Assembly (NCBI RefSeq): GCF_004138325.1
Contig: NZ_SBLB01000001.1
Coordinates: 496,001 to 560,000 of the forward strand
Source: Spirosoma sordidisoli
Lineage (GTDB): Bacteria > Bacteroidota > Bacteroidia > Cytophagales > Spirosomataceae
Length of the DNA: 64,000 bases
Direction of reading: 5' to 3'
The translations under genes and the position numbers were made by a program. The notes below the pieces were generated by a model that was not told the DNA's origin, searched no databases, and worked only from the letters and a program-made list of their open reading frames with translations. Shown piece after piece: positions 1-64,000 of the stretch. Positions within the stretch are counted from its first letter, which is position 1. Every line of letters starts with the position of its first letter.

Positions 1-1121
1 TTCTGCTCGGGGGTGCTGTAAAACACCTTGCGCACATTGGGCGAGGCTATGTTGCTGGTGTCGGTTGCGCCGTACAGGTCGCGGGCCACCAGCCGGTACA
101 GTTCCGTACCGAACTGCCGGTAACCGGCCTCGCCATAGTGAATGCCATCGTACCCGGGCAGGCCGACGGTTGCGATGGGTTCGTTATCGCCAAATATGGC
201 TTTCGACCGGCGCTGGTAATCGCGCAGGGCACCGGCCTGTATCTTGTTTTCGGTCAGCAGGTTCAGCTGCCCGTGGTACACTTTGGTCAGGCCGGGGTAG
301 TCGCGCTTCCAGTTGGCATACAGTTGCGGAAACAACCGGCTGTAGGTGTCCGGATCGCCAACGGCTTCGGCTTCGCCCTGCCGCCAGATCATGGCCCGAA
401 CCTGACCGGCCACGCCCGCTTTGGTAGCCCGGTACAGCAACCGGCCGTAGAGCGTATTCAGATTGGTGGGCTGGGTCGCATCCCGAATCACGTGGCTGTT
501 GATGGAGGTAGAGCCCGCAGCGCCGTTGATGACAGCGGTTGGGATACCCTGCTGCTGCGCGATCAGGCGCTGAAGTTCAATACCCCACAGCGCGTTATTG
601 CCTTCCGTCGTATTCGACAGGCTCCAGGCTGTATCGGCCGGGTTGTAGGGCACATCGCCCCGATTGACGCCAAACGTCCGGCAGAACTCACTCCGGTAGG
701 CGTTGTTATCGAACCGGCCCACCGCATTCGACTGGCCCATGACCAGATACACATCGCCACAGACGATGCTGTCACGAACAGCAACCCGCACCGAATCACC
801 GGCCGACGGATGCACGAACAGCGAAAACCGGTACTCGCTCAGCTCCGCTTTGATGATGGGCCTGAAGGCAAACCGCCCCGTTAGCGAGTCGACAGCAACC
901 CGGTTATGCTGATACAGGGTCTGGTTTCGATGAACAACCAGAGAAACGGCTCTGGCGCTCCCGATCGGGATACGGCCACTGATGGTTACGGCACACTGGC
1001 TGGACTGATCGCGGGGGTAGAGTTGAAGTGGTGTGGGCCATTGGTCCAGGACAACAGACTGTGCCTGAACCATGACAGGGAAGAATCCCAGAAAGAAAGC
1101 GACAATACGTAAGGACTTCAC
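1..1121 (-). CDS. SGNH-type sialate O-acetylesterase-like protein (3' end cut by window)
   Basis: The minus frame stays open from a GTG at 1121 to the window edge, giving about 373 codons. The N-terminus is a signal peptide (VKSLRIVAFFLGFF...AQS), so the product is exported. Block I of the SASA/DUF303 esterase family is seen as MGQSNAVG, a middle block as WRQGEAEA, and the final Asp/His block as YDGIHYGEAGYRQFG; together these supply the Ser and His of the SGNH hydrolase triad. The family removes acetyl esters from sialic acids or plant and cell-wall glycans; which substrate applies here cannot be told. A fibronectin-like segment precedes the esterase domain. The GTG start is chosen because it gives a full signal peptide; an in-frame ATG lies 16 codons downstream and would remove most of it. 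The next gene upstream, NamZ, ends 146 bases away on the same strand. Confidence 0.8.
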   Translation of the reverse strand, partial: MKSLRIVAFFLGFFPVMVQAQSVVLDQWPTPLQLYPRDQSSQCAVTISGRIPIGSARAVSLVVHRNQTLYQHNRVAVDSLTGRFAFRPIIKAELSEYRFSLFVHPSAGDSVRVAVRDSIVCGDVYLVMGQSNAVGRFDNNAYRSEFCRTFGVNRGDVPYNPADTAWSLSNTTEGNNALWGIELQRLIAQQQGIPTAVINGAAGSTSINSHVIRDATQPTNLNTLYGRLLYRATKAGVAGQVRAMIWRQGEAEAVGDPDTYSRLFPQLYANWKRDYPGLTKVYHGQLNLLTENKIQAGALRDYQRRSKAIFGDNEPIATVGLPGYDGIHYGEAGYRQFGTELYRLVARDLYGATDTSNIASPNVRKVFYSTPEQ

Positions 1122-1267
1122 AAGACGACGGTAAGTAAAACGCAAATCTACTTAGATGTCTGTACACATAATAGACTGCTGCCAACTATTTTAACCTAAC
1201 CGATTCAGCAAGTTACATGACGTATATACGTGAGAGTCTGTTGATTCGATTGACGGCTCAGCTGTAT

Positions 1268-2440
1268 TTAAGGGTAAAGCAGATATTTTTTCCTGGTCAA
1301 CTTATAAGCGTTAAGAGATGGCTGCCAGCTCTTCCGAATCTGGCTTTCCGGGACACTCGTTTGCAGTTGCAGCCGCAGCTGATCCGTACCCGCCAGCTTA
1401 TCGATGTAGTTCGTGGCCAGAAAGAAGCTGGTTTTGTCCGTAGCGCGTTTGTAGAAGTCGATGAGGTACGTTAGCACCAGGCTCTGGCGCGACACCGGTA
1501 CGGTCGACAGATCGAGGCCGTAGCAGAGTTTACCTTCCTGGGGTGGGTTCATGGCACCGGGCTTATCGACGGGGGTAAACGTATACGGGCCGTATTTGGT
1601 AAGGGGCGAGCCAATCACCTGAAACTGCTTATCGGTGCCCCGGCCAATGCTCACCACCGTTCCTTCGAAGAAACAAAGCGACGGATAGAGCAGCACCGAC
1701 TGCTGGTTAGGCAGGTTGGGCGACGGCGGTATGGGCAGCACGTAGGGCGTTTTGTGGGTGTAGTTTTTTACGGGAATAACCGTCAGCGGAGCGATCCGGC
1801 CGGGCCCGAGCCAGCCTTCGCCGTTGATCATACGCGCCAGTTCGCCGATGGTCAGTCCATGAACGACCGGAATAGGGTGCATACCGACAAACGACTTAAA
1901 CTTGGGGTCAAGTACAGGGCCATCGATGTAATGCCCGTTCGGATTGGGACGGTCCAGCACGATCATGGGCTTACGGGTTTCGGCGCAGGCTTCCATCACG
2001 TAATGCATGGTGCTGATGTACGTATAGAAACGGGTACCGACATCCTGGATATCGAACAGGATTACGTCCAGCGAATCCATTTGCTCGGGCGTTGGCTTGC
2101 GGTTCTTGCCGTAGAGCGAGGTGATGTAAATCCCCGTACGCGAATCGCGCCCACTGCTGATTTCTTCACCATCGGTAGCCTGCCCGCGAAAGCCATGTTC
2201 CGGCGCAAAAATGGTTTTTATGCTGATGCCCCGCGCCAGGAGCGTATCGACCAGATGGGTACGCCCAATCGTTGAGGTATGGTTAACGACCAGCCCCACC
2301 CGTTTTCCCTGCAGGGCGGGCAGGTACAGCGGCAGTTGTGAGGCTCCGGTAACGGGTTGGGCCTGCGCTCCCTGACTGACAATGACTAAGAGTATACAAA
2401 CTGCGGTGACGATGCGCGAACGAATGGAAATTGGATTCAT
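1268..2440 (-). CDS. namZ: Exo-beta-N-acetylmuramidase NamZ (DUF1343)
   Basis: This 390-residue protein matches the DUF1343 family throughout. Recognisable blocks are GLVVNHTS near residue 50, IFAPEHGFRG near 80, the tract ILFDIQDVGTRFYTYI near 130, DRPNPNG, VVHGLTIGELA and SIGRGTDKQFQ. An N-terminal signal peptide ending in AQA places it in the periplasm or outside. The family includes NamZ, which releases terminal N-acetylmuramic acid from peptidoglycan fragments, so a cell-wall recycling role is likely. It lies 13 bases downstream of a histidine kinase on the same strand, suggesting co-transcription. The family assignment is firm; the specific enzymatic activity is inferred. Confidence 0.88.
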   Translation of the reverse strand: MNPISIRSRIVTAVCILLVIVSQGAQAQPVTGASQLPLYLPALQGKRVGLVVNHTSTIGRTHLVDTLLARGISIKTIFAPEHGFRGQATDGEEISSGRDSRTGIYITSLYGKNRKPTPEQMDSLDVILFDIQDVGTRFYTYISTMHYVMEACAETRKPMIVLDRPNPNGHYIDGPVLDPKFKSFVGMHPIPVVHGLTIGELARMINGEGWLGPGRIAPLTVIPVKNYTHKTPYVLPIPPSPNLPNQQSVLLYPSLCFFEGTVVSIGRGTDKQFQVIGSPLTKYGPYTFTPVDKPGAMNPPQEGKLCYGLDLSTVPVSRQSLVLTYLIDFYKRATDKTSFFLATNYIDKLAGTDQLRLQLQTSVPESQIRKSWQPSLNAYKLTRKKYLLYP

Positions 2441-2453
2441 AACAAATCAGTAA

Positions 2454-4643
2454 TTAATCGGTATGCTGATCAGCACCCGGCCGCTGCCGGATGGGTAGCT
2501 GAATAACAAAGGTAGTACCGCTGGCCGAAGTAGAATCTAGCGACAGAACGCCCCCGTAGCCTTTGGTGATGATATCATAGCTGATTGACAGCCCAAGTCC
2601 GGTGCCCTGGCCGGTTGGTTTGGTGGTAAAAAAAGGCTGAAAAATTTTCTGTGCGGCCTCGCTGGGCACCCCCGTTCCGTTGTCGCTCACCCGGATCTCG
2701 ACCTGGTCGGCTACCTGCCGGGTCTGAACGGTAACGGCGGGCTGGTAGCCGGCCGGGCTCAGCAGCTGTCGTTCCCGCACCGCATGAAAAGCGTTATTGA
2801 ACAGGTTAAGCAGCACCCGCCCCACCTCCTGCGGCACCACCGCTACCGAAGGCAGATCCGGTTGCAGATCGACGATGAGCTGAGCGTTGAAGTCTTTATG
2901 GGCCGCCCGCAAGCCATGGTACGACAGCTTCAGGTATTCATCGGCCAGCGCGTTCAGATTGGTTAGGGCGGGCTGGCCGGTATTATTACGGGCATGATCG
3001 AGCATACTGCGCACGATGCCCGACGCCCGACTGCCGTGCTGGTTGATTTTGTCCAGATTTTGCCGGAGGTCGGCCAGCAGTTCGGCTTCCAGGTCGTCAT
3101 CCCGTTTATCCGGCTCTTTGGCTCGTTCTTCTTCCAGTTCGGTAACCAGTTCGCCCGATACCTCGGCGAAGTTGTTGACGAAGTTGAGCGGGTTCTGGAT
3201 TTCGTGGGCAATGCCGGCTGTCAGCTCGCCGAGGCTGGCCATTTTCTCGCGCTGCACCAGCTGCTGCTGGGTACTTCGCAGTTCGGCCAGCGACTGCCGC
3301 AGTTCGGCGGTACGGTCGGCCACCTGCCGTTCCAGCGTCTCGTTCTGGCTTTTGAGTAGGCTCTCTTTCTCGGCCGACAGCTGTTCAACTTCATCCAGCC
3401 GGGCCTCAAGGCTGCGGTTGGTCTGCGCGTATTCGCGCGCCAGGATGATGGCAAAGCTGATCGGAAGTACCACAAAAAACAGCAGATTGGTGGCGTTTCC
3501 CCAGTAGGCGGCATAGGTCGGATACGCATCACTGAGCCAGGCGCTGGCAAACCCGCCCACAACCAGAATCAGCAGCAGCGCCAGCGAGCTACCCAGCACC
3601 AGCCGCGCATTGGGTCGACCAGCCCGGTTGGCCAGGATACTGACCCGCAACCCATCAATGAACAAGACTACAACCGTTACAGTATATAGTAAACTTCCCG
3701 CCTTTGAGTAATCTGAATAATGCAGCAGCAGGCGCGATACGAAAAGAACAACCGCTATCAGCCAGAACAGCCACGACAACCGGTACCCCAGATACACGTA
3801 GTAGATCGCCAGCAGCAGGGTCATGAACAAGGTGACCATCAGATTTCCCACCAGCGACATCCACTCCGCGGCTTCCGGACTGGTAATCACCCCCAGCGAG
3901 GTAAGCAGGGCTATAAACAGCGAACAGGATGCGGCCGTCAGTCCGAAGATCAGGTTGATGCGCTGACGCCGGTAATAGAAGTACAGAAAATGGATGGCAC
4001 CCAGCATGAAAAATATCCCGACCAGCATGTAGTTCGTCAGGGTAGAGGCAAACAGTTGCTCGGCCACCTCGCTGGTAGTCTTCTCGGTCCGCACCAGCTT
4101 CACAAAAAAAATCGGCAAACTCTGGTAATACAGATGAGGCACGTAGCCGGGTGGTCTGTGCTGGGATAGGCGTACGGCTATGACATGCCGACCAGCCGTC
4201 AACGGCGGCAGCAGGTAGCGCTCCCAGGTGGCGGGCGTGTAGGACTGCTGCTGCGCGTAGTTTTTCCCGACGGTTCCCAGCTTTACCAGCAATTTGCCAT
4301 CCAGATACAGTTCAGACGCGCCGTACTGATTCAGCTCCATCGACATCGACTGACGGGCAACGGCAGAACCCAGGTTGACCGTAATCCGCAGCCAGCCCAG
4401 GGGTGAGCGCTGGAAGTCAGGCAGTTCATCAATGGACTGGATGGGCTGAATGGGACTCCATCGGCGGTCGTCGAAGTCAGGACTGGCCCATATGGCCTGA
4501 TCGCCTGGATGCCACCGCCAGCCCGATCTGAGGAGCAGCCCGTTGTCGGGCAGACTGTCGACCTGGATTGGGGATTGGGCATGGGCGAACCCGAAACCGC
4601 CGACCAGCACGATCAGCCAAAAAAATCGGGTATACAACCCCAT
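2454..4643 (-). CDS. 7TMR-DISM sensor histidine kinase
   Basis: A 729-residue membrane sensor. A signal peptide ending HAQS is followed by an extracytoplasmic jelly-roll region (about 30-180, with a WSPIQ...GWLR pattern typical of 7TMR-DISM extracellular domains), then about seven hydrophobic helices (200-400), a coiled coil rich in Glu/Gln/Leu, and a kinase core. The H box GIAHEIQNPLNFVNNF carries the phospho-acceptor His; the N box LLNLFNNAFHAV, G1 box DNGTGVP and G2 box GTGLGLSI complete the ATPase domain. No receiver domain or response regulator is visible nearby, so the partner is encoded elsewhere. It precedes namZ by 13 bases, which suggests that the sensor and muramidase are co-expressed. 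Confidence 0.9.
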   Translation of the reverse strand: MGLYTRFFWLIVLVGGFGFAHAQSPIQVDSLPDNGLLLRSGWRWHPGDQAIWASPDFDDRRWSPIQPIQSIDELPDFQRSPLGWLRITVNLGSAVARQSMSMELNQYGASELYLDGKLLVKLGTVGKNYAQQQSYTPATWERYLLPPLTAGRHVIAVRLSQHRPPGYVPHLYYQSLPIFFVKLVRTEKTTSEVAEQLFASTLTNYMLVGIFFMLGAIHFLYFYYRRQRINLIFGLTAASCSLFIALLTSLGVITSPEAAEWMSLVGNLMVTLFMTLLLAIYYVYLGYRLSWLFWLIAVVLFVSRLLLHYSDYSKAGSLLYTVTVVVLFIDGLRVSILANRAGRPNARLVLGSSLALLLILVVGGFASAWLSDAYPTYAAYWGNATNLLFFVVLPISFAIILAREYAQTNRSLEARLDEVEQLSAEKESLLKSQNETLERQVADRTAELRQSLAELRSTQQQLVQREKMASLGELTAGIAHEIQNPLNFVNNFAEVSGELVTELEEERAKEPDKRDDDLEAELLADLRQNLDKINQHGSRASGIVRSMLDHARNNTGQPALTNLNALADEYLKLSYHGLRAAHKDFNAQLIVDLQPDLPSVAVVPQEVGRVLLNLFNNAFHAVRERQLLSPAGYQPAVTVQTRQVADQVEIRVSDNGTGVPSEAAQKIFQPFFTTKPTGQGTGLGLSISYDIITKGYGGVLSLDSTSASGTTFVIQLPIRQRPGADQHTD

Positions 4644-4799
4644 TACATCTCGTGATTTAGTCGCTAAAAATACGCACCGACCGGGTTAGTTCATAACCGG
4701 AGCCGGGCTATGTCGGCCGGAACAGGCAAAAAGCGTAGTTTTGTCGTTATCTGCCAAGTTACCCATCGGAGGGTAATTTATGAACGAGTAACCATCGCT

Positions 4800-6026
4800 T
4801 TGAACGTTCCTGTTTTTCTGGCCCGCAAGGTACGCCACGCCCCGATCGGCTCTTTTTCGGCAACGGTAACGCGGGTAGGCGTAGCCAGCATTGCGCTGGG
4901 GCTGGCCATTCTGATCATTGCCTTCGCGATCCTGTTTGGCTACAAACGCACCATTCAGCAGAAGATATTCCTGTTCGGGGCTCATCTGCAGGTGTCTAAA
5001 TTCACCAACAACTTCTCGTACGAGGAGTCGCCCCTGCCGGTCAATACGGCGCTGTATCAGCAGCGCGAGCCCATTCCGGGCGTTCAGTATATGCAGGCCG
5101 TGGCGCTGAAAGCCGGCATTCTGAAGACCAAAGAAGACCTGGCGGGGGTTATCCTGAAAGGCGTCGGCCGTGATTATCGCTGGGACCTGGTGCGCGAATC
5201 GCTCGTAGCCGGCACCGTACCGGTTGTAGGGGCCGATACAGGCAACGGCAGCACCCAGCTTCTTATCAGCCAGTACATGGCGCGGCAGCTGCGTCTTTCG
5301 GTCGGTCAAAAAGTACCGATGTATTTTCTGGGTAACCCGCCCCGTGCCCGCAGCATGACCGTCGTCGGCATCTACGATACAGGACTCGAAGAGGTCGACA
5401 AGACCATTGCCATCGGCGATATCCGGCTGGTGCAGCGGCTCAACGGCTGGGGGCCCGACTCGGTAGGCAGCTACGAAATTTTCGTGAACGACTTCGATCA
5501 GCTCGAAGCGACCCGCAACGCCGTCTTCGACCAGACAACGCCCGATATGCGCGTAACCCGCGTTACCGATCAGTACCGCCCCTTGTTCGACTGGATGGTT
5601 CTGCTCGACCGCAACATGGTCATTCTGCTGGCGCTGGTCACGTTTGTGGCCTCGTTCAATATGATTTCGGTGTTGCTGGTGCTGATGATGGAGCGCACGC
5701 CAATGATTGGTCTGCTGAAGGCGCTGGGGGGCGACGATCCCCTGATCCGGAAGGTGTTTCTCTACGTCGGCCTCAATATGGTGGGCTGGGGACTGCTGAT
5801 CGGTAACGCTGTCGGGCTGGCTTTCTGTTTTCTCCAGTATCGGTACCAGCTCATCCCCCTCGACCCTAAAAATTACTTCGTCAACCACGTCCCCATTGCC
5901 TGGGACTGGCCTACGATTCTGGCGCTGAACGGCGCTACCGTCCTGCTGATTGCCCTTGTACTCTGGCTACCGACGTTCGTCATCAACCGCATTCAGCCCG
6001 TAAAAGCGCTGGCGTTCAAAAAGTAG
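4800..6026 (+). CDS. LolC/LolE-type ABC transporter permease
   Basis: About 408 residues with the FtsX/MacB permease architecture: a first transmembrane helix (VGVASIALGLAILIIAFAIL), a large periplasmic MacB-PCD domain, and three C-terminal helices starting near the DRNMVILLALVTFVA segment. The EXTL...GLLKALGG block (ERTPMIGLLKALGG) is the coupling region of lipoprotein-releasing permeases. The family extracts lipoproteins from the inner membrane or moves other envelope substrates. The chosen start is TTG at 4800, because homologous permeases begin NVPxFxARK just before helix 1; an in-frame ATG at 4710 would add 30 residues that look unlike the family. No ATPase gene is adjacent. It converges with the TraB-like gene across a strong palindromic terminator. 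Confidence 0.82.
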   Translation: MNVPVFLARKVRHAPIGSFSATVTRVGVASIALGLAILIIAFAILFGYKRTIQQKIFLFGAHLQVSKFTNNFSYEESPLPVNTALYQQREPIPGVQYMQAVALKAGILKTKEDLAGVILKGVGRDYRWDLVRESLVAGTVPVVGADTGNGSTQLLISQYMARQLRLSVGQKVPMYFLGNPPRARSMTVVGIYDTGLEEVDKTIAIGDIRLVQRLNGWGPDSVGSYEIFVNDFDQLEATRNAVFDQTTPDMRVTRVTDQYRPLFDWMVLLDRNMVILLALVTFVASFNMISVLLVLMMERTPMIGLLKALGGDDPLIRKVFLYVGLNMVGWGLLIGNAVGLAFCFLQYRYQLIPLDPKNYFVNHVPIAWDWPTILALNGATVLLIALVLWLPTFVINRIQPVKALAFKK

Positions 6027-6071
6027 AAAAACGGGGTTTCACCCGAAACGGTATCCCCGCCGAAACGTTTA

Positions 6072-6125
6072 TCGGCTCTCATCCGCGATAGCTGCGTTTT
6101 CAGGTCTATCGCGGATGAGAGCCGA
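6072..6125. terminator. 20-bp perfect inverted repeat between convergent genes
   Basis: Bases 6072-6091 and 6106-6125 are exact reverse complements, separated by a 14-base loop with a T-run (gcgtttt). The element lies between the permease stop (6026) and the stop of the opposite-strand TraB-like gene (6139), so it probably ends both transcripts. There is no long U-tract after either arm, so it is either a non-canonical terminator or a mobile palindrome. The palindrome itself is certain; the role is inferred. Confidence 0.7.
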
Positions 6126-6138
6126 ATGTCTTTCTGGC

Positions 6139-7002
6139 TTATTCGACCGCCCGAACGGTATAGCCTTTCTGGCGGAGCAGGTTCACGACGCCTTTATCGT
6201 TACCGAGGTGGCCCGCCCCAAACGCGAAAAAGGTCGGTTTGTCTTTGGCGGCCTTCTCGATGACCGGTATCCAGTTGGCGTTCCGTTCGTTGAGCAGCTT
6301 GTCTTCAAACTCAACGGAGTTGCTGCTGAACTGGCTGGTTTTAACCATATTCATCAGTTTGGCAATATCGCGGGCTTTGTACGCGTCGAGCAGGTTCATA
6401 AATTCTTTTTTGGCTTCATCGGGCTTTCTGGCCATATCGACCAGGCCTTTCAGCTGTTCCTGCTCCGGAATTTTGTCCAGTGCCGCCAGCTGAGCCTCCA
6501 GCGACTCGAGCCCCAGCACCTCTTTCTTGTCTTTCCCCGCCATCTGCGCAAACGTCAGGTCGTAGGAAGCTGGCTGGCAGGGCAATACGGTCATGTACAT
6601 GAGCGACATCAGGCCGATGGGTTTAAAGCCCCCCACCTGCGTCAGACTCACGTTCATCTTCTGCTTGAGGTAGGTATCCAGCACCGTGTAATCATCGGGC
6701 TTGAGCATGTCTTTGATGTTTTTCCCATTGGGCATCATCATAGCCTTCTGCATCTGCCCCATCATGGCCGGATCATCCATGTCCAGTTCGAGATAAACCT
6801 GCTGGGCGTCGCCAATGGCTTTTTTCGTAGCCTCGGTGATGTTCAGGTCCGTGGGGCAGACCAGATGGAAGGTGCCGTAGAGATAGGATGGCTGGCTGAG
6901 GCCGTTGCCCGTCACTTCATAGAGTAAAGCGTTATCCTGTGCATTCGTTGTGCCGATGAGTGTTCCGGCCAGCAGCAGACCGGCGATTAGTTGTTTTTTC
7001 AT
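6139..7002 (-). CDS. TraB/GumN family protein
   Basis: A 287-residue exported protein. The start at 7002 gives a clean signal peptide (MKKQLIAGLLLAG...TTNAQ); an upstream in-frame ATG at 7101 would bury it behind 33 residues. The TraB/GumN fold is seen in the N-terminal GNGLSQPSYLYGTFH block and the C-terminal FAFGAGHLGNDKGVVNLL block, which carry the family's GxxH motifs. Members resemble the Tiki metalloprotease superfamily, but function in bacteria is mostly unknown. It stands alone on the minus strand, divergent from icmF, with about 267 bases between their starts. Confidence 0.85.
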   Translation of the reverse strand: MKKQLIAGLLLAGTLIGTTNAQDNALLYEVTGNGLSQPSYLYGTFHLVCPTDLNITEATKKAIGDAQQVYLELDMDDPAMMGQMQKAMMMPNGKNIKDMLKPDDYTVLDTYLKQKMNVSLTQVGGFKPIGLMSLMYMTVLPCQPASYDLTFAQMAGKDKKEVLGLESLEAQLAALDKIPEQEQLKGLVDMARKPDEAKKEFMNLLDAYKARDIAKLMNMVKTSQFSSNSVEFEDKLLNERNANWIPVIEKAAKDKPTFFAFGAGHLGNDKGVVNLLRQKGYTVRAVE

Positions 7003-7144
7003 GAGATTGGCAGGCGTTTGTCTGTTTGGTTGAACCAAAGCTACGACAGACGGACAGGCTCTGCCAACAAAATGGGGGCAAGTCGGGCGAAGATGGGACA
7101 AACAGCAGCAACGATGGGATGAAACCCATTCCCGATTGCTTTAG

Positions 7145-7152
7145 TAACTTTG
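7145..7152 (+). promoter_or_regulatory. Candidate Bacteroidota -7 box upstream of icmF
   Basis: TAACTTTG fits the Bacteroidota -7 consensus TAnnTTTG exactly and lies about 118 bases before the icmF ATG. No clear TTG-type -33 box is seen at the expected distance, so the call rests on one element. No cobalamin-riboswitch-like conserved core was seen in the leader that follows. Confidence 0.35.
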
Positions 7153-7269
7153 GCAAAAAAGGAGAAGAACGGCAGACCAGCAGACGGCAGGCAGGCGATT
7201 TCGACAACGGGATCCGGTCTGTTTCACCACGATCAGCCTGCTCGTCTCCGCCTTATTCCCTTCATCAAT

Positions 7270-10200
7270 ATGATCGCTACTCCCGCTAAACCCCAGTCCC
7301 AGCCCGAAACCGGCTGGACCCATAAAATCCGTATCGTCACGGCCGCGTCGCTCTTCGACGGCCACGATGCGGCTATCAACCTTATGCGCCGGCTGATGCA
7401 GGCGTCGGGCGCTGAAGTCATTCACCTTGGCCATAACCGATCCGTTGCCGAAATCGTCGACTGCGCCATTCAGGAAGACGTACAGGGCATTGCCATTACC
7501 AGCTATCAGGGCGGCCACCTTGAGTTTTTCAAGTATATGTACGACCTGCTGAATGAACGCGGGGCAGGTCATATCCGAATTTTTGGCGGAGGGGGCGGCA
7601 CCATTCTGCCCTCGGAGATCGACGAGCTGCACGCCTATGGGATCACCCGCATTTACAGCCCCGACGATGGCCGCGCCATGGGATTGCAGGGCATGATCAA
7701 CGACCTGCTGCAGCAGTGCGATTTTGAACTCCCCCCCCTGCCCACCACCGACCCCATTGACGTCCACGCCATTCCCCGGCTGATCACCACGGCCGAGAAC
7801 GAACGCGCCACGGAGAAGCAACGGCCCGGCGAACCGGCCTTTGCGGCTCAGCGACCAGATGGCGCCCTGTCGAACCCGCCGGTGCTGGGTATTACGGGTA
7901 CGGGCGGAGCCGGCAAGTCGTCGCTGGTCGATGAGCTGGTGCTGCGCTACCTGCGTACCTACCCCGACAAAACACTGGCCATTATTTCGGTCGACCCCTC
8001 GAAGCGAAAAACCGGCGGGGCCCTGCTCGGCGACCGAATTCGGATGAATACCATCCATAACCCTCGCGTTTACATGCGGTCGCTGGCCACGCGGCAGTCG
8101 AATCTGGCGCTGAGCCGCCACGTGCAGGATGCCATTGACGTCTGCAAAGCCGCCCACTTTGACCTGATCATCGTCGAAACCTCCGGCATTGGGCAGTCCG
8201 ACACCGAAATCACCGAACATGCCGACAAGACGCTGTACGTGATGACGGCGGAGTACGGCGCAGCGACGCAGCTGGAGAAAATCGACATGCTCGACTTCGC
8301 CGACGTCATCGCCATCAACAAATTCGACAAACGCGGCTCGCTCGACGCCCTGCGCGACGTGCGCAAGCAGTACCGCCGGAATCATAACCTCTGGGACACG
8401 GCCGACGATGCGCTGCCTATTCTGGGCACGATAGCCTCGCAGTTCAACGACCCGGGCATGAACGCCCTGTTCGATCGGCTGATGGAAACGCTGGGACTTT
8501 CGCCGGGACCAGTCGCGAGCAACGCAGAAATTCAAGGTACAACCCCTGCTCCCCCCCAGGCCATTATTCCCCCCGACCGGGTGCGGTACCTGGCCGAAAT
8601 TGTGGAAGAGAGCCGCCGTTACGACGCCTTCGTGAACGAACAGACAGCCCTCGCCCGCCAGCTCTACCAGATTGACGGCGTCCTCCAAACCCTGTCCGTG
8701 GTCGTAGACCCGGACAGTGGTGGAGTGGCGAGCAGAGGGGAAACACTACCGACACCACGCCCCGGGTCTGCGACCACGGACAGGGTGTCGGTACACACCG
8801 AACTCCAGAAACTGTATACCGAACTCGAAGCACGGCTTCATCCCGACTGTCGCTACTGGCTACAGCAGTGGCCCGCCATGCAGCAGCGGTATACGGCCGA
8901 CGTTTACGAATTTAAAGTCCGCGACAAAGTGATCCGGCAGCCGCTGTATACCGAAACCCTGTCGCACCTGAAAATACCGAAGGTCAGCCTGCCCAAATAC
9001 CACGACTGGGGGGATGTGCTGCGCTGGCTGCTGACCGAAAATGTACCGGGCGAGTTCCCTTACGCAGCCGGGGTATTCCCGCTCAAGCGCGAGGGCGAAG
9101 ACCCAACCCGTATGTTTGCGGGCGAGGGTGGCCCCGAACGAACCAACCGCCGGTTCCACTACGTCTCCAAAGGGCAACCCGCCAAACGGCTCTCCACCGC
9201 TTTTGACTCCGTAACGCTCTATGGCGAAGACCCGGCGCTGCGTCCCGACATTTTTGGCAAGGTAGGCAACTCGGGCGTGAGCGTCTGTACCCTCGACGAT
9301 GCCAAAAAGCTCTACTCGGGCTTCGACCTCTGCGACCCGGCCACCAGCGTCTCGATGACCATCAACGGTCCCGCGCCCATGCTGCTGGCCTTCTTCCTCA
9401 ACGCAGCCATCGACCAGCAGTGCGAAAAATGGCTGGCCGACAACGCAGACAGCCTCAAACTCGCTTCAGCCCCCCACGCTCCGGCCTACAACGGACCGCT
9501 CCCCGAAGGCAATAGCGGGCTGGGACTGGGCCTGCTGGGCACCACCGGCGACCGGGTACTGCCGCGCGAGGTCTATGAGCAGATCAAAGCCGACACCCTG
9601 CGCAAAGTTCGTGGTACCGTACAGGCCGACATTCTGAAAGAAGACCAGGCCCAGAACACCTGCATCTTCTCGACCGAATTTGCGCTCAAAATGATGGGCG
9701 ACATCCAGCAGTACTTCACCGACAACCGCGTCCAGAATTTTTATTCGGTGTCGATTTCGGGCTACCACATTGCCGAAGCGGGCGCCAACCCCATCTCGCA
9801 GCTGGCCTTCACCCTCTCCAACGGCTTTACGTTTGTCGAATACTACCTCAGCCGGGGTATGCGGGTCGACGATTTTGCGCCCAACCTGTCGTTCTTTTTC
9901 TCCAACGGCATGGACCCCGAATATACCGTTCTGGGTCGGGTAGCCCGGCGCATCTGGGCGAAGGCGATGAAGCACAAGTACCGGGGCAACGACCGAAGCC
10001 AGAAGCTGAAGTACCACATCCAGACCTCGGGCCGGAGTCTGCACGCGCAGGAGATTGCGTTCAACGATATCCGCACCACCCTGCAGGCCCTGCTCGCCAT
10101 CTACGACAACACCAACTCGCTGCACACGAACGCCTACGACGAAGCCATCACGACCCCTACCGAAGAATCGGTTCGGCGGGCCATGGCCATTCAGCTCGTC

Positions 10201-10710
10201 ATTAACCGCGAATTCGGCCTGACAAAAAACGAAAATCCGCTGCAGGGTTCGTTCGTTGTTGAAGAGCTTACGGACCTGGTCGAAGAAGCCGTCTATCAGG
10301 AATTTCTGGCCATTAACGAACGCGGAGGGGTGCTGGGCGCCATGGAACGGATGTACCAGCGCAGCAAGATTCAGGAAGAATCGATGTACTACGAAACCCT
10401 GAAACACAACGGCGACCTGCCCATCGTGGGGGTCAACACCTTCCTCGACCCCAACGGCTCACCTACCATCGTGCCGGCCGAAGTGATCCGTAGCACCGAC
10501 GACGAAAAACGCAGCCAGGTCGACAACTGCCGGACCTTTCAGGAGCGTCATCGCGCCGAAGCCGAGGTAGCACTGGCCAACCTCCAGGCTACCGCCCTGG
10601 CCAATGGAAACCTATTCGAGAGCCTGATGGAGGCCGCCAAAGTTTGTTCGCTGGGTCAGCTCAGCAATGCCCTGTACGCCGTAGGGGGCAAGTATCGCCG
10701 AAATATGTAA
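7270..10710 (+). CDS. icmF: Fused isobutyryl-CoA mutase IcmF (B12 domain - G-protein chaperone - mutase)
   Basis: A 1146-residue fusion enzyme. The order is: B12-binding Rossmann domain at about 15-150 (the FDGHDAAIN block with the cobalt-ligand His, then [12 protein letters not shown]); a MeaI-like GTPase from about 205 (P-loop GTGGAGKSS, then [16 protein letters not shown], and the NKFD guanine motif); a helical linker; and the acyl-CoA mutase TIM barrel from about 560 to the end ([46 protein letters not shown]). IcmF interconverts isobutyryl-CoA and n-butyryl-CoA with adenosylcobalamin; the fused GTPase acts as its reactivation chaperone. The ATG at 7270 is chosen because an upstream ATG at 7150 adds 40 residues that do not resemble the family. 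Codons 474-506 are an in-frame palindromic insertion (see 8689-8786). Confidence 0.93.
8689..8786. repeat. Palindromic element inserted in frame within icmF
   Basis: Bases 8689-8713 and 8762-8786 form a 25-bp inverted repeat with one mismatch (8705 against 8770). Inside it a second 6-bp stem (8717-8722 with 8753-8758) continues the hairpin. The element begins at a codon boundary of icmF and is translated as about 33 residues rich in Gly, Ser, Pro, Thr and Asp, while the flanking linker ([12 protein letters not shown] before, [15 protein letters not shown] after) is helical and ordinary for the family. Similar selfish palindromes inside genes are known in Rickettsia (RPE). No second copy of this sequence is seen elsewhere in the window. 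Confidence 0.8.
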
Positions 10711-10719
10711 AGAATCACC

Positions 10720-10757
10720 GCCCGACGGCTGCTGATAAAACCAACCGTCGGGCCTTT
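10720..10757 (+). terminator. Terminator after icmF
   Basis: A 9-bp perfect stem (10720-10728 with 10745-10753) with a 16-base loop is followed by CTTTT, starting 10 bases after the icmF stop. This fits an intrinsic terminator. Confidence 0.65.
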
Positions 10758-10824
10758 TCGTACGTTTAGTCTATAAGCAGAAACGGCCGGATAGCCCAGC
10801 CGTTGGCTGTTTTTTCAACAACCT

Positions 10825-11508
10825 ATGCAGTTGCTCCATCCGTCGACGGTCGTTTTACTGATTGCGCTCCCCGATACCCACGAGGCCAGCCGCAAGTCAG
10901 TAGCCAGCCTGTCGACCTGGCGCGCCATGCGTCGGTTAGTCGAGCAAAAGGCGCAGGCTGCGGGGCTGCCGCTGCTCTCTTCCGATCAGCTCATCGACCA
11001 CCGGGGCTCGTTTGGCAACCAGCTCAGTTCGGCCGTTTCGGCAGCTTTTGCGCGCGGTTACGAACGGGTCATCTGCGTGGGGAACGACTGCCCCGACCTA
11101 TCGCCCGTTGATCTGCGCCGGGCGGCCAGCGCGCTGGCTGCGGGCCAGCTGCCGGTCGGCCCCGACCGCCGGGGCGGGCTCTACCTGGTTGGTTTCGATC
11201 AGGCCCGGTTTAAGGCCGATGTGGTAGCTCAACTACCCTGGCAAACCGGTCAGCTGGCCGATGCGATGCGGCAGTTCGTCTCATCGCAGGATGCCGCACT
11301 GCTCGAACTCCCCGTCCGGACCGACCTGAACAACTCCGCCGACATTATCCGGATTCGATGGACGGGGCAGGTTGCCAGTCGTCTGCTCAACACCATCCGA
11401 CAAGCTCTGTCGCCCACCCGAACGGCCGCCTGTTGCGGGCACTGCGGCTCCGGTCTGGCACTGGCTATCGACCCCTCGTCGGGCCGCGCTCCGCCCCTCT
11501 TTGCCTGA
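10825..11508 (+). CDS. DUF2064 (TIGR04282-type) GT-A-like protein
   Basis: A 227-residue cytosolic protein. The features of the DUF2064 family are present: an internal Gln/Gly segment (GSFGNQLSSAVSAAFARGYERVICVGNDCPDL) where GNDCPDL matches the family's GxDxPxL nucleotide/metal region, and GPDRRGGLYLVGF, which matches the GPxxDGGYxLxG block. The family has a GT-A glycosyltransferase-like fold and an unproven function. The C-terminal 40 residues are Arg/Ala rich and look poorly conserved. It sits between icmF and a TonB receptor on the same strand but with gaps over 100 bases on each side, so it may be its own transcript. Confidence 0.75.
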   Translation: MQLLHPSTVVLLIALPDTHEASRKSVASLSTWRAMRRLVEQKAQAAGLPLLSSDQLIDHRGSFGNQLSSAVSAAFARGYERVICVGNDCPDLSPVDLRRAASALAAGQLPVGPDRRGGLYLVGFDQARFKADVVAQLPWQTGQLADAMRQFVSSQDAALLELPVRTDLNNSADIIRIRWTGQVASRLLNTIRQALSPTRTAACCGHCGSGLALAIDPSSGRAPPLFA

Positions 11509-11657
11509 CGCGCTGCGTCCTCTTCCTGTTCATTCTCCGGATCGTTTCATAATCGGTCTGTTCAAACCGGCACGTGTCTGGCTAACCCGGCTGCGTGCGC
11601 TGATGCCCCTGCTTAGTAAGGCAGGCTGTTTTTCGTTTATTGTCTACCAATTCATTC

Positions 11658-14600
11658 ATGAAACAAGTACTCTACACACTCGTGCTCCTGCTGGGCACCT
11701 GCTCAACGTTACTGGCCCAAACGGATCTGGACATTACGGTTCTTCAGCTGACCCGACAAACGCCGGTCGAAGGCGCTACGGTTTACCTCGAAAACAACGC
11801 CATTGGCCTCTCAACGTCCGGCATTACCAATGCGCAGGGTAAAATTCAGTTCAGAGCCCTGCCTCTCAACGGCAGCTACCGCGTTTTCACCCGCGACGAT
11901 GCGAACTACCTCGAAACCTCGTCCGACAATATCGAACTCCGCACCAACGGCCGCCGATCGGTAACGCTGCTGCTCCCCACCCGGACCGAACAAACGCTGA
12001 ACGAGGTGGTGGTTCGCAGCACGAGCACCTCGCGGATCAACACCGTCAATGCCGAAGTATCGTCGGAGATGGTCATTCAGAAGGTGCAGGAGCTGCCGGT
12101 CGAAGGGCGCGATATCACCCGGGTGCTGTACCGCTTGCCGAACGTCAGCCAGGCAACGGGTTTCTTTCCCGAGGCTCCCAACGTCAGCATCAACGGCGCC
12201 AACGGCCTGTTCAACAACTACCTCATCGACGGGCAGGATAACAACGAGCGGTTTCTGGGGGGGCAGCGGTTTGCCATGCCCGTTGGCTTCGTGCGTAACA
12301 TCTCGGTGCTGACCAACAACTACACCGTCGAGTTCGGCAACACCGGCAACGGCATTATCAACCTGACAACCCGATCGGGCAGCAACGAAACCACGGGCGA
12401 GGTATTTCTGCTGTCGCGGCCCGGCCGACTCACCGATTCGCCCTCGGCCTACGCGCAGCGCGATCTGTCGGGCAATCAGGTTAAAGATGGGTTTCAGCGG
12501 TTCCAGGGCGGTTTCGGCATCGGCGGGGCGCTGGTGAAGAACAAAACCTTCTACTACCTCAACTACGAACACACCACCGACGTGAAAGACAACCTGCTGA
12601 CGGCACCGGCGCTGGGCGTTAACCAGACCATTCGCGGTACCAACCAGTTCGATCTGATCTCGGGTAAACTCGACCAGTTCTGGAGCAGCAAGTTTCATTC
12701 GTCGCTGCGGGCCAACGTCGGTATTGTGGCCATTGGCCGGCAGGCAGGCGGGCTAACCGGCGGTAATGCCTTTCCGTCGGCAGCCAACGCGCAGGACCGC
12801 AACTCGATCACCATTGCCAACAAAAACATTTACACGACCGACCGGTTCACGTCCGAGACCAATCTGCAGTACGCCCGTTTTCGCTGGAACTACGCCCGGG
12901 CGCTCAACCCCAATAGCCCGAGCGTTACAGTACTCGATCCGCAGGGCGTCGGCATTGCTTTCCTGGGGCATCCGGGCTACCTGTTCGACGAGCTCGAAAA
13001 CACCGTTCAGGTGCAGCAGAAGCTCACGCTTTACCGGGGCAACCACACCATCCGGGCCGGCGTGGAGCTGATCAGCGGCACCCATTCGCTGTTTGGCGGA
13101 GGTAACCCCAACGGCAGTTATACCGTTCAGCTAACCCAGCCCCAGCTCGACGCGCTGCGGAGCCGCAACCTCGGAGCCGCGCTTAGCCCGTCTGACATTC
13201 CGGCCGATGTGACGGTGCTGGGTTATTCGGTTGAACTGCGTCCCAACTCGTTCGGCAAAACCCAGAATATTCTGAGTGGGTACCTCGAAGACCAGTGGTC
13301 GGTCAGCGACAAGCTGAATCTGACGCTGGGCCTGCGCTACGATTACGACAACCTGTCGAAAGGCGGGGCGGCTTCCGGCGATTTCAACAACCTGGCTCCG
13401 CGCTTCAGTGCCAACTACAAACTCAGCCCCCGCAGCAGCCTGCGCGGTGGCGTCGGGCTTTTCTACGACAAGATTCTGTACACGATTTACAGCGATGCGC
13501 TGGCCCAGAACAACACCTCGGCCGACTACCGGCGCCAGCTACAGGCCCTGATCGATACCGGTATTCTGCCCACATCGACCAGCCTGGACCGCATCACCTA
13601 CGACGGCAACCTGTCGGTGGGCGGCACCAGCAGCGGGGGCGCTCCGGTTCGTTACCTGCAGGGCCCTTCGGCCGAGTCGTTTGCGGGGCAGCGTAACACC
13701 TTCAACGGGGGCGAAAACCGGATCCTGAACCCCAACGGTTACCAGAACCCGTATACCGTTCAGACGTCGATCGGTTATCAGTACCAGATCAACAGCAACA
13801 CCCTGTTCTACGTCGATGCAGTGTATAACCACGGCTATAACCTCTTCCGGACCCGCAACCTGAACGCTCCCGCCCCCTGGGACTATAGTCTGAGCGGACA
13901 GCTTGGTATTGCCCGGTCTACGGCCACCGCCGACTCGACACGGCCCATCCCCGTATATACCGGCGCCGGTGGAGCACAGTTCGTGTCGATCAATGGCCAG
14001 CGACTGGCGGGCGGGGCCAAAAGCATCGTGGTGACCGAAACCGCCGGCGAGTCAGAATACTACGCGCTGAGCTTCAACTTTCAGAAAGACCGGGGCACGG
14101 GTCCGCTGGCCTACCGCCTGATTTATACCCTGTCGTCGCTGCGAAACAATACGGAAGATATTAACTTCCGGGCGCAGGATGCCAACAATTTCGCGGCCGA
14201 GTGGGGTCCGTCGGTCAACGATCGCCGGCATATCATCAACGGTATTGTCAACGTTTACCCCCTCAAAAACCTGACCCTGACGGTGGCCGCCCTGATCCAG
14301 AGTGGCCAGCCCATCAACCGGATTCCCGACGCGTCGCAGTATTACCTGGTCAACAGCCGCTTGTCACCCGTTCTTATAGGTGGTACGCGCCGGTTCACCA
14401 ACGACCTCAACGGCGACGGTGGCTCGTTTGGGGATGCCTACCAGGGTAACAGCGACCGGCAGCCCGGCCAATCGCGCAACAGCGACCGCCTGCCCTGGTC
14501 CGAAACAATCGACGCCAGTGTTCAGTATCAACTGCCGGTTGGCGACCGCGGCCGACTCGAGATCCGCGCCGATGCCTTTAACGTGCTCAACACGGTGAAC

Positions 14601-14729
14601 CTGAGTGGGTATTCCAATAATGCCACCCAGAGCAATCAGATTCAGGTTGGCCCCCCATCGGCGGGTATCCTCCAGAAGAATGCTGCGCCCCCACGCCAGT
14701 TCCAGTTTGGCGTGCGGTACCTGTTTTAA
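11658..14729 (+). CDS. Oar-like TonB-dependent receptor
   Basis: A 1023-residue outer-membrane protein. The ATG at 11658 opens a signal peptide (MKQVLYTLVLLLGTC...LLAQ). Next comes a carboxypeptidase-regulatory-like domain (about 25-110), a plug domain (VQELPVEGRDITRVLYRLPNV, then the LIDGQDNNERFLGG block), and a long beta-barrel with alternating aromatic strands that ends in the typical terminal aromatic F (QFQFGVRYLF). The plug type and the absence of a classic TonB box resemble Oar-type receptors. The substrate is unknown, and no SusD partner lies next to it, so a SusC role is unlikely. A strong terminator follows the stop. Confidence 0.88.
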   Translation: MKQVLYTLVLLLGTCSTLLAQTDLDITVLQLTRQTPVEGATVYLENNAIGLSTSGITNAQGKIQFRALPLNGSYRVFTRDDANYLETSSDNIELRTNGRRSVTLLLPTRTEQTLNEVVVRSTSTSRINTVNAEVSSEMVIQKVQELPVEGRDITRVLYRLPNVSQATGFFPEAPNVSINGANGLFNNYLIDGQDNNERFLGGQRFAMPVGFVRNISVLTNNYTVEFGNTGNGIINLTTRSGSNETTGEVFLLSRPGRLTDSPSAYAQRDLSGNQVKDGFQRFQGGFGIGGALVKNKTFYYLNYEHTTDVKDNLLTAPALGVNQTIRGTNQFDLISGKLDQFWSSKFHSSLRANVGIVAIGRQAGGLTGGNAFPSAANAQDRNSITIANKNIYTTDRFTSETNLQYARFRWNYARALNPNSPSVTVLDPQGVGIAFLGHPGYLFDELENTVQVQQKLTLYRGNHTIRAGVELISGTHSLFGGGNPNGSYTVQLTQPQLDALRSRNLGAALSPSDIPADVTVLGYSVELRPNSFGKTQNILSGYLEDQWSVSDKLNLTLGLRYDYDNLSKGGAASGDFNNLAPRFSANYKLSPRSSLRGGVGLFYDKILYTIYSDALAQNNTSADYRRQLQALIDTGILPTSTSLDRITYDGNLSVGGTSSGGAPVRYLQGPSAESFAGQRNTFNGGENRILNPNGYQNPYTVQTSIGYQYQINSNTLFYVDAVYNHGYNLFRTRNLNAPAPWDYSLSGQLGIARSTATADSTRPIPVYTGAGGAQFVSINGQRLAGGAKSIVVTETAGESEYYALSFNFQKDRGTGPLAYRLIYTLSSLRNNTEDINFRAQDANNFAAEWGPSVNDRRHIINGIVNVYPLKNLTLTVAALIQSGQPINRIPDASQYYLVNSRLSPVLIGGTRRFTNDLNGDGGSFGDAYQGNSDRQPGQSRNSDRLPWSETIDASVQYQLPVGDRGRLEIRADAFNVLNTVNLSGYSNNATQSNQIQVGPPSAGILQKNAAPPRQFQFGVRYLF

Positions 14730-14743
14730 CCAGGATAACTACC

Positions 14744-14790
14744 ACACCAAAAAGGGGCACCGAATATGGTTCGGTGCCCCTTTTTGGTGT
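14744..14790 (+). terminator. Strong intrinsic terminator after the Oar-like receptor
   Basis: A perfect 21-bp stem (14744-14764 with 14770-14790) closes a 5-base loop. The arms begin and end in A- and T-runs, so it can act on both strands. It starts 15 bases after the receptor stop codon. Confidence 0.9.
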
Positions 14791-14832
14791 TCACCCGTTG
14801 CGGTGTTCCCACAGCAACCCGACCGGATGGGA

Positions 14833-14888
14833 AAACCCCACCCTCACCCGTTGCCGTGAGGACACGCCAACGGGTGAGGGTGGGGTTT
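14833..14888. repeat. 21-bp perfect intergenic palindrome
   Basis: Bases 14833-14853 and 14868-14888 are exact reverse complements around a 14-base loop. The arms are C-rich on the left and G-rich on the right. It lies just past a complete terminator, so a second terminator is not needed, and a REP-like mobile palindrome is the better reading. Confidence 0.7.
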
Positions 14889-14921
14889 GGCGGGGGTTGT
14901 CGTATCGGTGATTGTAGCGAT

Positions 14922-16247
14922 TCAGTTGGGCATCATCATGGGAGTCGGGTCGCATTCGAGCCGGTACACGCGATGGCTTTGCTGACGATGCAGGCTGTCG
15001 AACTCTGTAATGGATATGTACAGGTCATCGGATGGCGTTTGCGACGAGCTCACCAGCCGAATTTCGTGACTGGCTCCGTCGAACTCGATGACCCGGGTCC
15101 AGGTTTTGCCCGAATCGTAGCTGCACATGAGCAGACTTTTGGCCTGGCTCGACAGACAGCTGTAGGTCGTAGCCCATAATTCGCTACCCGATGCGCCCTG
15201 CCGCGTTACCAGGTTCATCACCGGACTCCGGCGGTACGGATCGGGTAACGTTAGCTTCTCGAAACGAACTCCGTCAACGGTTCTGACGATGAAGTTGGTG
15301 CCGCCCAGGTAGTCGCTGCCAAAGACCACCGCGTCCTGCGTTTCGGCCATCGACAGGTAGCCGCCCGTCTGATGGTGGTAGCGGTTAATCAGCTGCCAGC
15401 CCGTCGTAAACCCAGTCGATTCGTTCACCAGCGCCCGGTTCGACCAGATTTGTTTTTTGTTATCCCCATCGGTCAGGAAAACAGCCTTTGCCGTAGCCGA
15501 ATACCGCACCAGGTGCACGTGTTTGTTGACCCCCTGTCGCTGCAGAAAATCAGACGAAGTCCAGGTTTCGCCCCCGTCGATGGACGAATAGACATAGGCC
15601 AGGTTCTGCCAGGATCGTCCGTGCCAGATGGACCCGTATTCGCCCAGCAGCAGCGTATGATCGGGCAGTTCGGTCATGCCGTTGTTGAACAGGAAATAGC
15701 TGATCGGCGTCGACAGGTTCAATACCGGCCTGAACGACAGTCCGCCATCCCGGCTTTGGTAAACAACCCCTTTTACACACACAAACAGCGTCGAGTGCTG
15801 GCTCACAAACAGTGACGCGATGGGGTGCTGAAATTCGTGAAGCACCTCAACCGACTGGCTCCGGTCAACGCTGACAACCAGCGCATTGGGCCTGGAAAAC
15901 AAGCAGCCGTATAATCGGCCATCGGTCGCCTGAAAACTGTACTTCCAATCGACCGGCACCGCCCTGAACGACAGCCCCGCGTTGATGGATACTGAACCGG
16001 CGGCCGTATTTTTCCGGAGCCAGACCCGATCGTTGGTGATCGAAAAAAACGACTGATCCGTGAAAGAAACGTATCGGTTTCCAAGCCGGAACAGGCGGAG
16101 CCGGTGAACAATCTCCCAGCGCAGGAACGAAACGCACTCGCGCAGTTTACCGACCCGGTAGAGATCGACGGCAAGATCCCACAAGCGCTTTATAATCAGC
16201 GGATCGGGCTGCCGGAGCAACGCAAAGTATTTTGACGAAATATCCAT
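14922..16247 (-). CDS. Beta-propeller (BNR/sialidase-like) protein of unknown function
   Basis: A 441-residue protein without a signal peptide. Several Asp-box-like turns are visible: SRDGGLSFRP, SSIDGGETWTSS and SYDSGKTWTRV fit the S-x-D-x-G-x-T/S-W/F pattern of BNR repeats, which mark the blades of sialidase-type propellers. The catalytic Arg triad and Tyr/Glu pair of true sialidases were not identified, so enzymatic activity is not claimed. The N-terminal 70 residues (RLWDLAVDLYRVGKLRECVSFLRWEIVHRLRLFRLG) are helical. It follows a methyltransferase by 41 bases on the same strand. Such pairs occur in Bacteroidota glycan-related loci, but nothing here proves that link. Confidence 0.72.
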   Translation of the reverse strand: MDISSKYFALLRQPDPLIIKRLWDLAVDLYRVGKLRECVSFLRWEIVHRLRLFRLGNRYVSFTDQSFFSITNDRVWLRKNTAAGSVSINAGLSFRAVPVDWKYSFQATDGRLYGCLFSRPNALVVSVDRSQSVEVLHEFQHPIASLFVSQHSTLFVCVKGVVYQSRDGGLSFRPVLNLSTPISYFLFNNGMTELPDHTLLLGEYGSIWHGRSWQNLAYVYSSIDGGETWTSSDFLQRQGVNKHVHLVRYSATAKAVFLTDGDNKKQIWSNRALVNESTGFTTGWQLINRYHHQTGGYLSMAETQDAVVFGSDYLGGTNFIVRTVDGVRFEKLTLPDPYRRSPVMNLVTRQGASGSELWATTYSCLSSQAKSLLMCSYDSGKTWTRVIEFDGASHEIRLVSSSQTPSDDLYISITEFDSLHRQQSHRVYRLECDPTPMMMPN

Positions 16248-16288
16248 TACAGTGATCTGAAAGGGTGGATAGAAAAAGAACCTGGTGG

Positions 16289-17131
16289 CTACTGCGCCCG
16301 CATGGGTACGGTGCGCTGCGCCACCAGCGTATACATGAGCTGGCTCTTGTGGTGCTGGGCAAAATACTGGGTATGGTAGCTGATCTGAATATCACCGAAA
16401 CCCAGCACCCCCAGCGCCTGCTCGAGCAGTTCGGGCGACAGGTGCCACCAGGTTTCTTCCGGGTGCCCGATGGCCGGGTCGGGCCGGAAAATCATCGACG
16501 GGCCGAAAAGCTTCTGACGGATCGCTCGTACGGCTCCTTTGCCGAGCCAGCCAAACAGCGTGTTGATAAGCCGCTGGCGGTTATTGTCGAGGATGTCGGT
16601 AATGATAATGGTTTCGCGGGTGATCCGGGCGGCCTGCTGCAGGGCCAGGAACGGGTCGCGGATGTGGAGCAGGATACTGCCAAACGTAGTTATATCGACT
16701 TGCCCGACCGAGTCCGGAATGTGGTATACCGAGCCATGGACATATTCGCAGGAGGAGTTGAGCAGCGAATGGGCCAGTCGGTAGGCGTTGTTGATTTTCC
16801 GGATGTGGTTTTTCCGGTCGGGGGCCAGCGCAGCTGCGTTCTTATCGGCAAACGGCACAATATCCCAGTCCTGCTCGGGCGACAGGTCGTAGCTCACCAC
16901 CGACGCCCCTTTCTGCTCCATATGGAACGACAGAAAGCCGTTGGCCGCGCCCATTTCCAGAACCCGTTTGTTGGTAAGCCTTACGTTGCCCAGGTATTTC
17001 TCGGGCGACTGGCGGAGGTCCCATTCGCCTTTCATCTCGCCCAGGCCGGGCAGATCGATGGTGTGGTAGAAGTAATAATCGTCAGCATTGACAGCGGCTG
17101 GTTTTTCGACAGTTAGTGTTGAGTTCATCAT
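16289..17131 (-). CDS. Class I SAM-dependent methyltransferase
   Basis: A 280-residue cytosolic protein. Motif I is VLEMGAANGFLSFHM (about residue 58), followed by an acidic VVSYDLSPEQ block that binds the ribose of SAM, and motif IV-like ITTFGSILLHIRDPFLALQQAARIT. A MMN start gives two possible starts three bases apart. The layout resembles CmoB/DUF1698-type methyltransferases seen next to glycosyltransferases, but the substrate is unknown. It is the first gene of a probable two-gene minus-strand unit with the propeller protein, and is divergent from the sigma factor gene at 17448. Confidence 0.78.
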   Translation of the reverse strand: MMNSTLTVEKPAAVNADDYYFYHTIDLPGLGEMKGEWDLRQSPEKYLGNVRLTNKRVLEMGAANGFLSFHMEQKGASVVSYDLSPEQDWDIVPFADKNAAALAPDRKNHIRKINNAYRLAHSLLNSSCEYVHGSVYHIPDSVGQVDITTFGSILLHIRDPFLALQQAARITRETIIITDILDNNRQRLINTLFGWLGKGAVRAIRQKLFGPSMIFRPDPAIGHPEETWWHLSPELLEQALGVLGFGDIQISYHTQYFAQHHKSQLMYTLVAQRTVPMRAQ

Positions 17132-17447
17132 TGTGTTGTCCGAACATGGACGAATAAAGGGGTGTGGATATAATTTTTTGAGGAAATGACGGGCATCAGT
17201 ACGAACGTCAGGGGCCTCGATAGACAGCGGTCGCGTTTTTCATCAGTGTCAGCATCTGGTTACAGCTCTGTATCGGCGACGCCGGCAAAAGGTGAGTCGT
17301 TTCGCCCTGATTTTTTTTCAGTTTTTTTTATCCGTTTTTTTCCCGGGCGACGACTTACCTTTTGGCCGCATGACCGATTAAGCAATAAGTAGCGACCAGA
17401 CGGGTCCGTATTGGATTGGATCATATATTCGTCTATTCCACACGACT
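17132..17447. other. Divergent intergenic region with T-tracts
   Basis: This 316-base region separates the methyltransferase and the sigma factor starts. It contains three T-runs of 8, 8 and 7 bases (17311-17318, 17322-17329, 17335-17341) enclosed by an imperfect inverted repeat. A near match to the -7 box (TATATTCG) lies about 20 bases before the sigma ATG. No ORF of interest is seen. Confidence 0.6.
17284..17367. repeat. Imperfect inverted repeat enclosing phased T-tracts
   Basis: Bases 17284-17307 and 17345-17367 pair over about 19 positions with a small gap and one or two mismatches; the loop is made of three T-runs spaced 11 and 13 bases apart. The tracts come close to helical phase, so the region may be bent. 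It lies 80 bases upstream of the ECF sigma gene and could be a regulatory or terminator-like element. Confidence 0.5.
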
Positions 17448-18035
17448 ATGTCCACTCAACCGCTACCGATCTTTTCCAGAGATCAGGATTTGTACGACGC
17501 CCTGCGCCGTCGCGATGAGCGAGCTTATCAACTTTTGTACAGTGAATCGTTGCCTCCGTTTCGGTATTGGGTCATCACCAATAGCGGTACAGCCATGGAC
17601 GCCGAAGATGCTTTTCAAAAAGGGCTGCTCAATTTTCTACTCAACCTCGAAACCGGCCAATACCAGTATCAGCCCGAAACGCGGGTCACGACCGTTCTTT
17701 TCGAGTACTGCAAACGGGTCTGGTTTACCGAACTGAAATCGGCCCGGGTACGTCGGCGCGGTACCCTGCCCGAGGGCTACGAAGCGGCCGACACCGACGA
17801 TGTGCAGAGAGATCTGGAGCGGGCCGATGTGATCCGGGCCGTACGGGCGTCACTCCATCAGCTGAAAGGCGAGTGCCGAAACCTGATGGAATGGTTTTAC
17901 GTAGATGAACTGTCCCTGCGCGAAATTGCCGGGCGGCTGGGTATGAAAGAATCGTCGGTCAAATCGAAACGATACGACTGCGCCGAAAAGTTGAAAACCT
18001 ATTATCGGCAGACCGCCATCAATCAGGGACTATGA
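17448..18035 (+). CDS. ECF-type RNA polymerase sigma factor
   Basis: A 195-residue sigma-70 factor of the extracytoplasmic-function class. Region 2 is about residues 20-85 (the FRYWVITNSGTAMDAEDAFQ segment with the DAEDAFQ box), region 4 is 135-190 (FYVDELSLREIAGRLGMKESSVKSK, a helix-turn-helix that binds the -35 element). There is no C-terminal extension. The stop overlaps the start of the next gene by four bases (ATGA), so translation of the sigma and its likely anti-sigma is coupled. It recruits RNA polymerase to a small set of promoters; which ones is not known. Confidence 0.88.
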   Translation: MSTQPLPIFSRDQDLYDALRRRDERAYQLLYSESLPPFRYWVITNSGTAMDAEDAFQKGLLNFLLNLETGQYQYQPETRVTTVLFEYCKRVWFTELKSARVRRRGTLPEGYEAADTDDVQRDLERADVIRAVRASLHQLKGECRNLMEWFYVDELSLREIAGRLGMKESSVKSKRYDCAEKLKTYYRQTAINQGL

Positions 18036-18826
18036 AGTTGTCGGAGGAGCAATACGAAATCATTGATGCCTACCTGGCCAACGAATTATCGGCCGCCGAC
18101 CGGGCGGCTTTTGACGACGAGATCCGGGCCGATGCCGACCTACGGGCCGAGGTTGACCGGCAGCGTGAGTTGCGGCTTGGCCTGCGGGCCATCGGGATCG
18201 AACGGGCGCTCGACCGGGCCCGGCTTCAGTATCAGCAAACCGAATCCGCAGCCCGGGCCGTAGCGCCCGAACGGGCCGTGGTCCGTCCGTTGGGAAGCTG
18301 GCGGTACTGGGCCGCAGCCGCGTCGGTCGTGGTGGTGCTGGGGGCCGGCTACTACGCCTACCAGCAGACCGCCCGCCCGGCAACTGACCTGGCGTACAAC
18401 AACGCCCTCCCCGCCGACCCGACCAGCGAACTCCGCAAAGCGTTTCCGACGGGGGAGTTACCGTCCTCCGTCCGCAACCAGTTTCTGGACGCCCTGCGTA
18501 GCTACCAGTCTGGCAAGTACGACCAGGTCATCGACCAGCTCGCCACGCTCCCGGCCGACAAGCAGACCATCCATTACAAAAACTACCTGCTGGGGTTAAG
18601 TCATCTGGCCAACAATCAGCCCGCCGAAGCCATTCCGCTGCTGACCAAAGCCCAGGCCTCCCCTACCCGGTCGCTGCGGCAAAAAGCTGACTGGTTTCTG
18701 GCGCTGGCCTACGTAAAAAACGGACAGAAAGAGAAAGCCCTGCCGACACTGAAGCAAATCAGCAGCGACAGGGCCAACCCTTTTCACACGCAGGCGCAGC
18801 GAGTCCTGCAAAAAATCAGCAACTAG
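18032..18826 (+). CDS. Probable anti-sigma factor with C-terminal TPR-like domain
   Basis: A 264-residue membrane protein starting in a 4-base overlap with the sigma gene. The N-terminus (residues 1-85) is acidic and helical, with the ELSAADRAAFDDEI pattern of Bacteroidota anti-sigma N-domains. One membrane helix follows (WAAAASVVVVLGAGYYAY, about 92-110). The periplasmic part (125-264) has two or more TPR-like helical pairs (YKNYLLGLSHLANNQPAEAIPLL, ADWFLALAYVKNGQKEKALPTL). The N-domain would bind sigma; the TPR part would sense an envelope partner. It is not a FecR-type anti-sigma. Its stop lies only 2 bases from the stop of the opposing lipoprotein gene. Confidence 0.75.
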   Translation: MKLSEEQYEIIDAYLANELSAADRAAFDDEIRADADLRAEVDRQRELRLGLRAIGIERALDRARLQYQQTESAARAVAPERAVVRPLGSWRYWAAAASVVVVLGAGYYAYQQTARPATDLAYNNALPADPTSELRKAFPTGELPSSVRNQFLDALRSYQSGKYDQVIDQLATLPADKQTIHYKNYLLGLSHLANNQPAEAIPLLTKAQASPTRSLRQKADWFLALAYVKNGQKEKALPTLKQISSDRANPFHTQAQRVLQKISN

Positions 18827-18828
18827 CT

Positions 18829-20505
18829 CTACTGCTCGAAAAGCGATTTTACTTCGTCAGGTCTAAGCGCCCGCTTGTAGATCCGGATATCGTCCATGGC
18901 ACCGCTGAAATAGTTAGGATACTCACGAAGTTGAGCCCCAAACTTCAGCTCCCCGCCGGGGCATTTGTCCATACTGGAAGCTGGCAGAGGGTCACTCTGC
19001 GCGAGGGGTGAGTTGTTGTAATAGATACTGAGTGTATTTTTCGAGTACACATATACCAGATGAGTCCAGGCACCGGGCGTAAGTTTTCCACTAAACGTCG
19101 ATGGCTGCCAGCCTTTACCAGGTTGACAGTTACTATTTTGTTTTATGTCAGCCATAAATATGTAGTTGTTCGACCCGCTCTCACTTTTCTTGATCAGTGC
19201 GCTGTACATCTCATTCTCACTGGTGGCCCATTTCGACTTGTTAAATATCTGTATCCGATCATTTACGTTGTTGATCGGATTCGCCTTGATCCATAGGCTG
19301 ATACTAAATTCATCTAAATTATTCAGGCTGGCGTTGTCATTCATGAAGAAATAATCCTCGACTCCATCGAGCAGAATAGCCGAGTTTGGTCTATCTCTAC
19401 GGTCAGTAGTGAAGGTTGGAGTACCCGCTGGATTCGCATCGTTTTTGTAAACAGTTATATCCTTCATGGAACCATCCGTAAACGACACCGACGCGATAAG
19501 ATCATTCGTTACGGTGTCCAGTGGCGTCGTAAACGACAGAATCGTAGTGCTGTAGATAATTTCACCAGACGGCAGTTTGGCATACGCCCGGTAATAATAT
19601 GTCTTATTGGGTGTAAGATCTGTAAGCGGAACAGACACGTTGGTACCTACTGGCGGACTTGTAACTATATGTTTACTGCCATTATTTAGATCGGGCGTAC
19701 TATTTAATGAGTAGCATATACCGTATTCTACAGCCGACGGAGTACCAGGTGTGTTGACGACCAGGCCGACGGTAGCGGTGGTTGACGCGACATTGGAAGA
19801 CCCCAGTGTCGTTACCGACGGGTCCTGGCCCGTCGTAAATGTTAGCACAGGGGAGCTATAACCAGGTCCTGCCTGATTGACGGCATAACTGCGTATATAA
19901 TAAGTCGTATTCGGAGACAAACCCGTTACTGACGTTGGAAAATCTTTATTGATATCGCCGGTGCCTGTAATTGGGGCCGTTTTACAGTCTGACTGATTTA
20001 ATGCAGGCACTTTATTGCTTGACGAGTAGCAGATTCCATACGCCGTAATCGTGGCATTTCCGTTGGAGGTTATCGCCATCGTAGCTTTTGCTGTCGTCTT
20101 CGAGATATCGGCTATCGGCTGGAGGGTGACCGTTGGCAGAACGGCATTGCTCACCGTAACCGACGTGATCAGGGTTATTTCCGTCTTACAGGCGTTGGTA
20201 AGCGTTGCCTGTACATTGTACGTACCCGGTTGGGCGTAGGTATGCGTGGCTGTCGTACCGGTCGTAACGGTCGTACTGCCGTTGCCAAAACTCCATTTGA
20301 CCTGATCGATGGTGCCGCTAGCCTCCCCGATGCTGAAGTTCACTTTCAGCTGTTGTATGTCCGCACGCAACGTTCCTTTCGGTTCACCACAGCTGCGCTT
20401 TGTTTTTTTGTTGGGCAGTAGATCCCAGTTGTCGCAGCTTACGAGCAGGGTGCCGCCCGCGGCCAGCATAAGCAGGAAAATAATATAGGTTGAGAAACGA
20501 TTCAT
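18829..20505 (-). CDS. Lipoprotein with PKD, fibronectin-like and LamG domains
   Basis: A 558-residue surface-type lipoprotein. The start at 20505 opens a lipoprotein signal (MNRFSTYIIFLLMLAAGG...LLVSC), and another ATG lies 4 codons upstream. Then come a PKD-like domain (about 45-125, WSFGNGSTTVTTG), two Fn3-like repeats that each end in a YYIRSYAV/YYYRAYAK strand (about 130-330), and a C-terminal LamG/concanavalin-type domain (FSISLWIKANP, then GAMDDIRIYKRALRPDE). The LamG third is clearly AT-richer than the rest. It is the last gene of the eight-gene kinase operon, 36 bases after the TPR gene, so it may be a surface output of that system. Binding to glycan is possible, not shown. Confidence 0.78.
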   Translation of the reverse strand: MNRFSTYIIFLLMLAAGGTLLVSCDNWDLLPNKKTKRSCGEPKGTLRADIQQLKVNFSIGEASGTIDQVKWSFGNGSTTVTTGTTATHTYAQPGTYNVQATLTNACKTEITLITSVTVSNAVLPTVTLQPIADISKTTAKATMAITSNGNATITAYGICYSSSNKVPALNQSDCKTAPITGTGDINKDFPTSVTGLSPNTTYYIRSYAVNQAGPGYSSPVLTFTTGQDPSVTTLGSSNVASTTATVGLVVNTPGTPSAVEYGICYSLNSTPDLNNGSKHIVTSPPVGTNVSVPLTDLTPNKTYYYRAYAKLPSGEIIYSTTILSFTTPLDTVTNDLIASVSFTDGSMKDITVYKNDANPAGTPTFTTDRRDRPNSAILLDGVEDYFFMNDNASLNNLDEFSISLWIKANPINNVNDRIQIFNKSKWATSENEMYSALIKKSESGSNNYIFMADIKQNSNCQPGKGWQPSTFSGKLTPGAWTHLVYVYSKNTLSIYYNNSPLAQSDPLPASSMDKCPGGELKFGAQLREYPNYFSGAMDDIRIYKRALRPDEVKSLFEQ

Positions 20506-20541
20506 GGGTGTTATCACGAAAATGGGTGTGAACAGAAACAG

Positions 20542-21438
20542 TTAAAACTTGTAGGATACAGCCAGTCCCCACGACTGCGAGGCCGGTTTCAGTTCCAGCG
20601 CCGTTGTGCGGGGTTTGGGTTTACGCAGCAGCAGGTAGATCTCGGCCACCGTCGCTACGGCCGCTACCCCGATGCAGGCCTTGAACAGGCCGCTTTTCTT
20701 CTGGGCCGCTGCGGCTGCGTCATAGGCGTCGCTGTACTGCTGATACGCGGCCGGGTCGGCAATCTCGCCACTATTGGTTGGGTCGGTGGTTTGGCTGATC
20801 TGGTTCAGGGCATCTAGTTTCGACTGGTAGTCGCTCCGCAGCAGCAGAGCATAGGCACCCGCCCCGATGGCTACGACACCCGTAGCCAGTTTCAGCCCCA
20901 CGCGCCGGGAGGGCCGGGTCAGGTTGTCGATGGTTCTGATCTGAAGCCGCAGCGTCTCCTGCCGGGTGGTGGTATAGGTAAGGGCTTTCGAATAACTCTC
21001 CCGGGCCAGCAGATACCGCTTCTGGTTGAAGAGTACGTTCCCTTCCCGTTCGTAATAGTCGGCATACTGGGCGCGGGTAATTACGTCGTCGGGGTTTAGG
21101 TTAAGCAGCTGGTTCAGCAGCGCCACGGCTTCGGGTCCTTTGCCCTGCCGCAGGGCATCTTCGGCCTGTTTGCGCAGGTTCAGTCCCGTAGTACATTCCT
21201 CGATCTGGCCCCTGGCGTAGGCGTCGTTCTCAAAGCCGGGCACCTCCAGGCAGTTCTGATACTGTCGGCGGGCTTCGAAGTACTTGCCTTCCTTGAAGTA
21301 ATCGTCGCCCCGTTTCTTGTACCGGTCATATTCGTCATCGACCGCAGCCAGGCTGAAGGCGGTGCGCCCGTGGGCGGTGGTCACAAAGGGGGCTGTCAGT
21401 AACGAAAGCAGGATGGATAGATGTAATAGTTTACGCAT
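20542..21438 (-). CDS. TPR-containing membrane protein
   Basis: A 298-residue protein with a signal peptide (MRKLLHLSILLSLLTAPFVTT). The periplasmic part holds TPR-like units (DDYFKEGKYFEARRQYQNCL, AEDALRQGKGPEAVALLNQLL, EGNVLFNQKRYLLARESYSKAL), then two hydrophobic stretches (about residues 185-205 and 255-275). TPRs bind peptides or proteins, so it could connect the periplasmic domain of the adjacent kinase to the lipoprotein. It lies 12 bases downstream of the kinase. No known family was recognised beyond TPR. Confidence 0.72.
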   Translation of the reverse strand: MRKLLHLSILLSLLTAPFVTTAHGRTAFSLAAVDDEYDRYKKRGDDYFKEGKYFEARRQYQNCLEVPGFENDAYARGQIEECTTGLNLRKQAEDALRQGKGPEAVALLNQLLNLNPDDVITRAQYADYYEREGNVLFNQKRYLLARESYSKALTYTTTRQETLRLQIRTIDNLTRPSRRVGLKLATGVVAIGAGAYALLLRSDYQSKLDALNQISQTTDPTNSGEIADPAAYQQYSDAYDAAAAAQKKSGLFKACIGVAAVATVAEIYLLLRKPKPRTTALELKPASQSWGLAVSYKF

Positions 21439-21450
21439 AAAATGGAGGTA

Positions 21451-23697
21451 CTAGTTTGTGCATTGTTTGATTTTCCGTCGGACTTCTTCGGTGTCTTTTA
21501 CAGCTTTGGCCACCAGGTACCAGTCTTTGGCGCCTTCCAGCTCGTCTCTGTCAAATAGTTTCCCGGCCTTGTTCATGTTGTAGGCGTAAGCCGCTTCGGC
21601 CCGGGCGGTGTTGAGTTCGTATTCTTTGGTGAGGCCCTGCGCCTTCGTGAAGGCAGCCATGGCTTTGGCCTTGTTGTTGCCGTTGGTGATGGCCTTCATC
21701 CCCTCGTCGATGAGCTGGTCAAATTCTTCCTGCGCCAGCTGCTTTGCACTGGTTCCGGTTTCTTTGGGGGTTGGGGTCGGATCGGCCGGTTTGGTTTTGG
21801 CATCGTCCGTCGGGGCGGGCGACTCGCCGGGTTTGGGCGTCTCCGCCAGGGGGCGTGTTTCCGGGATGGGGGCTTTTACCTTACGCAATTCGTTCAGGGA
21901 TGCCGTACGCAAATTCGCCACATCGCGCCGGGACGGATCGAGCTGCAGGGCACTGGTAGTCAGCACGTACGCCTTTTCGTAGTCTTTCAGCCGAAAAGCC
22001 GATCTGGCCTTCTGAAGAGCAACCGTAACGCGCTGGTTGATGGCCTCCCGGCCTGCGGGAGCCGGCAAAACTGTTTCGGGTGTGGTTTCCCTGGGCGTTT
22101 TTTTATCCTCACCAGCGGGCGGTACTGCCGGGACGACCGTTGCCTTCTCGCTCTTTGTTCCCGGGTTTTCCACACGCTGGCTGCCACCGAACAAACCGGG
22201 TTGCTGTAACACGAAAAACAGGGCCAGACCGCTCAGCCCCACCAGCGGAGCAACCACCCGCCACGGAAACGTTCGGGTAGCCAGCCGCGTACCGACACCC
22301 TCAGCCACAGGAGTCGATACCGGCCTGATGGGTAAACCGATGGGTACCGGCGGTGCGGCCACGACCGGCCCCGAAACGGGTTTGGCGCGCTCCGTCGCGG
22401 GGGGGTTAACGACGGGTGGACGCCGGACAACAGCGGGTTTAGGCGCCGGTGGGGCTACGTACACGTCGGTCCGCTCGCCGACAAATGCATCGGTTTCCGG
22501 CTCGATCGGCTGAGGTTTGGGACGCAGCTGCTCTTCGCACAGGGCCAGACCCAGCGTGGCTACCGTATGTGATGCATCTCGCAGCAACACCTGCTCGTAG
22601 ACCGATTTGGCCTGATCGAACCGGTTTTGCCGAACCAGCGTTTCGGCTTCGGCGATCAGGTCGTTGAGCAGCTGCCGCTCCAGCGCGGCCCTGGCCTGCC
22701 GGATACCCGCCTGCGCTTCGGCCTGGTTTTCGCGCTTGGTCAGTACCTGCTCGTAAACGGCAATGGCCTGCTTATACTGACGGGCATCGGCCAGCGCTTT
22801 GGCGTCGGCCAGCAGCTGCGGAATCCGGTCGAGCAGGTCGAGCAGCTCATCTTCTTTGCGAACGCGCTCGTGGATGTCCCGCACCAGACACCGGCGAATC
22901 ATGGCATTATACGGCTGGGGCACCTGATCGAGCCGGGCAGGCAGCTCAACGGTAATGATTTTTTTCTCGATCTCACGCCGGGCCGATTGTTCGCTGGTGA
23001 CTCGCAGGTCGGCCCGGAACGGTTTCTCGCCCGTCATGATCTCGTAGAGAATCACCCCAAACGCCCATAAGTCGAGGTTGAAGCTCACCCGGCTCCCTTC
23101 AATCTGTTCGGGAGCTTTATAGGAGGGAGTGCCGCGCCCATCGCTCAGGTCGAAGTCAGAACTTTCGATTTCATCGTCGCGCACCAGTTTGCTCAGTCCG
23201 AAATCAGCAATCTTGGGGATGAACCGGCCGGCGTTGTCGCGGGAGATCAGGATGTTGGCCGGTTTGAAATCGCGGTGTACGATTCGGCTACGGTGCAGAT
23301 GCTGAAGGCCGAGCAGGATACCCCGCGAAATGTCGTAGATCTGGGCCGGCGTCAGCGTGACCCGCCGGAGCAGATCGGCCAGGTTACCATCCGGGTAGTA
23401 CTTCATGATGGCAAAATCGCTGACGCTCGTGTCGGTTTCGAGCCGGTAGCAGGCGTCGTACCGGGCAATGTTGGCCTGGCGCGGCACCCGCTGGGCCAGC
23501 TCCACTTCGGCCTTCAGCGATTTGGTATCGTTGCCTTTGAACTCGCTGATCTTGATGGCAACCCATTCCGTTTCCAGCTGATCTTCGACCTTGATAACCC
23601 GCCCGTACGAGCCGCTGCCCAACAGCATACCCTCATCGTTAGGGCGGATGGGGTAGCGTTGTCTGAAGTCCTGAAAAGTAGTAAACGTTTGATTCAT
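21451..23697 (-). CDS. Membrane-anchored Hanks-type Ser/Thr protein kinase with TPR-like regions
   Basis: A 748-residue kinase, taken from the ATG at 23697. The kinase domain (1-290) has a complete active site: G-loop GSGSYG (27-32), Lys49, HRDFKPAN (141-148), DFG (165-167) and the APE block (195-197). A cytoplasmic TPR-like helical region follows (about 300-390, with repeated YKQAIAVYEQVL and FDQAKSVYEQVL), then a Pro-rich linker, one membrane helix (478-498) and a periplasmic part with a second TPR-like tail. Membrane topology suggests that it senses a periplasmic partner and phosphorylates FHA proteins in the cytoplasm. It is embedded in an operon with PP2C, FHA and caspase genes. Confidence 0.9.
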   Translation of the reverse strand: MNQTFTTFQDFRQRYPIRPNDEGMLLGSGSYGRVIKVEDQLETEWVAIKISEFKGNDTKSLKAEVELAQRVPRQANIARYDACYRLETDTSVSDFAIMKYYPDGNLADLLRRVTLTPAQIYDISRGILLGLQHLHRSRIVHRDFKPANILISRDNAGRFIPKIADFGLSKLVRDDEIESSDFDLSDGRGTPSYKAPEQIEGSRVSFNLDLWAFGVILYEIMTGEKPFRADLRVTSEQSARREIEKKIITVELPARLDQVPQPYNAMIRRCLVRDIHERVRKEDELLDLLDRIPQLLADAKALADARQYKQAIAVYEQVLTKRENQAEAQAGIRQARAALERQLLNDLIAEAETLVRQNRFDQAKSVYEQVLLRDASHTVATLGLALCEEQLRPKPQPIEPETDAFVGERTDVYVAPPAPKPAVVRRPPVVNPPATERAKPVSGPVVAAPPVPIGLPIRPVSTPVAEGVGTRLATRTFPWRVVAPLVGLSGLALFFVLQQPGLFGGSQRVENPGTKSEKATVVPAVPPAGEDKKTPRETTPETVLPAPAGREAINQRVTVALQKARSAFRLKDYEKAYVLTTSALQLDPSRRDVANLRTASLNELRKVKAPIPETRPLAETPKPGESPAPTDDAKTKPADPTPTPKETGTSAKQLAQEEFDQLIDEGMKAITNGNNKAKAMAAFTKAQGLTKEYELNTARAEAAYAYNMNKAGKLFDRDELEGAKDWYLVAKAVKDTEEVRRKIKQCTN

Positions 23698-23731
23698 AGC
23701 AAGCAACGTAATTAATCAGTCAGGTGAACGC

Positions 23732-24505
23732 TTACAGATAGGCCAGGGGCAGATCGTCGGAAAAGCGGCCGTAAAACAGGGGCGTTTGCTGACCGCGTGT
23801 CATCTTCCGGACGCGCGGAGCAATGTATCGGTGCAGCTCGCGGATGGTCACGATCCGGTTACCATCCAGGTCGCCCTGGCCCGTCAGTCCCCGCAGTATG
23901 AAATACGTGAAGGCGCCCCCGGCCAGCCGGCCATCTTCGAGCGCGTACTGGGTAGACCGGCTGGCCAGCAGCATGGCCACGTTGCTCCCGTCATGAACCG
24001 GCTGTACGAAGGTCGGGCGGCTGGTCCTGGGCTGGGTCATGCCCCCCGACATGCAGGCGTCAGCGATGCAGAGTTTGGTTTGGGCTTCCGAGTCGTGGAA
24101 GGCAGCCTTGATCATTGGGTAGCTCAACAGTCGCGCGGGGCTGTCGGGGCGGGCATCGTAAGGCACAAAACTGTCGGGCAGTCCATGTCCCGAAAAGTAG
24201 AGAATCACCCGATCGGTGCGACGCGCCTGCCGAAACAGCAGGAGCGCCTGCGCAATATTGGCCTGCGTAGCCTGCTGGTTGGTCAGGAGCCGGATGTTGG
24301 CGGCTGGTACGTTGCCCCCGGCGCGGCTTTTCAGAAATGAAACCACATGCCAGGCATCCCGATCCGCAAACCGCAGATCACCCGTCGAATACGTCAGGGC
24401 TTTGTAGTCTGAAATGCCGATTACCACGGCATAGGTCTGCCCGGTAGCTACCGGATCCGGTAGCCACAGTAAAGACAGCAGACTCAGCAAGGCGTGTACG
24501 ATCAT
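23732..24505 (-). CDS. Exported caspase-like (peptidase C14) protease
   Basis: A 257-residue protein. A hydrophobic N-terminus (MIVHALLSLLSLLWLPDP) is a likely signal peptide or anchor; the caspase fold starts with YAVVIGISDY (25-34). The catalytic dyad is complete: His107 in the FSGHGLPD block and Cys151 in IADACMSGG. A p10-like half is present (SRSTQYALEDGRLAGGAFTYFILRGL, then GDLDGNRIVTIRELHRYI). Bacterial C14 proteases cleave after Arg/Lys or Asp. The start overlaps the PP2C stop by four bases. Being exported, it differs from most defence-associated caspases, which are cytoplasmic. Signal-peptide prediction was done by eye. Confidence 0.85.
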   Translation of the reverse strand: MIVHALLSLLSLLWLPDPVATGQTYAVVIGISDYKALTYSTGDLRFADRDAWHVVSFLKSRAGGNVPAANIRLLTNQQATQANIAQALLLFRQARRTDRVILYFSGHGLPDSFVPYDARPDSPARLLSYPMIKAAFHDSEAQTKLCIADACMSGGMTQPRTSRPTFVQPVHDGSNVAMLLASRSTQYALEDGRLAGGAFTYFILRGLTGQGDLDGNRIVTIRELHRYIAPRVRKMTRGQQTPLFYGRFSDDLPLAYL

Positions 24506-25311
24506 GACAAAATAGAGCTAGCGGGTTCGGGCTGGGCTACCTGACGGATACCGATCAGATAAGCCGAGTAGTTGTCTTTGGTCTGGCCCGCACACATGAT
24601 CTGCATAGACTGGATATGCTCCCGCTCCGACCGGTCGATGGCCAGTATCGTTTCCAGCATCTGATCGTCGAGCGTTTCCAGCACCCCGTCTGTACACATG
24701 AAAAAGTAGTCGCCGGGCTGAACATCGGTCAGCACAACCACATCGGCCGCTGGCCGGGCTGCGGGTTTGTCAACGGCCGACGCGCTGGCAACGGCCAGTA
24801 CCGCCCGGCTGAGCCGGTTTCGCCAGGGATGGGTTCGGGCCTGGGCAGCAGTGATAATACCGGCCTCCACCATGTCGGTCACCTGCCGGTGATCCTGGGT
24901 GCAGAAGATGATTTTCCCGTCCCGAAACTGATAAACCCGGCTGTCGCCCAGGTGCGCTACCGTAACGCCTTGCTCGTGGAGTTGTACCAGGGCCAGCGTT
25001 GAACCCATGCGGCTAACGAGCGGGTGCGCCTGCAGATAGGCGTTATAGGCCTCGTACGCTTCATCGAGGGCGCGGCTCAGGTGGTGGCTGTCAAAGACCA
25101 GTTCAGGTCGGGCGCTGGCGTACCGGGCGAGGGCCTGGCACAGCAGCTGACTCGCCACTTCGCCCTTGTCGGCGCCCCCCATTCCATCACAAACGATAAA
25201 GAGCTGCGACGCTGGCGTGGCCATGTCGACCGGCGGATACAGGGCATCCTGGTTGACAGGCCGCTGACCGACCTGCGAAAACGCAAGCGGCAAAGCAGGC
25301 TGAATAATCAT
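24502..25311 (-). CDS. PP2C-type Ser/Thr phosphatase
   Basis: A 269-residue cytosolic phosphatase with all PPM metal-binding residues: the DGMGG block (Asp42), LGDSR (122-125), CTDGVLE (Asp208), and KDNYS (Asp246). It removes phosphate from Ser/Thr and would antagonise the kinase encoded two genes downstream. It is 3 bases downstream of the first FHA gene and overlaps the caspase gene, so coupled translation is likely. Confidence 0.92.
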   Translation of the reverse strand: MIIQPALPLAFSQVGQRPVNQDALYPPVDMATPASQLFIVCDGMGGADKGEVASQLLCQALARYASARPELVFDSHHLSRALDEAYEAYNAYLQAHPLVSRMGSTLALVQLHEQGVTVAHLGDSRVYQFRDGKIIFCTQDHRQVTDMVEAGIITAAQARTHPWRNRLSRAVLAVASASAVDKPAARPAADVVVLTDVQPGDYFFMCTDGVLETLDDQMLETILAIDRSEREHIQSMQIMCAGQTKDNYSAYLIGIRQVAQPEPASSILS

Positions 25312-25314
25312 AAC

Positions 25315-25920
25315 TTACTGAGTGCGATCGGGGTTGAAGGCCAGCTCGATCCTATACGAGTCGAGCATGGGCTGTGGAATAGAAAAATGGATCAGCCGAA
25401 ACTGATCGGCTCCGCCCAGGGTAATCAGCGCCTGGTCAGCGACGTCGATCAGTTCGGTTTTGCGAATCGACACCTGGTTCAGCTGGGTACCGTTCAGGCT
25501 ATACTGTCGGGTATCGGGCTGCTGCGGATCAGCAACGCCGTCCTGGAGCAGGTACCGCAGCTGGCCCGCCCAGGGATCGAACGTAACCGTCAGGGTGCAA
25601 TGCCGCCGGCTGACGAAGCACTGTCCGCCATGCATGAACCGCTCCACCTGAACCGTACAGGTATTGGCTGTGCCGATCACGTTATCGCCGAACTGAAGTG
25701 GGTATACCTGCGTCGGGTCGCGCTGACAAACCAGCTTTCCAAAGCCGGGAAGCCCCTGTACCAGCCGTTCGTCATACTGAAACGTCGTTTGCAGGGTGTT
25801 GATGGCCCCGCAGCCCAGGTGAGAGCATACGATGCTGCCGCGCTCGGCATCGGCCGCCCGAACCATAATGCGCCGGGCGCACTGATGGCAGGTGATAAGC
25901 GTAGTTTTGAAGCCTGTCAT
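25315..25920 (-). CDS. FHA-domain protein with N-terminal zinc ribbon
   Basis: A 201-residue cytosolic protein. The N-terminus has two Cys pairs (CHQC and CSHLGC, residues about 11-33), fitting a zinc ribbon. The FHA domain runs from about 65 to 180: the core phosphothreonine site is seen in the FVSRRHCTL block and the NGTQLN loop. FHA domains bind phosphothreonine and so read the output of the operon's kinase. It lies 5 bases downstream of the preceding gene and 3 before the PP2C gene. Confidence 0.8.
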   Translation of the reverse strand: MTGFKTTLITCHQCARRIMVRAADAERGSIVCSHLGCGAINTLQTTFQYDERLVQGLPGFGKLVCQRDPTQVYPLQFGDNVIGTANTCTVQVERFMHGGQCFVSRRHCTLTVTFDPWAGQLRYLLQDGVADPQQPDTRQYSLNGTQLNQVSIRKTELIDVADQALITLGGADQFRLIHFSIPQPMLDSYRIELAFNPDRTQ

Positions 25921-25925
25921 ACGCC

Positions 25926-26915
25926 CTACTCGTCCATCTCGCTGACATCGCCGTTGTTGACGTAGGTATCGTCCGGCTCGTGAGCATCGGCTACGTAATC
26001 AACCTCATCGGGTTCGGTGCTGGCGTCGTTCAGCTGATCGGTCGGTGCTGCGGGGGTTACCGGCGCCATGGTCGGCTCCAGAATGGAGTCCACAATTTCT
26101 TTCGACATACTGGCTTCCAGCCCCTGGCTGAACTGGTCGTTGCTCAGCACGAACGGATCGTCGATCTTTTTGATCTCCACCAGTTCTCCGTCGAGGGAGT
26201 CGTAGCGCAGGAGGGTGTCCAGCCCTTCGTCACCGCTGGCATCGACCACCCGGTAGGCATGGCCGTCGGCTCCTTCCATCACCAGCGTATCGATGACGCC
26301 GTCCTGATCGTAGTCGATGCCCATAACCCGCTGACCATTCATATGCCCTTCAATGACGGTAGGCTCGGCCCCGGCTTTTGCGTCCTGCCCGGCCTCCGAT
26401 GGAGTCGCGGCAACCGGTGCTTCCGAATCGGCATAAGGCTTGACGGGCAGCTGCTCCTGGGTAATCATTTCCGCAAACTGGTGGCGCTGGGCCAGCGAGA
26501 GGCTGCTCCATTCCGCCTGTTCGAAGGTGCTGTACCAGTGGCCGTGCCAGCTGAACACCCCGCCAAAACCGACTTCCTGCCGCGCAACCTCGAAGGCCTG
26601 CTCAAACGGCATGGCATCGGTAACCGTCCCGGCTACGTCCAGCTCGGCCGGCAACTCGATCGACGATGGCACATCAGTACCTGGTGGGTTACCACCGACA
26701 GAGGGTTCCTGACTGTTCTGTTTGGCGAGGATGGCCCGGCTGACCACCCAGCTGGCTCCGCCGAGCAAGAGGGCTGCGGCCGAGATGCCCGCCAGCTTCT
26801 TCCGGTCCGGGCGGCTGGTCGGGGTAGTAACAACGGCTGGCGTTGGGGTAGCCGGGGCTGGCGTCGACGGATAAACGTCAGTCTGCAGATCGATGGGTGT
26901 GGATAGTTGTGACAT
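25926..26915 (-). CDS. Single-pass membrane protein with an EF-hand-like loop, unknown function
   Basis: A 329-residue protein. The N-terminus (1-38) is Thr/Pro rich, followed by one helix (LAGISAAALLLGGASWVVSR, about 41-63). A compact conserved-looking block spans 100-140 (AMPFEQAFEVARQEVG...FSWHGHWYSTF). An EF-hand-like calcium loop follows at 201-209 (DYDQDGVID), and the C-terminus is very acidic. I do not recognise a named family. Its position between two FHA genes suggests that it is a part of the same complex, perhaps the phosphorylated Thr-rich substrate: its N-terminal 38 residues contain many Thr and would lie in the cytoplasm. Confidence 0.65.
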   Translation of the reverse strand: MSQLSTPIDLQTDVYPSTPAPATPTPAVVTTPTSRPDRKKLAGISAAALLLGGASWVVSRAILAKQNSQEPSVGGNPPGTDVPSSIELPAELDVAGTVTDAMPFEQAFEVARQEVGFGGVFSWHGHWYSTFEQAEWSSLSLAQRHQFAEMITQEQLPVKPYADSEAPVAATPSEAGQDAKAGAEPTVIEGHMNGQRVMGIDYDQDGVIDTLVMEGADGHAYRVVDASGDEGLDTLLRYDSLDGELVEIKKIDDPFVLSNDQFSQGLEASMSKEIVDSILEPTMAPVTPAAPTDQLNDASTEPDEVDYVADAHEPDDTYVNNGDVSEMDE

Positions 26916-27002
26916 GATAATACGTTGATTATAGATGAAAAGCGTCTGTATAACTCTGTATAGGTGTCGACCGAAAAAGGTAAGTGGCTATTGACGATAA
27001 TT

Positions 27003-27752
27003 TTACCGGACCCAAATCGCCTGGCAGCGTCGACACACTTTCTGATGGGCCAGCAGCTCCCACTCCCGGCTCCCAAACGGATCGCGGCAAGTGGGGTTAG
27101 GGCAGCGGTAACGTTCCCGGTATTCCTTGTCGATGAGTTCGAGTTTTTCGTCGGTCGACAGGAGCGTAGAGCATAGCGTAGGCACCAGCATGCCCAATCC
27201 CGCACTGGAGAGGAGCGTAAACGCCAGCCCACCGGTTGACAGTACGGCACCGATACCGACCACCGACGATAGCAGTACACTTCCCGTCCGGATCATTTTT
27301 TCGCGGTTTCGACAGTCCCGGCGCAGGTTAGGATACTGGTCAAACACCTGTCGTAAGTCGGCAAAAGCGCGTGTAAAATCCAGCGGATTAGCGGTGGGCT
27401 CCGGGTTGGCAGGGGGTGGCGTCGGCTCGACCGTTACCGGGTCGGACTTCCGCAGAGCCAGTAGCTCCGGGATGGTTAGCTCAGCATCGGCGAAACGGAT
27501 TGTATCGTGGCTATCCACAATTTTGCGGACGATGCGGGTGCCATTGACGAACGAACCGTTTTTGCTGGCGAGGTCTTCGAGAACGAAGGTGGTGGGTGTA
27601 CAGCGGATCAACCGGGCGTGGTAGCCGCTTACTCTGGCGTTGGCAATCACAATCTGATTGTCGAAACGACGCCCGATGGTATAGGCAGGCAATTGACTCA
27701 GATCGTCAATCAGTTGCTCCAACTGGCTGTCATTTCTAGCTAAAGAAGGCAT
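27003..27752 (-). CDS. FHA-domain membrane protein with C-terminal zinc ribbon
   Basis: A 249-residue protein and the first gene of the operon. The N-terminal FHA domain is textbook: GRR (27-29), SGYH (42-45) and NGSFVNG (65-71). A Pro-rich linker, a hydrophobic hairpin (about 165-205: TGSVLLSSVVGIGAVL and LAFTLLSSAGLGMLV) and a C-terminal zinc ribbon (CPNPTC and CRRC) follow. It would dock phosphoproteins at the membrane. Confidence 0.85.
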   Translation of the reverse strand: MPSLARNDSQLEQLIDDLSQLPAYTIGRRFDNQIVIANARVSGYHARLIRCTPTTFVLEDLASKNGSFVNGTRIVRKIVDSHDTIRFADAELTIPELLALRKSDPVTVEPTPPPANPEPTANPLDFTRAFADLRQVFDQYPNLRRDCRNREKMIRTGSVLLSSVVGIGAVLSTGGLAFTLLSSAGLGMLVPTLCSTLLSTDEKLELIDKEYRERYRCPNPTCRDPFGSREWELLAHQKVCRRCQAIWVR

Positions 27753-27778
27753 GGATAGGGGAATCGAATTCCGACACT

Positions 27779-27809
27779 AATATATAAATTATACAGGCTT
27801 AGAAACAAA
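27779..27809 (-). promoter_or_regulatory. Candidate promoter of the kinase operon
   Basis: On the minus strand a TTTG (27806-27809) is followed after 19 bases by TATATATT (27779-27786), about 27 bases upstream of the first ATG of the operon. The spacing is right for a Bacteroidota -33/-7 promoter, but the -7 box matches only partly. Confidence 0.35.
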
Positions 27810-27981
27810 TTAATGACCGACCTGTAGCCTTCCTTTTCGTAAGCGGTCGTTCCGCCGTACAATTAATGATCTGATGATCATCTTATAAGTTCATTTTTCA
27901 TTATCAAAAAACGTGGTCTGGCCAGTACCCAGTCTGCTCAGCCAAGAGGTTGTCTGGGGAAGATATCTGCTGACTTTAGTC

Positions 27982-28091
27982 GGCTCGAGGGGCTGCCTTT
28001 TTTGCCCCCAGCCCCCTAAAGGGGGAGCCCACTCGACGGGGTTATCTCCCCCTTCAGGGGGCTGGGGGCAAAAAAGGCAACCCTTCGAGCC
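27982..28091. repeat. 46-bp inverted repeat, REP/MITE-like element
   Basis: Bases 27982-28027 and 28046-28091 pair over 46 positions with three mismatches around an 18-base loop. Each arm holds a CCCCC/GGGGG block with a 6-base T-run (left) or A-run (right). The C/G-rich core resembles a widespread type of intergenic palindrome in Bacteroidota genomes (from memory). It is not followed by a T-run and is not next to a stop codon, so a terminator role is unlikely. Confidence 0.75.
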
Positions 28092-28101
28092 CACCTCCAA
28101 A

Positions 28102-28136
28102 ACCCCGGGTGGTTTCAAACGAAAATCACCCGGGGT
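28102..28136. repeat. 10-bp hairpin just upstream of the SBF transporter
   Basis: A 10-bp perfect stem (28102-28111 with 28127-28136) lies 15 bases before the ATG at 28152. It could be a leader hairpin of the transporter, or an extension of the adjacent repeat. Confidence 0.45.
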
Positions 28137-28151
28137 CGGTTACCCGTTGGT

Positions 28152-29168
28152 ATGGCAAACTCATCATTCGGCTCTTTACTGGCCCGCGTCGGGCTCGACT
28201 GGTTTATTCTCGCCCTACTGGCCATGATTGGTCTGGCGCGGCTTTTTCCCGAACCGGGTGTTCAGCAGGGACCTTTTTCCCTGTCGTCGCTGGCGGGTTA
28301 TGGCGTCTCGCTGATCTTTTTCTTCTACGGGCTGCGGCTCAACTTCGAACAGTTACGGGCCGGGCTTCGTAACTACCGCCTTCATTCGGTTATTCACCTG
28401 ACCACGTTTCTCGTCTTTCCGGCGGTGGTGCTCGCGGCCCGGGCGGTCTGGCTCACTCCCGACACCGAACTGCTATGGCTCGGTATCTTTTACGTCGCGG
28501 CCCTGCCCTCTACGGTTTCGTCGTCGGTCGTAATGGTTTCTATTGCGGGCGGTAATCTGCCGGCGGCAATCTTCAACGCCAGCATCTCCAGCCTGATCGG
28601 CGTCTTCTTCACCCCCCTCTGGATGAGTTATCTGCTGTCGAGTACGGGTGGCGACTATGATCTGGGCGGGGTTATCGGTAAGCTGACCCTGCAGGTGCTG
28701 GTGCCGGTGGTGCTGGGGCTGCTGCTGAACCGGCGGCTGGGCTGGTTTGCCGAACGGCACAAGGCGTATCTGCGCTACTTCGATCAGTTCACCATCCTGC
28801 TCATTGTTTATACGGCCTTCTGCGAATCGTTCGAGCGCCGGCTGTTTGCCGACTATTCGGCCGCCGATCTGCTTTCGCTGGCCGCGCTGATGCTGGGTCT
28901 GTTTTTCCTCATCTACGGGTTTATTACCCTGGTCAGCCGACTGCTCCACTTCAGCCGTGAAGACCGGATTACGGCGCTGTTTTGTGGTTCCAAGAAGTCG
29001 CTGGTGCAGGGCAGCGTGATGGCCAATGTACTGTTTCCAGCCAGCGTGGCCGGTATTGCCCTGTTGCCAATTATGATGTACCATGCGCTGCAGCTTATCG
29101 TGGCCAGCATCCTGGCGCAGGCAATGGCCCGCCAGCGGGACACGCCCGCTCCTGTCATTCAGAAGTGA
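28152..29168 (+). CDS. Bile acid:sodium symporter-like (SBF_like) transporter
   Basis: A 338-residue membrane protein with about ten hydrophobic helices. The YfeH/SBF_like (PF13593) signature is seen in FFYGLRLNFEQLRAGLRNYRLH, AALPSTVSSSVVMVSIAGGNLPAAIFNASISSLIGV and the later ALFCGSKKSLVQGSVMANVLFP block. The two broken-helix crossover segments of the ASBT fold (SSSVVMVSIAGGN and SKKSLVQGS) are present. The family moves organic anions with a cation gradient; the substrate is unknown. It is alone on its strand. Confidence 0.88.
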   Translation: MANSSFGSLLARVGLDWFILALLAMIGLARLFPEPGVQQGPFSLSSLAGYGVSLIFFFYGLRLNFEQLRAGLRNYRLHSVIHLTTFLVFPAVVLAARAVWLTPDTELLWLGIFYVAALPSTVSSSVVMVSIAGGNLPAAIFNASISSLIGVFFTPLWMSYLLSSTGGDYDLGGVIGKLTLQVLVPVVLGLLLNRRLGWFAERHKAYLRYFDQFTILLIVYTAFCESFERRLFADYSAADLLSLAALMLGLFFLIYGFITLVSRLLHFSREDRITALFCGSKKSLVQGSVMANVLFPASVAGIALLPIMMYHALQLIVASILAQAMARQRDTPAPVIQK

Positions 29169-29289
29169 TTCGGGGCGACTCAGCCACCCGAAAGCGGCAT
29201 TCGGCCAGATAGGCCCATACCCTGGTTAAACGCCCGGCCGTGGATTGTCTCTAACGATCAGTAAACCACAAACGCAAAACAACTGAATC

Positions 29290-29682
29290 ATGAAAAAGAC
29301 AATTGCAGCCGCCCTTACCTTATTCGCACTGACCACTGGCGTAACCTTTGCTCAACGTGGCTACCCGCAGCCGAACCGTGGTCCCCAGTATGGCGGAACC
29401 CAATACAACAGCAACCGGGATGAATTGCAGGAGGAGCTGAAGATCGACCGTATCGACGCCATCGTTGGTCTGTCGCGCCGTCAGGAAAAGCAACTCCACA
29501 AGATCGAAGACAATTACGACCATACCGTAGCTACGGCCCGCCTGACGCCCAGCGCCTACCGCCAGCTGCAACTCCGGAAACGCCAGGATATGCTGGCTGT
29601 GCTGACCTCCGCCCAGCGCGAGCGCCTGTTTGCGCAGCAGCAATACCGTCGGCCTAACGCCCCCTTCGGTCGCAGAGGCTAA
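29290..29682 (+). CDS. Small exported protein, Spy/CpxP-like in layout
   Basis: A 130-residue protein with a signal peptide (MKKTIAAALTLFALTTGVTFAQ). The mature part begins with a Gly/Pro/Gln/Asn/Tyr-rich stretch and continues into two helices (LQEELKIDRIDAIVGLSRRQ and RQLQLRKRQDMLAVLTSAQRE). The LTSAQRERL ending recalls LTxxQR motifs of Spy/CpxP proteins, but the family assignment is weak. A terminator follows 24 bases later. Confidence 0.7.
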   Translation: MKKTIAAALTLFALTTGVTFAQRGYPQPNRGPQYGGTQYNSNRDELQEELKIDRIDAIVGLSRRQEKQLHKIEDNYDHTVATARLTPSAYRQLQLRKRQDMLAVLTSAQRERLFAQQQYRRPNAPFGRRG

Positions 29683-29706
29683 GCTATACCCCACCGTAAC
29701 GAAACG

Positions 29707-29738
29707 AGGAACCGGCGTGATGCCGGTTCCTTTTGTTT
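29707..29738 (+). terminator. Terminator after the small exported protein
   Basis: A perfect 10-bp stem (29707-29716 with 29722-29731) closes a 5-base loop and is followed by TTTGTTTTTTT. The short compact hairpin plus U-tract is a standard intrinsic terminator. Confidence 0.88.
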
Positions 29739-29761
29739 TTTTGGGAAAAACCGGCCGCCAG

Positions 29762-30784
29762 TCAGTGAACCGCCAGCATGTCCAGACTGTGCCAGACCAG
29801 GTCGCCCATGGTTCGGCAGGCATCGAAGTGGCTGGTTCGGTAATGCCGGTTCAGGGCGCCCCGCAACTGCTCCACGTTGGCCCCGGGGGCAATTTCGTCG
29901 ACCCGCATGGCCGCCATCAGATCGCCGATCCGGGCTTGTTCTACCCGCAGCCGCCCCGCTACCAGCGAGCGCTCCTCAATTTGGTACTGGCGCACACTCT
30001 CGGGGGTCAGGCAGCTCGTACCGAGGTCGATAATGGGCTGATTCTGCCGGTAGTACTGCGGCATATAGACCGATTTACGGCCTTCGTACGACTGCTGATC
30101 GAAGTCGATGGCGCGAATGCGGTAGTAGACCTCGTCGAAGTCGGGCGTGATGTCGACCACGAAATTACTCGAGTGCATATCCCCCAGGAGCCGCACGAAA
30201 CACCGTTCGTTGAACTTCACGAACTCCTTGCAGAGCCGGATCGGGTTCATGTCCTCGTCGTGCATCTGCTGCTCGAAAAACATATCGCCCGGAATCCCGG
30301 CAATGTGCTCTTCGATGAGGGTCTGTCCGCTGGTCAGGTAACTGATGCGATTGGGCGACAGGATATGCTCCAGCTCCAGACCGTAAATGCGGGAGGCATC
30401 GGCATTCTTGATGTAGAAATAGTCGAAGTTATCGTTGACCAAGTTCCGCACCCGCACCCGAAAGGGCCGGGTGTTGCCGTACAGGCACAGATCGACCCGA
30501 TCGATGGTGAGGTGGGCCGTGATCGACATATCGCCGTCGGCTTTCAGGATGGCGTAGATCGTTTTGAGCGCCAGCAGGATATCGTCGGTTTCCAGCGCCG
30601 GGTAATAAACGGTTTCCCAGAGCGTATCGCGGTCGCGCTTGTCGAACAGCGAAGCCGAATTATCGTACCGAAGCAGGTCGGTATACTGTATCGGCAGCCG
30701 ATGCTCGCGATTGTACTGCTCCAGATATACCCGCAGGGGGCCACTGATGGGATAAGCACGTTTCTTCTTTGAGATGATAGGCAT
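29762..30784 (-). CDS. Protein with kinase/APH-like catalytic motif, unknown function
   Basis: About 340 residues from the ATG at 30784 (MPIISKKKRAYPI); an in-frame ATG at 30829 would add 15 residues. I recognise no named family. In the C-terminal half, LLGDMHSSNFVV followed some 20 residues later by RAIDFDQQS looks like the catalytic loop (GDxHxxN) and metal-binding Asp (DFD) of aminoglycoside-phosphotransferase-like or HipA-like kinases. Upstream, TLIEEHIAGIPGDMFF could form the hinge. No ATP-binding Lys was assigned with certainty. It is monocistronic, with its start divergent from the GH1 gene. Confidence 0.65.
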   Translation of the reverse strand: MPIISKKKRAYPISGPLRVYLEQYNREHRLPIQYTDLLRYDNSASLFDKRDRDTLWETVYYPALETDDILLALKTIYAILKADGDMSITAHLTIDRVDLCLYGNTRPFRVRVRNLVNDNFDYFYIKNADASRIYGLELEHILSPNRISYLTSGQTLIEEHIAGIPGDMFFEQQMHDEDMNPIRLCKEFVKFNERCFVRLLGDMHSSNFVVDITPDFDEVYYRIRAIDFDQQSYEGRKSVYMPQYYRQNQPIIDLGTSCLTPESVRQYQIEERSLVAGRLRVEQARIGDLMAAMRVDEIAPGANVEQLRGALNRHYRTSHFDACRTMGDLVWHSLDMLAVH

Positions 30785-30947
30785 AGACAACCGGTAGCTG
30801 GGTGGCGGGGTAAAGATACGGGCCGACACGATGGGTTGTTTCGCGGGCTGGCCCCCGGCGCCCCGACGGTGTCATATTAAGCTTTTGTTACGACCAAACC
30901 CTTTGCGTTTGTTCGATCGTTATGTCTTCATCGCTAGTCCGTCTATT

Positions 30948-32360
30948 TTGTCGACCCACCAACCGCCCCGAACCGACACCCCGCCCCTGCTGAACCGCCC
31001 GGCATTTGGTACCGATTTTATCTGGGGCACAGCCACAGCCGCCTACCAGATTGAAGGCGCTGTCGACCGCGACGGGCGCGGCCCCTCCATCTGGGATACG
31101 TTCAGCAAACAGAAAGGCAAGATCAAAACCGGCGAGCATGCCGATATAGCCTGCGAGTTTTACGACCGCTATGAATCCGATTTACGACTCCATAAAGAGC
31201 TGGGTCTCGACCATTTCCGGTTCTCACTGTCGTGGTCACGGATTCTGCCCGACGGTACGGCCCCACCACGGGGTGGACGCATCAACGAAGCGGGCCTGGC
31301 TTTTTACGACCGGCTGATCGACCACTGCCTCCGGCTGGGCCTTACCCCCTGGATTACCCTCTACCACTGGGATCTGCCGCTGGCGCTGGAAAACCAGGGC
31401 GGCTGGCCCAACCGCCAGATCGTCGACTGGTTCACCGATTTCGTCGATGTCTGTACCAAAGCCTACGGGCACAAGGTCAAGCACTGGATCGTGCTGAACG
31501 AGCCGCTGGCGTTTTCGGTTTTGGGCTATTTTACCGGTCAGCACGCGCCGGGGCGTCGGGGGTTCTGGAATCTGCTGCCCGTTATTCATAACACCGCCCT
31601 GGCGCAGGCCGAAGGAGGCCGCATGGTACGGCAAAATGTGCCCGACGCTCAGATCGGCACGGCTTTCTCCTGCTCGCCGGTCGATCCGTTTACCCCCCGC
31701 GACCAGAACGCAGCGGCCCGGGTCGACGCGCTGATGAACCGGCTTTTTATCGAACCCGCCCTCGGCCTCGGCTATCCCAGCGACACCCTGCCTTTCCTGA
31801 GCGACATTGCCCGGAAGGTTGCCAAACCCGGCGACATGGAGCGGCTGGCGTTCGATTTCGACTTCATTGGTCTTCAGCATTACTTCCGGGCGGTGGTTGA
31901 GCAGTCGTTATTCATGCCCTACCTTTGGGCCAAGGAAGTCACGGCGCTTCGGCGGGGGGTACCCGTTATTACCGAGATGGGCTGGGAAGTGTATCCCGAC
32001 AGCATGTACCGGATCATCCGTCAGTTCAGCCAGTATGCCGGTATAAAGAAGCTGATTATTACCGAGAGTGGGGCGGCTTTTTACGACACCGTCCAGCACG
32101 GAATGGTTAACGATACGGCCCGCACCGAGTATCATCAGCAGTACCTCACTCAGGTGCTCCGGGCCCGGCAGGAGGGGCTTCCGGTCGATGGGTATTTTGC
32201 CTGGACGTTCCTCGACAACTTCGAATGGGCCGAAGGGTACCGACCCCGGTTTGGACTCGTCTACGTCGACTTCCGCACCCAGCAGCGCATCGTCAAGGCG
32301 TCGGGGCGGTGGTTTCAGCAGTTTCTGACCGCCGAAAACGAAACGTCGAAACGACTATAA
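30948..32360 (+). CDS. GH1 beta-glucosidase
   Basis: A 470-residue glycoside hydrolase family 1 enzyme, taken from a TTG at 30948 (MSTHQPPRT...). The family length is about 440-470, which fits; an ATG at 30831 would add 39 residues with no resemblance to the family. Signature blocks: FIWGTATAAYQIEGA, RFSLSWSRILP, the acid/base Glu in VLNEPLAF, the nucleophile Glu in IITESGAAF, and the C-terminal FLDNFEWAEGYRPRFGLVYVD. It hydrolyses terminal beta-linked glucose, galactose or similar. No signal peptide is seen, so it is cytosolic. Confidence 0.9.
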   Translation: MSTHQPPRTDTPPLLNRPAFGTDFIWGTATAAYQIEGAVDRDGRGPSIWDTFSKQKGKIKTGEHADIACEFYDRYESDLRLHKELGLDHFRFSLSWSRILPDGTAPPRGGRINEAGLAFYDRLIDHCLRLGLTPWITLYHWDLPLALENQGGWPNRQIVDWFTDFVDVCTKAYGHKVKHWIVLNEPLAFSVLGYFTGQHAPGRRGFWNLLPVIHNTALAQAEGGRMVRQNVPDAQIGTAFSCSPVDPFTPRDQNAAARVDALMNRLFIEPALGLGYPSDTLPFLSDIARKVAKPGDMERLAFDFDFIGLQHYFRAVVEQSLFMPYLWAKEVTALRRGVPVITEMGWEVYPDSMYRIIRQFSQYAGIKKLIITESGAAFYDTVQHGMVNDTARTEYHQQYLTQVLRARQEGLPVDGYFAWTFLDNFEWAEGYRPRFGLVYVDFRTQQRIVKASGRWFQQFLTAENETSKRL

Positions 32361-32448
32361 ACCCGTAGACCCCGGCGGTCCCCGTTGCCGCTAATTACCA
32401 ACACTTCGCCGTTCATAGCAGTTGTATTTCTAAACCAAAACCAACGTT

Positions 32449-32862
32449 ATGCAATACCCTGAATTCATCCACGAAGGCAAAGAAAAACTCGGCGTCGACA
32501 CCGAACAGGAAGTCCTCGACATTACCCGCGCTTTTCTGCACACCCTGACCCAGCACCTGGCCGGCAACGCAGCCGATAACCTCGGCGCCCAGCTCCCGGC
32601 TCCGCTACTCGACATCATCCGCGAAATCAGCCCCGAAGAGCGCGACCAGGGCGAACGCTTTAAACTAACCGAATTTTACGAGCGCGTAGCGGACAAACTG
32701 AATGTCGACACCGATACCGGCCAACGCTATACGCACCAGTTCATGCAGGTATTCGGCCCGATGGTCACGGAGGGTGAGCTCCACAAGCTCAGGATTACCC
32801 TGTCCGACGACTATGCGCCCCTTTTCGACAACGTTAAAACCGCCAGTAACGCCCCTAATTAA
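32449..32862 (+). CDS. DUF2267 protein
   Basis: A 137-residue acidic, helical cytosolic protein. The DUF2267 pattern is seen in the two related halves (EVLDITRAFLHTLTQHLAGNAADNLGAQLP and DTGQRYTHQFMQVFGPMVTEGELHKLRITLSDDYAPLF). The family function is unknown. It has a separate leader about 88 bases after the GH1 stop. Confidence 0.85.
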   Translation: MQYPEFIHEGKEKLGVDTEQEVLDITRAFLHTLTQHLAGNAADNLGAQLPAPLLDIIREISPEERDQGERFKLTEFYERVADKLNVDTDTGQRYTHQFMQVFGPMVTEGELHKLRITLSDDYAPLFDNVKTASNAPN

Positions 32863-32952
32863 CGCGTTGTGACGAGCGGGGAGGGATACGAACCGAACAA
32901 CGGCCAGCCGCATCGCTCCCCACTCATCATCACCCGTTCTGTTCCCCAGTTT

Positions 32953-34236
32953 ATGTCCACTATCCTTCCTCTTACCACGCCCGAGCAGGCCGTATCGGCC
33001 ATCCAGTCGGGCAATCGTGTTTTTATCCACAGCGTAGCCCAGACTCCGCATGTCCTGATCCGGGCTATGGTCGACCGGGCGCCCGAGCTGCGCGACGTAG
33101 AAGTCTGCCACATCCATACCGAAGGCCCCCTGCCCTATCTGGAGCCGCAGTACCGCGAGTCGTTCCGGCCCAATTCGTTCTTTATCGGCGCCAACATGCG
33201 GAAGCAGCTCGCGCAGGGTATCGGCGATTACGTGCCGGTGTTTCTGAGTGAGGTGCCGCTGCTGTTCAGCCGTCGGATTCTACCCGTTGATGTGGCCCTG
33301 ATTCAGGTGTCGCCCCCGGATCAGCACGGCTATTGCTCGCTTGGCCCCTCGGTCGATGTGTCGCTGGCGGCCATCCGGTCGGCCAAGTACGTCATTGCGC
33401 AGGTGAACCCCCGCGTACCCCGCACCCACGGCGATGGACTGATTCCGGCCAGTATGCTGCACGCGGCCGTGGAGGTCGACGAGCCGATCTACGAAGTACA
33501 CACGGGCGAGATCAGCGCCGACGACCGTAAAATCGGGCAGTACGTAGCCAGCCTGGTTGAGGATGGGGCTACGCTACAGCTGGGCATCGGCGGTATTCCC
33601 AACGCCACCCTGGCCGAACTGATTCATCACAAAGGCCTGGGTATTCATACCGAAATGTTCTCCGACGGCGTCATCGACCTCGTTGAGCGGGGCGTCATCA
33701 CCGGCGAGCACAAAACCGTGCTACCTTACCGGATTGTATCGGCCTTCGTCATGGGCAGTCAGCGGGTATACGACTTCATCGACGACAACCCCGGGGTGGC
33801 TATGAAGCAGGCCAGCTACACCAACGACACCTCTATCATCCGGCGCAACCCGAAAGTAACGGCCATCAACTCGGCCATCGAGATCGACATCACCGGCCAG
33901 GTCTGCGCCGACACCATCGGTACCATGCAGTACTCGGGGGTTGGCGGGCAGATGGACTTCGTACGGGGCGCGTCGCTGTCGGAAGGCGGCAAACCGATAA
34001 TTGCCCTCCCCTCCGTAACGAGCAAGGGCCTGAGCAAGATCGTTCCGTTTCTAAAAGAAGGCGCCGGCGTCACCACGACCCGCGCCCACGTGCATTACAT
34101 CGTTACCGAATACGGCATCGCCGACCTGTATGGGCAGAACCTGCGCCAGCGCGCCCGGGCCCTGATCAACATTGCCCATCCCGACCACCGCGAAGAGCTG
34201 GAACGGCAGGCGTTCGCGCGCTTCGGCCACCTCTAA
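32953..34236 (+). CDS. Acetyl-CoA hydrolase/4-hydroxybutyrate CoA-transferase family protein
   Basis: A 427-residue enzyme, taken from ATG 32953 (MSTILPLTTPEQAV); an upstream in-frame ATG at 32869 would add 28 unlike residues. Family blocks: GNRVFIHSVAQTPHVLIRAM, HIHTEGPLPYL, LGIGGIPNATLAEL, HTEMFSDGVIDLVERG, the GQVCADTIG block, and the C-terminal YIVTEYGIADLYGQNLRQRARALINIAHPDHREEL. Family I CoA-transferases use a Glu to form an acyl-CoA intermediate. It could move CoA between acetate and a short-chain acyl group. It may work with IcmF in acyl-CoA metabolism, but the genes are 22 kb apart. Confidence 0.9.
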   Translation: MSTILPLTTPEQAVSAIQSGNRVFIHSVAQTPHVLIRAMVDRAPELRDVEVCHIHTEGPLPYLEPQYRESFRPNSFFIGANMRKQLAQGIGDYVPVFLSEVPLLFSRRILPVDVALIQVSPPDQHGYCSLGPSVDVSLAAIRSAKYVIAQVNPRVPRTHGDGLIPASMLHAAVEVDEPIYEVHTGEISADDRKIGQYVASLVEDGATLQLGIGGIPNATLAELIHHKGLGIHTEMFSDGVIDLVERGVITGEHKTVLPYRIVSAFVMGSQRVYDFIDDNPGVAMKQASYTNDTSIIRRNPKVTAINSAIEIDITGQVCADTIGTMQYSGVGGQMDFVRGASLSEGGKPIIALPSVTSKGLSKIVPFLKEGAGVTTTRAHVHYIVTEYGIADLYGQNLRQRARALINIAHPDHREELERQAFARFGHL

Positions 34237-34243
34237 ACAGCCA

Positions 34244-36727
34244 TTAAAAATCGACGCGGTACAGGAAAATCGGCAGAAACCCGAGCTGGTATTCCTGTTT
34301 GATGAAGCTGCCGTCGGGCTGGGGCGCGTAGCTGAGCGACAGCAGGTTCTGTATACCGAGGATATTCACCAGATCGACCGAGATCGTATGGGTCAGGCCC
34401 CGGCGGTCGGCTGCCCCGCGGTTCATCTTGTAATCGACCTTCAGATCGAAGCGTTTGTAAGGCGCAAACTGAAGGGTGTTGCGGCTTGCGCTCTGGTAAA
34501 TAATCTCCTGGTTCAGCCGCGACGCTGCTTCATCGACCGGGCCGTACCAGCGCCCGCCGGTGGTGGTGTATTTGAACCCAAGGTTGAGCGACGATCGCCG
34601 GAATACAAATTCTTTCGAGAACAGGGCATTGAAGGCGTAGCGCCCGTTGAAATCCGTATTTCGCAGCACCCCGTCAGACCCGGTGTATTTTGCATCGAAG
34701 ACCGAGCCCGTGAGCAGGAAATAATAGTGGTTGCTGAAAAACTTCTCGACCGTTAGCTCCAGCCCGTAATTACGGCCGGTTCCGGTGTTGACCAGCGGAC
34801 CCGGAAAGATTCGGGAGAAGGCCGCCCCCGTGTTGACCATCGAAAACGACGACTGCGCCTGTTCGACGGGTATGTTGAACAGGCGCTGGTAATACGTCTC
34901 CAGCAGCAGCCGAATGCTACGCCCCAGCAGCCGCTGGTAACTGGCTACATAATGCCAGCTTTTGGTCAGGCCCATTGTCCGGTTGGCCAGCGGCCCCGCG
35001 GCCGAGCCACTGCCCGGGTTTTCGGCGTAGAAGTAGGTATAGAGCGGCTGTATTTGGCTGTGTAGTCCTGCGGCCAGACTCAGTTTCTGCCGGGCGGGCA
35101 GCTCCCAGCTCAGCCCGACCCGAGGCTCTACCGGCGCTACACTGCGGGTGTTGAGCGTAAACCAGAGCGCATTCAGGCCAGCCGTCAGGGTCAGATTTTC
35201 GGTCAGGCGGTGGCGGAAGCTGACATAGGGCTGTACCAGCGCAAAGGTTTCGTTCGTGTTCCAGCGCGTGCGCCAGGGGGTGAAGCGGGTGTAGCTCAGA
35301 TCGGTAAACGACCGAACGCTGTCGAACGCCCGAAAGCGGTACAGATCGGTGTTCAGACCAACTTTCAGGGTAGCGCGGGCACTGATCTTATGGTTGACGA
35401 AGGTAGCCAGCGAGTACTTCATCTCCGAAAACCGGTAGTCCAGGATCGGCCGGAGCGAGTCGATTACGTAGCGATTGTTCACCACCAGCGGGTTGCGGTC
35501 GCCGTCCCTGCGCAGGAACAGGTAGTTGTGGTTGGCATCCTGCGAATTGCCCGATACGGCCAGCGTCGCTTTCCAGAACGTCTGGGGACTCAGCGGGCGG
35601 GTATAGGTCAGTCCGGCGGCCCCCATACGCGCGGTGTAATACTGATCGCGGTCGTTATTGCCGAAGATGTTACGGTCTTTCACCTCCTGTTCGCTGATGA
35701 GGATATCGACGGTGCTGGTTCCGCCGAGGGCCCAGAGCGCCAGCGCCCCGACCGACTCGCCCCGCCGGTTTCTGAGCGGGAAGTTGAACCGAAAAAAACC
35801 GTCCTGATAGGTCGGTACCGCCTGGGTTCCGATGTCGATACCGATTTTGTTGAACAGCCACAGGTTGGCGTAGCGGTAGGTAGCCAGATACGACGCCTTC
35901 GAGCTCTTCGACAGCGGCCCCTCGACCATGGCTTCAGTACCCAGAAAGCCGAACTGCACCATTTTTTCGTGGCGCTCATTATTTCCGTTGCGTAGCTTCA
36001 GGTCGAACGCGCCCGCCACGGTATTGCCAAATTCGGCCGGAAAAGCCCCCGTAAAAAAATCGGAGTTGGCCAGATACCGGTTATTGATGATACTGACCGG
36101 CCCGCCCGATGTACCTGCAATAGCGAAATGGTTGGGACTGGGAATACTTACGCCATCGACGCGCCAGAGCACTCCCTGGGGCGAGTTGCCCCGAATAACG
36201 ATGTCGTTTCGGGAATCGTCGGCGCCCTGCACCCCGGCAAAATTGGAAGCCATCCGGGCCGGTTCGCCCCGGCTGCCCGCGTACCGGTTCGTTTCCTCCA
36301 CCGAAAACTGCCGGGCCGACACCACTGCCATTTCGTTACGGGCCTCGCCGGTTCGCTGCGCCTGCACCGTTACCGCCACCAGCTGCCGGATTTCCTCTTC
36401 CAGCTCAATGTCCAGGATTTTTTCCCGCCCGGCATCCAGGCTCACATCAGCGAGCACCATCTCCTTGTAGCCCACCAGCGTCACCTTTACGGTATGCCGC
36501 CCAACGGGTATCCCGGTTAGCCGAAACAGGCCAGCCGTATCGGTCAGTACGCCCTTATCGGCCAGCTGTACCGTAGCGCCCACGAGCGGAAATTTGGATT
36601 CTTTATCGACCACATGGCCCCGCAGGGTTTGGGTTAACTGTCCCTGTCCCAGCAGGGGCGTAACCGCCAGGCAGACCAGCAGCGACAACAGGCAGACCGT
36701 TGCGCCGAAACGAGCAAAGATTTTCAT
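34244..36727 (-). CDS. TonB-dependent receptor with carboxypeptidase-regulatory domain
   Basis: About 827 residues from the ATG at 36727 (MKIFARFGATVCLLSLLVC). Signal peptide, CarboxypepD_reg-like domain (LRGHVVDKESKFPLVGATVQL, about 35-115), plug (SVEETNRYAGSRGEPARMASNFAGV, then DIVIRGNSPQGVLWRVDGVSIP), then a beta barrel ending in FLPIFLYRVDF. No SusD-like partner is adjacent. The stop lies 7 bases from the stop of the convergent CoA-transferase gene, so there is no room for a terminator between them. Confidence 0.9.
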   Translation of the reverse strand: MKIFARFGATVCLLSLLVCLAVTPLLGQGQLTQTLRGHVVDKESKFPLVGATVQLADKGVLTDTAGLFRLTGIPVGRHTVKVTLVGYKEMVLADVSLDAGREKILDIELEEEIRQLVAVTVQAQRTGEARNEMAVVSARQFSVEETNRYAGSRGEPARMASNFAGVQGADDSRNDIVIRGNSPQGVLWRVDGVSIPSPNHFAIAGTSGGPVSIINNRYLANSDFFTGAFPAEFGNTVAGAFDLKLRNGNNERHEKMVQFGFLGTEAMVEGPLSKSSKASYLATYRYANLWLFNKIGIDIGTQAVPTYQDGFFRFNFPLRNRRGESVGALALWALGGTSTVDILISEQEVKDRNIFGNNDRDQYYTARMGAAGLTYTRPLSPQTFWKATLAVSGNSQDANHNYLFLRRDGDRNPLVVNNRYVIDSLRPILDYRFSEMKYSLATFVNHKISARATLKVGLNTDLYRFRAFDSVRSFTDLSYTRFTPWRTRWNTNETFALVQPYVSFRHRLTENLTLTAGLNALWFTLNTRSVAPVEPRVGLSWELPARQKLSLAAGLHSQIQPLYTYFYAENPGSGSAAGPLANRTMGLTKSWHYVASYQRLLGRSIRLLLETYYQRLFNIPVEQAQSSFSMVNTGAAFSRIFPGPLVNTGTGRNYGLELTVEKFFSNHYYFLLTGSVFDAKYTGSDGVLRNTDFNGRYAFNALFSKEFVFRRSSLNLGFKYTTTGGRWYGPVDEAASRLNQEIIYQSASRNTLQFAPYKRFDLKVDYKMNRGAADRRGLTHTISVDLVNILGIQNLLSLSYAPQPDGSFIKQEYQLGFLPIFLYRVDF

Positions 36728-36742
36728 GAACAAGAGGAAGCA

Positions 36743-36776
36743 ATCAGCGGGTAATATTATCACATCATCCGCTGAT
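36743..36776. promoter_or_regulatory. 8-bp inverted repeat upstream of the TonB receptor
   Basis: ATCAGCGG (36743-36750) and CCGCTGAT (36769-36776) are reverse complements separated by an 18-base AT-rich spacer that contains TAATATTA. It lies 16 bases upstream of the receptor start codon (on the minus strand) and could be an operator or a leader hairpin. Confidence 0.4.
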
Positions 36777-36881
36777 ATACAATGACGCGTACCGGACCAG
36801 ATACTTACCTGACTGTGTGTACAAAATTGAGCCGCGACCAGCCCGGTCGCGGCTCAGGCGCTTATCGTCTGCATCAGTTCG

Positions 36882-39800
36882 CTACAACTTCGTAATGCGC
36901 TTCGATGCCATCCGGTCGCCAACCCGAATCCGCAGTATGTAGGTCCCGGCCGGCTGCTGGTCTAGCGGCACCAGAGCCGCATCGCGACGGGTTTCGTGCT
37001 GCCAGGTCGATCGGCCGGTTAGATCGACCAGTTCCAGCCGGGCCGTCTGGCTGGATGGCAAGCCGTGAATACGTACCGTCAGCGTGGTTGTAGCCGGTAT
37101 GGGATACACCTCGACCACACTAGCCAGCGATTGATCATCGATCGAAAGCAGCGGAGCCACTGTAATCAGCACGGTTTTGTGGGGTGGGGTTACGTTCCCG
37201 CAAACGTTACTGACGGCGGTCAGGAAATAGGTGGCTGTTCGGGCGGGCATCACCGTAAGCGTATGCGGATTGGAGGCCGTCTGCACCGTTTTCGGACTGC
37301 CCAGTACCCCCCCGGTAGTGTCCTGATAGGTAAACACCCAGGGTGCATCGCCTGTGAACGCCACCGACAAATTGGCCGACTCGCCCTCAAAAATGGTTCG
37401 GTTGCCCGTCATCGTAGCCGTTGCCCGGGCTCGTACCGTCAGCAACGAAGGGCTATAGGTCCCGTTGATCGGAATTTTAGGGTTGGTAGCCATCACGCGC
37501 ACCCGGTACGTACCGGCGGCAATACTGGTCGGAATAACGCCTGAAATCTGCCCGTTTATGGTCTGGTTGCCTATGGTGATAAAGTCGTTTTTCGTGCTAT
37601 CCGCTTCGACCCGGGCAATCTGTAACCTAAACACACTCCCCGGATTGAAAACCCCCGTTGTGGTAAAGCCCGTCGAAACGCTCGTGCCTGCGCAGACCGA
37701 AGAGGCCGCAAGGTCCAGGGTCTGTATCTCCGGGATCGCTACGGTGATGGTCGCCGACGCGCCCCCCGGCTGGCCCAGCCCGCATTTATTACTTACTTCG
37801 GCCACCCGATAGGTCGTCGTGCGCTCGGGCAGAACCAGCAGGGTGGTGTCTTTGGTTGCCGTTCCGGCCAGCCCGTTCGAGAGCCGATAGCGGTAGGGGC
37901 CCACCCCGGTAAACGCCAGCTTCAGCGGCACCTCTATGCCCAGGTTAACGGCAGTCGTTCCGCCGATCGACAGGGTGGGCGTCGTCTGCACAAAGACCCG
38001 AATAGCCGTCCGTGGACTTTCGCAGGTGTTGGTGTCTGTCTGGGTCACGTAATAGATATCCCCCTCGGCACTGGCTGTAGGCGACGTCGTTGGCGGCACC
38101 GGCGCGCTCGTGCTGACCACACCTTTCGGGTCAATCCATTTCAGGTTCCTGCCACTGGCTTCCAGCGGTTGTGCGGTCGCGCCCTGGCATAACTCGACCG
38201 TAGTGGCTGCTACGGTCGGCGCCGGGGTGGTCAATATTCTGACGGTCAGGGTTGCTTTGGGCCCTTCGCAGCCGTTAACCGTCTGCGTAACCTGGTAGGT
38301 AAAGGTGGCTCCCTGGCTGGTACTGATCGTGGGCGGCATCGTGAACCGGTTCCCATCGGGGTTGTACCAGGCGAGGTTCTCGCCTTTGGCCGTAACCGTT
38401 TCGCCGGGCGCAAACTGACAGATCGTTCGGGGGCTTACCTCGGGCGGAGCCGGCAGCGGCTTAACCGTAACGACCAGCGCAGCCCGGGGGCCTTCGCAAC
38501 CATCGATCGTCTGAGTGACAAAAAAGGTTGTCTGGTTCGCCTGCCCGGTAGTCACGGTGGGGGCGGCTGTCGAGCCGGAGCCCCCAGCCTCGGTCGTGTA
38601 CCAGAGCAGGTTTTGCCCGCCAGCCGATACGGTTCGGGCCGGTTCGTTCAGGCAGACGGCCAAGGGCGCCGTAGCCGGGCTGCTGGGCGTGGGTTTGACG
38701 ACAACCCTGATTTCGGCCCGCGGACTCTCGCAACCGCCCGCCGTTCGGCTAACCGAATAGGTCGTCGTACCCGGATTTTCGGTCGAGGGTGTAGGGGCCT
38801 GGCTGCTGCCGTTTCCGTTCATATCGTACCACCGCAGTTCATTACCCGACGCAGTCAGCGCCGAAGCAGCCGCTTGCTGACAGTAGCTCACCAGACTGGT
38901 AACCGCCGGTGCCTCGGGCAGGGCAGTTACGGTTACGGTCAGGTCGCTGCGGGGGCTTTCACAGCCGTTGATGGTCTGGCTGACCCGGTACGTAAACCGG
39001 CCGGGGCTATTGGTTTCCGGAATGGCCGTTTCACCGATCCGCGTGCCTGACTCGCGGTACCAGGTTAAGCCCTGTCCAGTAGCCTGCAGCGGCTGAGCTT
39101 GCGCGTTCTGGCAGTAGGCGGAGCCGTTGCTGGCTACGCCCGGTGCAGCGGGTATGGGGTAAACCGTCACGGACAGGGTGGCCCGGGCGCTTTCGCAGTT
39201 GTTAATCGTCTGGGTTACATAGAAGGTCATCTGGCTCGCCTGCCCGGTGCTGATTACGGGGGGCGTTGCCGAGCCGGTAGCCGAGCTATCGCGGGTGTAC
39301 CAGCGCAGGTTCTCGCCCGTGGCCTGCAACGTGGGGGCGGCCGTGTTCTGACAGATCGCCACCGGGCCAACCCCGGGAGCCGCCGGAATAGCGTGGATGG
39401 TAACCGACATTTTTTCGCTGGCTACGCTTTCGCAGCCGTTGACGGTGCGGGTTAGCCAGTAAGTAAACGTGCCGGTCTGGGTAGCAGGCACCCGCGCGCT
39501 GAGCAACCGCTCTCCATTGTTAACATCGGTGAGGGTTGGCTGGCCGTTCCCCACGCCATACCAGGTGTAGGTGCCGGACTGAACCGCTACTTCCGTCCGA
39601 ATAACGGCGCCGGGGTCGCCGAAGCAGAACGAATAGGCTGTCTTCTGAACGGCCGGGGCCGTCGGTGCCTCTTTGATCGTCACGCTGACGCCGGTACGGG
39701 CGCTTTCACAGGTATTGACAGTCTGGCTGACGTAATAGCTTCGGGTACCGGGCGCATCGGTAGTAAGGGTAATCGAGCCGCGGGCTTCTCCCCCCGATGA

Positions 39801-41369
39801 CTGCTCATACCATTTCAGGTTCTCGCCCGTTGCGGTCAGCGTTTGGCTGGCCGAAAACTGGCAAAGCGATACCTCGGCGGTACTGACCCGCGGGGCAGGC
39901 GGAATACCATAGACCGTTACGGGCAACGCCACCCGTGGACTTTCGCAACTCCCGCTCACCGTCTGCGACACGTAGTACGTCTGCTGCCCGGTACTGGTGG
40001 TAACCGGCGATGGTGCCGCCGGAGAGCCTGTGCCCCCGGTAGCAGCCGCGTACCAGTTGAGCGTACCGCCACTGGCCGCTATGGCCGACAAGGGACTGGC
40101 CGATGCACCCAGGCAATAGCTCACGGCCGATACCGTAGGCGCGGGTGAGGCAGCTTTCACCTCTACGGTAATTGCCGCCCGCTCACCTTCGCAGTCGTTG
40201 ACTTTCTGTGCTACGTAATAGGTGAACGTGCCGGCACTGCCAGTCGATGGTACCGGCGCCTGTGCGGACCCCGTCCCCCCCGTTGCGTTTGTGCCGTACC
40301 ACACCAGCGAGGCACCATCCGCATTGGTCTGAGCACTCAGCCCGCCGGCCGTCTGAAACTGGCAGACTGTAACCGTGTTGGTCGATACGGTCGGCTTTTC
40401 AGGTCGTGCATTGATTTTTACGGTAATGTAGGCTGTAGGCTGCAGTGAAGCTCGACAACCGTTCAAATAATGAGACAAAGCAAATTGAATACTGCCGACC
40501 TGATCTGTAGAGGGCGTAGGTGGTTTAGATTCTCCTCCTAAACCAAAAACATCCTTTGAGTATAGCACTATAGATCCATCCGTCAGCGGTTTATGTCCTT
40601 TTTCGTTCAAGGGTAGAGCTTTGTCGCCCTGACAGTAATCTATTATTCCGTAAACAGCTCCGTTGCCTACGCCAACAATGTTATCAACGTTGATAGATGA
40701 CGAAGGCCTGGGCTTTACAGTAATTCGGGCTTGTGCCCGATCGCTCTCACAACCGTTTATCTGCTGAGTAGCAAAGAACGTCCTCTGGCCAGGAATTTCA
40801 TTACCAGAATAAATTTCGAATGATTTATCGGTAGCAGTTCCGTAGGGTGTCAAAGAGCCGACGGTATTACCATTTGAATCATATAGCCGGGGGATTGCTT
40901 CTGGTGAACTTAGTTTAACAGGTACTGTAAAAGAAGTAATATTAGACCCCATCGGCCGTTGACACACTTCACTCTCGGCAGTAACACTAGGCGGGGCAGG
41001 CTTTGCCTTAACGGTAAGTTCAGTGATATTACTGACCAGGGTTGTATCACGGGTTCCAACCAGTCTCACCTTGTAGGTGCCGGCTGGTATATCGGCGGGA
41101 ACGGTGGCCCGTACCTGTGCACCGTATCGGCCCAGATTGCTCAGGATTACGGAGGGTATAGTACGAAACCCATTCCCGCTGGATAGCTGGACAACAAAGG
41201 CGGCATACGCCTGTTCCTGCGTACCGGCAATATCGAAAAAACCATTGGGGAACGTACCCGGACAGATAGCGGCTGGCGAGGGGGCCGATGAGCGTAGAGG
41301 GTCCTGCGCCCGGAGCATGGTACTGCAAACAAGCAGTAAGCTCACGGCTAGACGTAGACGTTGAGTCAT
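36882..41369 (-). CDS. T9SS-secreted protein with about 12 Ig-like repeats
   Basis: A 1495-residue extracellular protein. A signal peptide (MTQRLRLAVSLLLVCSTMLRAQ) is followed by an N-terminal domain, then about 12 Ig_7-type repeats of 75-95 residues, each with a Cys near the start (VCQ or YCQ), a WY pair in the middle and a Cys near the end (the TVNGCES-type block). Two more PKD/Ig-like regions follow, then the C-terminal T9SS type A sorting domain (EVYPIPATTTLTVRIHG, ending RVGDRMASKRITKL). The protein is probably anchored to the surface or released and may serve in adhesion or gliding. The first two repeats (about 40430-40990) are markedly AT-richer than the rest. It is monocistronic. Confidence 0.88.
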   Translation of the reverse strand: MTQRLRLAVSLLLVCSTMLRAQDPLRSSAPSPAAICPGTFPNGFFDIAGTQEQAYAAFVVQLSSGNGFRTIPSVILSNLGRYGAQVRATVPADIPAGTYKVRLVGTRDTTLVSNITELTVKAKPAPPSVTAESEVCQRPMGSNITSFTVPVKLSSPEAIPRLYDSNGNTVGSLTPYGTATDKSFEIYSGNEIPGQRTFFATQQINGCESDRAQARITVKPRPSSSINVDNIVGVGNGAVYGIIDYCQGDKALPLNEKGHKPLTDGSIVLYSKDVFGLGGESKPPTPSTDQVGSIQFALSHYLNGCRASLQPTAYITVKINARPEKPTVSTNTVTVCQFQTAGGLSAQTNADGASLVWYGTNATGGTGSAQAPVPSTGSAGTFTYYVAQKVNDCEGERAAITVEVKAASPAPTVSAVSYCLGASASPLSAIAASGGTLNWYAAATGGTGSPAAPSPVTTSTGQQTYYVSQTVSGSCESPRVALPVTVYGIPPAPRVSTAEVSLCQFSASQTLTATGENLKWYEQSSGGEARGSITLTTDAPGTRSYYVSQTVNTCESARTGVSVTIKEAPTAPAVQKTAYSFCFGDPGAVIRTEVAVQSGTYTWYGVGNGQPTLTDVNNGERLLSARVPATQTGTFTYWLTRTVNGCESVASEKMSVTIHAIPAAPGVGPVAICQNTAAPTLQATGENLRWYTRDSSATGSATPPVISTGQASQMTFYVTQTINNCESARATLSVTVYPIPAAPGVASNGSAYCQNAQAQPLQATGQGLTWYRESGTRIGETAIPETNSPGRFTYRVSQTINGCESPRSDLTVTVTALPEAPAVTSLVSYCQQAAASALTASGNELRWYDMNGNGSSQAPTPSTENPGTTTYSVSRTAGGCESPRAEIRVVVKPTPSSPATAPLAVCLNEPARTVSAGGQNLLWYTTEAGGSGSTAAPTVTTGQANQTTFFVTQTIDGCEGPRAALVVTVKPLPAPPEVSPRTICQFAPGETVTAKGENLAWYNPDGNRFTMPPTISTSQGATFTYQVTQTVNGCEGPKATLTVRILTTPAPTVAATTVELCQGATAQPLEASGRNLKWIDPKGVVSTSAPVPPTTSPTASAEGDIYYVTQTDTNTCESPRTAIRVFVQTTPTLSIGGTTAVNLGIEVPLKLAFTGVGPYRYRLSNGLAGTATKDTTLLVLPERTTTYRVAEVSNKCGLGQPGGASATITVAIPEIQTLDLAASSVCAGTSVSTGFTTTGVFNPGSVFRLQIARVEADSTKNDFITIGNQTINGQISGVIPTSIAAGTYRVRVMATNPKIPINGTYSPSLLTVRARATATMTGNRTIFEGESANLSVAFTGDAPWVFTYQDTTGGVLGSPKTVQTASNPHTLTVMPARTATYFLTAVSNVCGNVTPPHKTVLITVAPLLSIDDQSLASVVEVYPIPATTTLTVRIHGLPSSQTARLELVDLTGRSTWQHETRRDAALVPLDQQPAGTYILRIRVGDRMASKRITKL

Positions 41370-41636
41370 GAATGAACAGAAAAGTGTGGATAGACTACTA
41401 CAAATATAGACTGCAACTACCAGTCTACTTATCCCTCAAACGCTCCATCATTTGTCTATTTATCTACCGGTAGCCGGGCAGACACCGCCCCCTCGGGTGG
41501 GCACCCGGCCCAGGCTTTGATTGCCATCGACGTACCGAAACCCAGCTCCCCTATCTACTCCCTTACCGCCCACGAATCAGTAGACCAGCCCCGGTAAGTT
41601 ACCTTTATGCGCTAAACGCTATTTTGCCGCCCCTTA

Positions 41637-44144
41637 ATGAACGTGTCCATGTGTAGTTCCTTCGCTTCCCGCCTGTCGCTGTTCCTGACGGCCCTGGCGC
41701 TGGTTTCGGCTCAGGCCCAGACGCTCCGCCCACCCGCCTACCCGCTGGTTACCCACGACCCGTACTTCAGCCTGTGGAGTACCACCGATAAACTGACCGA
41801 CTCCCCCACCCGCCACTGGACCGGTCGCCCGCAGTCGCTCGAGGGGTTGATCCGGGTCGATGGCAAGGCGTATCAGTTTCTGGGCGCTGTCCCTACCACC
41901 TACCAGCCCATTCTGCCCACCGGTGAGTCGAAACCGTATACGGCGCTCTATACCCTGACCAAACCCGCCGACGGCTGGGAGAAACCCGACTTCGACGCCC
42001 GCAGCTGGCAGTCGGCACTCGGCCCCTTCGGCGACACGCCCGACGCCCGCACGACCTGGCGCAACAGCCAGACGCATAAGGCAGGCATCTACGTCCGGCG
42101 CGAGTTCACCTACGACGGCAAAACCGACCCGGCCAAACTACTGCTGGCCCTCAACCACGACGACGAGGTCACCATCTACCTCAACGGGACCCGAATCCTG
42201 AACAAGCCGGGTTATATCAGCGAATACATCTATATGCCCCTCCCGGCCGAAGCCCGGCAGGCACTGCGCCCCGGCAAAAACGTATTGGCGCTCCACGGCG
42301 TCAGCCCCGGGGGCGGCTCGTTCGTCGATGTCGGGATCGTTAACCCCGTCATCTCAACGGCCATGGCAACCGCCAACCAGACCGGCGTAACGGTTTCGGC
42401 CACGCAGACAGCGTATACGTTTGAGGCTGGCCCGGTAAACCTGCGGCTGAACTTCCTGTCGCCCCTGCTGCTCGACGAGCTGGAGGTGGCTGCCCGCCCG
42501 GTTACGTATGTGACGTTCGAAACCAGCGCCCGCGACGGCAAACCACATACCGTACAGGTCTTTTTCGGGGCGTCAGCCACGGTGGCTACCAACACGCCCG
42601 GGCAGGACGTCATTACCGACGCAGGCCGTACGGCGGGTCTGCGGTGGCTGAACGTGGGTACGCAGCAGCAGCCCGTTCTTCAGAAAAAAGGCGATAATAT
42701 CCGCATCGACTGGGGCTACGCGTACCTGGCCGTACCCGAACAGGCCGGCACCCAGTTGACGCCGGGATCGCTGGCCACCCTCAAAGCGGCTTTTCTGAAA
42801 CAGGGCACCCTGCCCGCCGGCCAGAAAACGAGCGGCCCCGCCCAGGAGCAGGGGCTGGCGCTCAGCCTGTCGATGGGGTCGGTTGGCACAACGCCGGTGC
42901 AGAAACACCTGCTGCTGGCCTATGACGACCTGTATTCCGTGCAGTATTTCGGCAAAAACCTGCGGGCCTGGTGGCGTCGGGATGAGACGATGACGATGCC
43001 CCGACTGCTGGAAACCGCCGAAAAAGACTACGCCCGCCTGCGGCAGAAAAGCAGCGCCTTCGATGCGCAGCTGCTGGCCGACGCGCAGAAGTCGGGCGGA
43101 AAACCCTACGCCGACCTGTGCGTGCTGGCCTATCGGCAGGCCATTGCGGCCCACAAGATCGTGGCTGGCCCCAAAGGCGATGTCCTCTTTTTCTCGAAGG
43201 AGAACTTCTCCAACGGCTCCATCGGTACCGTCGACGTGACGTATCCGTCGGCTCCGCTCTTCCTGCTGTACAACAACGAACTGGCCAAGGGGCTGCTGCG
43301 GTTCATCTTCGACTACAGCGAATCGGGCAACTGGAAAAAGGATTTTCCGGCCCACGACGTAGGCACCTATCCGCTGGCAAACGGGCAGACCTACGGGGAG
43401 GATATGCCGGTTGAAGAAGCCGGCAACATGATGATTCTGACGGCGGCTTCGGTACAGATAGACGGGAAACCCGACTTCGCGCGCGAGCACTGGCCCACGC
43501 TGACCAAGTGGGTAGGCTTTCTGAAACGCGACGGCTTCGACCCGGCCAACCAGCTCTGCACCGACGATTTTGCCGGTCATTTGGCCCGCAACGCCAACCT
43601 CTCCGCCAAAGCGATTGTAGGCATTGCGTGCTACGGCAAGATGGCCCGGATGCTGGGCGATGAGAAAACGGCCGACGAACACCTGACCCTGGCGCGTGAG
43701 CTGGCCCGGCGGTGGATGCAGATGGATGCCGACGGCGATCATTACGCGCTGACGTTCGACAAAACACCGGGTAGCTGGAGCCAGAAATACAATATCGTCT
43801 GGGATAAGCTGCTGGGCCTCGACGTGTTCCCGACCGAGGTAGCCCGGAAAGAAGTGGCGTTCTACCTCAAAAATCAGCAGCCATACGGACTCCCGCTCGA
43901 CAGCCGCCGGACCTATACCAAGTCCGACTGGATCATGTGGACCGCCACGATGGCCGACTCGAACACCGATTTTCAGGCCTTCATCGATCCCATCTGGAAG
44001 TTTGCGAATGAAACGCCGACGCGCGTACCACTCTCCGACTGGCACGAAACGACCAACGCCAAACAGGTTGGTTTTCAGGCCCGGTCGGTGGTGGGTGGCT
44101 ACTATATAAAACTGCTGGCCGACCGGCTGGCGGCTGGCCGGTAG
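41637..44144 (+). CDS. GtaA-type glutaminase-family protein (DUF4964/5127/4965/1793)
   Basis: An 835-residue exported protein. Order of domains: signal peptide (SLFLTALALVSAQAQ), an N-terminal DUF4964 region (RPPAYPLVTHDPYFSLWS), an inserted jelly-roll of the beta-galactosidase type (about 115-210, KPDFDARSWQSALGPFG, then HDDEVTIYLNGTRIL), DUF5127 and DUF4965 regions, and the DUF1793 helical part (YLLYNNELAKGLLRFIFDY...DFPAHDVGTYPLANG, then EEAGNMMILTAA and SWSQKYNIVWDKLLGLDVFP). Fungal GtaA relatives are glutaminases; the bacterial activity is not certain. A hairpin terminator follows the stop by 6 bases. Confidence 0.85.
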   Translation: MNVSMCSSFASRLSLFLTALALVSAQAQTLRPPAYPLVTHDPYFSLWSTTDKLTDSPTRHWTGRPQSLEGLIRVDGKAYQFLGAVPTTYQPILPTGESKPYTALYTLTKPADGWEKPDFDARSWQSALGPFGDTPDARTTWRNSQTHKAGIYVRREFTYDGKTDPAKLLLALNHDDEVTIYLNGTRILNKPGYISEYIYMPLPAEARQALRPGKNVLALHGVSPGGGSFVDVGIVNPVISTAMATANQTGVTVSATQTAYTFEAGPVNLRLNFLSPLLLDELEVAARPVTYVTFETSARDGKPHTVQVFFGASATVATNTPGQDVITDAGRTAGLRWLNVGTQQQPVLQKKGDNIRIDWGYAYLAVPEQAGTQLTPGSLATLKAAFLKQGTLPAGQKTSGPAQEQGLALSLSMGSVGTTPVQKHLLLAYDDLYSVQYFGKNLRAWWRRDETMTMPRLLETAEKDYARLRQKSSAFDAQLLADAQKSGGKPYADLCVLAYRQAIAAHKIVAGPKGDVLFFSKENFSNGSIGTVDVTYPSAPLFLLYNNELAKGLLRFIFDYSESGNWKKDFPAHDVGTYPLANGQTYGEDMPVEEAGNMMILTAASVQIDGKPDFAREHWPTLTKWVGFLKRDGFDPANQLCTDDFAGHLARNANLSAKAIVGIACYGKMARMLGDEKTADEHLTLARELARRWMQMDADGDHYALTFDKTPGSWSQKYNIVWDKLLGLDVFPTEVARKEVAFYLKNQQPYGLPLDSRRTYTKSDWIMWTATMADSNTDFQAFIDPIWKFANETPTRVPLSDWHETTNAKQVGFQARSVVGGYYIKLLADRLAAGR

Positions 44145-44150
44145 TGTGTT

Positions 44151-44185
44151 GCCCGGGCCGATGGCGATCCCGTGTCGGCCCGGGC
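44151..44185. terminator. Bidirectional hairpin between convergent genes
   Basis: An 11-bp perfect GC-rich stem (44151-44161 with 44175-44185) around a 13-base loop lies between the stops of the GtaA-like gene and oxyR. No T-run follows, so the terminator call is moderate. Confidence 0.6.
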
Positions 44186-44197
44186 TTACCGCATCGC

Positions 44198-45154
44198 CTA
44201 GAGCTGCACGACCAGGCCGCGGTCTGTTTTCTGATGCACCAGCTCGCCGGGCAGGTGCGACAGGATCTCGCCTTTCAGCGCGTTGATGAGCTGCCGCTTC
44301 AGAAAGCTGCGGTGCATGACCAGACTCACCTCCCGAACGGGCTGGGGCGACTCGAACGACCGAAGCCGCGCCCTCCGAACCGGGTCCATATCGACGGTGG
44401 CCAGGTAAGGCAGCAGCGTGAAGCCACTCTGGCGGTCAATCAGTTTGATGAGGGTTTCCAGCGAGCCCGTCTCGTACTGAAGGCGGGCGGGTTCCAGCAG
44501 CGAGCCGTCGGGCGTTTGGCGGTCGGCCCCGCAGATGTTGATCACCTGGTTGCGGAAACAATGGCCCTCGGTCAGGAGCCACAACCCATCGGTATGCAGG
44601 TCGGCCGGTGCGATGGTTTTTTTGGCCGATAACGAATGGCCTTCCGATGCGTAGAGGACAAAGGGCTCTTCAAAAAGCGGCACCTCGGTAATGCCGTTCT
44701 CGGTCAGTGGCGTCACCACCAGCCCAACGTCGATGAGTCCGTTCCGCAGCCGTTCAACGACCTGCTCGGTCACCAGCTCCTGGATGCGAACCGATACGGC
44801 CGGGTATTTCCGGATAAACTCGCCGATGAAATACGGCAGCAGATACGGGGCCAGAGTAGGTATAATGCCGATGCGGAGATCGCCCCGAAAATCGTTTTTC
44901 GACTCGCTGACCAGCTCCGGGATACGCCGGGCTGTCCGAAGCACTTCGCGCGACTGGGCCAGAATGGCCAGCCCCAGCTCGGTAGGCACAACCGGCTGCT
45001 TGGACCGATCAAAAATCAGCACCCCCAGTTCATCTTCCAGTTTCTGGATCTGCATACTGAGCGTAGGCTGGGTAACATGGCAGGCATCGGCAGCCGTAGC
45101 AAAATGCCGAAAGGTGTCAACGGCTACTATATAATCGAGTTGAGTGAGCGTCAA
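44198..45154 (-). CDS. oxyR: OxyR-type LysR transcriptional regulator
   Basis: A 318-residue regulator. The N-terminal winged HTH (HFATAADACHVTQPTLSMQIQKLEDELG, 17-44) matches LysR-type DNA binding. In the effector domain the redox pair is exactly at OxyR positions: Cys199 in the TEGHCFRNQ block and Cys208 in INICG, eight residues apart. Peroxide would form this disulphide and activate target genes. Its start is divergent from the LolA-like gene and 92 bases away, which is a typical place for auto- and cross-regulation. Confidence 0.92.
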   Translation of the reverse strand: MTLTQLDYIVAVDTFRHFATAADACHVTQPTLSMQIQKLEDELGVLIFDRSKQPVVPTELGLAILAQSREVLRTARRIPELVSESKNDFRGDLRIGIIPTLAPYLLPYFIGEFIRKYPAVSVRIQELVTEQVVERLRNGLIDVGLVVTPLTENGITEVPLFEEPFVLYASEGHSLSAKKTIAPADLHTDGLWLLTEGHCFRNQVINICGADRQTPDGSLLEPARLQYETGSLETLIKLIDRQSGFTLLPYLATVDMDPVRRARLRSFESPQPVREVSLVMHRSFLKRQLINALKGEILSHLPGELVHQKTDRGLVVQL

Positions 45155-45246
45155 TCCGGTAGGTGATTACAATTTTAAGCACAGCCGCCGGGCGGGACTA
45201 ATTCCGATTTTGGCGGTAATAAATCGAAATTCCAATACTTTTACTG

Positions 45247-46053
45247 ATGAAACAACCACTCTGCATGAAAACACGTCAACTTTTCATTTTTTTATTCGTC
45301 CTGACCCAGACCGTTGGATTTGCCCAGTCGGCCAAGTCGGTTAATCCGGCCGCAGCGGGCTTTGATGTAGCCGGGTCCGATGCCCGCGCCGTACAGATTG
45401 CCGACCAGGTGATGGCGGCCATGGGCGGCCGGAAAGCCTGGGACAACACACACCTGATTGCCTGGAACTTCTTCGGGTCGCGCCGACTGATCTGGGACAA
45501 ATGGAGCGGCACCGTCCGGGTCGACAACCTCAAAGACGACCAGACCGTTATTCTGAACGTCAACAACGACAAAGGGCGCGTTTTTCGGCAGGGTGCCGAA
45601 GTAACCGACGCCGACTCCGTAGCGAAGTACGTAAAACAGGGCAAAGCCGCCTGGATCAACGATTCGTACTGGCTGGTTATGCCCTTCAAACTGAAAGACT
45701 CGGGCGTAACGCTCAAGTACCTGGGTGAAGAGACGACCCAGGACGGCAAGCCTGCCGATGTGCTTCAGCTTACGTTCAAGAGCGTCGGCAATACGCCCGA
45801 TAACAAGTACAAGATCTGGGTCGATAAAAAAACGCATCTGGTCTGGCAGTGGGCCTACTTTCCCAAGTTCACCGATGAGCAGCCCCGCTTCACGCTGCCC
45901 TGGATCGACTACCAGAAGCACGGCGGCATTCTGCTGTCGGGCGAACGCGGTGATCGTGACCTGACCGATATCATGGTCTTCACCGGCCTGCCCGGCGAGG
46001 TGTTCAGCGATTTTGCCCGCCCGGACCTGAATCGCTATCCGCAGGCGAAGTAA
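45247..46053 (+). CDS. Exported LolA/DUF6503-like protein
   Basis: A 268-residue periplasmic protein (or 262 from the ATG at 45265, which has the more compact signal peptide MKTRQLFIFLFVLTQTVGFAQ). The mature part has the LolA/LolB-like half-barrel pattern: VMAAMGGRKAWDN at the start, then paired strands (HLIAWNFFGSRRLIWDKWSG, TVILNVNNDKGRVFRQG, WLVMPFKLKDSGVTLKYLG) and YKIWVDKKTHLVWQWAYF. Bacteroidota paralogues are mostly uncharacterised. Its start is divergent from oxyR, so peroxide control is possible but no motif was found. Confidence 0.72.
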   Translation: MKQPLCMKTRQLFIFLFVLTQTVGFAQSAKSVNPAAAGFDVAGSDARAVQIADQVMAAMGGRKAWDNTHLIAWNFFGSRRLIWDKWSGTVRVDNLKDDQTVILNVNNDKGRVFRQGAEVTDADSVAKYVKQGKAAWINDSYWLVMPFKLKDSGVTLKYLGEETTQDGKPADVLQLTFKSVGNTPDNKYKIWVDKKTHLVWQWAYFPKFTDEQPRFTLPWIDYQKHGGILLSGERGDRDLTDIMVFTGLPGEVFSDFARPDLNRYPQAK

Positions 46054-46057
46054 ACAG

Positions 46058-46107
46058 GCCGGGGGTACGGCCACCGCGTTGGGAGGCCCCCCGCCCCCGG
46101 CTCGTTT
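46058..46107 (+). terminator. Weak hairpin after the LolA-like gene
   Basis: An 8-bp perfect stem (46058-46065 with 46094-46101) with a long 28-base G/C-rich loop is followed by TCGTTTTC. The long loop makes it a weak terminator candidate. Confidence 0.4.
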
Positions 46108-46145
46108 TCGGTAAACTAACTCGTTAAAATTGCTGTTCTGCCAGC

Positions 46146-47207
46146 ATGGAAGCACCTGTTCTGAATCGTACTACCACCACCCCGAAGCCGCTCGGCAAAA
46201 CGGGGGTTCTACTCGTCAACCTCGGCACCCCCGATAGCCCTTCTGTTCCCGACGTACGCAAATACCTGCGGGAGTTTCTGATGGACGGGCGCGTCATCGA
46301 TATTCCGTTTATTCCCCGTTTTCTGCTCGTCAACGGCATCATCGCGCCATTTCGGGCTCCGAAGTCGGCCAAGACCTACAAGGAAGTCTGGACCGAAAAC
46401 GGCTCTCCTCTTAAATATTACGGGCAGGTCAACGAACGGCAGCTGCAGCAGGCGCTGGGCGACGAGTACGTAGTTCGGCTGGCCATGCGCTACCAGAGCC
46501 CCAGTATCGACGCCGGTCTGAGCGAGTTTCAGCGGCTGGGCCTGACCGACATCATCGTGATTCCGCTCTTTCCGCAGTATGCCTCGGCTACCACAGGATC
46601 GGTCTACGAAAAGGTGATGGACATTATAAAAACCTGGCAGGTCATTCCGGAGATTCGCTTCATCAACCGGTTTCTCGAACATCCGAAATTCATCGACGGG
46701 TTTGTGCAGCTGGGCCGCAAGTACATGGCTGAGCACGACTTCGATCATTTTCTTTTCAGCTACCACGGCCTGCCCGAGCGCCAGATTCGCAAAGGCGATA
46801 TAACCAAAACGGTTTGTCAGCTGGGGGAGTGCTGCGCATCGCTCCGTGCCGATAATCAGCATTGCTACCGGGCACAGTGTTTCGAAACCACCCGCCGGCT
46901 CGTGCGGGAGCTCGGCATTCCGGAGGGTAAATACACCACCTGTTTTCAGTCCCGACTGGGCCGCGACCCCTGGATCAAGCCGTATACGGAAGATACCATC
47001 CGGGAGCTGGCCGGGAAAGGCATAAAACGGGTGCTGGCTTTTTCACCGGCTTTCGTGGCCGACTGTCTGGAAACCACTATCGAAGTGGGCGAAGAGTACA
47101 AAGAACTATTCGAAGAGCTGGGCGGAGAACACTGGCAGCTCGTAGAGAGCCTGAACGACAGCCCGATCTGGGTAGAAACCCTGGTCGACCTGGTCAGAAC
47201 GGCTTAG
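46146..47207 (+). CDS. hemH: Ferrochelatase
   Basis: A 353-residue enzyme that inserts iron into protoporphyrin IX, the last step of haem synthesis. Blocks: GVLLVNLGTPDSPSVPDVRKYLREFL, YQSPSIDAGLSEF, the catalytic-His block FLFSYHGLPERQIRKGD, and FSPAFVADCLETTIEVGEEY with the conserved Glu. A Cys-rich insert (CQLGECC, then CYRAQC) is also seen; haem-family ferrochelatases of other groups use Cys for an iron-sulphur cluster, but that is unverified here. A strong terminator follows. Confidence 0.95.
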   Translation: MEAPVLNRTTTTPKPLGKTGVLLVNLGTPDSPSVPDVRKYLREFLMDGRVIDIPFIPRFLLVNGIIAPFRAPKSAKTYKEVWTENGSPLKYYGQVNERQLQQALGDEYVVRLAMRYQSPSIDAGLSEFQRLGLTDIIVIPLFPQYASATTGSVYEKVMDIIKTWQVIPEIRFINRFLEHPKFIDGFVQLGRKYMAEHDFDHFLFSYHGLPERQIRKGDITKTVCQLGECCASLRADNQHCYRAQCFETTRRLVRELGIPEGKYTTCFQSRLGRDPWIKPYTEDTIRELAGKGIKRVLAFSPAFVADCLETTIEVGEEYKELFEELGGEHWQLVESLNDSPIWVETLVDLVRTA

Positions 47208-47221
47208 CGTTACCACCCGTA

Positions 47222-47257
47222 AAAAACGCCCCGTATCGATCGATGCGGGGCGTTTTT
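47222..47257. terminator. Bidirectional terminator between hemH and the cytochrome gene
   Basis: A perfect 12-bp stem (47222-47233 with 47246-47257) with an A-run at the left end and a T-run at the right serves both converging genes. It lies 14 bases from the hemH stop and 4 bases from the cytochrome stop. Confidence 0.88.
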
Positions 47258-47261
47258 GCTG

Positions 47262-48257
47262 TTAGCGGGTGGCTACCATCCGGGGTTTGGGCGTAAAGGG
47301 CGGTACCGTGTGCTCAACGGGTTTTACCGTTCGGAGGTAGTCGTAGATAGCGCCCAGATCCTGATCGGTCATGTGGGCATACATGGTCCAGGGCATGATT
47401 GAGTTGGTACCCTCCTCCCCGACAGTGGGTTGTGCCGACGCGTTGGTATAGGCCCTGAAGCGGGCAATAAATGCCTCGCGGGTCCATTTGCCGATACCCG
47501 ACTGAGCCGGAGTGATGTTAGCTGCGCGGGCCGTACCGGTAGGCATCGGAAACTCACGCCCACCGGCAAACGACATACCGGGCAGCCCCTGCCCCTGCGC
47601 ATCGACCGGTGTGTGGCAATCGCCACAGCCCGCAAACATGGTTATGTATTTCCCATACGCAATCTGGTCCGTTGGGGCCGGCCGTTTGCCACCTTCCCGT
47701 TTGGCGGGTATGGTGTTGATGATAAAATTCATTGGAAAATCCGACTCCGACGCGGGTACCACGTGCTGTATGGGTTTCAGACTACGCAGGTAAGCAATGA
47801 TCGCGTGAATATCATCCGGGGCCATCTGCCCGAAATTCTGGTACGGCATCACCGGGAACAGAGCGCGGCCATCCCGACTGACGCCGGTTGTAATGGCCCG
47901 GTAAATTTCCCCGTCGGTCCAGGTACCCAGATGCGCGGGGGTCAGGTTCGGGGCGTAGTAATTACCCGGAAAACCCTGCTCCCGTAAAAATCCTTCGCCC
48001 CCTTTTCCTTCGGTACCGGCTACCATGGGCCCGGTTAGTTTCGTGAAGTCGCGGGTAGAGTGACAATCCATACAGGCGGCTACGTGGTTGGCGAGGTACC
48101 GCCCCCGCTCGATCTGAGCCGCATCGGAATCAATCTCCAGCAGGGGCGCAGGCCCTACGTCGGGCAGTCCCAGCCGGATAAACGCCAGACCAGCACCAAC
48201 AATAACCAGGAGCCCGACGATCAGGAACGTCAGGGCTTTACGTATTCTTTTTCTCAT
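47262..48257 (-). CDS. Dihaem cytochrome c
   Basis: A 331-residue protein with an N-terminal membrane helix (ALTFLIVGLLVIVGAGLAFI) and two cytochrome c folds. Haem-binding motifs are CMDCH (about residue 62) and CGDCH (about 210). Axial Met candidates are PVMPYQNFG and NSIMPWTMY. It carries electrons in the periplasm. The pairing of two class-I domains resembles cytochrome subunits of sugar or alcohol dehydrogenases, but no dehydrogenase is adjacent. Confidence 0.9.
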   Translation of the reverse strand: MRKRIRKALTFLIVGLLVIVGAGLAFIRLGLPDVGPAPLLEIDSDAAQIERGRYLANHVAACMDCHSTRDFTKLTGPMVAGTEGKGGEGFLREQGFPGNYYAPNLTPAHLGTWTDGEIYRAITTGVSRDGRALFPVMPYQNFGQMAPDDIHAIIAYLRSLKPIQHVVPASESDFPMNFIINTIPAKREGGKRPAPTDQIAYGKYITMFAGCGDCHTPVDAQGQGLPGMSFAGGREFPMPTGTARAANITPAQSGIGKWTREAFIARFRAYTNASAQPTVGEEGTNSIMPWTMYAHMTDQDLGAIYDYLRTVKPVEHTVPPFTPKPRMVATR

Positions 48258-48513
48258 GAGGATAAGGAAAAATAGGGAATAAACAAAAATAGACCAACTA
48301 CCTCCAGAGTACAGATATATTTTTCAAACGGTTGTTTCCATTATGATAAACAAGTAACTTCAAGAATACATATAGTAACCTCATTACTAATAATTTACAT
48401 TATAACATAACGTATGACAGGATATTTATTTAGCACACTTATTCTATCATACCTATTGCATATTAGTTTTTCCTTGCTTTCTTTGCAACCAAACCGCTTT
48501 ATCCGTAAATTTC

Positions 48514-51500
48514 ATGTATCCTTTTTCGCTCATGCAGAGCGCTTGTGTACGTACGTGCACCCTGCTACTGCTATGCCTGCTGACGTGTGTCAGACACTCC
48601 GCCATCGGCTCTTCAGCCCCGCTCCTTTTCGGTAAGGACGCTCCACCCAATCGATCATCAACGGCCCCACCCAAAGTCGCGTTACCTGTCTCTCCGATCA
48701 CTAAAACAAAAGCATCTCCTGTTGCATACAAACCTCTACCTCATCTCATTTACAGCGATCCCATTCGGTTTAACCTGCAGGTAAGCCGTCGGTCTGTACG
48801 GCTGGGAGAATCGGTCGAACTGGTCATTACAGCGCAGCTGCTTAACCTGTCGCCCAATTCCATGTTCTTCCTGCCCGGAGCCAATGCCTACCGGCTGAAG
48901 CTGCTGCTGCCACCGGGTTTCGAACAGACAGGTGGAGACTATGTCGACTTTATTGGCGACGAACTATCGTACCCGGCTCACCCTGTAGCCACCTATCGCA
49001 TTCAGGGTCGCTTCCGCAGTATCACCGAAGGCACCTCATTCCGGCTCCTACGCGGGCATAGCCAGGCTACGGACCAGAGCCTCTTCATCGAAAAAGCCCA
49101 GCTTCACCTGAAAGCGGTTCCCGGAGAGCCCAGAGCCTCTTCATCATCCAATACCATCGACGACCAGACGCTGATGGTGATTGGTGAGCCGGAGCCCGCA
49201 GCCACAACCGCCGGCGCTCGGGCGGCTGCTCCGTCGTATCGGTCATCGCTCGAACACGCCCGCTGCGAAACCATTGGCGGCTGGGTCATTGACGCCAACA
49301 ATCCCAGCCAGTCGGTCAGCCTCGATATTCATCTGAACGGGCTGAAGGTAGCCACCATCTCCGCCGACCAGCCCCGCAACGACGTCGCCAGCGCCTTCGG
49401 CAGCAGCTATAACAAATACGGATTTACCTGGACCCTGCCGGCCAGCTACAAGTCGAACGATAAGCTGATCGTGTCGGTACGCCCTACCGGCAGCACGACC
49501 GAACTGACCGACAGTCCCCGCGTTACCGAGATTTGCGTTGGTTCGGGCCAGTCGCCGATAACGACGCCCCCCAGCACGACCGTAACCACGCCACCGAGCA
49601 CTACAACGGCCACCACTCCGCCCAGCACGACGGTAACGACGCCACCAACCACGACGGTAACCACCCCGCCCAGTAGCACGACCGCCACGCCCCCCAGCAC
49701 GACGGTAACCACCCCGCCAACGACCACGGTAACGACGCCACCAACCACCACGGTGGTGACCCCGCCCGCCCCCAACGCCAGCTACCGCTCCTCCTTCGAG
49801 CACGCCCGTTGCGAAACCATCGGCGGCTGGGTTCTCGACGCCAACAACCCCAACCGGTCGATCAGCCTCGACGTCTACATCAACGGCACCAAAGTCGCCA
49901 CCATCGCGGCTGACCGGGTACGTAGTGATGTGGCCAGCGCCTTCGGCTACGGCTACAACAAGTTTGGCTTCCTGTGGAGTATTCCCGACAGCTACAAGTC
50001 GGGCGCTCGCATGACCATTTCGGTACGGCCCGCCGGCACCAGCATCGAGCTCAACAGCAGCCCGCGCACCACCGACGTCTGCGCCGGGAGCGGTACACCC
50101 CCCGTCACCACCGAGCCGCCCACCACGACGGTAACCACCCCGCCCAGCACGACCGTAACGACGCCACCGACCACCACGGTGACGACCCCGCCCTCGCCCA
50201 ACGCCAGCTACCGCTCCTCCTTCGAGCATGCCCGTTGCGAAACCATCGGCGGCTGGGTCTTCGATGCCAACAACCCCAACCAGTCGGTGAGCCTCGACGT
50301 CTACATCAACGGCACCAAAGTCGCCACCATCGCGGCTGACCGGGTGCGTAGTGATGTGGCCAGCGCCTTCGGCTACGGCTACAACAAGTTTGGCTTCCTG
50401 TGGAGTATTCCCGACAGCTACAAGTCGGGCGCTCGCATGACCATTTCGGTACGGCCCACCGGCACCAGCATCGAGCTCAACAGCAGCCCACGCACTACCG
50501 ACGTCTGCGCCGGGAGCGGTACACCCCCCGTCACCACCGAGCCCCCCAGCACGACGGTAACCACCCCGCCAACGACGACCGTAACGACGCCACCAACCAC
50601 CACGGTGGTGACCCCGCCCGCCCCCAACGCCAGCTACCGCTCCTCCTTCGAGCATGCCCGTTGCGAAACCATCGGCGGCTGGGTTCTCGACGCCAACAAC
50701 CCCAACCGGTCGATCAGCCTCGACGTCTACATCAACGGCACCAAAGTCGCCACCATCGCGGCTGACCGGGTACGTAGTGATGTGGCCAGCGCCTTCGGTT
50801 ACGGCTACAACAAGTTTGGCTTCCTGTGGAGTATTCCCGACAGCTACAAGTCGGGTGCCCGTATGACCATCTCGGTACGGCCCGCCGGCACCAGCATCGA
50901 GCTCAACAGCAGCCCACGCACCACCGACGTCTGCGCCGGGAGCGGTACACCTCCCGTCACCACCGAGCCGCCCACCACGACGGTAACCACCCCGCCAACG
51001 ACCACGGTAACGACGCCACCAACCACCACGGTAACCACCCCGCCCGCCCCCAACGCCAGCTACCGCTCGTCGCTGGACCACGCCCGCTGCGAAACCGTTG
51101 GCGGCTGGATTCTGGATGCCAACAACCCCAACCAGTCGGTGAGCCTCGACATTTACATCAACGGTACCAAAGCGGCCACCATTACCGCCGATCAGCCCCG
51201 CAGCGATGTGGCCAGCGCCTTCGGCTACAGCTACAACAAGTTTGGCTTCCTGTGGACCATTCCGGCCAGTTACAAGTCGGGCGCGCAGCTGATCGTATCG
51301 GTTCGACCCACCGGCACGGACCGCAACATCACGAACAGCCCGCTCACGACGGATGTATGTTCAGGATCGGGCACTCCGCCGGTAACGTCACCCCCACCGA
51401 GCACGACCACCACGACCCCGCCGGTTACCACACCACCGATCGTGACCCCACCGCCGTCCACTGATTATCCGATCCTGGACAGTCCGCAGCCGAGCGACTT

Positions 51501-52866
51501 ACGGCCGTTCATCCAGAACGAGCGGGTACGGGTAGCCATCGATCTGGCCGTAGGGGGCGTAGTTCGGGAAGTAACGGATCTTCAGGTTGGCGAGAACATG
51601 ATCAACTGCCTCGTGAAGGACGGGAAGCGGGATACAGGACGTGACGACCAGATTGCGATCTACGGACTTCCCGATGCTAATCAGGGCTGGACAACGGGCG
51701 GCAGTCAGCTCCATGACAACATTGGCTACAACCCGGTACAGGGTGGCGACGTGCTGCTGAACCGCTCGCCTATCCTGGCCTTTGGTAAGACCAACAACAT
51801 GCTGTACTGCAAAACCCGGCCGCTGCAGTGGGGCCTGAACAACATCCCGGGCGATTATATCATTGAGCAGTGGATTCAGCTTCAGGGTAACATCGTTCGC
51901 CGGCACGTTCGGATTACGGGCAACCGGCCCGAAACCGGCAGCCAGTTCTATGACCATGCCCGCCAGCAGGAATTGCCCTGTACCTATACCAGCGGCTCGT
52001 TCTACCAGTACTACGTGGTTCAGGGAACGCCTTACACCAACGCTCCGCTGGTTAAGGTAAATGACATTCCCAACCTCGATGGTAGTGGCAAAACCCTGAA
52101 CCAGTACGACGATTCGATGGGCCAGATTGCCCCGCTCAACGTCGATGCCTCTGAGCCCTGGATTGCCGCCGTACGTCCGCAGGATAACCGGGGTATTGCG
52201 CTGCATACGCCGTTCTCGAACGAGTTCAAGGTCGGTCTGTTCAACAGCGTAGGCTGGGGTCCGCCAGAAGCGCTCAACGCCGGCTATATCGCCAATGGCC
52301 TGAAACTGACCCTGGACCGGAACGGCGTTTACGAATTCGACTTCAACATGGTTGTGGGTAGCCTGAACGAAATCCGGAACACGATCAACTCGCTGCCGCA
52401 AAGCGAAACCAAGCCACACTACGTGTTTGCAGGGCAGAGCAAACGGCATGGATTCTCGTACCAGAAAGGCTATGATCAGGGCTATCCTGTGGGCGACGAA
52501 CTGAGCATTACCCCGAAAAACCGGCGGTTCAGCTTCACCTCACCCCGCAAAGGCTACAAAGCATCTGACATCAACCGCATCTACATCAGAATACGGGCGC
52601 GCACCAACGAAACCCAGTTTGTGCTGAAGTGGCGAAAAATTGGTCAGTCGCCCATCGAATCCGAATGGGCTGGTCAGTCGATCTCCTTCCCCATTACGGG
52701 CGACAACCAGTACCGGACCATTGCAATTCCGGTCGGTAACCACCCGCAGTGGAACGGTATTATCAATGAGTTTTCGATCAACTACGCCAACCCCAATGAA
52801 GAACCTGCCAACAACCAGCAGATCGGCATCAAGTGGATTTCGGCCGAAAACCTCGAAAACCAGTAA
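48514..52866 (+). CDS. Large modular exported protein with five repeated Cys-pair modules
   Basis: A 1450-residue protein; the start is 48514 or the in-frame ATG at 48532. A signal-like hydrophobic segment (CVRTCTLLLLCLLTC) is followed by an N-terminal beta domain (about 80-205), then five repeats of a module of about 105 residues that starts YRSSxxHARCETxGGW and ends xSPxTTDVCxGSG, each with two Cys. They are joined by Thr/Pro-rich linkers (repeats of TTTVTTPP type). The unique C-terminal part (about 985-1450) has an all-beta look (SDLRPFIQNERVRVAIDLAVGG; later GYNPVQGGDVLLNRSP) and no recognised family, and no T9SS sorting domain was found. Repeats 2-5 are almost identical at the DNA level. 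It could be a carbohydrate-binding surface protein. Confidence 0.8.
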   Translation: MYPFSLMQSACVRTCTLLLLCLLTCVRHSAIGSSAPLLFGKDAPPNRSSTAPPKVALPVSPITKTKASPVAYKPLPHLIYSDPIRFNLQVSRRSVRLGESVELVITAQLLNLSPNSMFFLPGANAYRLKLLLPPGFEQTGGDYVDFIGDELSYPAHPVATYRIQGRFRSITEGTSFRLLRGHSQATDQSLFIEKAQLHLKAVPGEPRASSSSNTIDDQTLMVIGEPEPAATTAGARAAAPSYRSSLEHARCETIGGWVIDANNPSQSVSLDIHLNGLKVATISADQPRNDVASAFGSSYNKYGFTWTLPASYKSNDKLIVSVRPTGSTTELTDSPRVTEICVGSGQSPITTPPSTTVTTPPSTTTATTPPSTTVTTPPTTTVTTPPSSTTATPPSTTVTTPPTTTVTTPPTTTVVTPPAPNASYRSSFEHARCETIGGWVLDANNPNRSISLDVYINGTKVATIAADRVRSDVASAFGYGYNKFGFLWSIPDSYKSGARMTISVRPAGTSIELNSSPRTTDVCAGSGTPPVTTEPPTTTVTTPPSTTVTTPPTTTVTTPPSPNASYRSSFEHARCETIGGWVFDANNPNQSVSLDVYINGTKVATIAADRVRSDVASAFGYGYNKFGFLWSIPDSYKSGARMTISVRPTGTSIELNSSPRTTDVCAGSGTPPVTTEPPSTTVTTPPTTTVTTPPTTTVVTPPAPNASYRSSFEHARCETIGGWVLDANNPNRSISLDVYINGTKVATIAADRVRSDVASAFGYGYNKFGFLWSIPDSYKSGARMTISVRPAGTSIELNSSPRTTDVCAGSGTPPVTTEPPTTTVTTPPTTTVTTPPTTTVTTPPAPNASYRSSLDHARCETVGGWILDANNPNQSVSLDIYINGTKAATITADQPRSDVASAFGYSYNKFGFLWTIPASYKSGAQLIVSVRPTGTDRNITNSPLTTDVCSGSGTPPVTSPPPSTTTTTPPVTTPPIVTPPPSTDYPILDSPQPSDLRPFIQNERVRVAIDLAVGGVVREVTDLQVGENMINCLVKDGKRDTGRDDQIAIYGLPDANQGWTTGGSQLHDNIGYNPVQGGDVLLNRSPILAFGKTNNMLYCKTRPLQWGLNNIPGDYIIEQWIQLQGNIVRRHVRITGNRPETGSQFYDHARQQELPCTYTSGSFYQYYVVQGTPYTNAPLVKVNDIPNLDGSGKTLNQYDDSMGQIAPLNVDASEPWIAAVRPQDNRGIALHTPFSNEFKVGLFNSVGWGPPEALNAGYIANGLKLTLDRNGVYEFDFNMVVGSLNEIRNTINSLPQSETKPHYVFAGQSKRHGFSYQKGYDQGYPVGDELSITPKNRRFSFTSPRKGYKASDINRIYIRIRARTNETQFVLKWRKIGQSPIESEWAGQSISFPITGDNQYRTIAIPVGNHPQWNGIINEFSINYANPNEEPANNQQIGIKWISAENLENQ
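49774..51051 (+). repeat. Three 426-bp tandem DNA repeats (142 codons each)
   Basis: The junction sequence that opens each module (aacgccagctaccgctc) recurs at 49774, 50200, 50626 and 51052. The spacing is exactly 426 bases each time. Each unit encodes one module plus one Thr/Pro linker. The DNA differs only at scattered positions, which is closer than the divergence to module 1 (49231-49550). Unequal crossing-over could change the copy number in frame. Confidence 0.9.
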
Positions 52867-52906
52867 GACACTCTTAAAATGAGTTCGGATAAAAGCTGAT
52901 TACTTT

Positions 52907-52939
52907 AAAGCCGTTTCAGGTCATCTGAAACGGCTTTTT
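52907..52939. terminator. Terminator after the modular protein
   Basis: A perfect 13-bp stem (52907-52919 with 52925-52937) closes a 5-base loop; a short T-run is part of and follows the right arm. It lies between converging genes. Confidence 0.85.
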
Positions 52940-52966
52940 CGTAGTATCACCAGCAAGTTGTATACA

Positions 52967-54040
52967 TCAGGCTGCCATGAGGCCGTCCGTTGCCTGACCT
53001 GACTCCAGCATGGGTGCTATGGTCGTGTTCATCCGCTCCCGCACGAAGCTCTCCTGCAGATAAGCGGGCAGCTTACTGACCAGTTGCCGGTACGCGTCCA
53101 CGCCCAGCGCTTTGGCAATGTACGCTTCATGAACAGCGTTGACATGGGCAACGATATTGACCAGGCTCTGGTGAAACAGCTTCACATCGATCTCGGAGTC
53201 GACAAACCGCTCGATTTCCCGGTTGGTCGACGAGATACGCAGGCGGCTCAGCATGTCGAAATAGGTGGTATACCCGATCTGCCTGGCCAGCTGCTTGTAT
53301 TGCTCAACGCTGAACTTCTGCAGAATCTCACCCGTCTTCGGGCTTCGCAGCGCCGTTTTGGGATTGTTCTGGATGGCATTGCGCAGCGACTTCACCCGCT
53401 GGTCGCGGGTGGTTTTGAGAAACTGCGCCAGTTCGGCCTGGGCCGACCCCGCCCGCGACGGCAGCAGCAGGTCTGTTTTCGCCGTAACGCTGAATCGCCG
53501 GGCCATCGGCAACCGCTGAATGCGGTAATTATTGATCGGGCCAAGCGCGTAGTAGCCGATGGACGACGGGTAATAGCCACGCACGACCATGTTTCCGATC
53601 CGCTTCCGGATCAGCTCTTCGTTACTCACCTGAATGCCCTGCACCGCCAGAAAAGCCCGGGCGCTGAACAGCGCACTGTAGTAGGCCTGCGGAAACGTCC
53701 AGTGCAACGAGCTTTGCAGATACTGTTCGTCATTCACAACGGGTGTAATCCGCAGCGCATATTCGGCACTCCAGCTGTTGAGCAGCAGCTTTTCCAGTGC
53801 CTTATAGGCAGCGTCGTTCACCCGCCCATGGAACTGCCCGAAGATGGGAAACTTAGCCACATCGAACAGGTCGTTCTGGTGCTGGATATGATAATCCATG
53901 GCGAAAAAATGGTTCAGAAACACCTGTGCCGGAATAGACTTCCGCCAGTTCTCGTCGAGCGGCAAATGGCTCGCCGGAGCTGGTGCAAGCGGTGCCTGAG
54001 CGTTCTGGGAATGCATCGTCACGTTGGTTATCTGTGTCAT
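52967..54040 (-). CDS. Hypothetical protein, unrecognised family
   Basis: A 357-residue, mostly helical cytosolic protein with no signal peptide. Blocks that stand out are NHFFAMDYHIQHQNDLFDVAKF, LNSWSAEYALRITPV, the aromatic run FPQAYYSALFSARAFLAVQGI, and RFSVTAKTDLLLPSRAGSAQ. The aromatic run with the following basic region faintly recalls HEPN-type nucleases, but the family's RxxxxxH motif was not found, so I do not assign it. It converges with the modular protein across a terminator and its start is divergent from the OmpA-like gene. Confidence 0.6.
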   Translation of the reverse strand: MTQITNVTMHSQNAQAPLAPAPASHLPLDENWRKSIPAQVFLNHFFAMDYHIQHQNDLFDVAKFPIFGQFHGRVNDAAYKALEKLLLNSWSAEYALRITPVVNDEQYLQSSLHWTFPQAYYSALFSARAFLAVQGIQVSNEELIRKRIGNMVVRGYYPSSIGYYALGPINNYRIQRLPMARRFSVTAKTDLLLPSRAGSAQAELAQFLKTTRDQRVKSLRNAIQNNPKTALRSPKTGEILQKFSVEQYKQLARQIGYTTYFDMLSRLRISSTNREIERFVDSEIDVKLFHQSLVNIVAHVNAVHEAYIAKALGVDAYRQLVSKLPAYLQESFVRERMNTTIAPMLESGQATDGLMAA

Positions 54041-54189
54041 ACTTTATCAACAAAAAAGGCATTCCCGGCGTTCCTTTCCCTGCCCTAATTTTATGTATAT
54101 AAATCCTATGAAAATCAGCAAGTTATATACTATTTTTTGACTTCAAAAAACCCACCCTCAACGGCATATAGAGCGGATAGACCATATTG

Positions 54190-54197
54190 TATTTTTG
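54190..54197 (+). promoter_or_regulatory. Candidate -7 box upstream of the OmpA-like gene
   Basis: TATTTTTG matches the Bacteroidota TAnnTTTG -7 consensus exactly and lies 47 bases upstream of the ATG at 54245. A clear -33 TTG was not seen at the right spacing. Confidence 0.35.
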
Positions 54198-54244
54198 CGC
54201 GAGCGAAGGCACTTTTGCTTTGCGTTTTTACGTTGAAAGAAAAC

Positions 54245-55228
54245 ATGAAACGAATACAGCCTCTCGTTATTTACTGTTGCTTACTAGCTAGTCCGTTGTT
54301 TCCACAGACTGGCTGGGGACAAACCCCGCCCATGTCGCCCTCAACGCTTCAGGCCGTCACCTTCGAGGGTTCCGTTGTCGATGCTTCCAACCGGAAGCCG
54401 CTCAGCGGAGCTCTTATTTCAGCCACGAATCAGGCCGGCGTGAAAGGGAGTTCGCAACGAACCGGAGCCGACGGTTCGTTCAAAATCACCCTTGGCCCCC
54501 GTCAGTCTTATGTAGTAACCATTAGCGCTGATGGCTATCATCCCCTCAACGAACAACTCACGTATACGTCTATCTACGTGAACAAGCTCACCAAAGTGAT
54601 CCGGCTGTATCGTACCGGGACACAACCCCCTGTTCAGGAAAAAAATGTGACGCTGGCCGATACGCGCCAGACTATGCCCTCTTCAACCACCCAATCCACA
54701 GACATACTAGCCTCAGGTACAAACACGGCTAATGCAGCGACGGTACCAGCGGCAGCGGCTCCCGTGGCTACGGCCCCTCCGGCCCGACCGACTCCTCCTC
54801 CCGCCAGCAGCCCCCGCGTCACCCCGCCCAAAACCCTCGACGCTAAAGTGGTTTACACTCCTCCGCTCGTTGTGGCTCCGGTCGGAAAAACTACGCAGCT
54901 GCGAGCTATTCAGTTTGTACAAAGCAAAGCCGAGCTGTTGCCCGACGCCCAGCCCGCACTCGACCAGCTGCTGACCTTCATGCAGGCCAATGCCACCGCC
55001 GAAATTGAGCTGGCCGGTCATACCGACAACCAGGGCGATTTTGATGAGAACCTGAAGCTCTCGAAGCAGCGGGTCGATGTGGTCAAAGAGTTTTTGGTAA
55101 AGAATGGCATAGCCGCCAATCGAATCAGCACCCGCGGCTACGGCCCAACCCGCCCCATTGCCAGCAACAACCACGAGTTCTCCCGCCAGCAGAACCGGCG
55201 CGTCGAGATGATCGTAGTCAAACAGTAG
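54245..55228 (+). CDS. OmpA-family protein with carboxypeptidase-regulatory-like domain
   Basis: A 327-residue outer-membrane-associated protein, taken from ATG 54245 (MKRIQPLVIYCCLLASPLF); an upstream ATG at 54137 would put 36 residues before the signal peptide. After the signal comes a carboxypeptidase-regulatory-like domain (VTFEGSVVDASNRKPLSGALISA, about 40-125), a low-complexity Ala/Thr/Pro linker, and a C-terminal OmpA domain (AIQFVQSKAELLPDAQPALDQL, AGHTDNQGDFDENLKLSKQRVDVV and GYGPTRPIASNNHEFSRQQNRRVE), which binds peptidoglycan. The N-terminal domain may contact the outer membrane or ligand. Confidence 0.9.
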   Translation: MKRIQPLVIYCCLLASPLFPQTGWGQTPPMSPSTLQAVTFEGSVVDASNRKPLSGALISATNQAGVKGSSQRTGADGSFKITLGPRQSYVVTISADGYHPLNEQLTYTSIYVNKLTKVIRLYRTGTQPPVQEKNVTLADTRQTMPSSTTQSTDILASGTNTANAATVPAAAAPVATAPPARPTPPPASSPRVTPPKTLDAKVVYTPPLVVAPVGKTTQLRAIQFVQSKAELLPDAQPALDQLLTFMQANATAEIELAGHTDNQGDFDENLKLSKQRVDVVKEFLVKNGIAANRISTRGYGPTRPIASNNHEFSRQQNRRVEMIVVKQ

Positions 55229-55257
55229 AGACGCGATCGCACCGGCCCTCGCGTCTC
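55228..55257 (+). terminator. Hairpin overlapping the OmpA stop codon
   Basis: A 9-bp perfect stem (55228-55236 with 55249-55257) begins at the last base of the stop codon. No U-tract follows. Confidence 0.4.
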
Positions 55258-55287
55258 ACCCGCGTCAGCAACAAACCATATGGCTGG

Positions 55288-55352
55288 GTGGTCCGTGAGG
55301 ACCGGAGCGCCGACCGCACGGACCATATGTAAGAACGTAGAAACGGACCACC
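55288..55352. repeat. Overlapping palindromes between the OmpA-like and EamA genes
   Basis: A stem of 8 bp (55290-55297 with 55317-55324) with a G/C-rich loop is followed by a third copy of the arm at 55343-55352, which can pair with 55288-55297 over 10 bases. The two alternative pairings make a REP-like cluster in the intergenic space. The EamA stop lies 7 bases away. Confidence 0.6.
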
Positions 55353-55358
55353 TACCCT

Positions 55359-56225
55359 TTACCGGCGGCCCAGCCACAGGCCGGATACGACCAGGGCGGT
55401 GCCAGCTACGGTGTACAGGGTGATGGGTTCGCCCAGCAGCACGTACGAATAGAGAAAGCCGAAGATCGGGCAGAGAAAGAGCCAGAGCGACGCCCGGACG
55501 GGGTCTTGCCGAACGAGGTAGAACCACAGTTGCAGAGCCGCCACCGACACCGGTATGATCAGCCAGAAGACCGACGCCCAGAACCGGGCATCGTAGTTTG
55601 AAGCGCCGAACACCGACGGGTCGAAAGCCGCGCTCAGGAGCGTGAAGGGTATCAGCAGAAAGCCCCCCAGCAACACCTGCCAGCCGTTGATGACCAGGTT
55701 GGGCAGACGCCATTCAAAACGCGCGTAATAGACCGTTGCGGCCGATACCGAGACCATACCGACCAGCAGGATCACCAGGCCCTCTACGGTAGCGTGAGCA
55801 TCCTGCAGGAGCGGATACGTTGCCACCCCAACCCCAACCAGCCCCAGCATAAGGCCGGCCAGCTCGTTCGGACGCGGCATACGGCGCAGCCACAGCGCCG
55901 ACAGCAGCGCAATGAACAGCGGATTGGTAGCCGTAGAAAGACTACCGATCCCGGCCGATACCTGCTTCAGTGCCAGCACAAACGCCCCCAGATAGATCGT
56001 CGTGTTCAGCAGCGCAAAAATCGTCAGCCGGCCAAACTCAGCCCGGTTGGGCCAGGCGTCGGTACGCTGTATGCCATACGCGAATAACAACATGCCGGTA
56101 CCGGCAATAAAAAAGCGCACATTGGCCAGAATGAGCGGATGCACCGACAGCACCCCAAATTTGGTTGCCGCCGATGCCGACGCCCAGAGAGCCGCGAAAA
56201 GAACACCGGGGAGCAGCTGTTTCAT
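55359..56225 (-). CDS. EamA/DMT-family transporter
   Basis: A 288-residue membrane protein with about ten helices in two EamA halves. Typical blocks: ASAATKFGVLSVHPLILANVRF (helices 1-2), ALKQVSAGIGSLSTATNPLFIALLSALWL (helices 3-4 of the first half), and LWLFLCPIFGFLYSYVLLGEPIT in the second half. The family exports amino acids or other metabolites; the substrate is unknown. It is followed on the minus strand by unrelated genes with gaps and is probably a single transcript. Confidence 0.88.
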   Translation of the reverse strand: MKQLLPGVLFAALWASASAATKFGVLSVHPLILANVRFFIAGTGMLLFAYGIQRTDAWPNRAEFGRLTIFALLNTTIYLGAFVLALKQVSAGIGSLSTATNPLFIALLSALWLRRMPRPNELAGLMLGLVGVGVATYPLLQDAHATVEGLVILLVGMVSVSAATVYYARFEWRLPNLVINGWQVLLGGFLLIPFTLLSAAFDPSVFGASNYDARFWASVFWLIIPVSVAALQLWFYLVRQDPVRASLWLFLCPIFGFLYSYVLLGEPITLYTVAGTALVVSGLWLGRR

Positions 56226-56302
56226 CGGCTCCCCCCGGGTTTAGCCACTCGTCGCAGGGCTGCGTAGTTCGTATGTCTGTCTGTCACGGCAGCATCGGCG
56301 GG

Positions 56303-58387
56303 TTAAAATCCAATCTTACCCCGACGGCCGTTAGGCTTTTGCTCGGCCGCCCAGTCGCGCATCTCGGCGAGTTCTTTTTCGTATCCGCCCGACAGAATCG
56401 GGAAACGCATCCACGAGCGCGGGTCAAGGTTGTGGTCGTCGAGGTGGAAGCTGGGGGCGTAGCGTTCGCGTTTCCACTGGTTGCGGCTCCAGAGTTTGAA
56501 GAACCGCTCTACCCAGATCAGCAGTTTTTCGCGCTCGTGGGTACCGGCAAACTGTACTTCAACGAGCTTCAGCACATCGACGGGGGGCTGCTTGTCGCGG
56601 ATGGCGGCCTGCTCGATGGCGTTCAGCACATCATACGGCATCAGGTCATCCTCGTCGGTCTGTTTCTTGTCGAGTGGTCGCAGCTCGGCGGTGGGCTGCA
56701 GGTTGTTGACAGCGCGCAGTCCTTTTACCTTGATCAGCTCATCGGCCGCAACGGGGCCAATAGCCAGGCTGGTTCGGTCGGTGGGTTCCGTCGCATTTTT
56801 GATATTCAGCCCAACGGTTTCGAGCCATACCAGCCAGCTCCGCAGAAAATGCTTGTCGATGCCGGTAATGGGCGAAATACTGCCCGCCGTATCGCCATCC
56901 ATAGTAGCGTAGCCGACAGCCGCTTCGGAGCGGTTCGACGTACTGAGCAGCAGCGCATTGTTGATGTTGGCAATCATCCAGATACCCGGCGCCCGCACCC
57001 GGGCCTGAATATTCTGCAGCGCCAGATCGTCGGTATCCCACGACAGCGTGCGGCCCAGTTGCGCTTCGATCAGCCCCCGGTAGGTTTCTACCAGCCCGTT
57101 GATGTTGATCGAGAGGAAGGTAGCCCCAATGTCGTCGGCCAGTTCTTTGGCCGAGTTGAACGTATCGTCGGATGAGTTTTCGGTGCCCTGATACATGACC
57201 GTCAGCAGCTTCCCGACCATGGCCTCGGGCGTTTCACAGTCCTGCAGCGCGCGGATGTAGTCGAGTTTTTTCTTAACGCCCTCGATGCCGATGTTCTGCA
57301 CGGCCATCCGAATCATCAGGAAAACGGTAGCCGCAATGGCCGACGAGTCGGCTCCGCCACTCAGCGAAAGCACGTATCCCTGCGACCGGCTCTTGCGCAG
57401 GTAGTCGAACAGGCCCAGCGCCACGGCCCGCGCGAACTCTTCTTCTTTGAGGTATCCACCCCGCTCCCAGGCTTCCAGCTCTGCTTTCTGCCTGACGGGC
57501 GCCACCTCGGGCCAGTCGAACCGGTCAGCGACGCGCAGGTTCGTCATGGCCAGGGCCAGGTTACCGCGGCTCTGCACCTGGTTGAGCCGGGTCGCATCAA
57601 TATCGATCACGGCCGGTACGATGACGAAGTCGTGGTAGCTCAGCCGCGCGCCCGACACCAGCAGTTCGCCGTTGGAGGCTACCATAGCGTCGCCGTCGTA
57701 AATGACCCGCCCGGCTTCGTTCCCGAGCATGTTGGTATATATGTAGCTGACCCCAAACGCCCGGCTGGCATCGATCACGAAGCGCTCGCGGGTCTGCGAT
57801 TTGAAGAAGCCAAAGTGGCTGGCCGACGGGTTCATCAGAATATCGACACCCCGTTCGTACAGCGTACGGCCGGGCCGGTTGGCAATCCAGGCATCTTCGC
57901 AGATCTCGAACGCGATACGGACGCCTGACAGGTCGAAGACCAGATCCCCGAACGGATAGGTAAAATCGCCGATCCGGGTTTCGTCGCGCAGGCCCATCTG
58001 CCAGGGCTGGAACCAGCGGGCTTCATAATGGAGACCATTGTTGGCCATGTACTGCTTGGCCGCAAACCCCAGAATCCGCTTGTTGGCCACCAGACATACG
58101 ACGTCGTAAATCCGGTTGTTATGCCGCAGCGGCATACCGAGCGCTACAGCAATGTCGTTGGTATGTTCAACGATATCCAGCAATGAGGCAATGGCCTGGT
58201 CGATGGTATTCTGCGCAAAAAAGGCATCCTCGCAGCCGTAGCCGGTAATGGCCAGCTCGGGCAGGCACAGCAGGCTGACGTGCTGCCGCTGCGCTTCCTC
58301 AATGGCGTTGATGATGTTTTGCTTGTTGTGTTCCCACGCTAAGGGGGTCTGGTTCAGTACACCGGCGGCTACTTTCAGAAGTTTCAT
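56303..58387 (-). CDS. nadE: Glutamine-dependent NAD+ synthetase
   Basis: A 694-residue two-domain enzyme. The N-terminal nitrilase-type amidase (1-300) has the Glu of LLCLPELAITGYG and the catalytic Cys of the FEICEDAWI block; the C-terminal synthetase has the ATP PP-loop LSGGADSSAIAATV, the STSNRSEAAVGYATMDGD block and the ERYAPSFHLDDHNLDPRSW tail. It converts deamido-NAD+ to NAD+ using the ammonia released from glutamine. The length is typical of the bifunctional form. It precedes EamA and follows the Pnkp-like gene by 104 bases on the minus strand. Confidence 0.94.
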   Translation of the reverse strand: MKLLKVAAGVLNQTPLAWEHNKQNIINAIEEAQRQHVSLLCLPELAITGYGCEDAFFAQNTIDQAIASLLDIVEHTNDIAVALGMPLRHNNRIYDVVCLVANKRILGFAAKQYMANNGLHYEARWFQPWQMGLRDETRIGDFTYPFGDLVFDLSGVRIAFEICEDAWIANRPGRTLYERGVDILMNPSASHFGFFKSQTRERFVIDASRAFGVSYIYTNMLGNEAGRVIYDGDAMVASNGELLVSGARLSYHDFVIVPAVIDIDATRLNQVQSRGNLALAMTNLRVADRFDWPEVAPVRQKAELEAWERGGYLKEEEFARAVALGLFDYLRKSRSQGYVLSLSGGADSSAIAATVFLMIRMAVQNIGIEGVKKKLDYIRALQDCETPEAMVGKLLTVMYQGTENSSDDTFNSAKELADDIGATFLSININGLVETYRGLIEAQLGRTLSWDTDDLALQNIQARVRAPGIWMIANINNALLLSTSNRSEAAVGYATMDGDTAGSISPITGIDKHFLRSWLVWLETVGLNIKNATEPTDRTSLAIGPVAADELIKVKGLRAVNNLQPTAELRPLDKKQTDEDDLMPYDVLNAIEQAAIRDKQPPVDVLKLVEVQFAGTHEREKLLIWVERFFKLWSRNQWKRERYAPSFHLDDHNLDPRSWMRFPILSGGYEKELAEMRDWAAEQKPNGRRGKIGF

Positions 58388-58491
58388 GGATACAGGGAGT
58401 GCTTATCGATCCGGCTGGCCCAACGCAGCGGGGCGCTCTCACGACAAAGATGCTGTAAGAATAACAAAAAAGGACGGCAAATGGGTTTAGG

Positions 58492-59433
58492 TCAGAAATC
58501 GCCATAATCGACCTGCAGGCAGGTAAGCCCCACCGTTCGGCGCCACATGTCGACAACCTGCTGGCGGTCATCGACCACAAACTCTACCCGGTACCGCCCC
58601 CGGATATGCCGATCGAACAGCTCCTGCTTGACGACGGCATCTTTCCGGTTGTCGCGCTGGGGACGCATGAACAGCTGATAGTCGGCCGTGGTCCAGCCGA
58701 AATGCCGGTTGAGCCAGTCCACGGTTTCGGCCCGGCAAACGGCGTCGCGACCGGAGAAAAACACGATGGCATAGCCCGAAGCCTGCATGGCCCTGACCAG
58801 ACTGATGATGGGCCATTTGGGCGTATCGAGGCCCACCCGCTGCCAGTCGTACGGTGAGCGATCGCCTTTGTCGGCTACGGTGCCGTCGATGTCGACCAGT
58901 ATGCAGCCGGGCAGATGACTCTCCTGCTCGCGTTGAAAGGCGGGCCGGCGGGTCAGGGTTTCGGACGCAAATCGGAATGTCTTTTTCAGGGTTGCCAGCT
59001 GCTCGGCCTGCTTCCGGATCACGGCCTCCCCTACCGAATCGTCCCGGTTGCGGTCGCGCCGGATACACTCGTCGAGGGGCGTATCGATGAGCCGGTACTG
59101 GATCGTGACTTCGTCTAGATGCTCAGCCAGCAGCTTCCTGAACTCATTGAAATAACTAACCTTTAGGTTGGTATTATCGACCAGCACATGCCAGCCCCGG
59201 CCCAGCCCCTCCAGAATAGCCGTCTCCTGCATGGCGCTGACAACGGTTTCGATCCGATTTTTCTCCGAATCGGGGTAGTTTTGCCAGTAGTCGGGCAACG
59301 AAACCGGCAGCAGACTACGCCGGAGATCGTCGCGGTTGACCCGCAGCCAGTTGGGGTGGTCGGCGCAGAACTGGCGGGCGTAGGTAGACTTGCCGCTGCC
59401 GCTCAGGCCGGTCAGGATCAGCACCTGTTTCAT
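58492..59433 (-). CDS. T4 Pnkp-like polynucleotide kinase/3'-phosphatase
   Basis: A 313-residue protein with the domain order of phage T4 Pnkp. The N-terminal P-loop kinase has GLSGSGKST (9-17), Asp35 and Arg126 at the positions of the T4 catalytic residues. The C-terminal HAD phosphatase has DIDGT (181-185; Asp181 and Asp183), SGRDAVCR, and the tail DDRQQVVDMWRR, close to the T4 ending DDRTQVVEMWRR. The enzyme would phosphorylate 5'-OH and remove 3'-phosphate of nucleic-acid ends and so heal tRNA or DNA breaks. No RNA ligase gene is adjacent. Confidence 0.9.
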   Translation of the reverse strand: MKQVLILTGLSGSGKSTYARQFCADHPNWLRVNRDDLRRSLLPVSLPDYWQNYPDSEKNRIETVVSAMQETAILEGLGRGWHVLVDNTNLKVSYFNEFRKLLAEHLDEVTIQYRLIDTPLDECIRRDRNRDDSVGEAVIRKQAEQLATLKKTFRFASETLTRRPAFQREQESHLPGCILVDIDGTVADKGDRSPYDWQRVGLDTPKWPIISLVRAMQASGYAIVFFSGRDAVCRAETVDWLNRHFGWTTADYQLFMRPQRDNRKDAVVKQELFDRHIRGRYRVEFVVDDRQQVVDMWRRTVGLTCLQVDYGDF

Positions 59434-59508
59434 GATTGACGTTTCGACGACTTCGCCTGCCTGCCCAATGCTGCGGGCGCATCGGTCAAGCCAGGCATCG
59501 TTTCGTTC

Positions 59509-60126
59509 TTACTGTTTTATAAAATCGTAGGAAATCAGGCTTTTGCCGTTGGGCATCCGGTAGGTCTGGCGTCCCTCGAAACGCAGGGTCGGAGCGGTAT
59601 GAGCCAGCAGGCTTTCCTCGGCCACCTCGGTAGCGATAGCGGCTACCGGCTGCAGCGTTGTTACCCCCGTGTTGCTGACCCAGCCGCTGTTGTTGCTGCG
59701 CTGGAGTACCACATTCAACAACCCACCCCGCCGGAGGGTTTGCCGGATACTGGCAAAGGCCCGCTCCAGATCGACGTATTCGAGAAACAGGTGGCAGATA
59801 ATCAGCTCGGCCGAATCGGGTGGAATCGGAACGGGGTCCTGGTTGATGTCGGCCTGTATCAGCACCAGCTCGTTCAGGATGGGGTCGTAGCGCTCGTGGC
59901 AGATGGCCAGGTAAGTCGGGTTCAGGTCAACGGCATAGACCCGCCGGGCGTCGGTGAAGTGAACGAAGCCGTTTCCGGTGCAGGCGCCATAAACAGCTAT
60001 CGTCTGCGGATAACGCTGCTCTATTTTCTCCTGGGTAATCTCACTCAGACAGGCCAGCTGACCAACGGTGTCGTGGCTCATATGGCGTTCATAATCATCG
60101 GCAGGAACGTCGCTCCAGGGATTCAT
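59509..60126 (-). CDS. SAM-dependent methyltransferase (class I)
   Basis: A 205-residue cytosolic protein. The SAM-binding motif I is AVYGACTGNGFVHF (about 44-57), with the acidic ribose-binding block YAVDLNPTYL and a motif IV-like ELIICHLFLEYVDLERAFASI. An aromatic/Asn segment (QRSNNSGWVSNTGVTT) may shape the substrate pocket. The substrate is unknown. It is 75 bases upstream of the Pnkp-like gene and 44 downstream of the DUF5690 transporter. Confidence 0.8.
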   Translation of the reverse strand: MNPWSDVPADDYERHMSHDTVGQLACLSEITQEKIEQRYPQTIAVYGACTGNGFVHFTDARRVYAVDLNPTYLAICHERYDPILNELVLIQADINQDPVPIPPDSAELIICHLFLEYVDLERAFASIRQTLRRGGLLNVVLQRSNNSGWVSNTGVTTLQPVAAIATEVAEESLLAHTAPTLRFEGRQTYRMPNGKSLISYDFIKQ

Positions 60127-60170
60127 AGGTATCGGTTTATCAGTGGCAGCTCTCCCGGCGCAGCGGTCGG

Positions 60171-61463
60171 TCAGGCAACCATCGGCTCGGGACGGTCCCG
60201 AAACTTGCGGCTAAAGTACGCAAACGACGCGATGACCAGTATACCGTAAACGACTGCCAGAATGTAAGCGCCCGACACGAAGAACTCCCGGTAGCTAATG
60301 CCGCCCTGCCCGAAATTTTTATACAGCAGCACCCCAACGCTACCCAGATACCCGTACCAGTCGGCCAGGGTGACGATGAAACCAACCGTGCTGACGTAGC
60401 GAAAAGCCGCTACCAGCCGCTCGAAATACAGGCCGTTGCAGGGTACGTAGCCCATGTATAAACCCAGCCCCGTCAGCAGAAACCAGGTGCCGGGGTCGAG
60501 GGTACCCACGGTGTAGAGCCAGGTGCTGACGCCCACCAGCACCCCGCCCGTCAGCATGATGCCGTTCAGCAGGGCAAACGCCCGAAAATTGTCCGTCACG
60601 CGCTGCAGCAGGGCCATGACAACCAGAATTCCCAACGCAACCAGCGTTTCCGTACGGGCAAAAACCGCCGGGTTCTCCACACCCGCATCTTTCATAATTT
60701 CGGGCCCGAAGTTGTCGCGAAAGTCGCGGAAGGCGGTCAGCAGGACATAACTGGCGATGAGCAGGGCCAGCCCGGGCCCGAACTCGCGCACGAAAGCCTG
60801 CCGTTCGGGCTGGTTCATCGGCTTTCGCTCGGTACGCAGCGCCCGATCTTCGGGCGTAGGCGGAGGCAGCAGTGTTAGCGCGTAGACCGATACGAGCATC
60901 GGCAGTACGAACAGACTCCCCGTTACGAAAGGCAGCCAGAACTCCGTTACGCCCCAGCTGGCCCGGATCGACAGCGCCACGGTTTTTACGAAGCCCGACG
61001 CGAAGATGAACGAAGCAGTGAGTCCGGCAACCAGCGCATCGGTTTGTCGGCGGCCTTCCAGAAAGCCGAGGGTGATTCCGTAGACCATACCCAGCGGCAG
61101 GCCGTTCAGGAACAGAAATACGATATTCCAGGGGGCCGGAACGAGGGCAAAGCCCAGCAGCGCCAGCAGGGCCATGCCAACCAGCAGCAGCATATTGCCA
61201 GCCCGGCGCCCTGGCGACATCTCCGATACAAACTTGATACCCAGCCCTTTGGAAGCGGCATAGCCCAGTACCTGCGCCGTAACGAGCCAGATCTTATAGT
61301 TGATCCCCGCAAAGGCCATTCCTTCGAAGGTTACCGCCGTGATACCTTTGCGAAAGGCATACATGCAGGCGTAGGTGCAGAAAGCAGCCGTGGCTCCGAA
61401 GAGCATGAACGCGGTCGGGTGGCGAAGGAATCTGGGAGTCATGAATCGTCTGTTGACTGACAA
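60171..61463 (-). CDS. DUF5690 MFS-type membrane protein
   Basis: A 430-residue protein with about 12 hydrophobic helices. The start is 61463, or the in-frame ATG at 61442 (MTPRFLRH). Conserved-looking blocks are FGATAAFCTYACMYAFRKGI, KIWLVTAQVLGYAASKGLGIKFVSEM, the loop FLNGLPLGMVYGITLGFLEGRRQTDALVAGL and TGLGLYMGYVPCNGLYFERLVAAFR. These fit DUF5690, an MFS-like family of Bacteroidota. The transported compound is unknown. It follows a TonB receptor by 12 bases, suggesting co-transcription and a common substrate. Confidence 0.85.
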   Translation of the reverse strand: MSVNRRFMTPRFLRHPTAFMLFGATAAFCTYACMYAFRKGITAVTFEGMAFAGINYKIWLVTAQVLGYAASKGLGIKFVSEMSPGRRAGNMLLLVGMALLALLGFALVPAPWNIVFLFLNGLPLGMVYGITLGFLEGRRQTDALVAGLTASFIFASGFVKTVALSIRASWGVTEFWLPFVTGSLFVLPMLVSVYALTLLPPPTPEDRALRTERKPMNQPERQAFVREFGPGLALLIASYVLLTAFRDFRDNFGPEIMKDAGVENPAVFARTETLVALGILVVMALLQRVTDNFRAFALLNGIMLTGGVLVGVSTWLYTVGTLDPGTWFLLTGLGLYMGYVPCNGLYFERLVAAFRYVSTVGFIVTLADWYGYLGSVGVLLYKNFGQGGISYREFFVSGAYILAVVYGILVIASFAYFSRKFRDRPEPMVA

Positions 61464-61475
61464 TAAATGACATTT

Positions 61476-63722
61476 CTACCAACTAACCAACACCGACAGC
61501 CACGCGCTGCGGCCAACACCGTCGACCCCTGACCCGTGGGTCCGGTAGGCTTCGTTGGTCAGGTTCTGCAGTTCGGCGCTGACGGTCAGGAATTTCCAGC
61601 GATAGCCGCCGTTGAGGTTCAGTACCTGCCAGCCGGGAGTGCCGTTCTTACCGATGCGGTTATCATCTTTGTCGCCCTGGGCCAGCCGGGTTTGTGCCTG
61701 CGCATACAGGTACTCGGCCCGCGCCCACCAGCCAGCCCGCTGGTACGTCAGTCCGGCGCGGCCGTTGAGGGGCGGAATCCGACGAAACGGCTCGTTGGCC
61801 GTCCTGTTTTCGCCGTAGGTGTAGGTGAGTCCGCCGTACGCCAGCAGGCCCGCCCCGAACTCGTATTCAACCTCCGCTTCGAGCCCGCGGATGACTGACT
61901 CCGAGCTGTTCTGTTTCAGGTATACCGGATAGCCCTGGATGGAATCCCGCCCCGACCGGACGCGGCTGATGAAGTCGGTCAGCCGGTTGTTATACACCAG
62001 CAGGGTAGCCGCCAGCCGGCCGGTCCGTACTTTTACGCCGGCCTCGGTTGTCAGTGACCGCTCGGGGCGAAGGCTGGCATTGGGCACTTCGTACCGGAAA
62101 TCGACGATGCCGAGCGTACCCAGATCATCGACGTTGGGCGCCCGGAAAGCCGACCCCACCGAAGCCACCAGCCGAACCGCTGGCACGATAGCATAGGAGG
62201 CTCCGGCCGAACCAACCAGCGCCGACGGTCGGATGGTCGCTTCGCCCAGGGTAGCCTCCGGGGTAGTGATCTGGAAGGCGTTATACCGGGCGCCCGCCGT
62301 CAGGGTCAGCCGGTCGACGGTTATCGTGTGGTTCGAAAAGATGGCCAGGCTGCTCATCGTTGCCCGATCCGGATACAGGCCCCGTTTCAGCGTGGCCGCG
62401 CCGGTTTGGGTATTCACATCCTGCCGGGTGCTGCCAACCCGGTCGTAATACCACTCGATGCCGTTCTGCATCCGCCAGTAGCGCATCGGCTGGGCGTTGG
62501 CCAGCAGGCTCAATCCGGTGGTGGTGGTCTGGTCCCGTTCGTAGACCGCCGTGGGGTTGTTGTTGCGCTGACTCTGCCGCCCTTCGATCTGCCGTTGCCA
62601 CGATCCTGTCAGCTGCACCGATTGCAGAAACCGATAGTCGTAATAGCCTTCGAGCCGGGCGTAGGCCAGCTGTCGGCGCTGGGGGTTGAACTGGTAATAC
62701 CGGTAATTTTCGAGCCGGACCCGATGGTAGACCGGTACGCTATCCTGTTGCAGGTTCTGGTAGGCCGCCGTGGCAATGAGCCGGTTCGACAGCTTGAACC
62801 GCCCTTTTATATCGCCCGACAGCTGGTTATAGCCCGTGGGTGACTCCCGCCCGAGGCCACGGCCCGCTACCAGATCGCCAAACTTCCGGTACGCCAACCC
62901 GCCCCTGATGGCTACCGACGGGGTCGAAACCCCCAGTTCGGCCCGGCCGCTGTATTCCATATCCTGCGTCATGGCCTTTCCGAAGAAACTGCCCGTTACG
63001 GCCGGGCGGTCGGCAAACTGCGGGGTTTTGGTCAGCACGTTTACGACCCCGCCGATGGCATCGGAGCCATAGGCAACCGACCCGCTGCTCCTCAGAATTT
63101 CGATCTGCCCCACGCTCTGAGGGTCGATGGTATTCAGGTACTGGTTAGGCCCGGAGCGGAAGGTAGCGTTGTTGAGTCGGATGCCGTCAATCAGCAGCAG
63201 CGTCTGCTGGCCAGTCAGCCCACGAACAAAGGGCGAGCCGCCCCCGTGGTTGGTCTTCTGCAGGAATACGCCGGTTGCGCCAACCAGGGCTTCGGGTACG
63301 GTCCGGGGCGAGCGCTGCCGCAGGTCGCGGGGGGTAATCAGCGTGGTTACTTCAGGGCGCTCAAAATCAACGGATTCGCTGCGTTGCGGAGTAGAAACCA
63401 GCTGCTGATTCAGCTGAATTACGCTCGGGGTTGCGTAGACCAGTATCTTCCAGTCGGCCCGGCTGTCTATCGTCACCGTCGAGTCGGTTAGCCGGTAGCC
63501 AACCGAGCTTACCCGTATGGTATACTGGCCTTTGGACAGGTTGTAGAAATTGAAGTATCCCCGGCTATCAGTAGTTGTGCCCCGGGTAGTCGGGATGAGT
63601 TGCACGGTCATTCCCTGAAGCGGCAAACTGGTTCGGGCATCACGTACCATCCCGCTCAGGGTCTGGCCAAAGGTTTGCTGAAGCAGCAGGAGACTGCCAA
63701 GCAGGGTGTACAGTTTGTGCAT
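61476..63722 (-). CDS. TonB-dependent receptor (siderophore/cobalamin-type)
   Basis: A 748-residue outer-membrane protein. Signal peptide (MHKLYTLLGSLLLLQQTFGQ), CarboxypepD_reg-like domain (about 20-105), then a classic plug (PRTVPEALVGATGVFLQKTNHGGGSPFVRGLTGQQTLLLIDGIRLNNATFRSGPNQ...) with GSVAYGSDAIGGVVNVLTK, and a C-terminal barrel ending in a terminal aromatic (SAWLSVLVSW). The plug is of the BtuB/CirA type rather than SusC. It is the first gene of a likely operon with the DUF5690 transporter. No cobalamin riboswitch was seen upstream. Confidence 0.9.
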   Translation of the reverse strand: MHKLYTLLGSLLLLQQTFGQTLSGMVRDARTSLPLQGMTVQLIPTTRGTTTDSRGYFNFYNLSKGQYTIRVSSVGYRLTDSTVTIDSRADWKILVYATPSVIQLNQQLVSTPQRSESVDFERPEVTTLITPRDLRQRSPRTVPEALVGATGVFLQKTNHGGGSPFVRGLTGQQTLLLIDGIRLNNATFRSGPNQYLNTIDPQSVGQIEILRSSGSVAYGSDAIGGVVNVLTKTPQFADRPAVTGSFFGKAMTQDMEYSGRAELGVSTPSVAIRGGLAYRKFGDLVAGRGLGRESPTGYNQLSGDIKGRFKLSNRLIATAAYQNLQQDSVPVYHRVRLENYRYYQFNPQRRQLAYARLEGYYDYRFLQSVQLTGSWQRQIEGRQSQRNNNPTAVYERDQTTTTGLSLLANAQPMRYWRMQNGIEWYYDRVGSTRQDVNTQTGAATLKRGLYPDRATMSSLAIFSNHTITVDRLTLTAGARYNAFQITTPEATLGEATIRPSALVGSAGASYAIVPAVRLVASVGSAFRAPNVDDLGTLGIVDFRYEVPNASLRPERSLTTEAGVKVRTGRLAATLLVYNNRLTDFISRVRSGRDSIQGYPVYLKQNSSESVIRGLEAEVEYEFGAGLLAYGGLTYTYGENRTANEPFRRIPPLNGRAGLTYQRAGWWARAEYLYAQAQTRLAQGDKDDNRIGKNGTPGWQVLNLNGGYRWKFLTVSAELQNLTNEAYRTHGSGVDGVGRSAWLSVLVSW

Positions 63723-63861
63723 GATGTTTCAGGTTGATCAGCACATAAGATACTGACTACAGGAGCCAGCCAACGAAAAATGTGCCTACTTCTTAGTTAA
63801 CGTTGATTTTTAGACTGTTCTCGTTCGTCAATGACGCGGTTGTTACCAATAGTCACTCTGG

Positions 63862-64000
63862 TTAACGGCCTTCCGTTTGCTGCCGGTAATGATCGGCGCG
63901 TTGGTCGGCGCGGTCGTCCATCTCGGGGCCGCGCTGGATTTTACGCCAGTCGAAGTTTTTTTTGTAGGGCTTCATGGCCTCCTGCGGGTCGAAGATGCGG
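63862..64000 (-). CDS. 3' end of an unidentified gene (5' end beyond the window)
   Basis: The minus strand is open from the window edge to TAA at 63862-63864, encoding about 45 residues: RIFDPQEAMKPYKKNFDW, then RKIQRGPEMDDRADQ and a basic, Gln/Arg-rich end (HYRQQTEGR). I do not recognise the family from this fragment. It is 139 bases upstream of the TonB receptor start. Confidence 0.55.
   Translation of the reverse strand, partial: RIFDPQEAMKPYKKNFDWRKIQRGPEMDDRADQRADHYRQQTEGR

Follow-up and report, generated by a model that had tools for sequence, protein, structure and literature searches.

A near-perfect inverted repeat occupies positions 8689-8786 of the 64,000-nucleotide stretch of Spirosoma sordidisoli DNA analyzed here (the window), in frame within icmF, the gene for a fused isobutyryl-CoA mutase. 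A sequence-only reading had proposed a gene-invading palindrome comparable to the Rickettsia palindromic elements (RPE), which would add a loop to the protein where chaperone and mutase meet. Our analysis leads us, with considerable confidence, to identify this palindrome as two hairpins of a REP-like family, here termed R1, in inverted arrangement; the pair lies in frame in a tolerant inter-helix loop of the linker, adds about 28 residues and would have originated by the steps proposed below.

The palindrome and its place in IcmF

The 25-nt arms (8689-8713 and 8762-8786, with one mismatch) and the inner stem (8717-8722/8753-8758) are present as the sequence-only reading described them, and an inverted-repeat search extends the arms to 34 nt at 88% complementarity. 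Folding of the strand from 8680 to 8795 gave a z of -6.3 against 200 dinucleotide shuffles, none of which was as good. The palindrome does start on a codon boundary of icmF and the frame is open throughout; its length, however, is 98 nt, and it therefore amounts to 32 2/3 codons and not to exactly 33 as had been stated, the net gain being 28 codons when compared to the 84-residue linker of most Spirosoma. The left arm alone forms a hairpin (CTGTCCG-T-GGTC-GTA-GACC-CGGACAG) with an outer stem CTGTCCG/CGGACAG, a bulged T, a stem GGTC/GACC and the loop GTA, and the right arm is this same hairpin with a diverged outer stem. No Rfam model matched at its gathering score anywhere in the window; between 8500 and 9000 there were seven matches, all far under gathering, six of them to microRNA hairpin models and one, outside the palindrome, to a lncRNA model.

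Features of the icmF locus, with position in the window, strand and supporting evidence
icmF, fused isobutyryl-CoA mutase	7150..10710	+	ORF, Pfam domains, solved relative 4xc6
Left R1 unit, REP-like hairpin with bulged T	8690..8721	+	R1 model 54.9 bits (itself one of the 23 model-building units); covariation
Spacer between the two R1 units	8722..8753	+	I2 arms 8747-8768/8772-8793
Right R1 unit in inverted orientation, one stem side diverged in its outer half	8754..8785	-	R1 model 47.4 bits (itself one of the 23 model-building units)
Right flank TGTCGGTA	8786..8793	+	same in S. lacussanchae except one base; inverted copy in spacer

Judging from homologues, the true start of icmF is probably the ATG at 7267. 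The Pfam domains of the protein (B12-binding 61-161, MeaB 209-417, MM_CoA_mutase 627-1178) bear out the proposed position of the insert between the GTPase and mutase domains, the palindrome encoding residues 475-507 in the numbering of the AlphaFold model. The alignment to 4xc6, the best solved relative, falls into two stretches, of which the first stops at 498 and the second restarts at 514, with the insert point inside the gap. The AlphaFold model, a modest one built with 33 sequences and having a mean pLDDT of 61, predicts a helix at 441-480, a stretch below pLDDT 50 at 481-501 and a further helix at 502-523, and because of this succession the insert point is placed in a low-confidence loop flanked by two predicted helices, in agreement with the suggestion of an added loop in a helical linker.

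The R1 repeat family

A search of the genome for the palindrome arm found its core at 21 places (at most three mismatches, window copies included) as opposed to one for the reversed pattern. In an alignment of 23 R1 units, stem pair 8-23 is A-U in 11, C-G in seven and G-C in three of the 22 distinct rows, a compensatory change whose covariation score of 0.192 compares with 0.071 for shuffled alignments that ignore the relatedness of the rows (0/500) and with at most 0.067 for slid controls; on this sequence evidence, covariation supports the R1 hairpin. A covariance model of R1 yields 40 matches in the S. sordidisoli genome (G000) at E ≤ 1 and 37 at E ≤ 0.01, and the family is found in four of 36 Spirosoma genomes: G000 with 37 matches, G034 with 118, G020 with 17 and G009, taken to be S. 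lacussanchae since its icmF match falls at the corresponding place, with 12.

In S. sordidisoli the 40 matches resolve into 17 sites, icmF being one. Four of the other 16 are fully contained in an ORF of 80 aa or more (87, 90, 102 and 293 aa), none of these four ORFs having a Pfam match, and several of the remaining sites are only a few tens of nucleotides away from the end of an ORF. The G034 genome offers a larger sample, namely 55 sites taken from the listed part of its 118 matches and typed from 117 R1 hits less six weak ones: 33 are pairs in +- arrangement, 15 are pairs in -+ arrangement and seven are single, so that 48 of 55 are paired, and two of the single sites (L242, L251) each have a dropped weak partner. 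Among the matches listed, an ORF of 120 aa or more covers eight of the 55 sites; the Pfam scan of these ORFs found no match in five and domains wholly downstream of R1 in two (L241, L243), while the eighth, L260 (2532-2663), is an AcrB-type pump gene whose in-frame R1 pair lies between its two ACR_tran stretches, the only one of the 55 listed sites with Pfam domains on both sides. Neighboring genes, taken as mechanical ORFs of at least 150 aa, are convergent at 22 and divergent at seven of these listed sites.

In the closest relative found, S. lacussanchae, the icmF site is not empty, for it carries one R1 hairpin at this place. Five orthologous R1 sites can be compared between the two genomes: at four (icmF, L194, L196 and L200) S. 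sordidisoli has two to five units and S. lacussanchae one, whereas at the fifth both have two. The extreme case is L194 (2939-3199), an alternating array of five units whose ortholog L268 has a single one.

Inserts in the IcmF linker of other genomes

An icmF match was obtained in 33 of the 36 Spirosoma genomes. Measured between fixed anchors, the linker has 84 residues in 22 of the 33 and 85 in one, and it is longer in 10, namely G000 (112 residues), G009 (90), G034 (99), G022 (100), G006 (98), G012 (109), G013 (110), G019 (119), G025 (94) and G029 (97); loci L097, L104 and L106 have no row in this measurement. The alignment puts the inserts, of +6 to +35 aa, within a few codons of one point. 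The two outcomes that would have spoken against an insertion, a segment common to all close homologues or an arm without copies elsewhere in the genome, did not occur, as the segment is absent from most relatives and the arm recurs. In a separate genome, G032, the icmF reading frame at L325 shifts shortly past the linker, which may be a gene break or an assembly error.

Strong palindromes account for six of the 10 inserts, those whose inverted-repeat score lies above all 25 windows of the same gene (G012 36, G013 23, G000 22, G019 19, G029 18, G009 11). In the other four, windows of the same gene score as high: G006 (score 8; 3/25 windows) and G022 (5; 25/25) have short hairpins only, and the inserts of G034 (6; 11/25) and G025 (6; 11/25) are non-palindromic. 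For the linker of L057, control windows are as high as the observed score in 2/25 cases, and a second palindrome lies elsewhere in the icmF of that locus.

Seven of the 10 inserts are repeats found elsewhere in their own genomes, one is a unique palindrome and two are neither; G006 and G022 are counted with the repeat-bearing cases because their inserts are repeated in genomes. The G012 insert has at least 80 matches in G012 (palindromic sites being counted on both strands, and 40 of 82 candidates scored). Matches to the G013 insert number 43 in G019, including one within the icmF of G019 itself, and 15 in its own genome. The G006 insert has 22 in G006 and 20 in G012, and since it matches so often in G012 the two insert types are taken to be related. 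The weakest repeat case is G022, whose insert at E ≤ 0.05 has 25 matches in G022, mostly short and weak, and 17 in S. sordidisoli, with a best non-self E of 2.4e-4 (G022). For the G029 palindrome, the search of its genome returned only the palindrome itself. A second palindromic repeat type is seen in the window at 27985-28085, outside ORFs of at least 120 aa, as CCCCCTAAAGGGGG-like hairpins in an inverted pair whose outer flanks are, by eye, inverted copies; one of the 17 matches of the G022 insert in S. sordidisoli falls here.

The insert types are thus R1, that of G012/G006, that of G013/G019 (which has short stretches in common with G012/G006), that of G022 and the unique G029 palindrome. 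At least three of them (R1, G012/G006 and G022) appear to be unrelated repeat types, in the sense that no type's search matched another type's icmF insert. Among the carriers, the tree gives supported branches to a G013/G019/G025 clade, a G000/G009 clade, G034 with G020 and G022 with G003/G008, while G006, G012 and G029 fall elsewhere with weaker support. Sister species thus have several repeat types with no relation to one another at about one codon position of one enzyme, most others keeping the 84-residue linker, and nature has in this way supplied a series in which one can ask whether repeats pick their sites or selection leaves only the tolerant ones.

Palindromes are also concentrated in the linker over a wider set of 104 IcmF genes, from which G032 was left out and five loci duplicating other genomes were skipped. 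Inverted repeats scoring at least 11 number 12 in 8,538 nt of linker versus 37 in 344,571 nt elsewhere in the genes, the short G009 hairpin being masked by a longer-loop match and scored as outside the linker; at a score of at least 15 the counts are 11 and 10 for the same lengths. Several of the non-linker repeats are near other variable loops, some 240-275 residues downstream. Other ORFs of at least 300 aa in the window and in L033-L112 and L193-L207 hold one strong palindrome in 294 kb versus 10 in 253 kb of icmF, these loci having been picked by icmF similarity with no regard to palindromes (L033-L112), by the palindrome itself (the window) or by R1 copies (L193-L207); the clean count for other genes is zero, because the single match is the unmasked icmF of L097. 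When 77 linker segments were compared by BLAST with the flanks of their own loci, three matched, all from L097 with its icmF unmasked; of the control windows, with icmF unmasked there too, 308 of 770 matched.

Some further features of these genes deserve mention. The linkers of L057, L058 and L075 and the icmF genes of L277 and L297 contain palindromes that end in GTAGAGACG or GTAGAGACC and have a GTAG-tagged look. A DUF559 nuclease-like domain lies in frame downstream of the linker in the icmF of L077 (Pfam, residues 775-878), and by motif match only a similar domain is seen downstream of the linker in L057, L075, L081 and L097. In the icmF of Mucilaginibacter hurinus (L097, 3708-7934), similar repeat-like stretches can be recognized by eye in at least three inter-domain places.

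Origin of the insert and comparison with known systems

The icmF insert is best read as a REP-like dimer that has been remodelled and is tolerated because its loop is permissive. R1 copies would arise via processing of a single-stranded hairpin, whether through replication errors or through a HUH enzyme that is unlinked or has been lost; intrastrand template switching or tandem duplication would next lengthen the hairpins and raise their number, and selection would purge the copies from genes except in permissive inter-domain loops, that of icmF included.

In a minority of R1 copies the left and right flanks are inverted copies of each other, with letters that differ from site to site. The flank inversion score is at least 6 in five of the 38 units used out of 43 R1 matches (37 from S. 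sordidisoli and one, L033, from S. lacussanchae), the permuted mean being 0.03, and the other 33 have nothing notable. Among the matches listed for G034, to which the pair permutations were restricted, flank inversion is found in six of 33 +- pairs and seven of 15 -+ pairs (permuted 0.17 and 0.21). At icmF, the right flank, which S. lacussanchae also has, recurs inverted in the spacer as TACCGACA (8747-8754); in the G013 insert, the left arm repeats in inverted form coding DNA of the right flank that is present once in G025; and at the orthologous sites L195/L267 an inverted flank is visible by eye in both species with different letters, L195 scoring 21. Such locus-specific inverted flanks are the footprint expected of template switching, and they resemble the hairpins described in PMC8794818, where reverse-complement copies of neighboring DNA create or perfect a stem, with the difference that here the inverted copies surround a repeated element. 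They suggest that an established hairpin can give rise to inverted copies of neighboring DNA, coding sequence included. Insertion into pre-existing palindromes, considered as a cause of the flanks, is contradicted in two cases, by G013 versus G025 and by G000 versus G009, and may apply to the others.

It might be argued from these same flank inversions, from the unique G029 palindrome at about the same point and from the G013 arm that template switching inside icmF made the whole palindrome on the spot and that it is no inserted member of a repeat family. We regard this as highly improbable: the R1 core, with its covarying stems, recurs at the 16 other S. sordidisoli sites and in three further species and is consequently not local, so that local switching would account for no more than the additional pairing of the flanks and perhaps the doubling. 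We also consider it very unlikely that the insert is kept since the loop serves IcmF, for instance by tuning the coupling of GTPase and mutase; while more than one lineage, indeed several, carry inserts here and strong palindromes occur in icmF and in none of the other ORFs of the same loci, the inserts vary in sequence and length by lineage, two thirds of the Spirosoma genes (22 of 33) do without one, and the low-complexity stretches fit neutral tolerance.

There is some, albeit limited, likelihood that the insert is an ordinary REPIN mobilized by a RAYT encoded at another genomic location, as would suit its bulged inverted hairpins with a short spacer, their location mostly between genes and the three Y1_Tnp genes of S. 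sordidisoli. The ends of R1, however, which read CCCTG and CAGTGG, have no conserved GTAG, which is near either end on either strand in six of 37 units of S. sordidisoli and four of 24 sampled G034 units; no R1 was present within about 1.5 kb on each side of any of nine Y1 loci in the four R1 genomes (three in G000, two in G009, one in G020 and three in G034); and G020 has its R1 matches in spite of a sole Y1 match that is weak and has two stops. Given this absence from all nine loci, the movement of R1 is not linked to any enzyme. The S. sordidisoli Y1 gene at L031 was rejected by this test as a partner of R1, for it sits among a different repeat (VASLRDGG in translation) that is possibly its own REP family. 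Even granting a tolerated REP-like dimer as the source of the insert, the inter-domain loops of IcmF could be a true hot spot, where unrelated palindromic repeats of Bacteroidota are steered or selectively kept beyond plain tolerance, and where the in-gene DUF559 nuclease-like domain may aid spread in Mucilaginibacter-type genes. This idea is tentative and rather unlikely to hold; if true, one gene would record the independent arrival of many repeat families.

Among known systems, GTAG-tagged repeats associated with RAYT are termed REP, BIME or REPIN in PMC3733652 and PMC8266576. R1 resembles them as a bulged imperfect palindrome of 20-50 nt in many copies, mostly extragenic, and in its arrays and inverted pairs with a short spacer, seen at icmF and at the 48 paired sites among the G034 matches listed; it differs from them in that GTAG is not conserved, in that the nine Y1 loci have no transposase gene flanked by the same repeat (RAYT or TnpAREP) and in that some of its inverted flanks are locus-specific. 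PMC3733652 also describes intragenic REP dimers that encode 20-30 aa in various genes, and our search of the open-licence literature found no earlier report of an R1-type insertion in icmF. The CGTC-tagged Rickettsia elements RPE-4 and RPE-6, for which the cited passages of PMC3733652 report no dedicated transposase, are alike in their in-frame insertion and added residues. The parallel drawn by the sequence-only reading thus holds for a repeated palindrome that lies in frame and open in icmF and has many copies in the genome; it is not supported for the notion of a gene-invading family, icmF being one of 17 sites in S. sordidisoli and one of the 55 sites listed in G034 having Pfam domains on both sides. 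CGTC is near an end in two of 37 S. sordidisoli units and none of 24 sampled G034 units. With neither tag conserved, R1 is filed as REP-like and not as a GTAG REP or an RPE, and its mostly extragenic placement therefore makes it a REP/BIME-like repeat and no habitual invader of genes.
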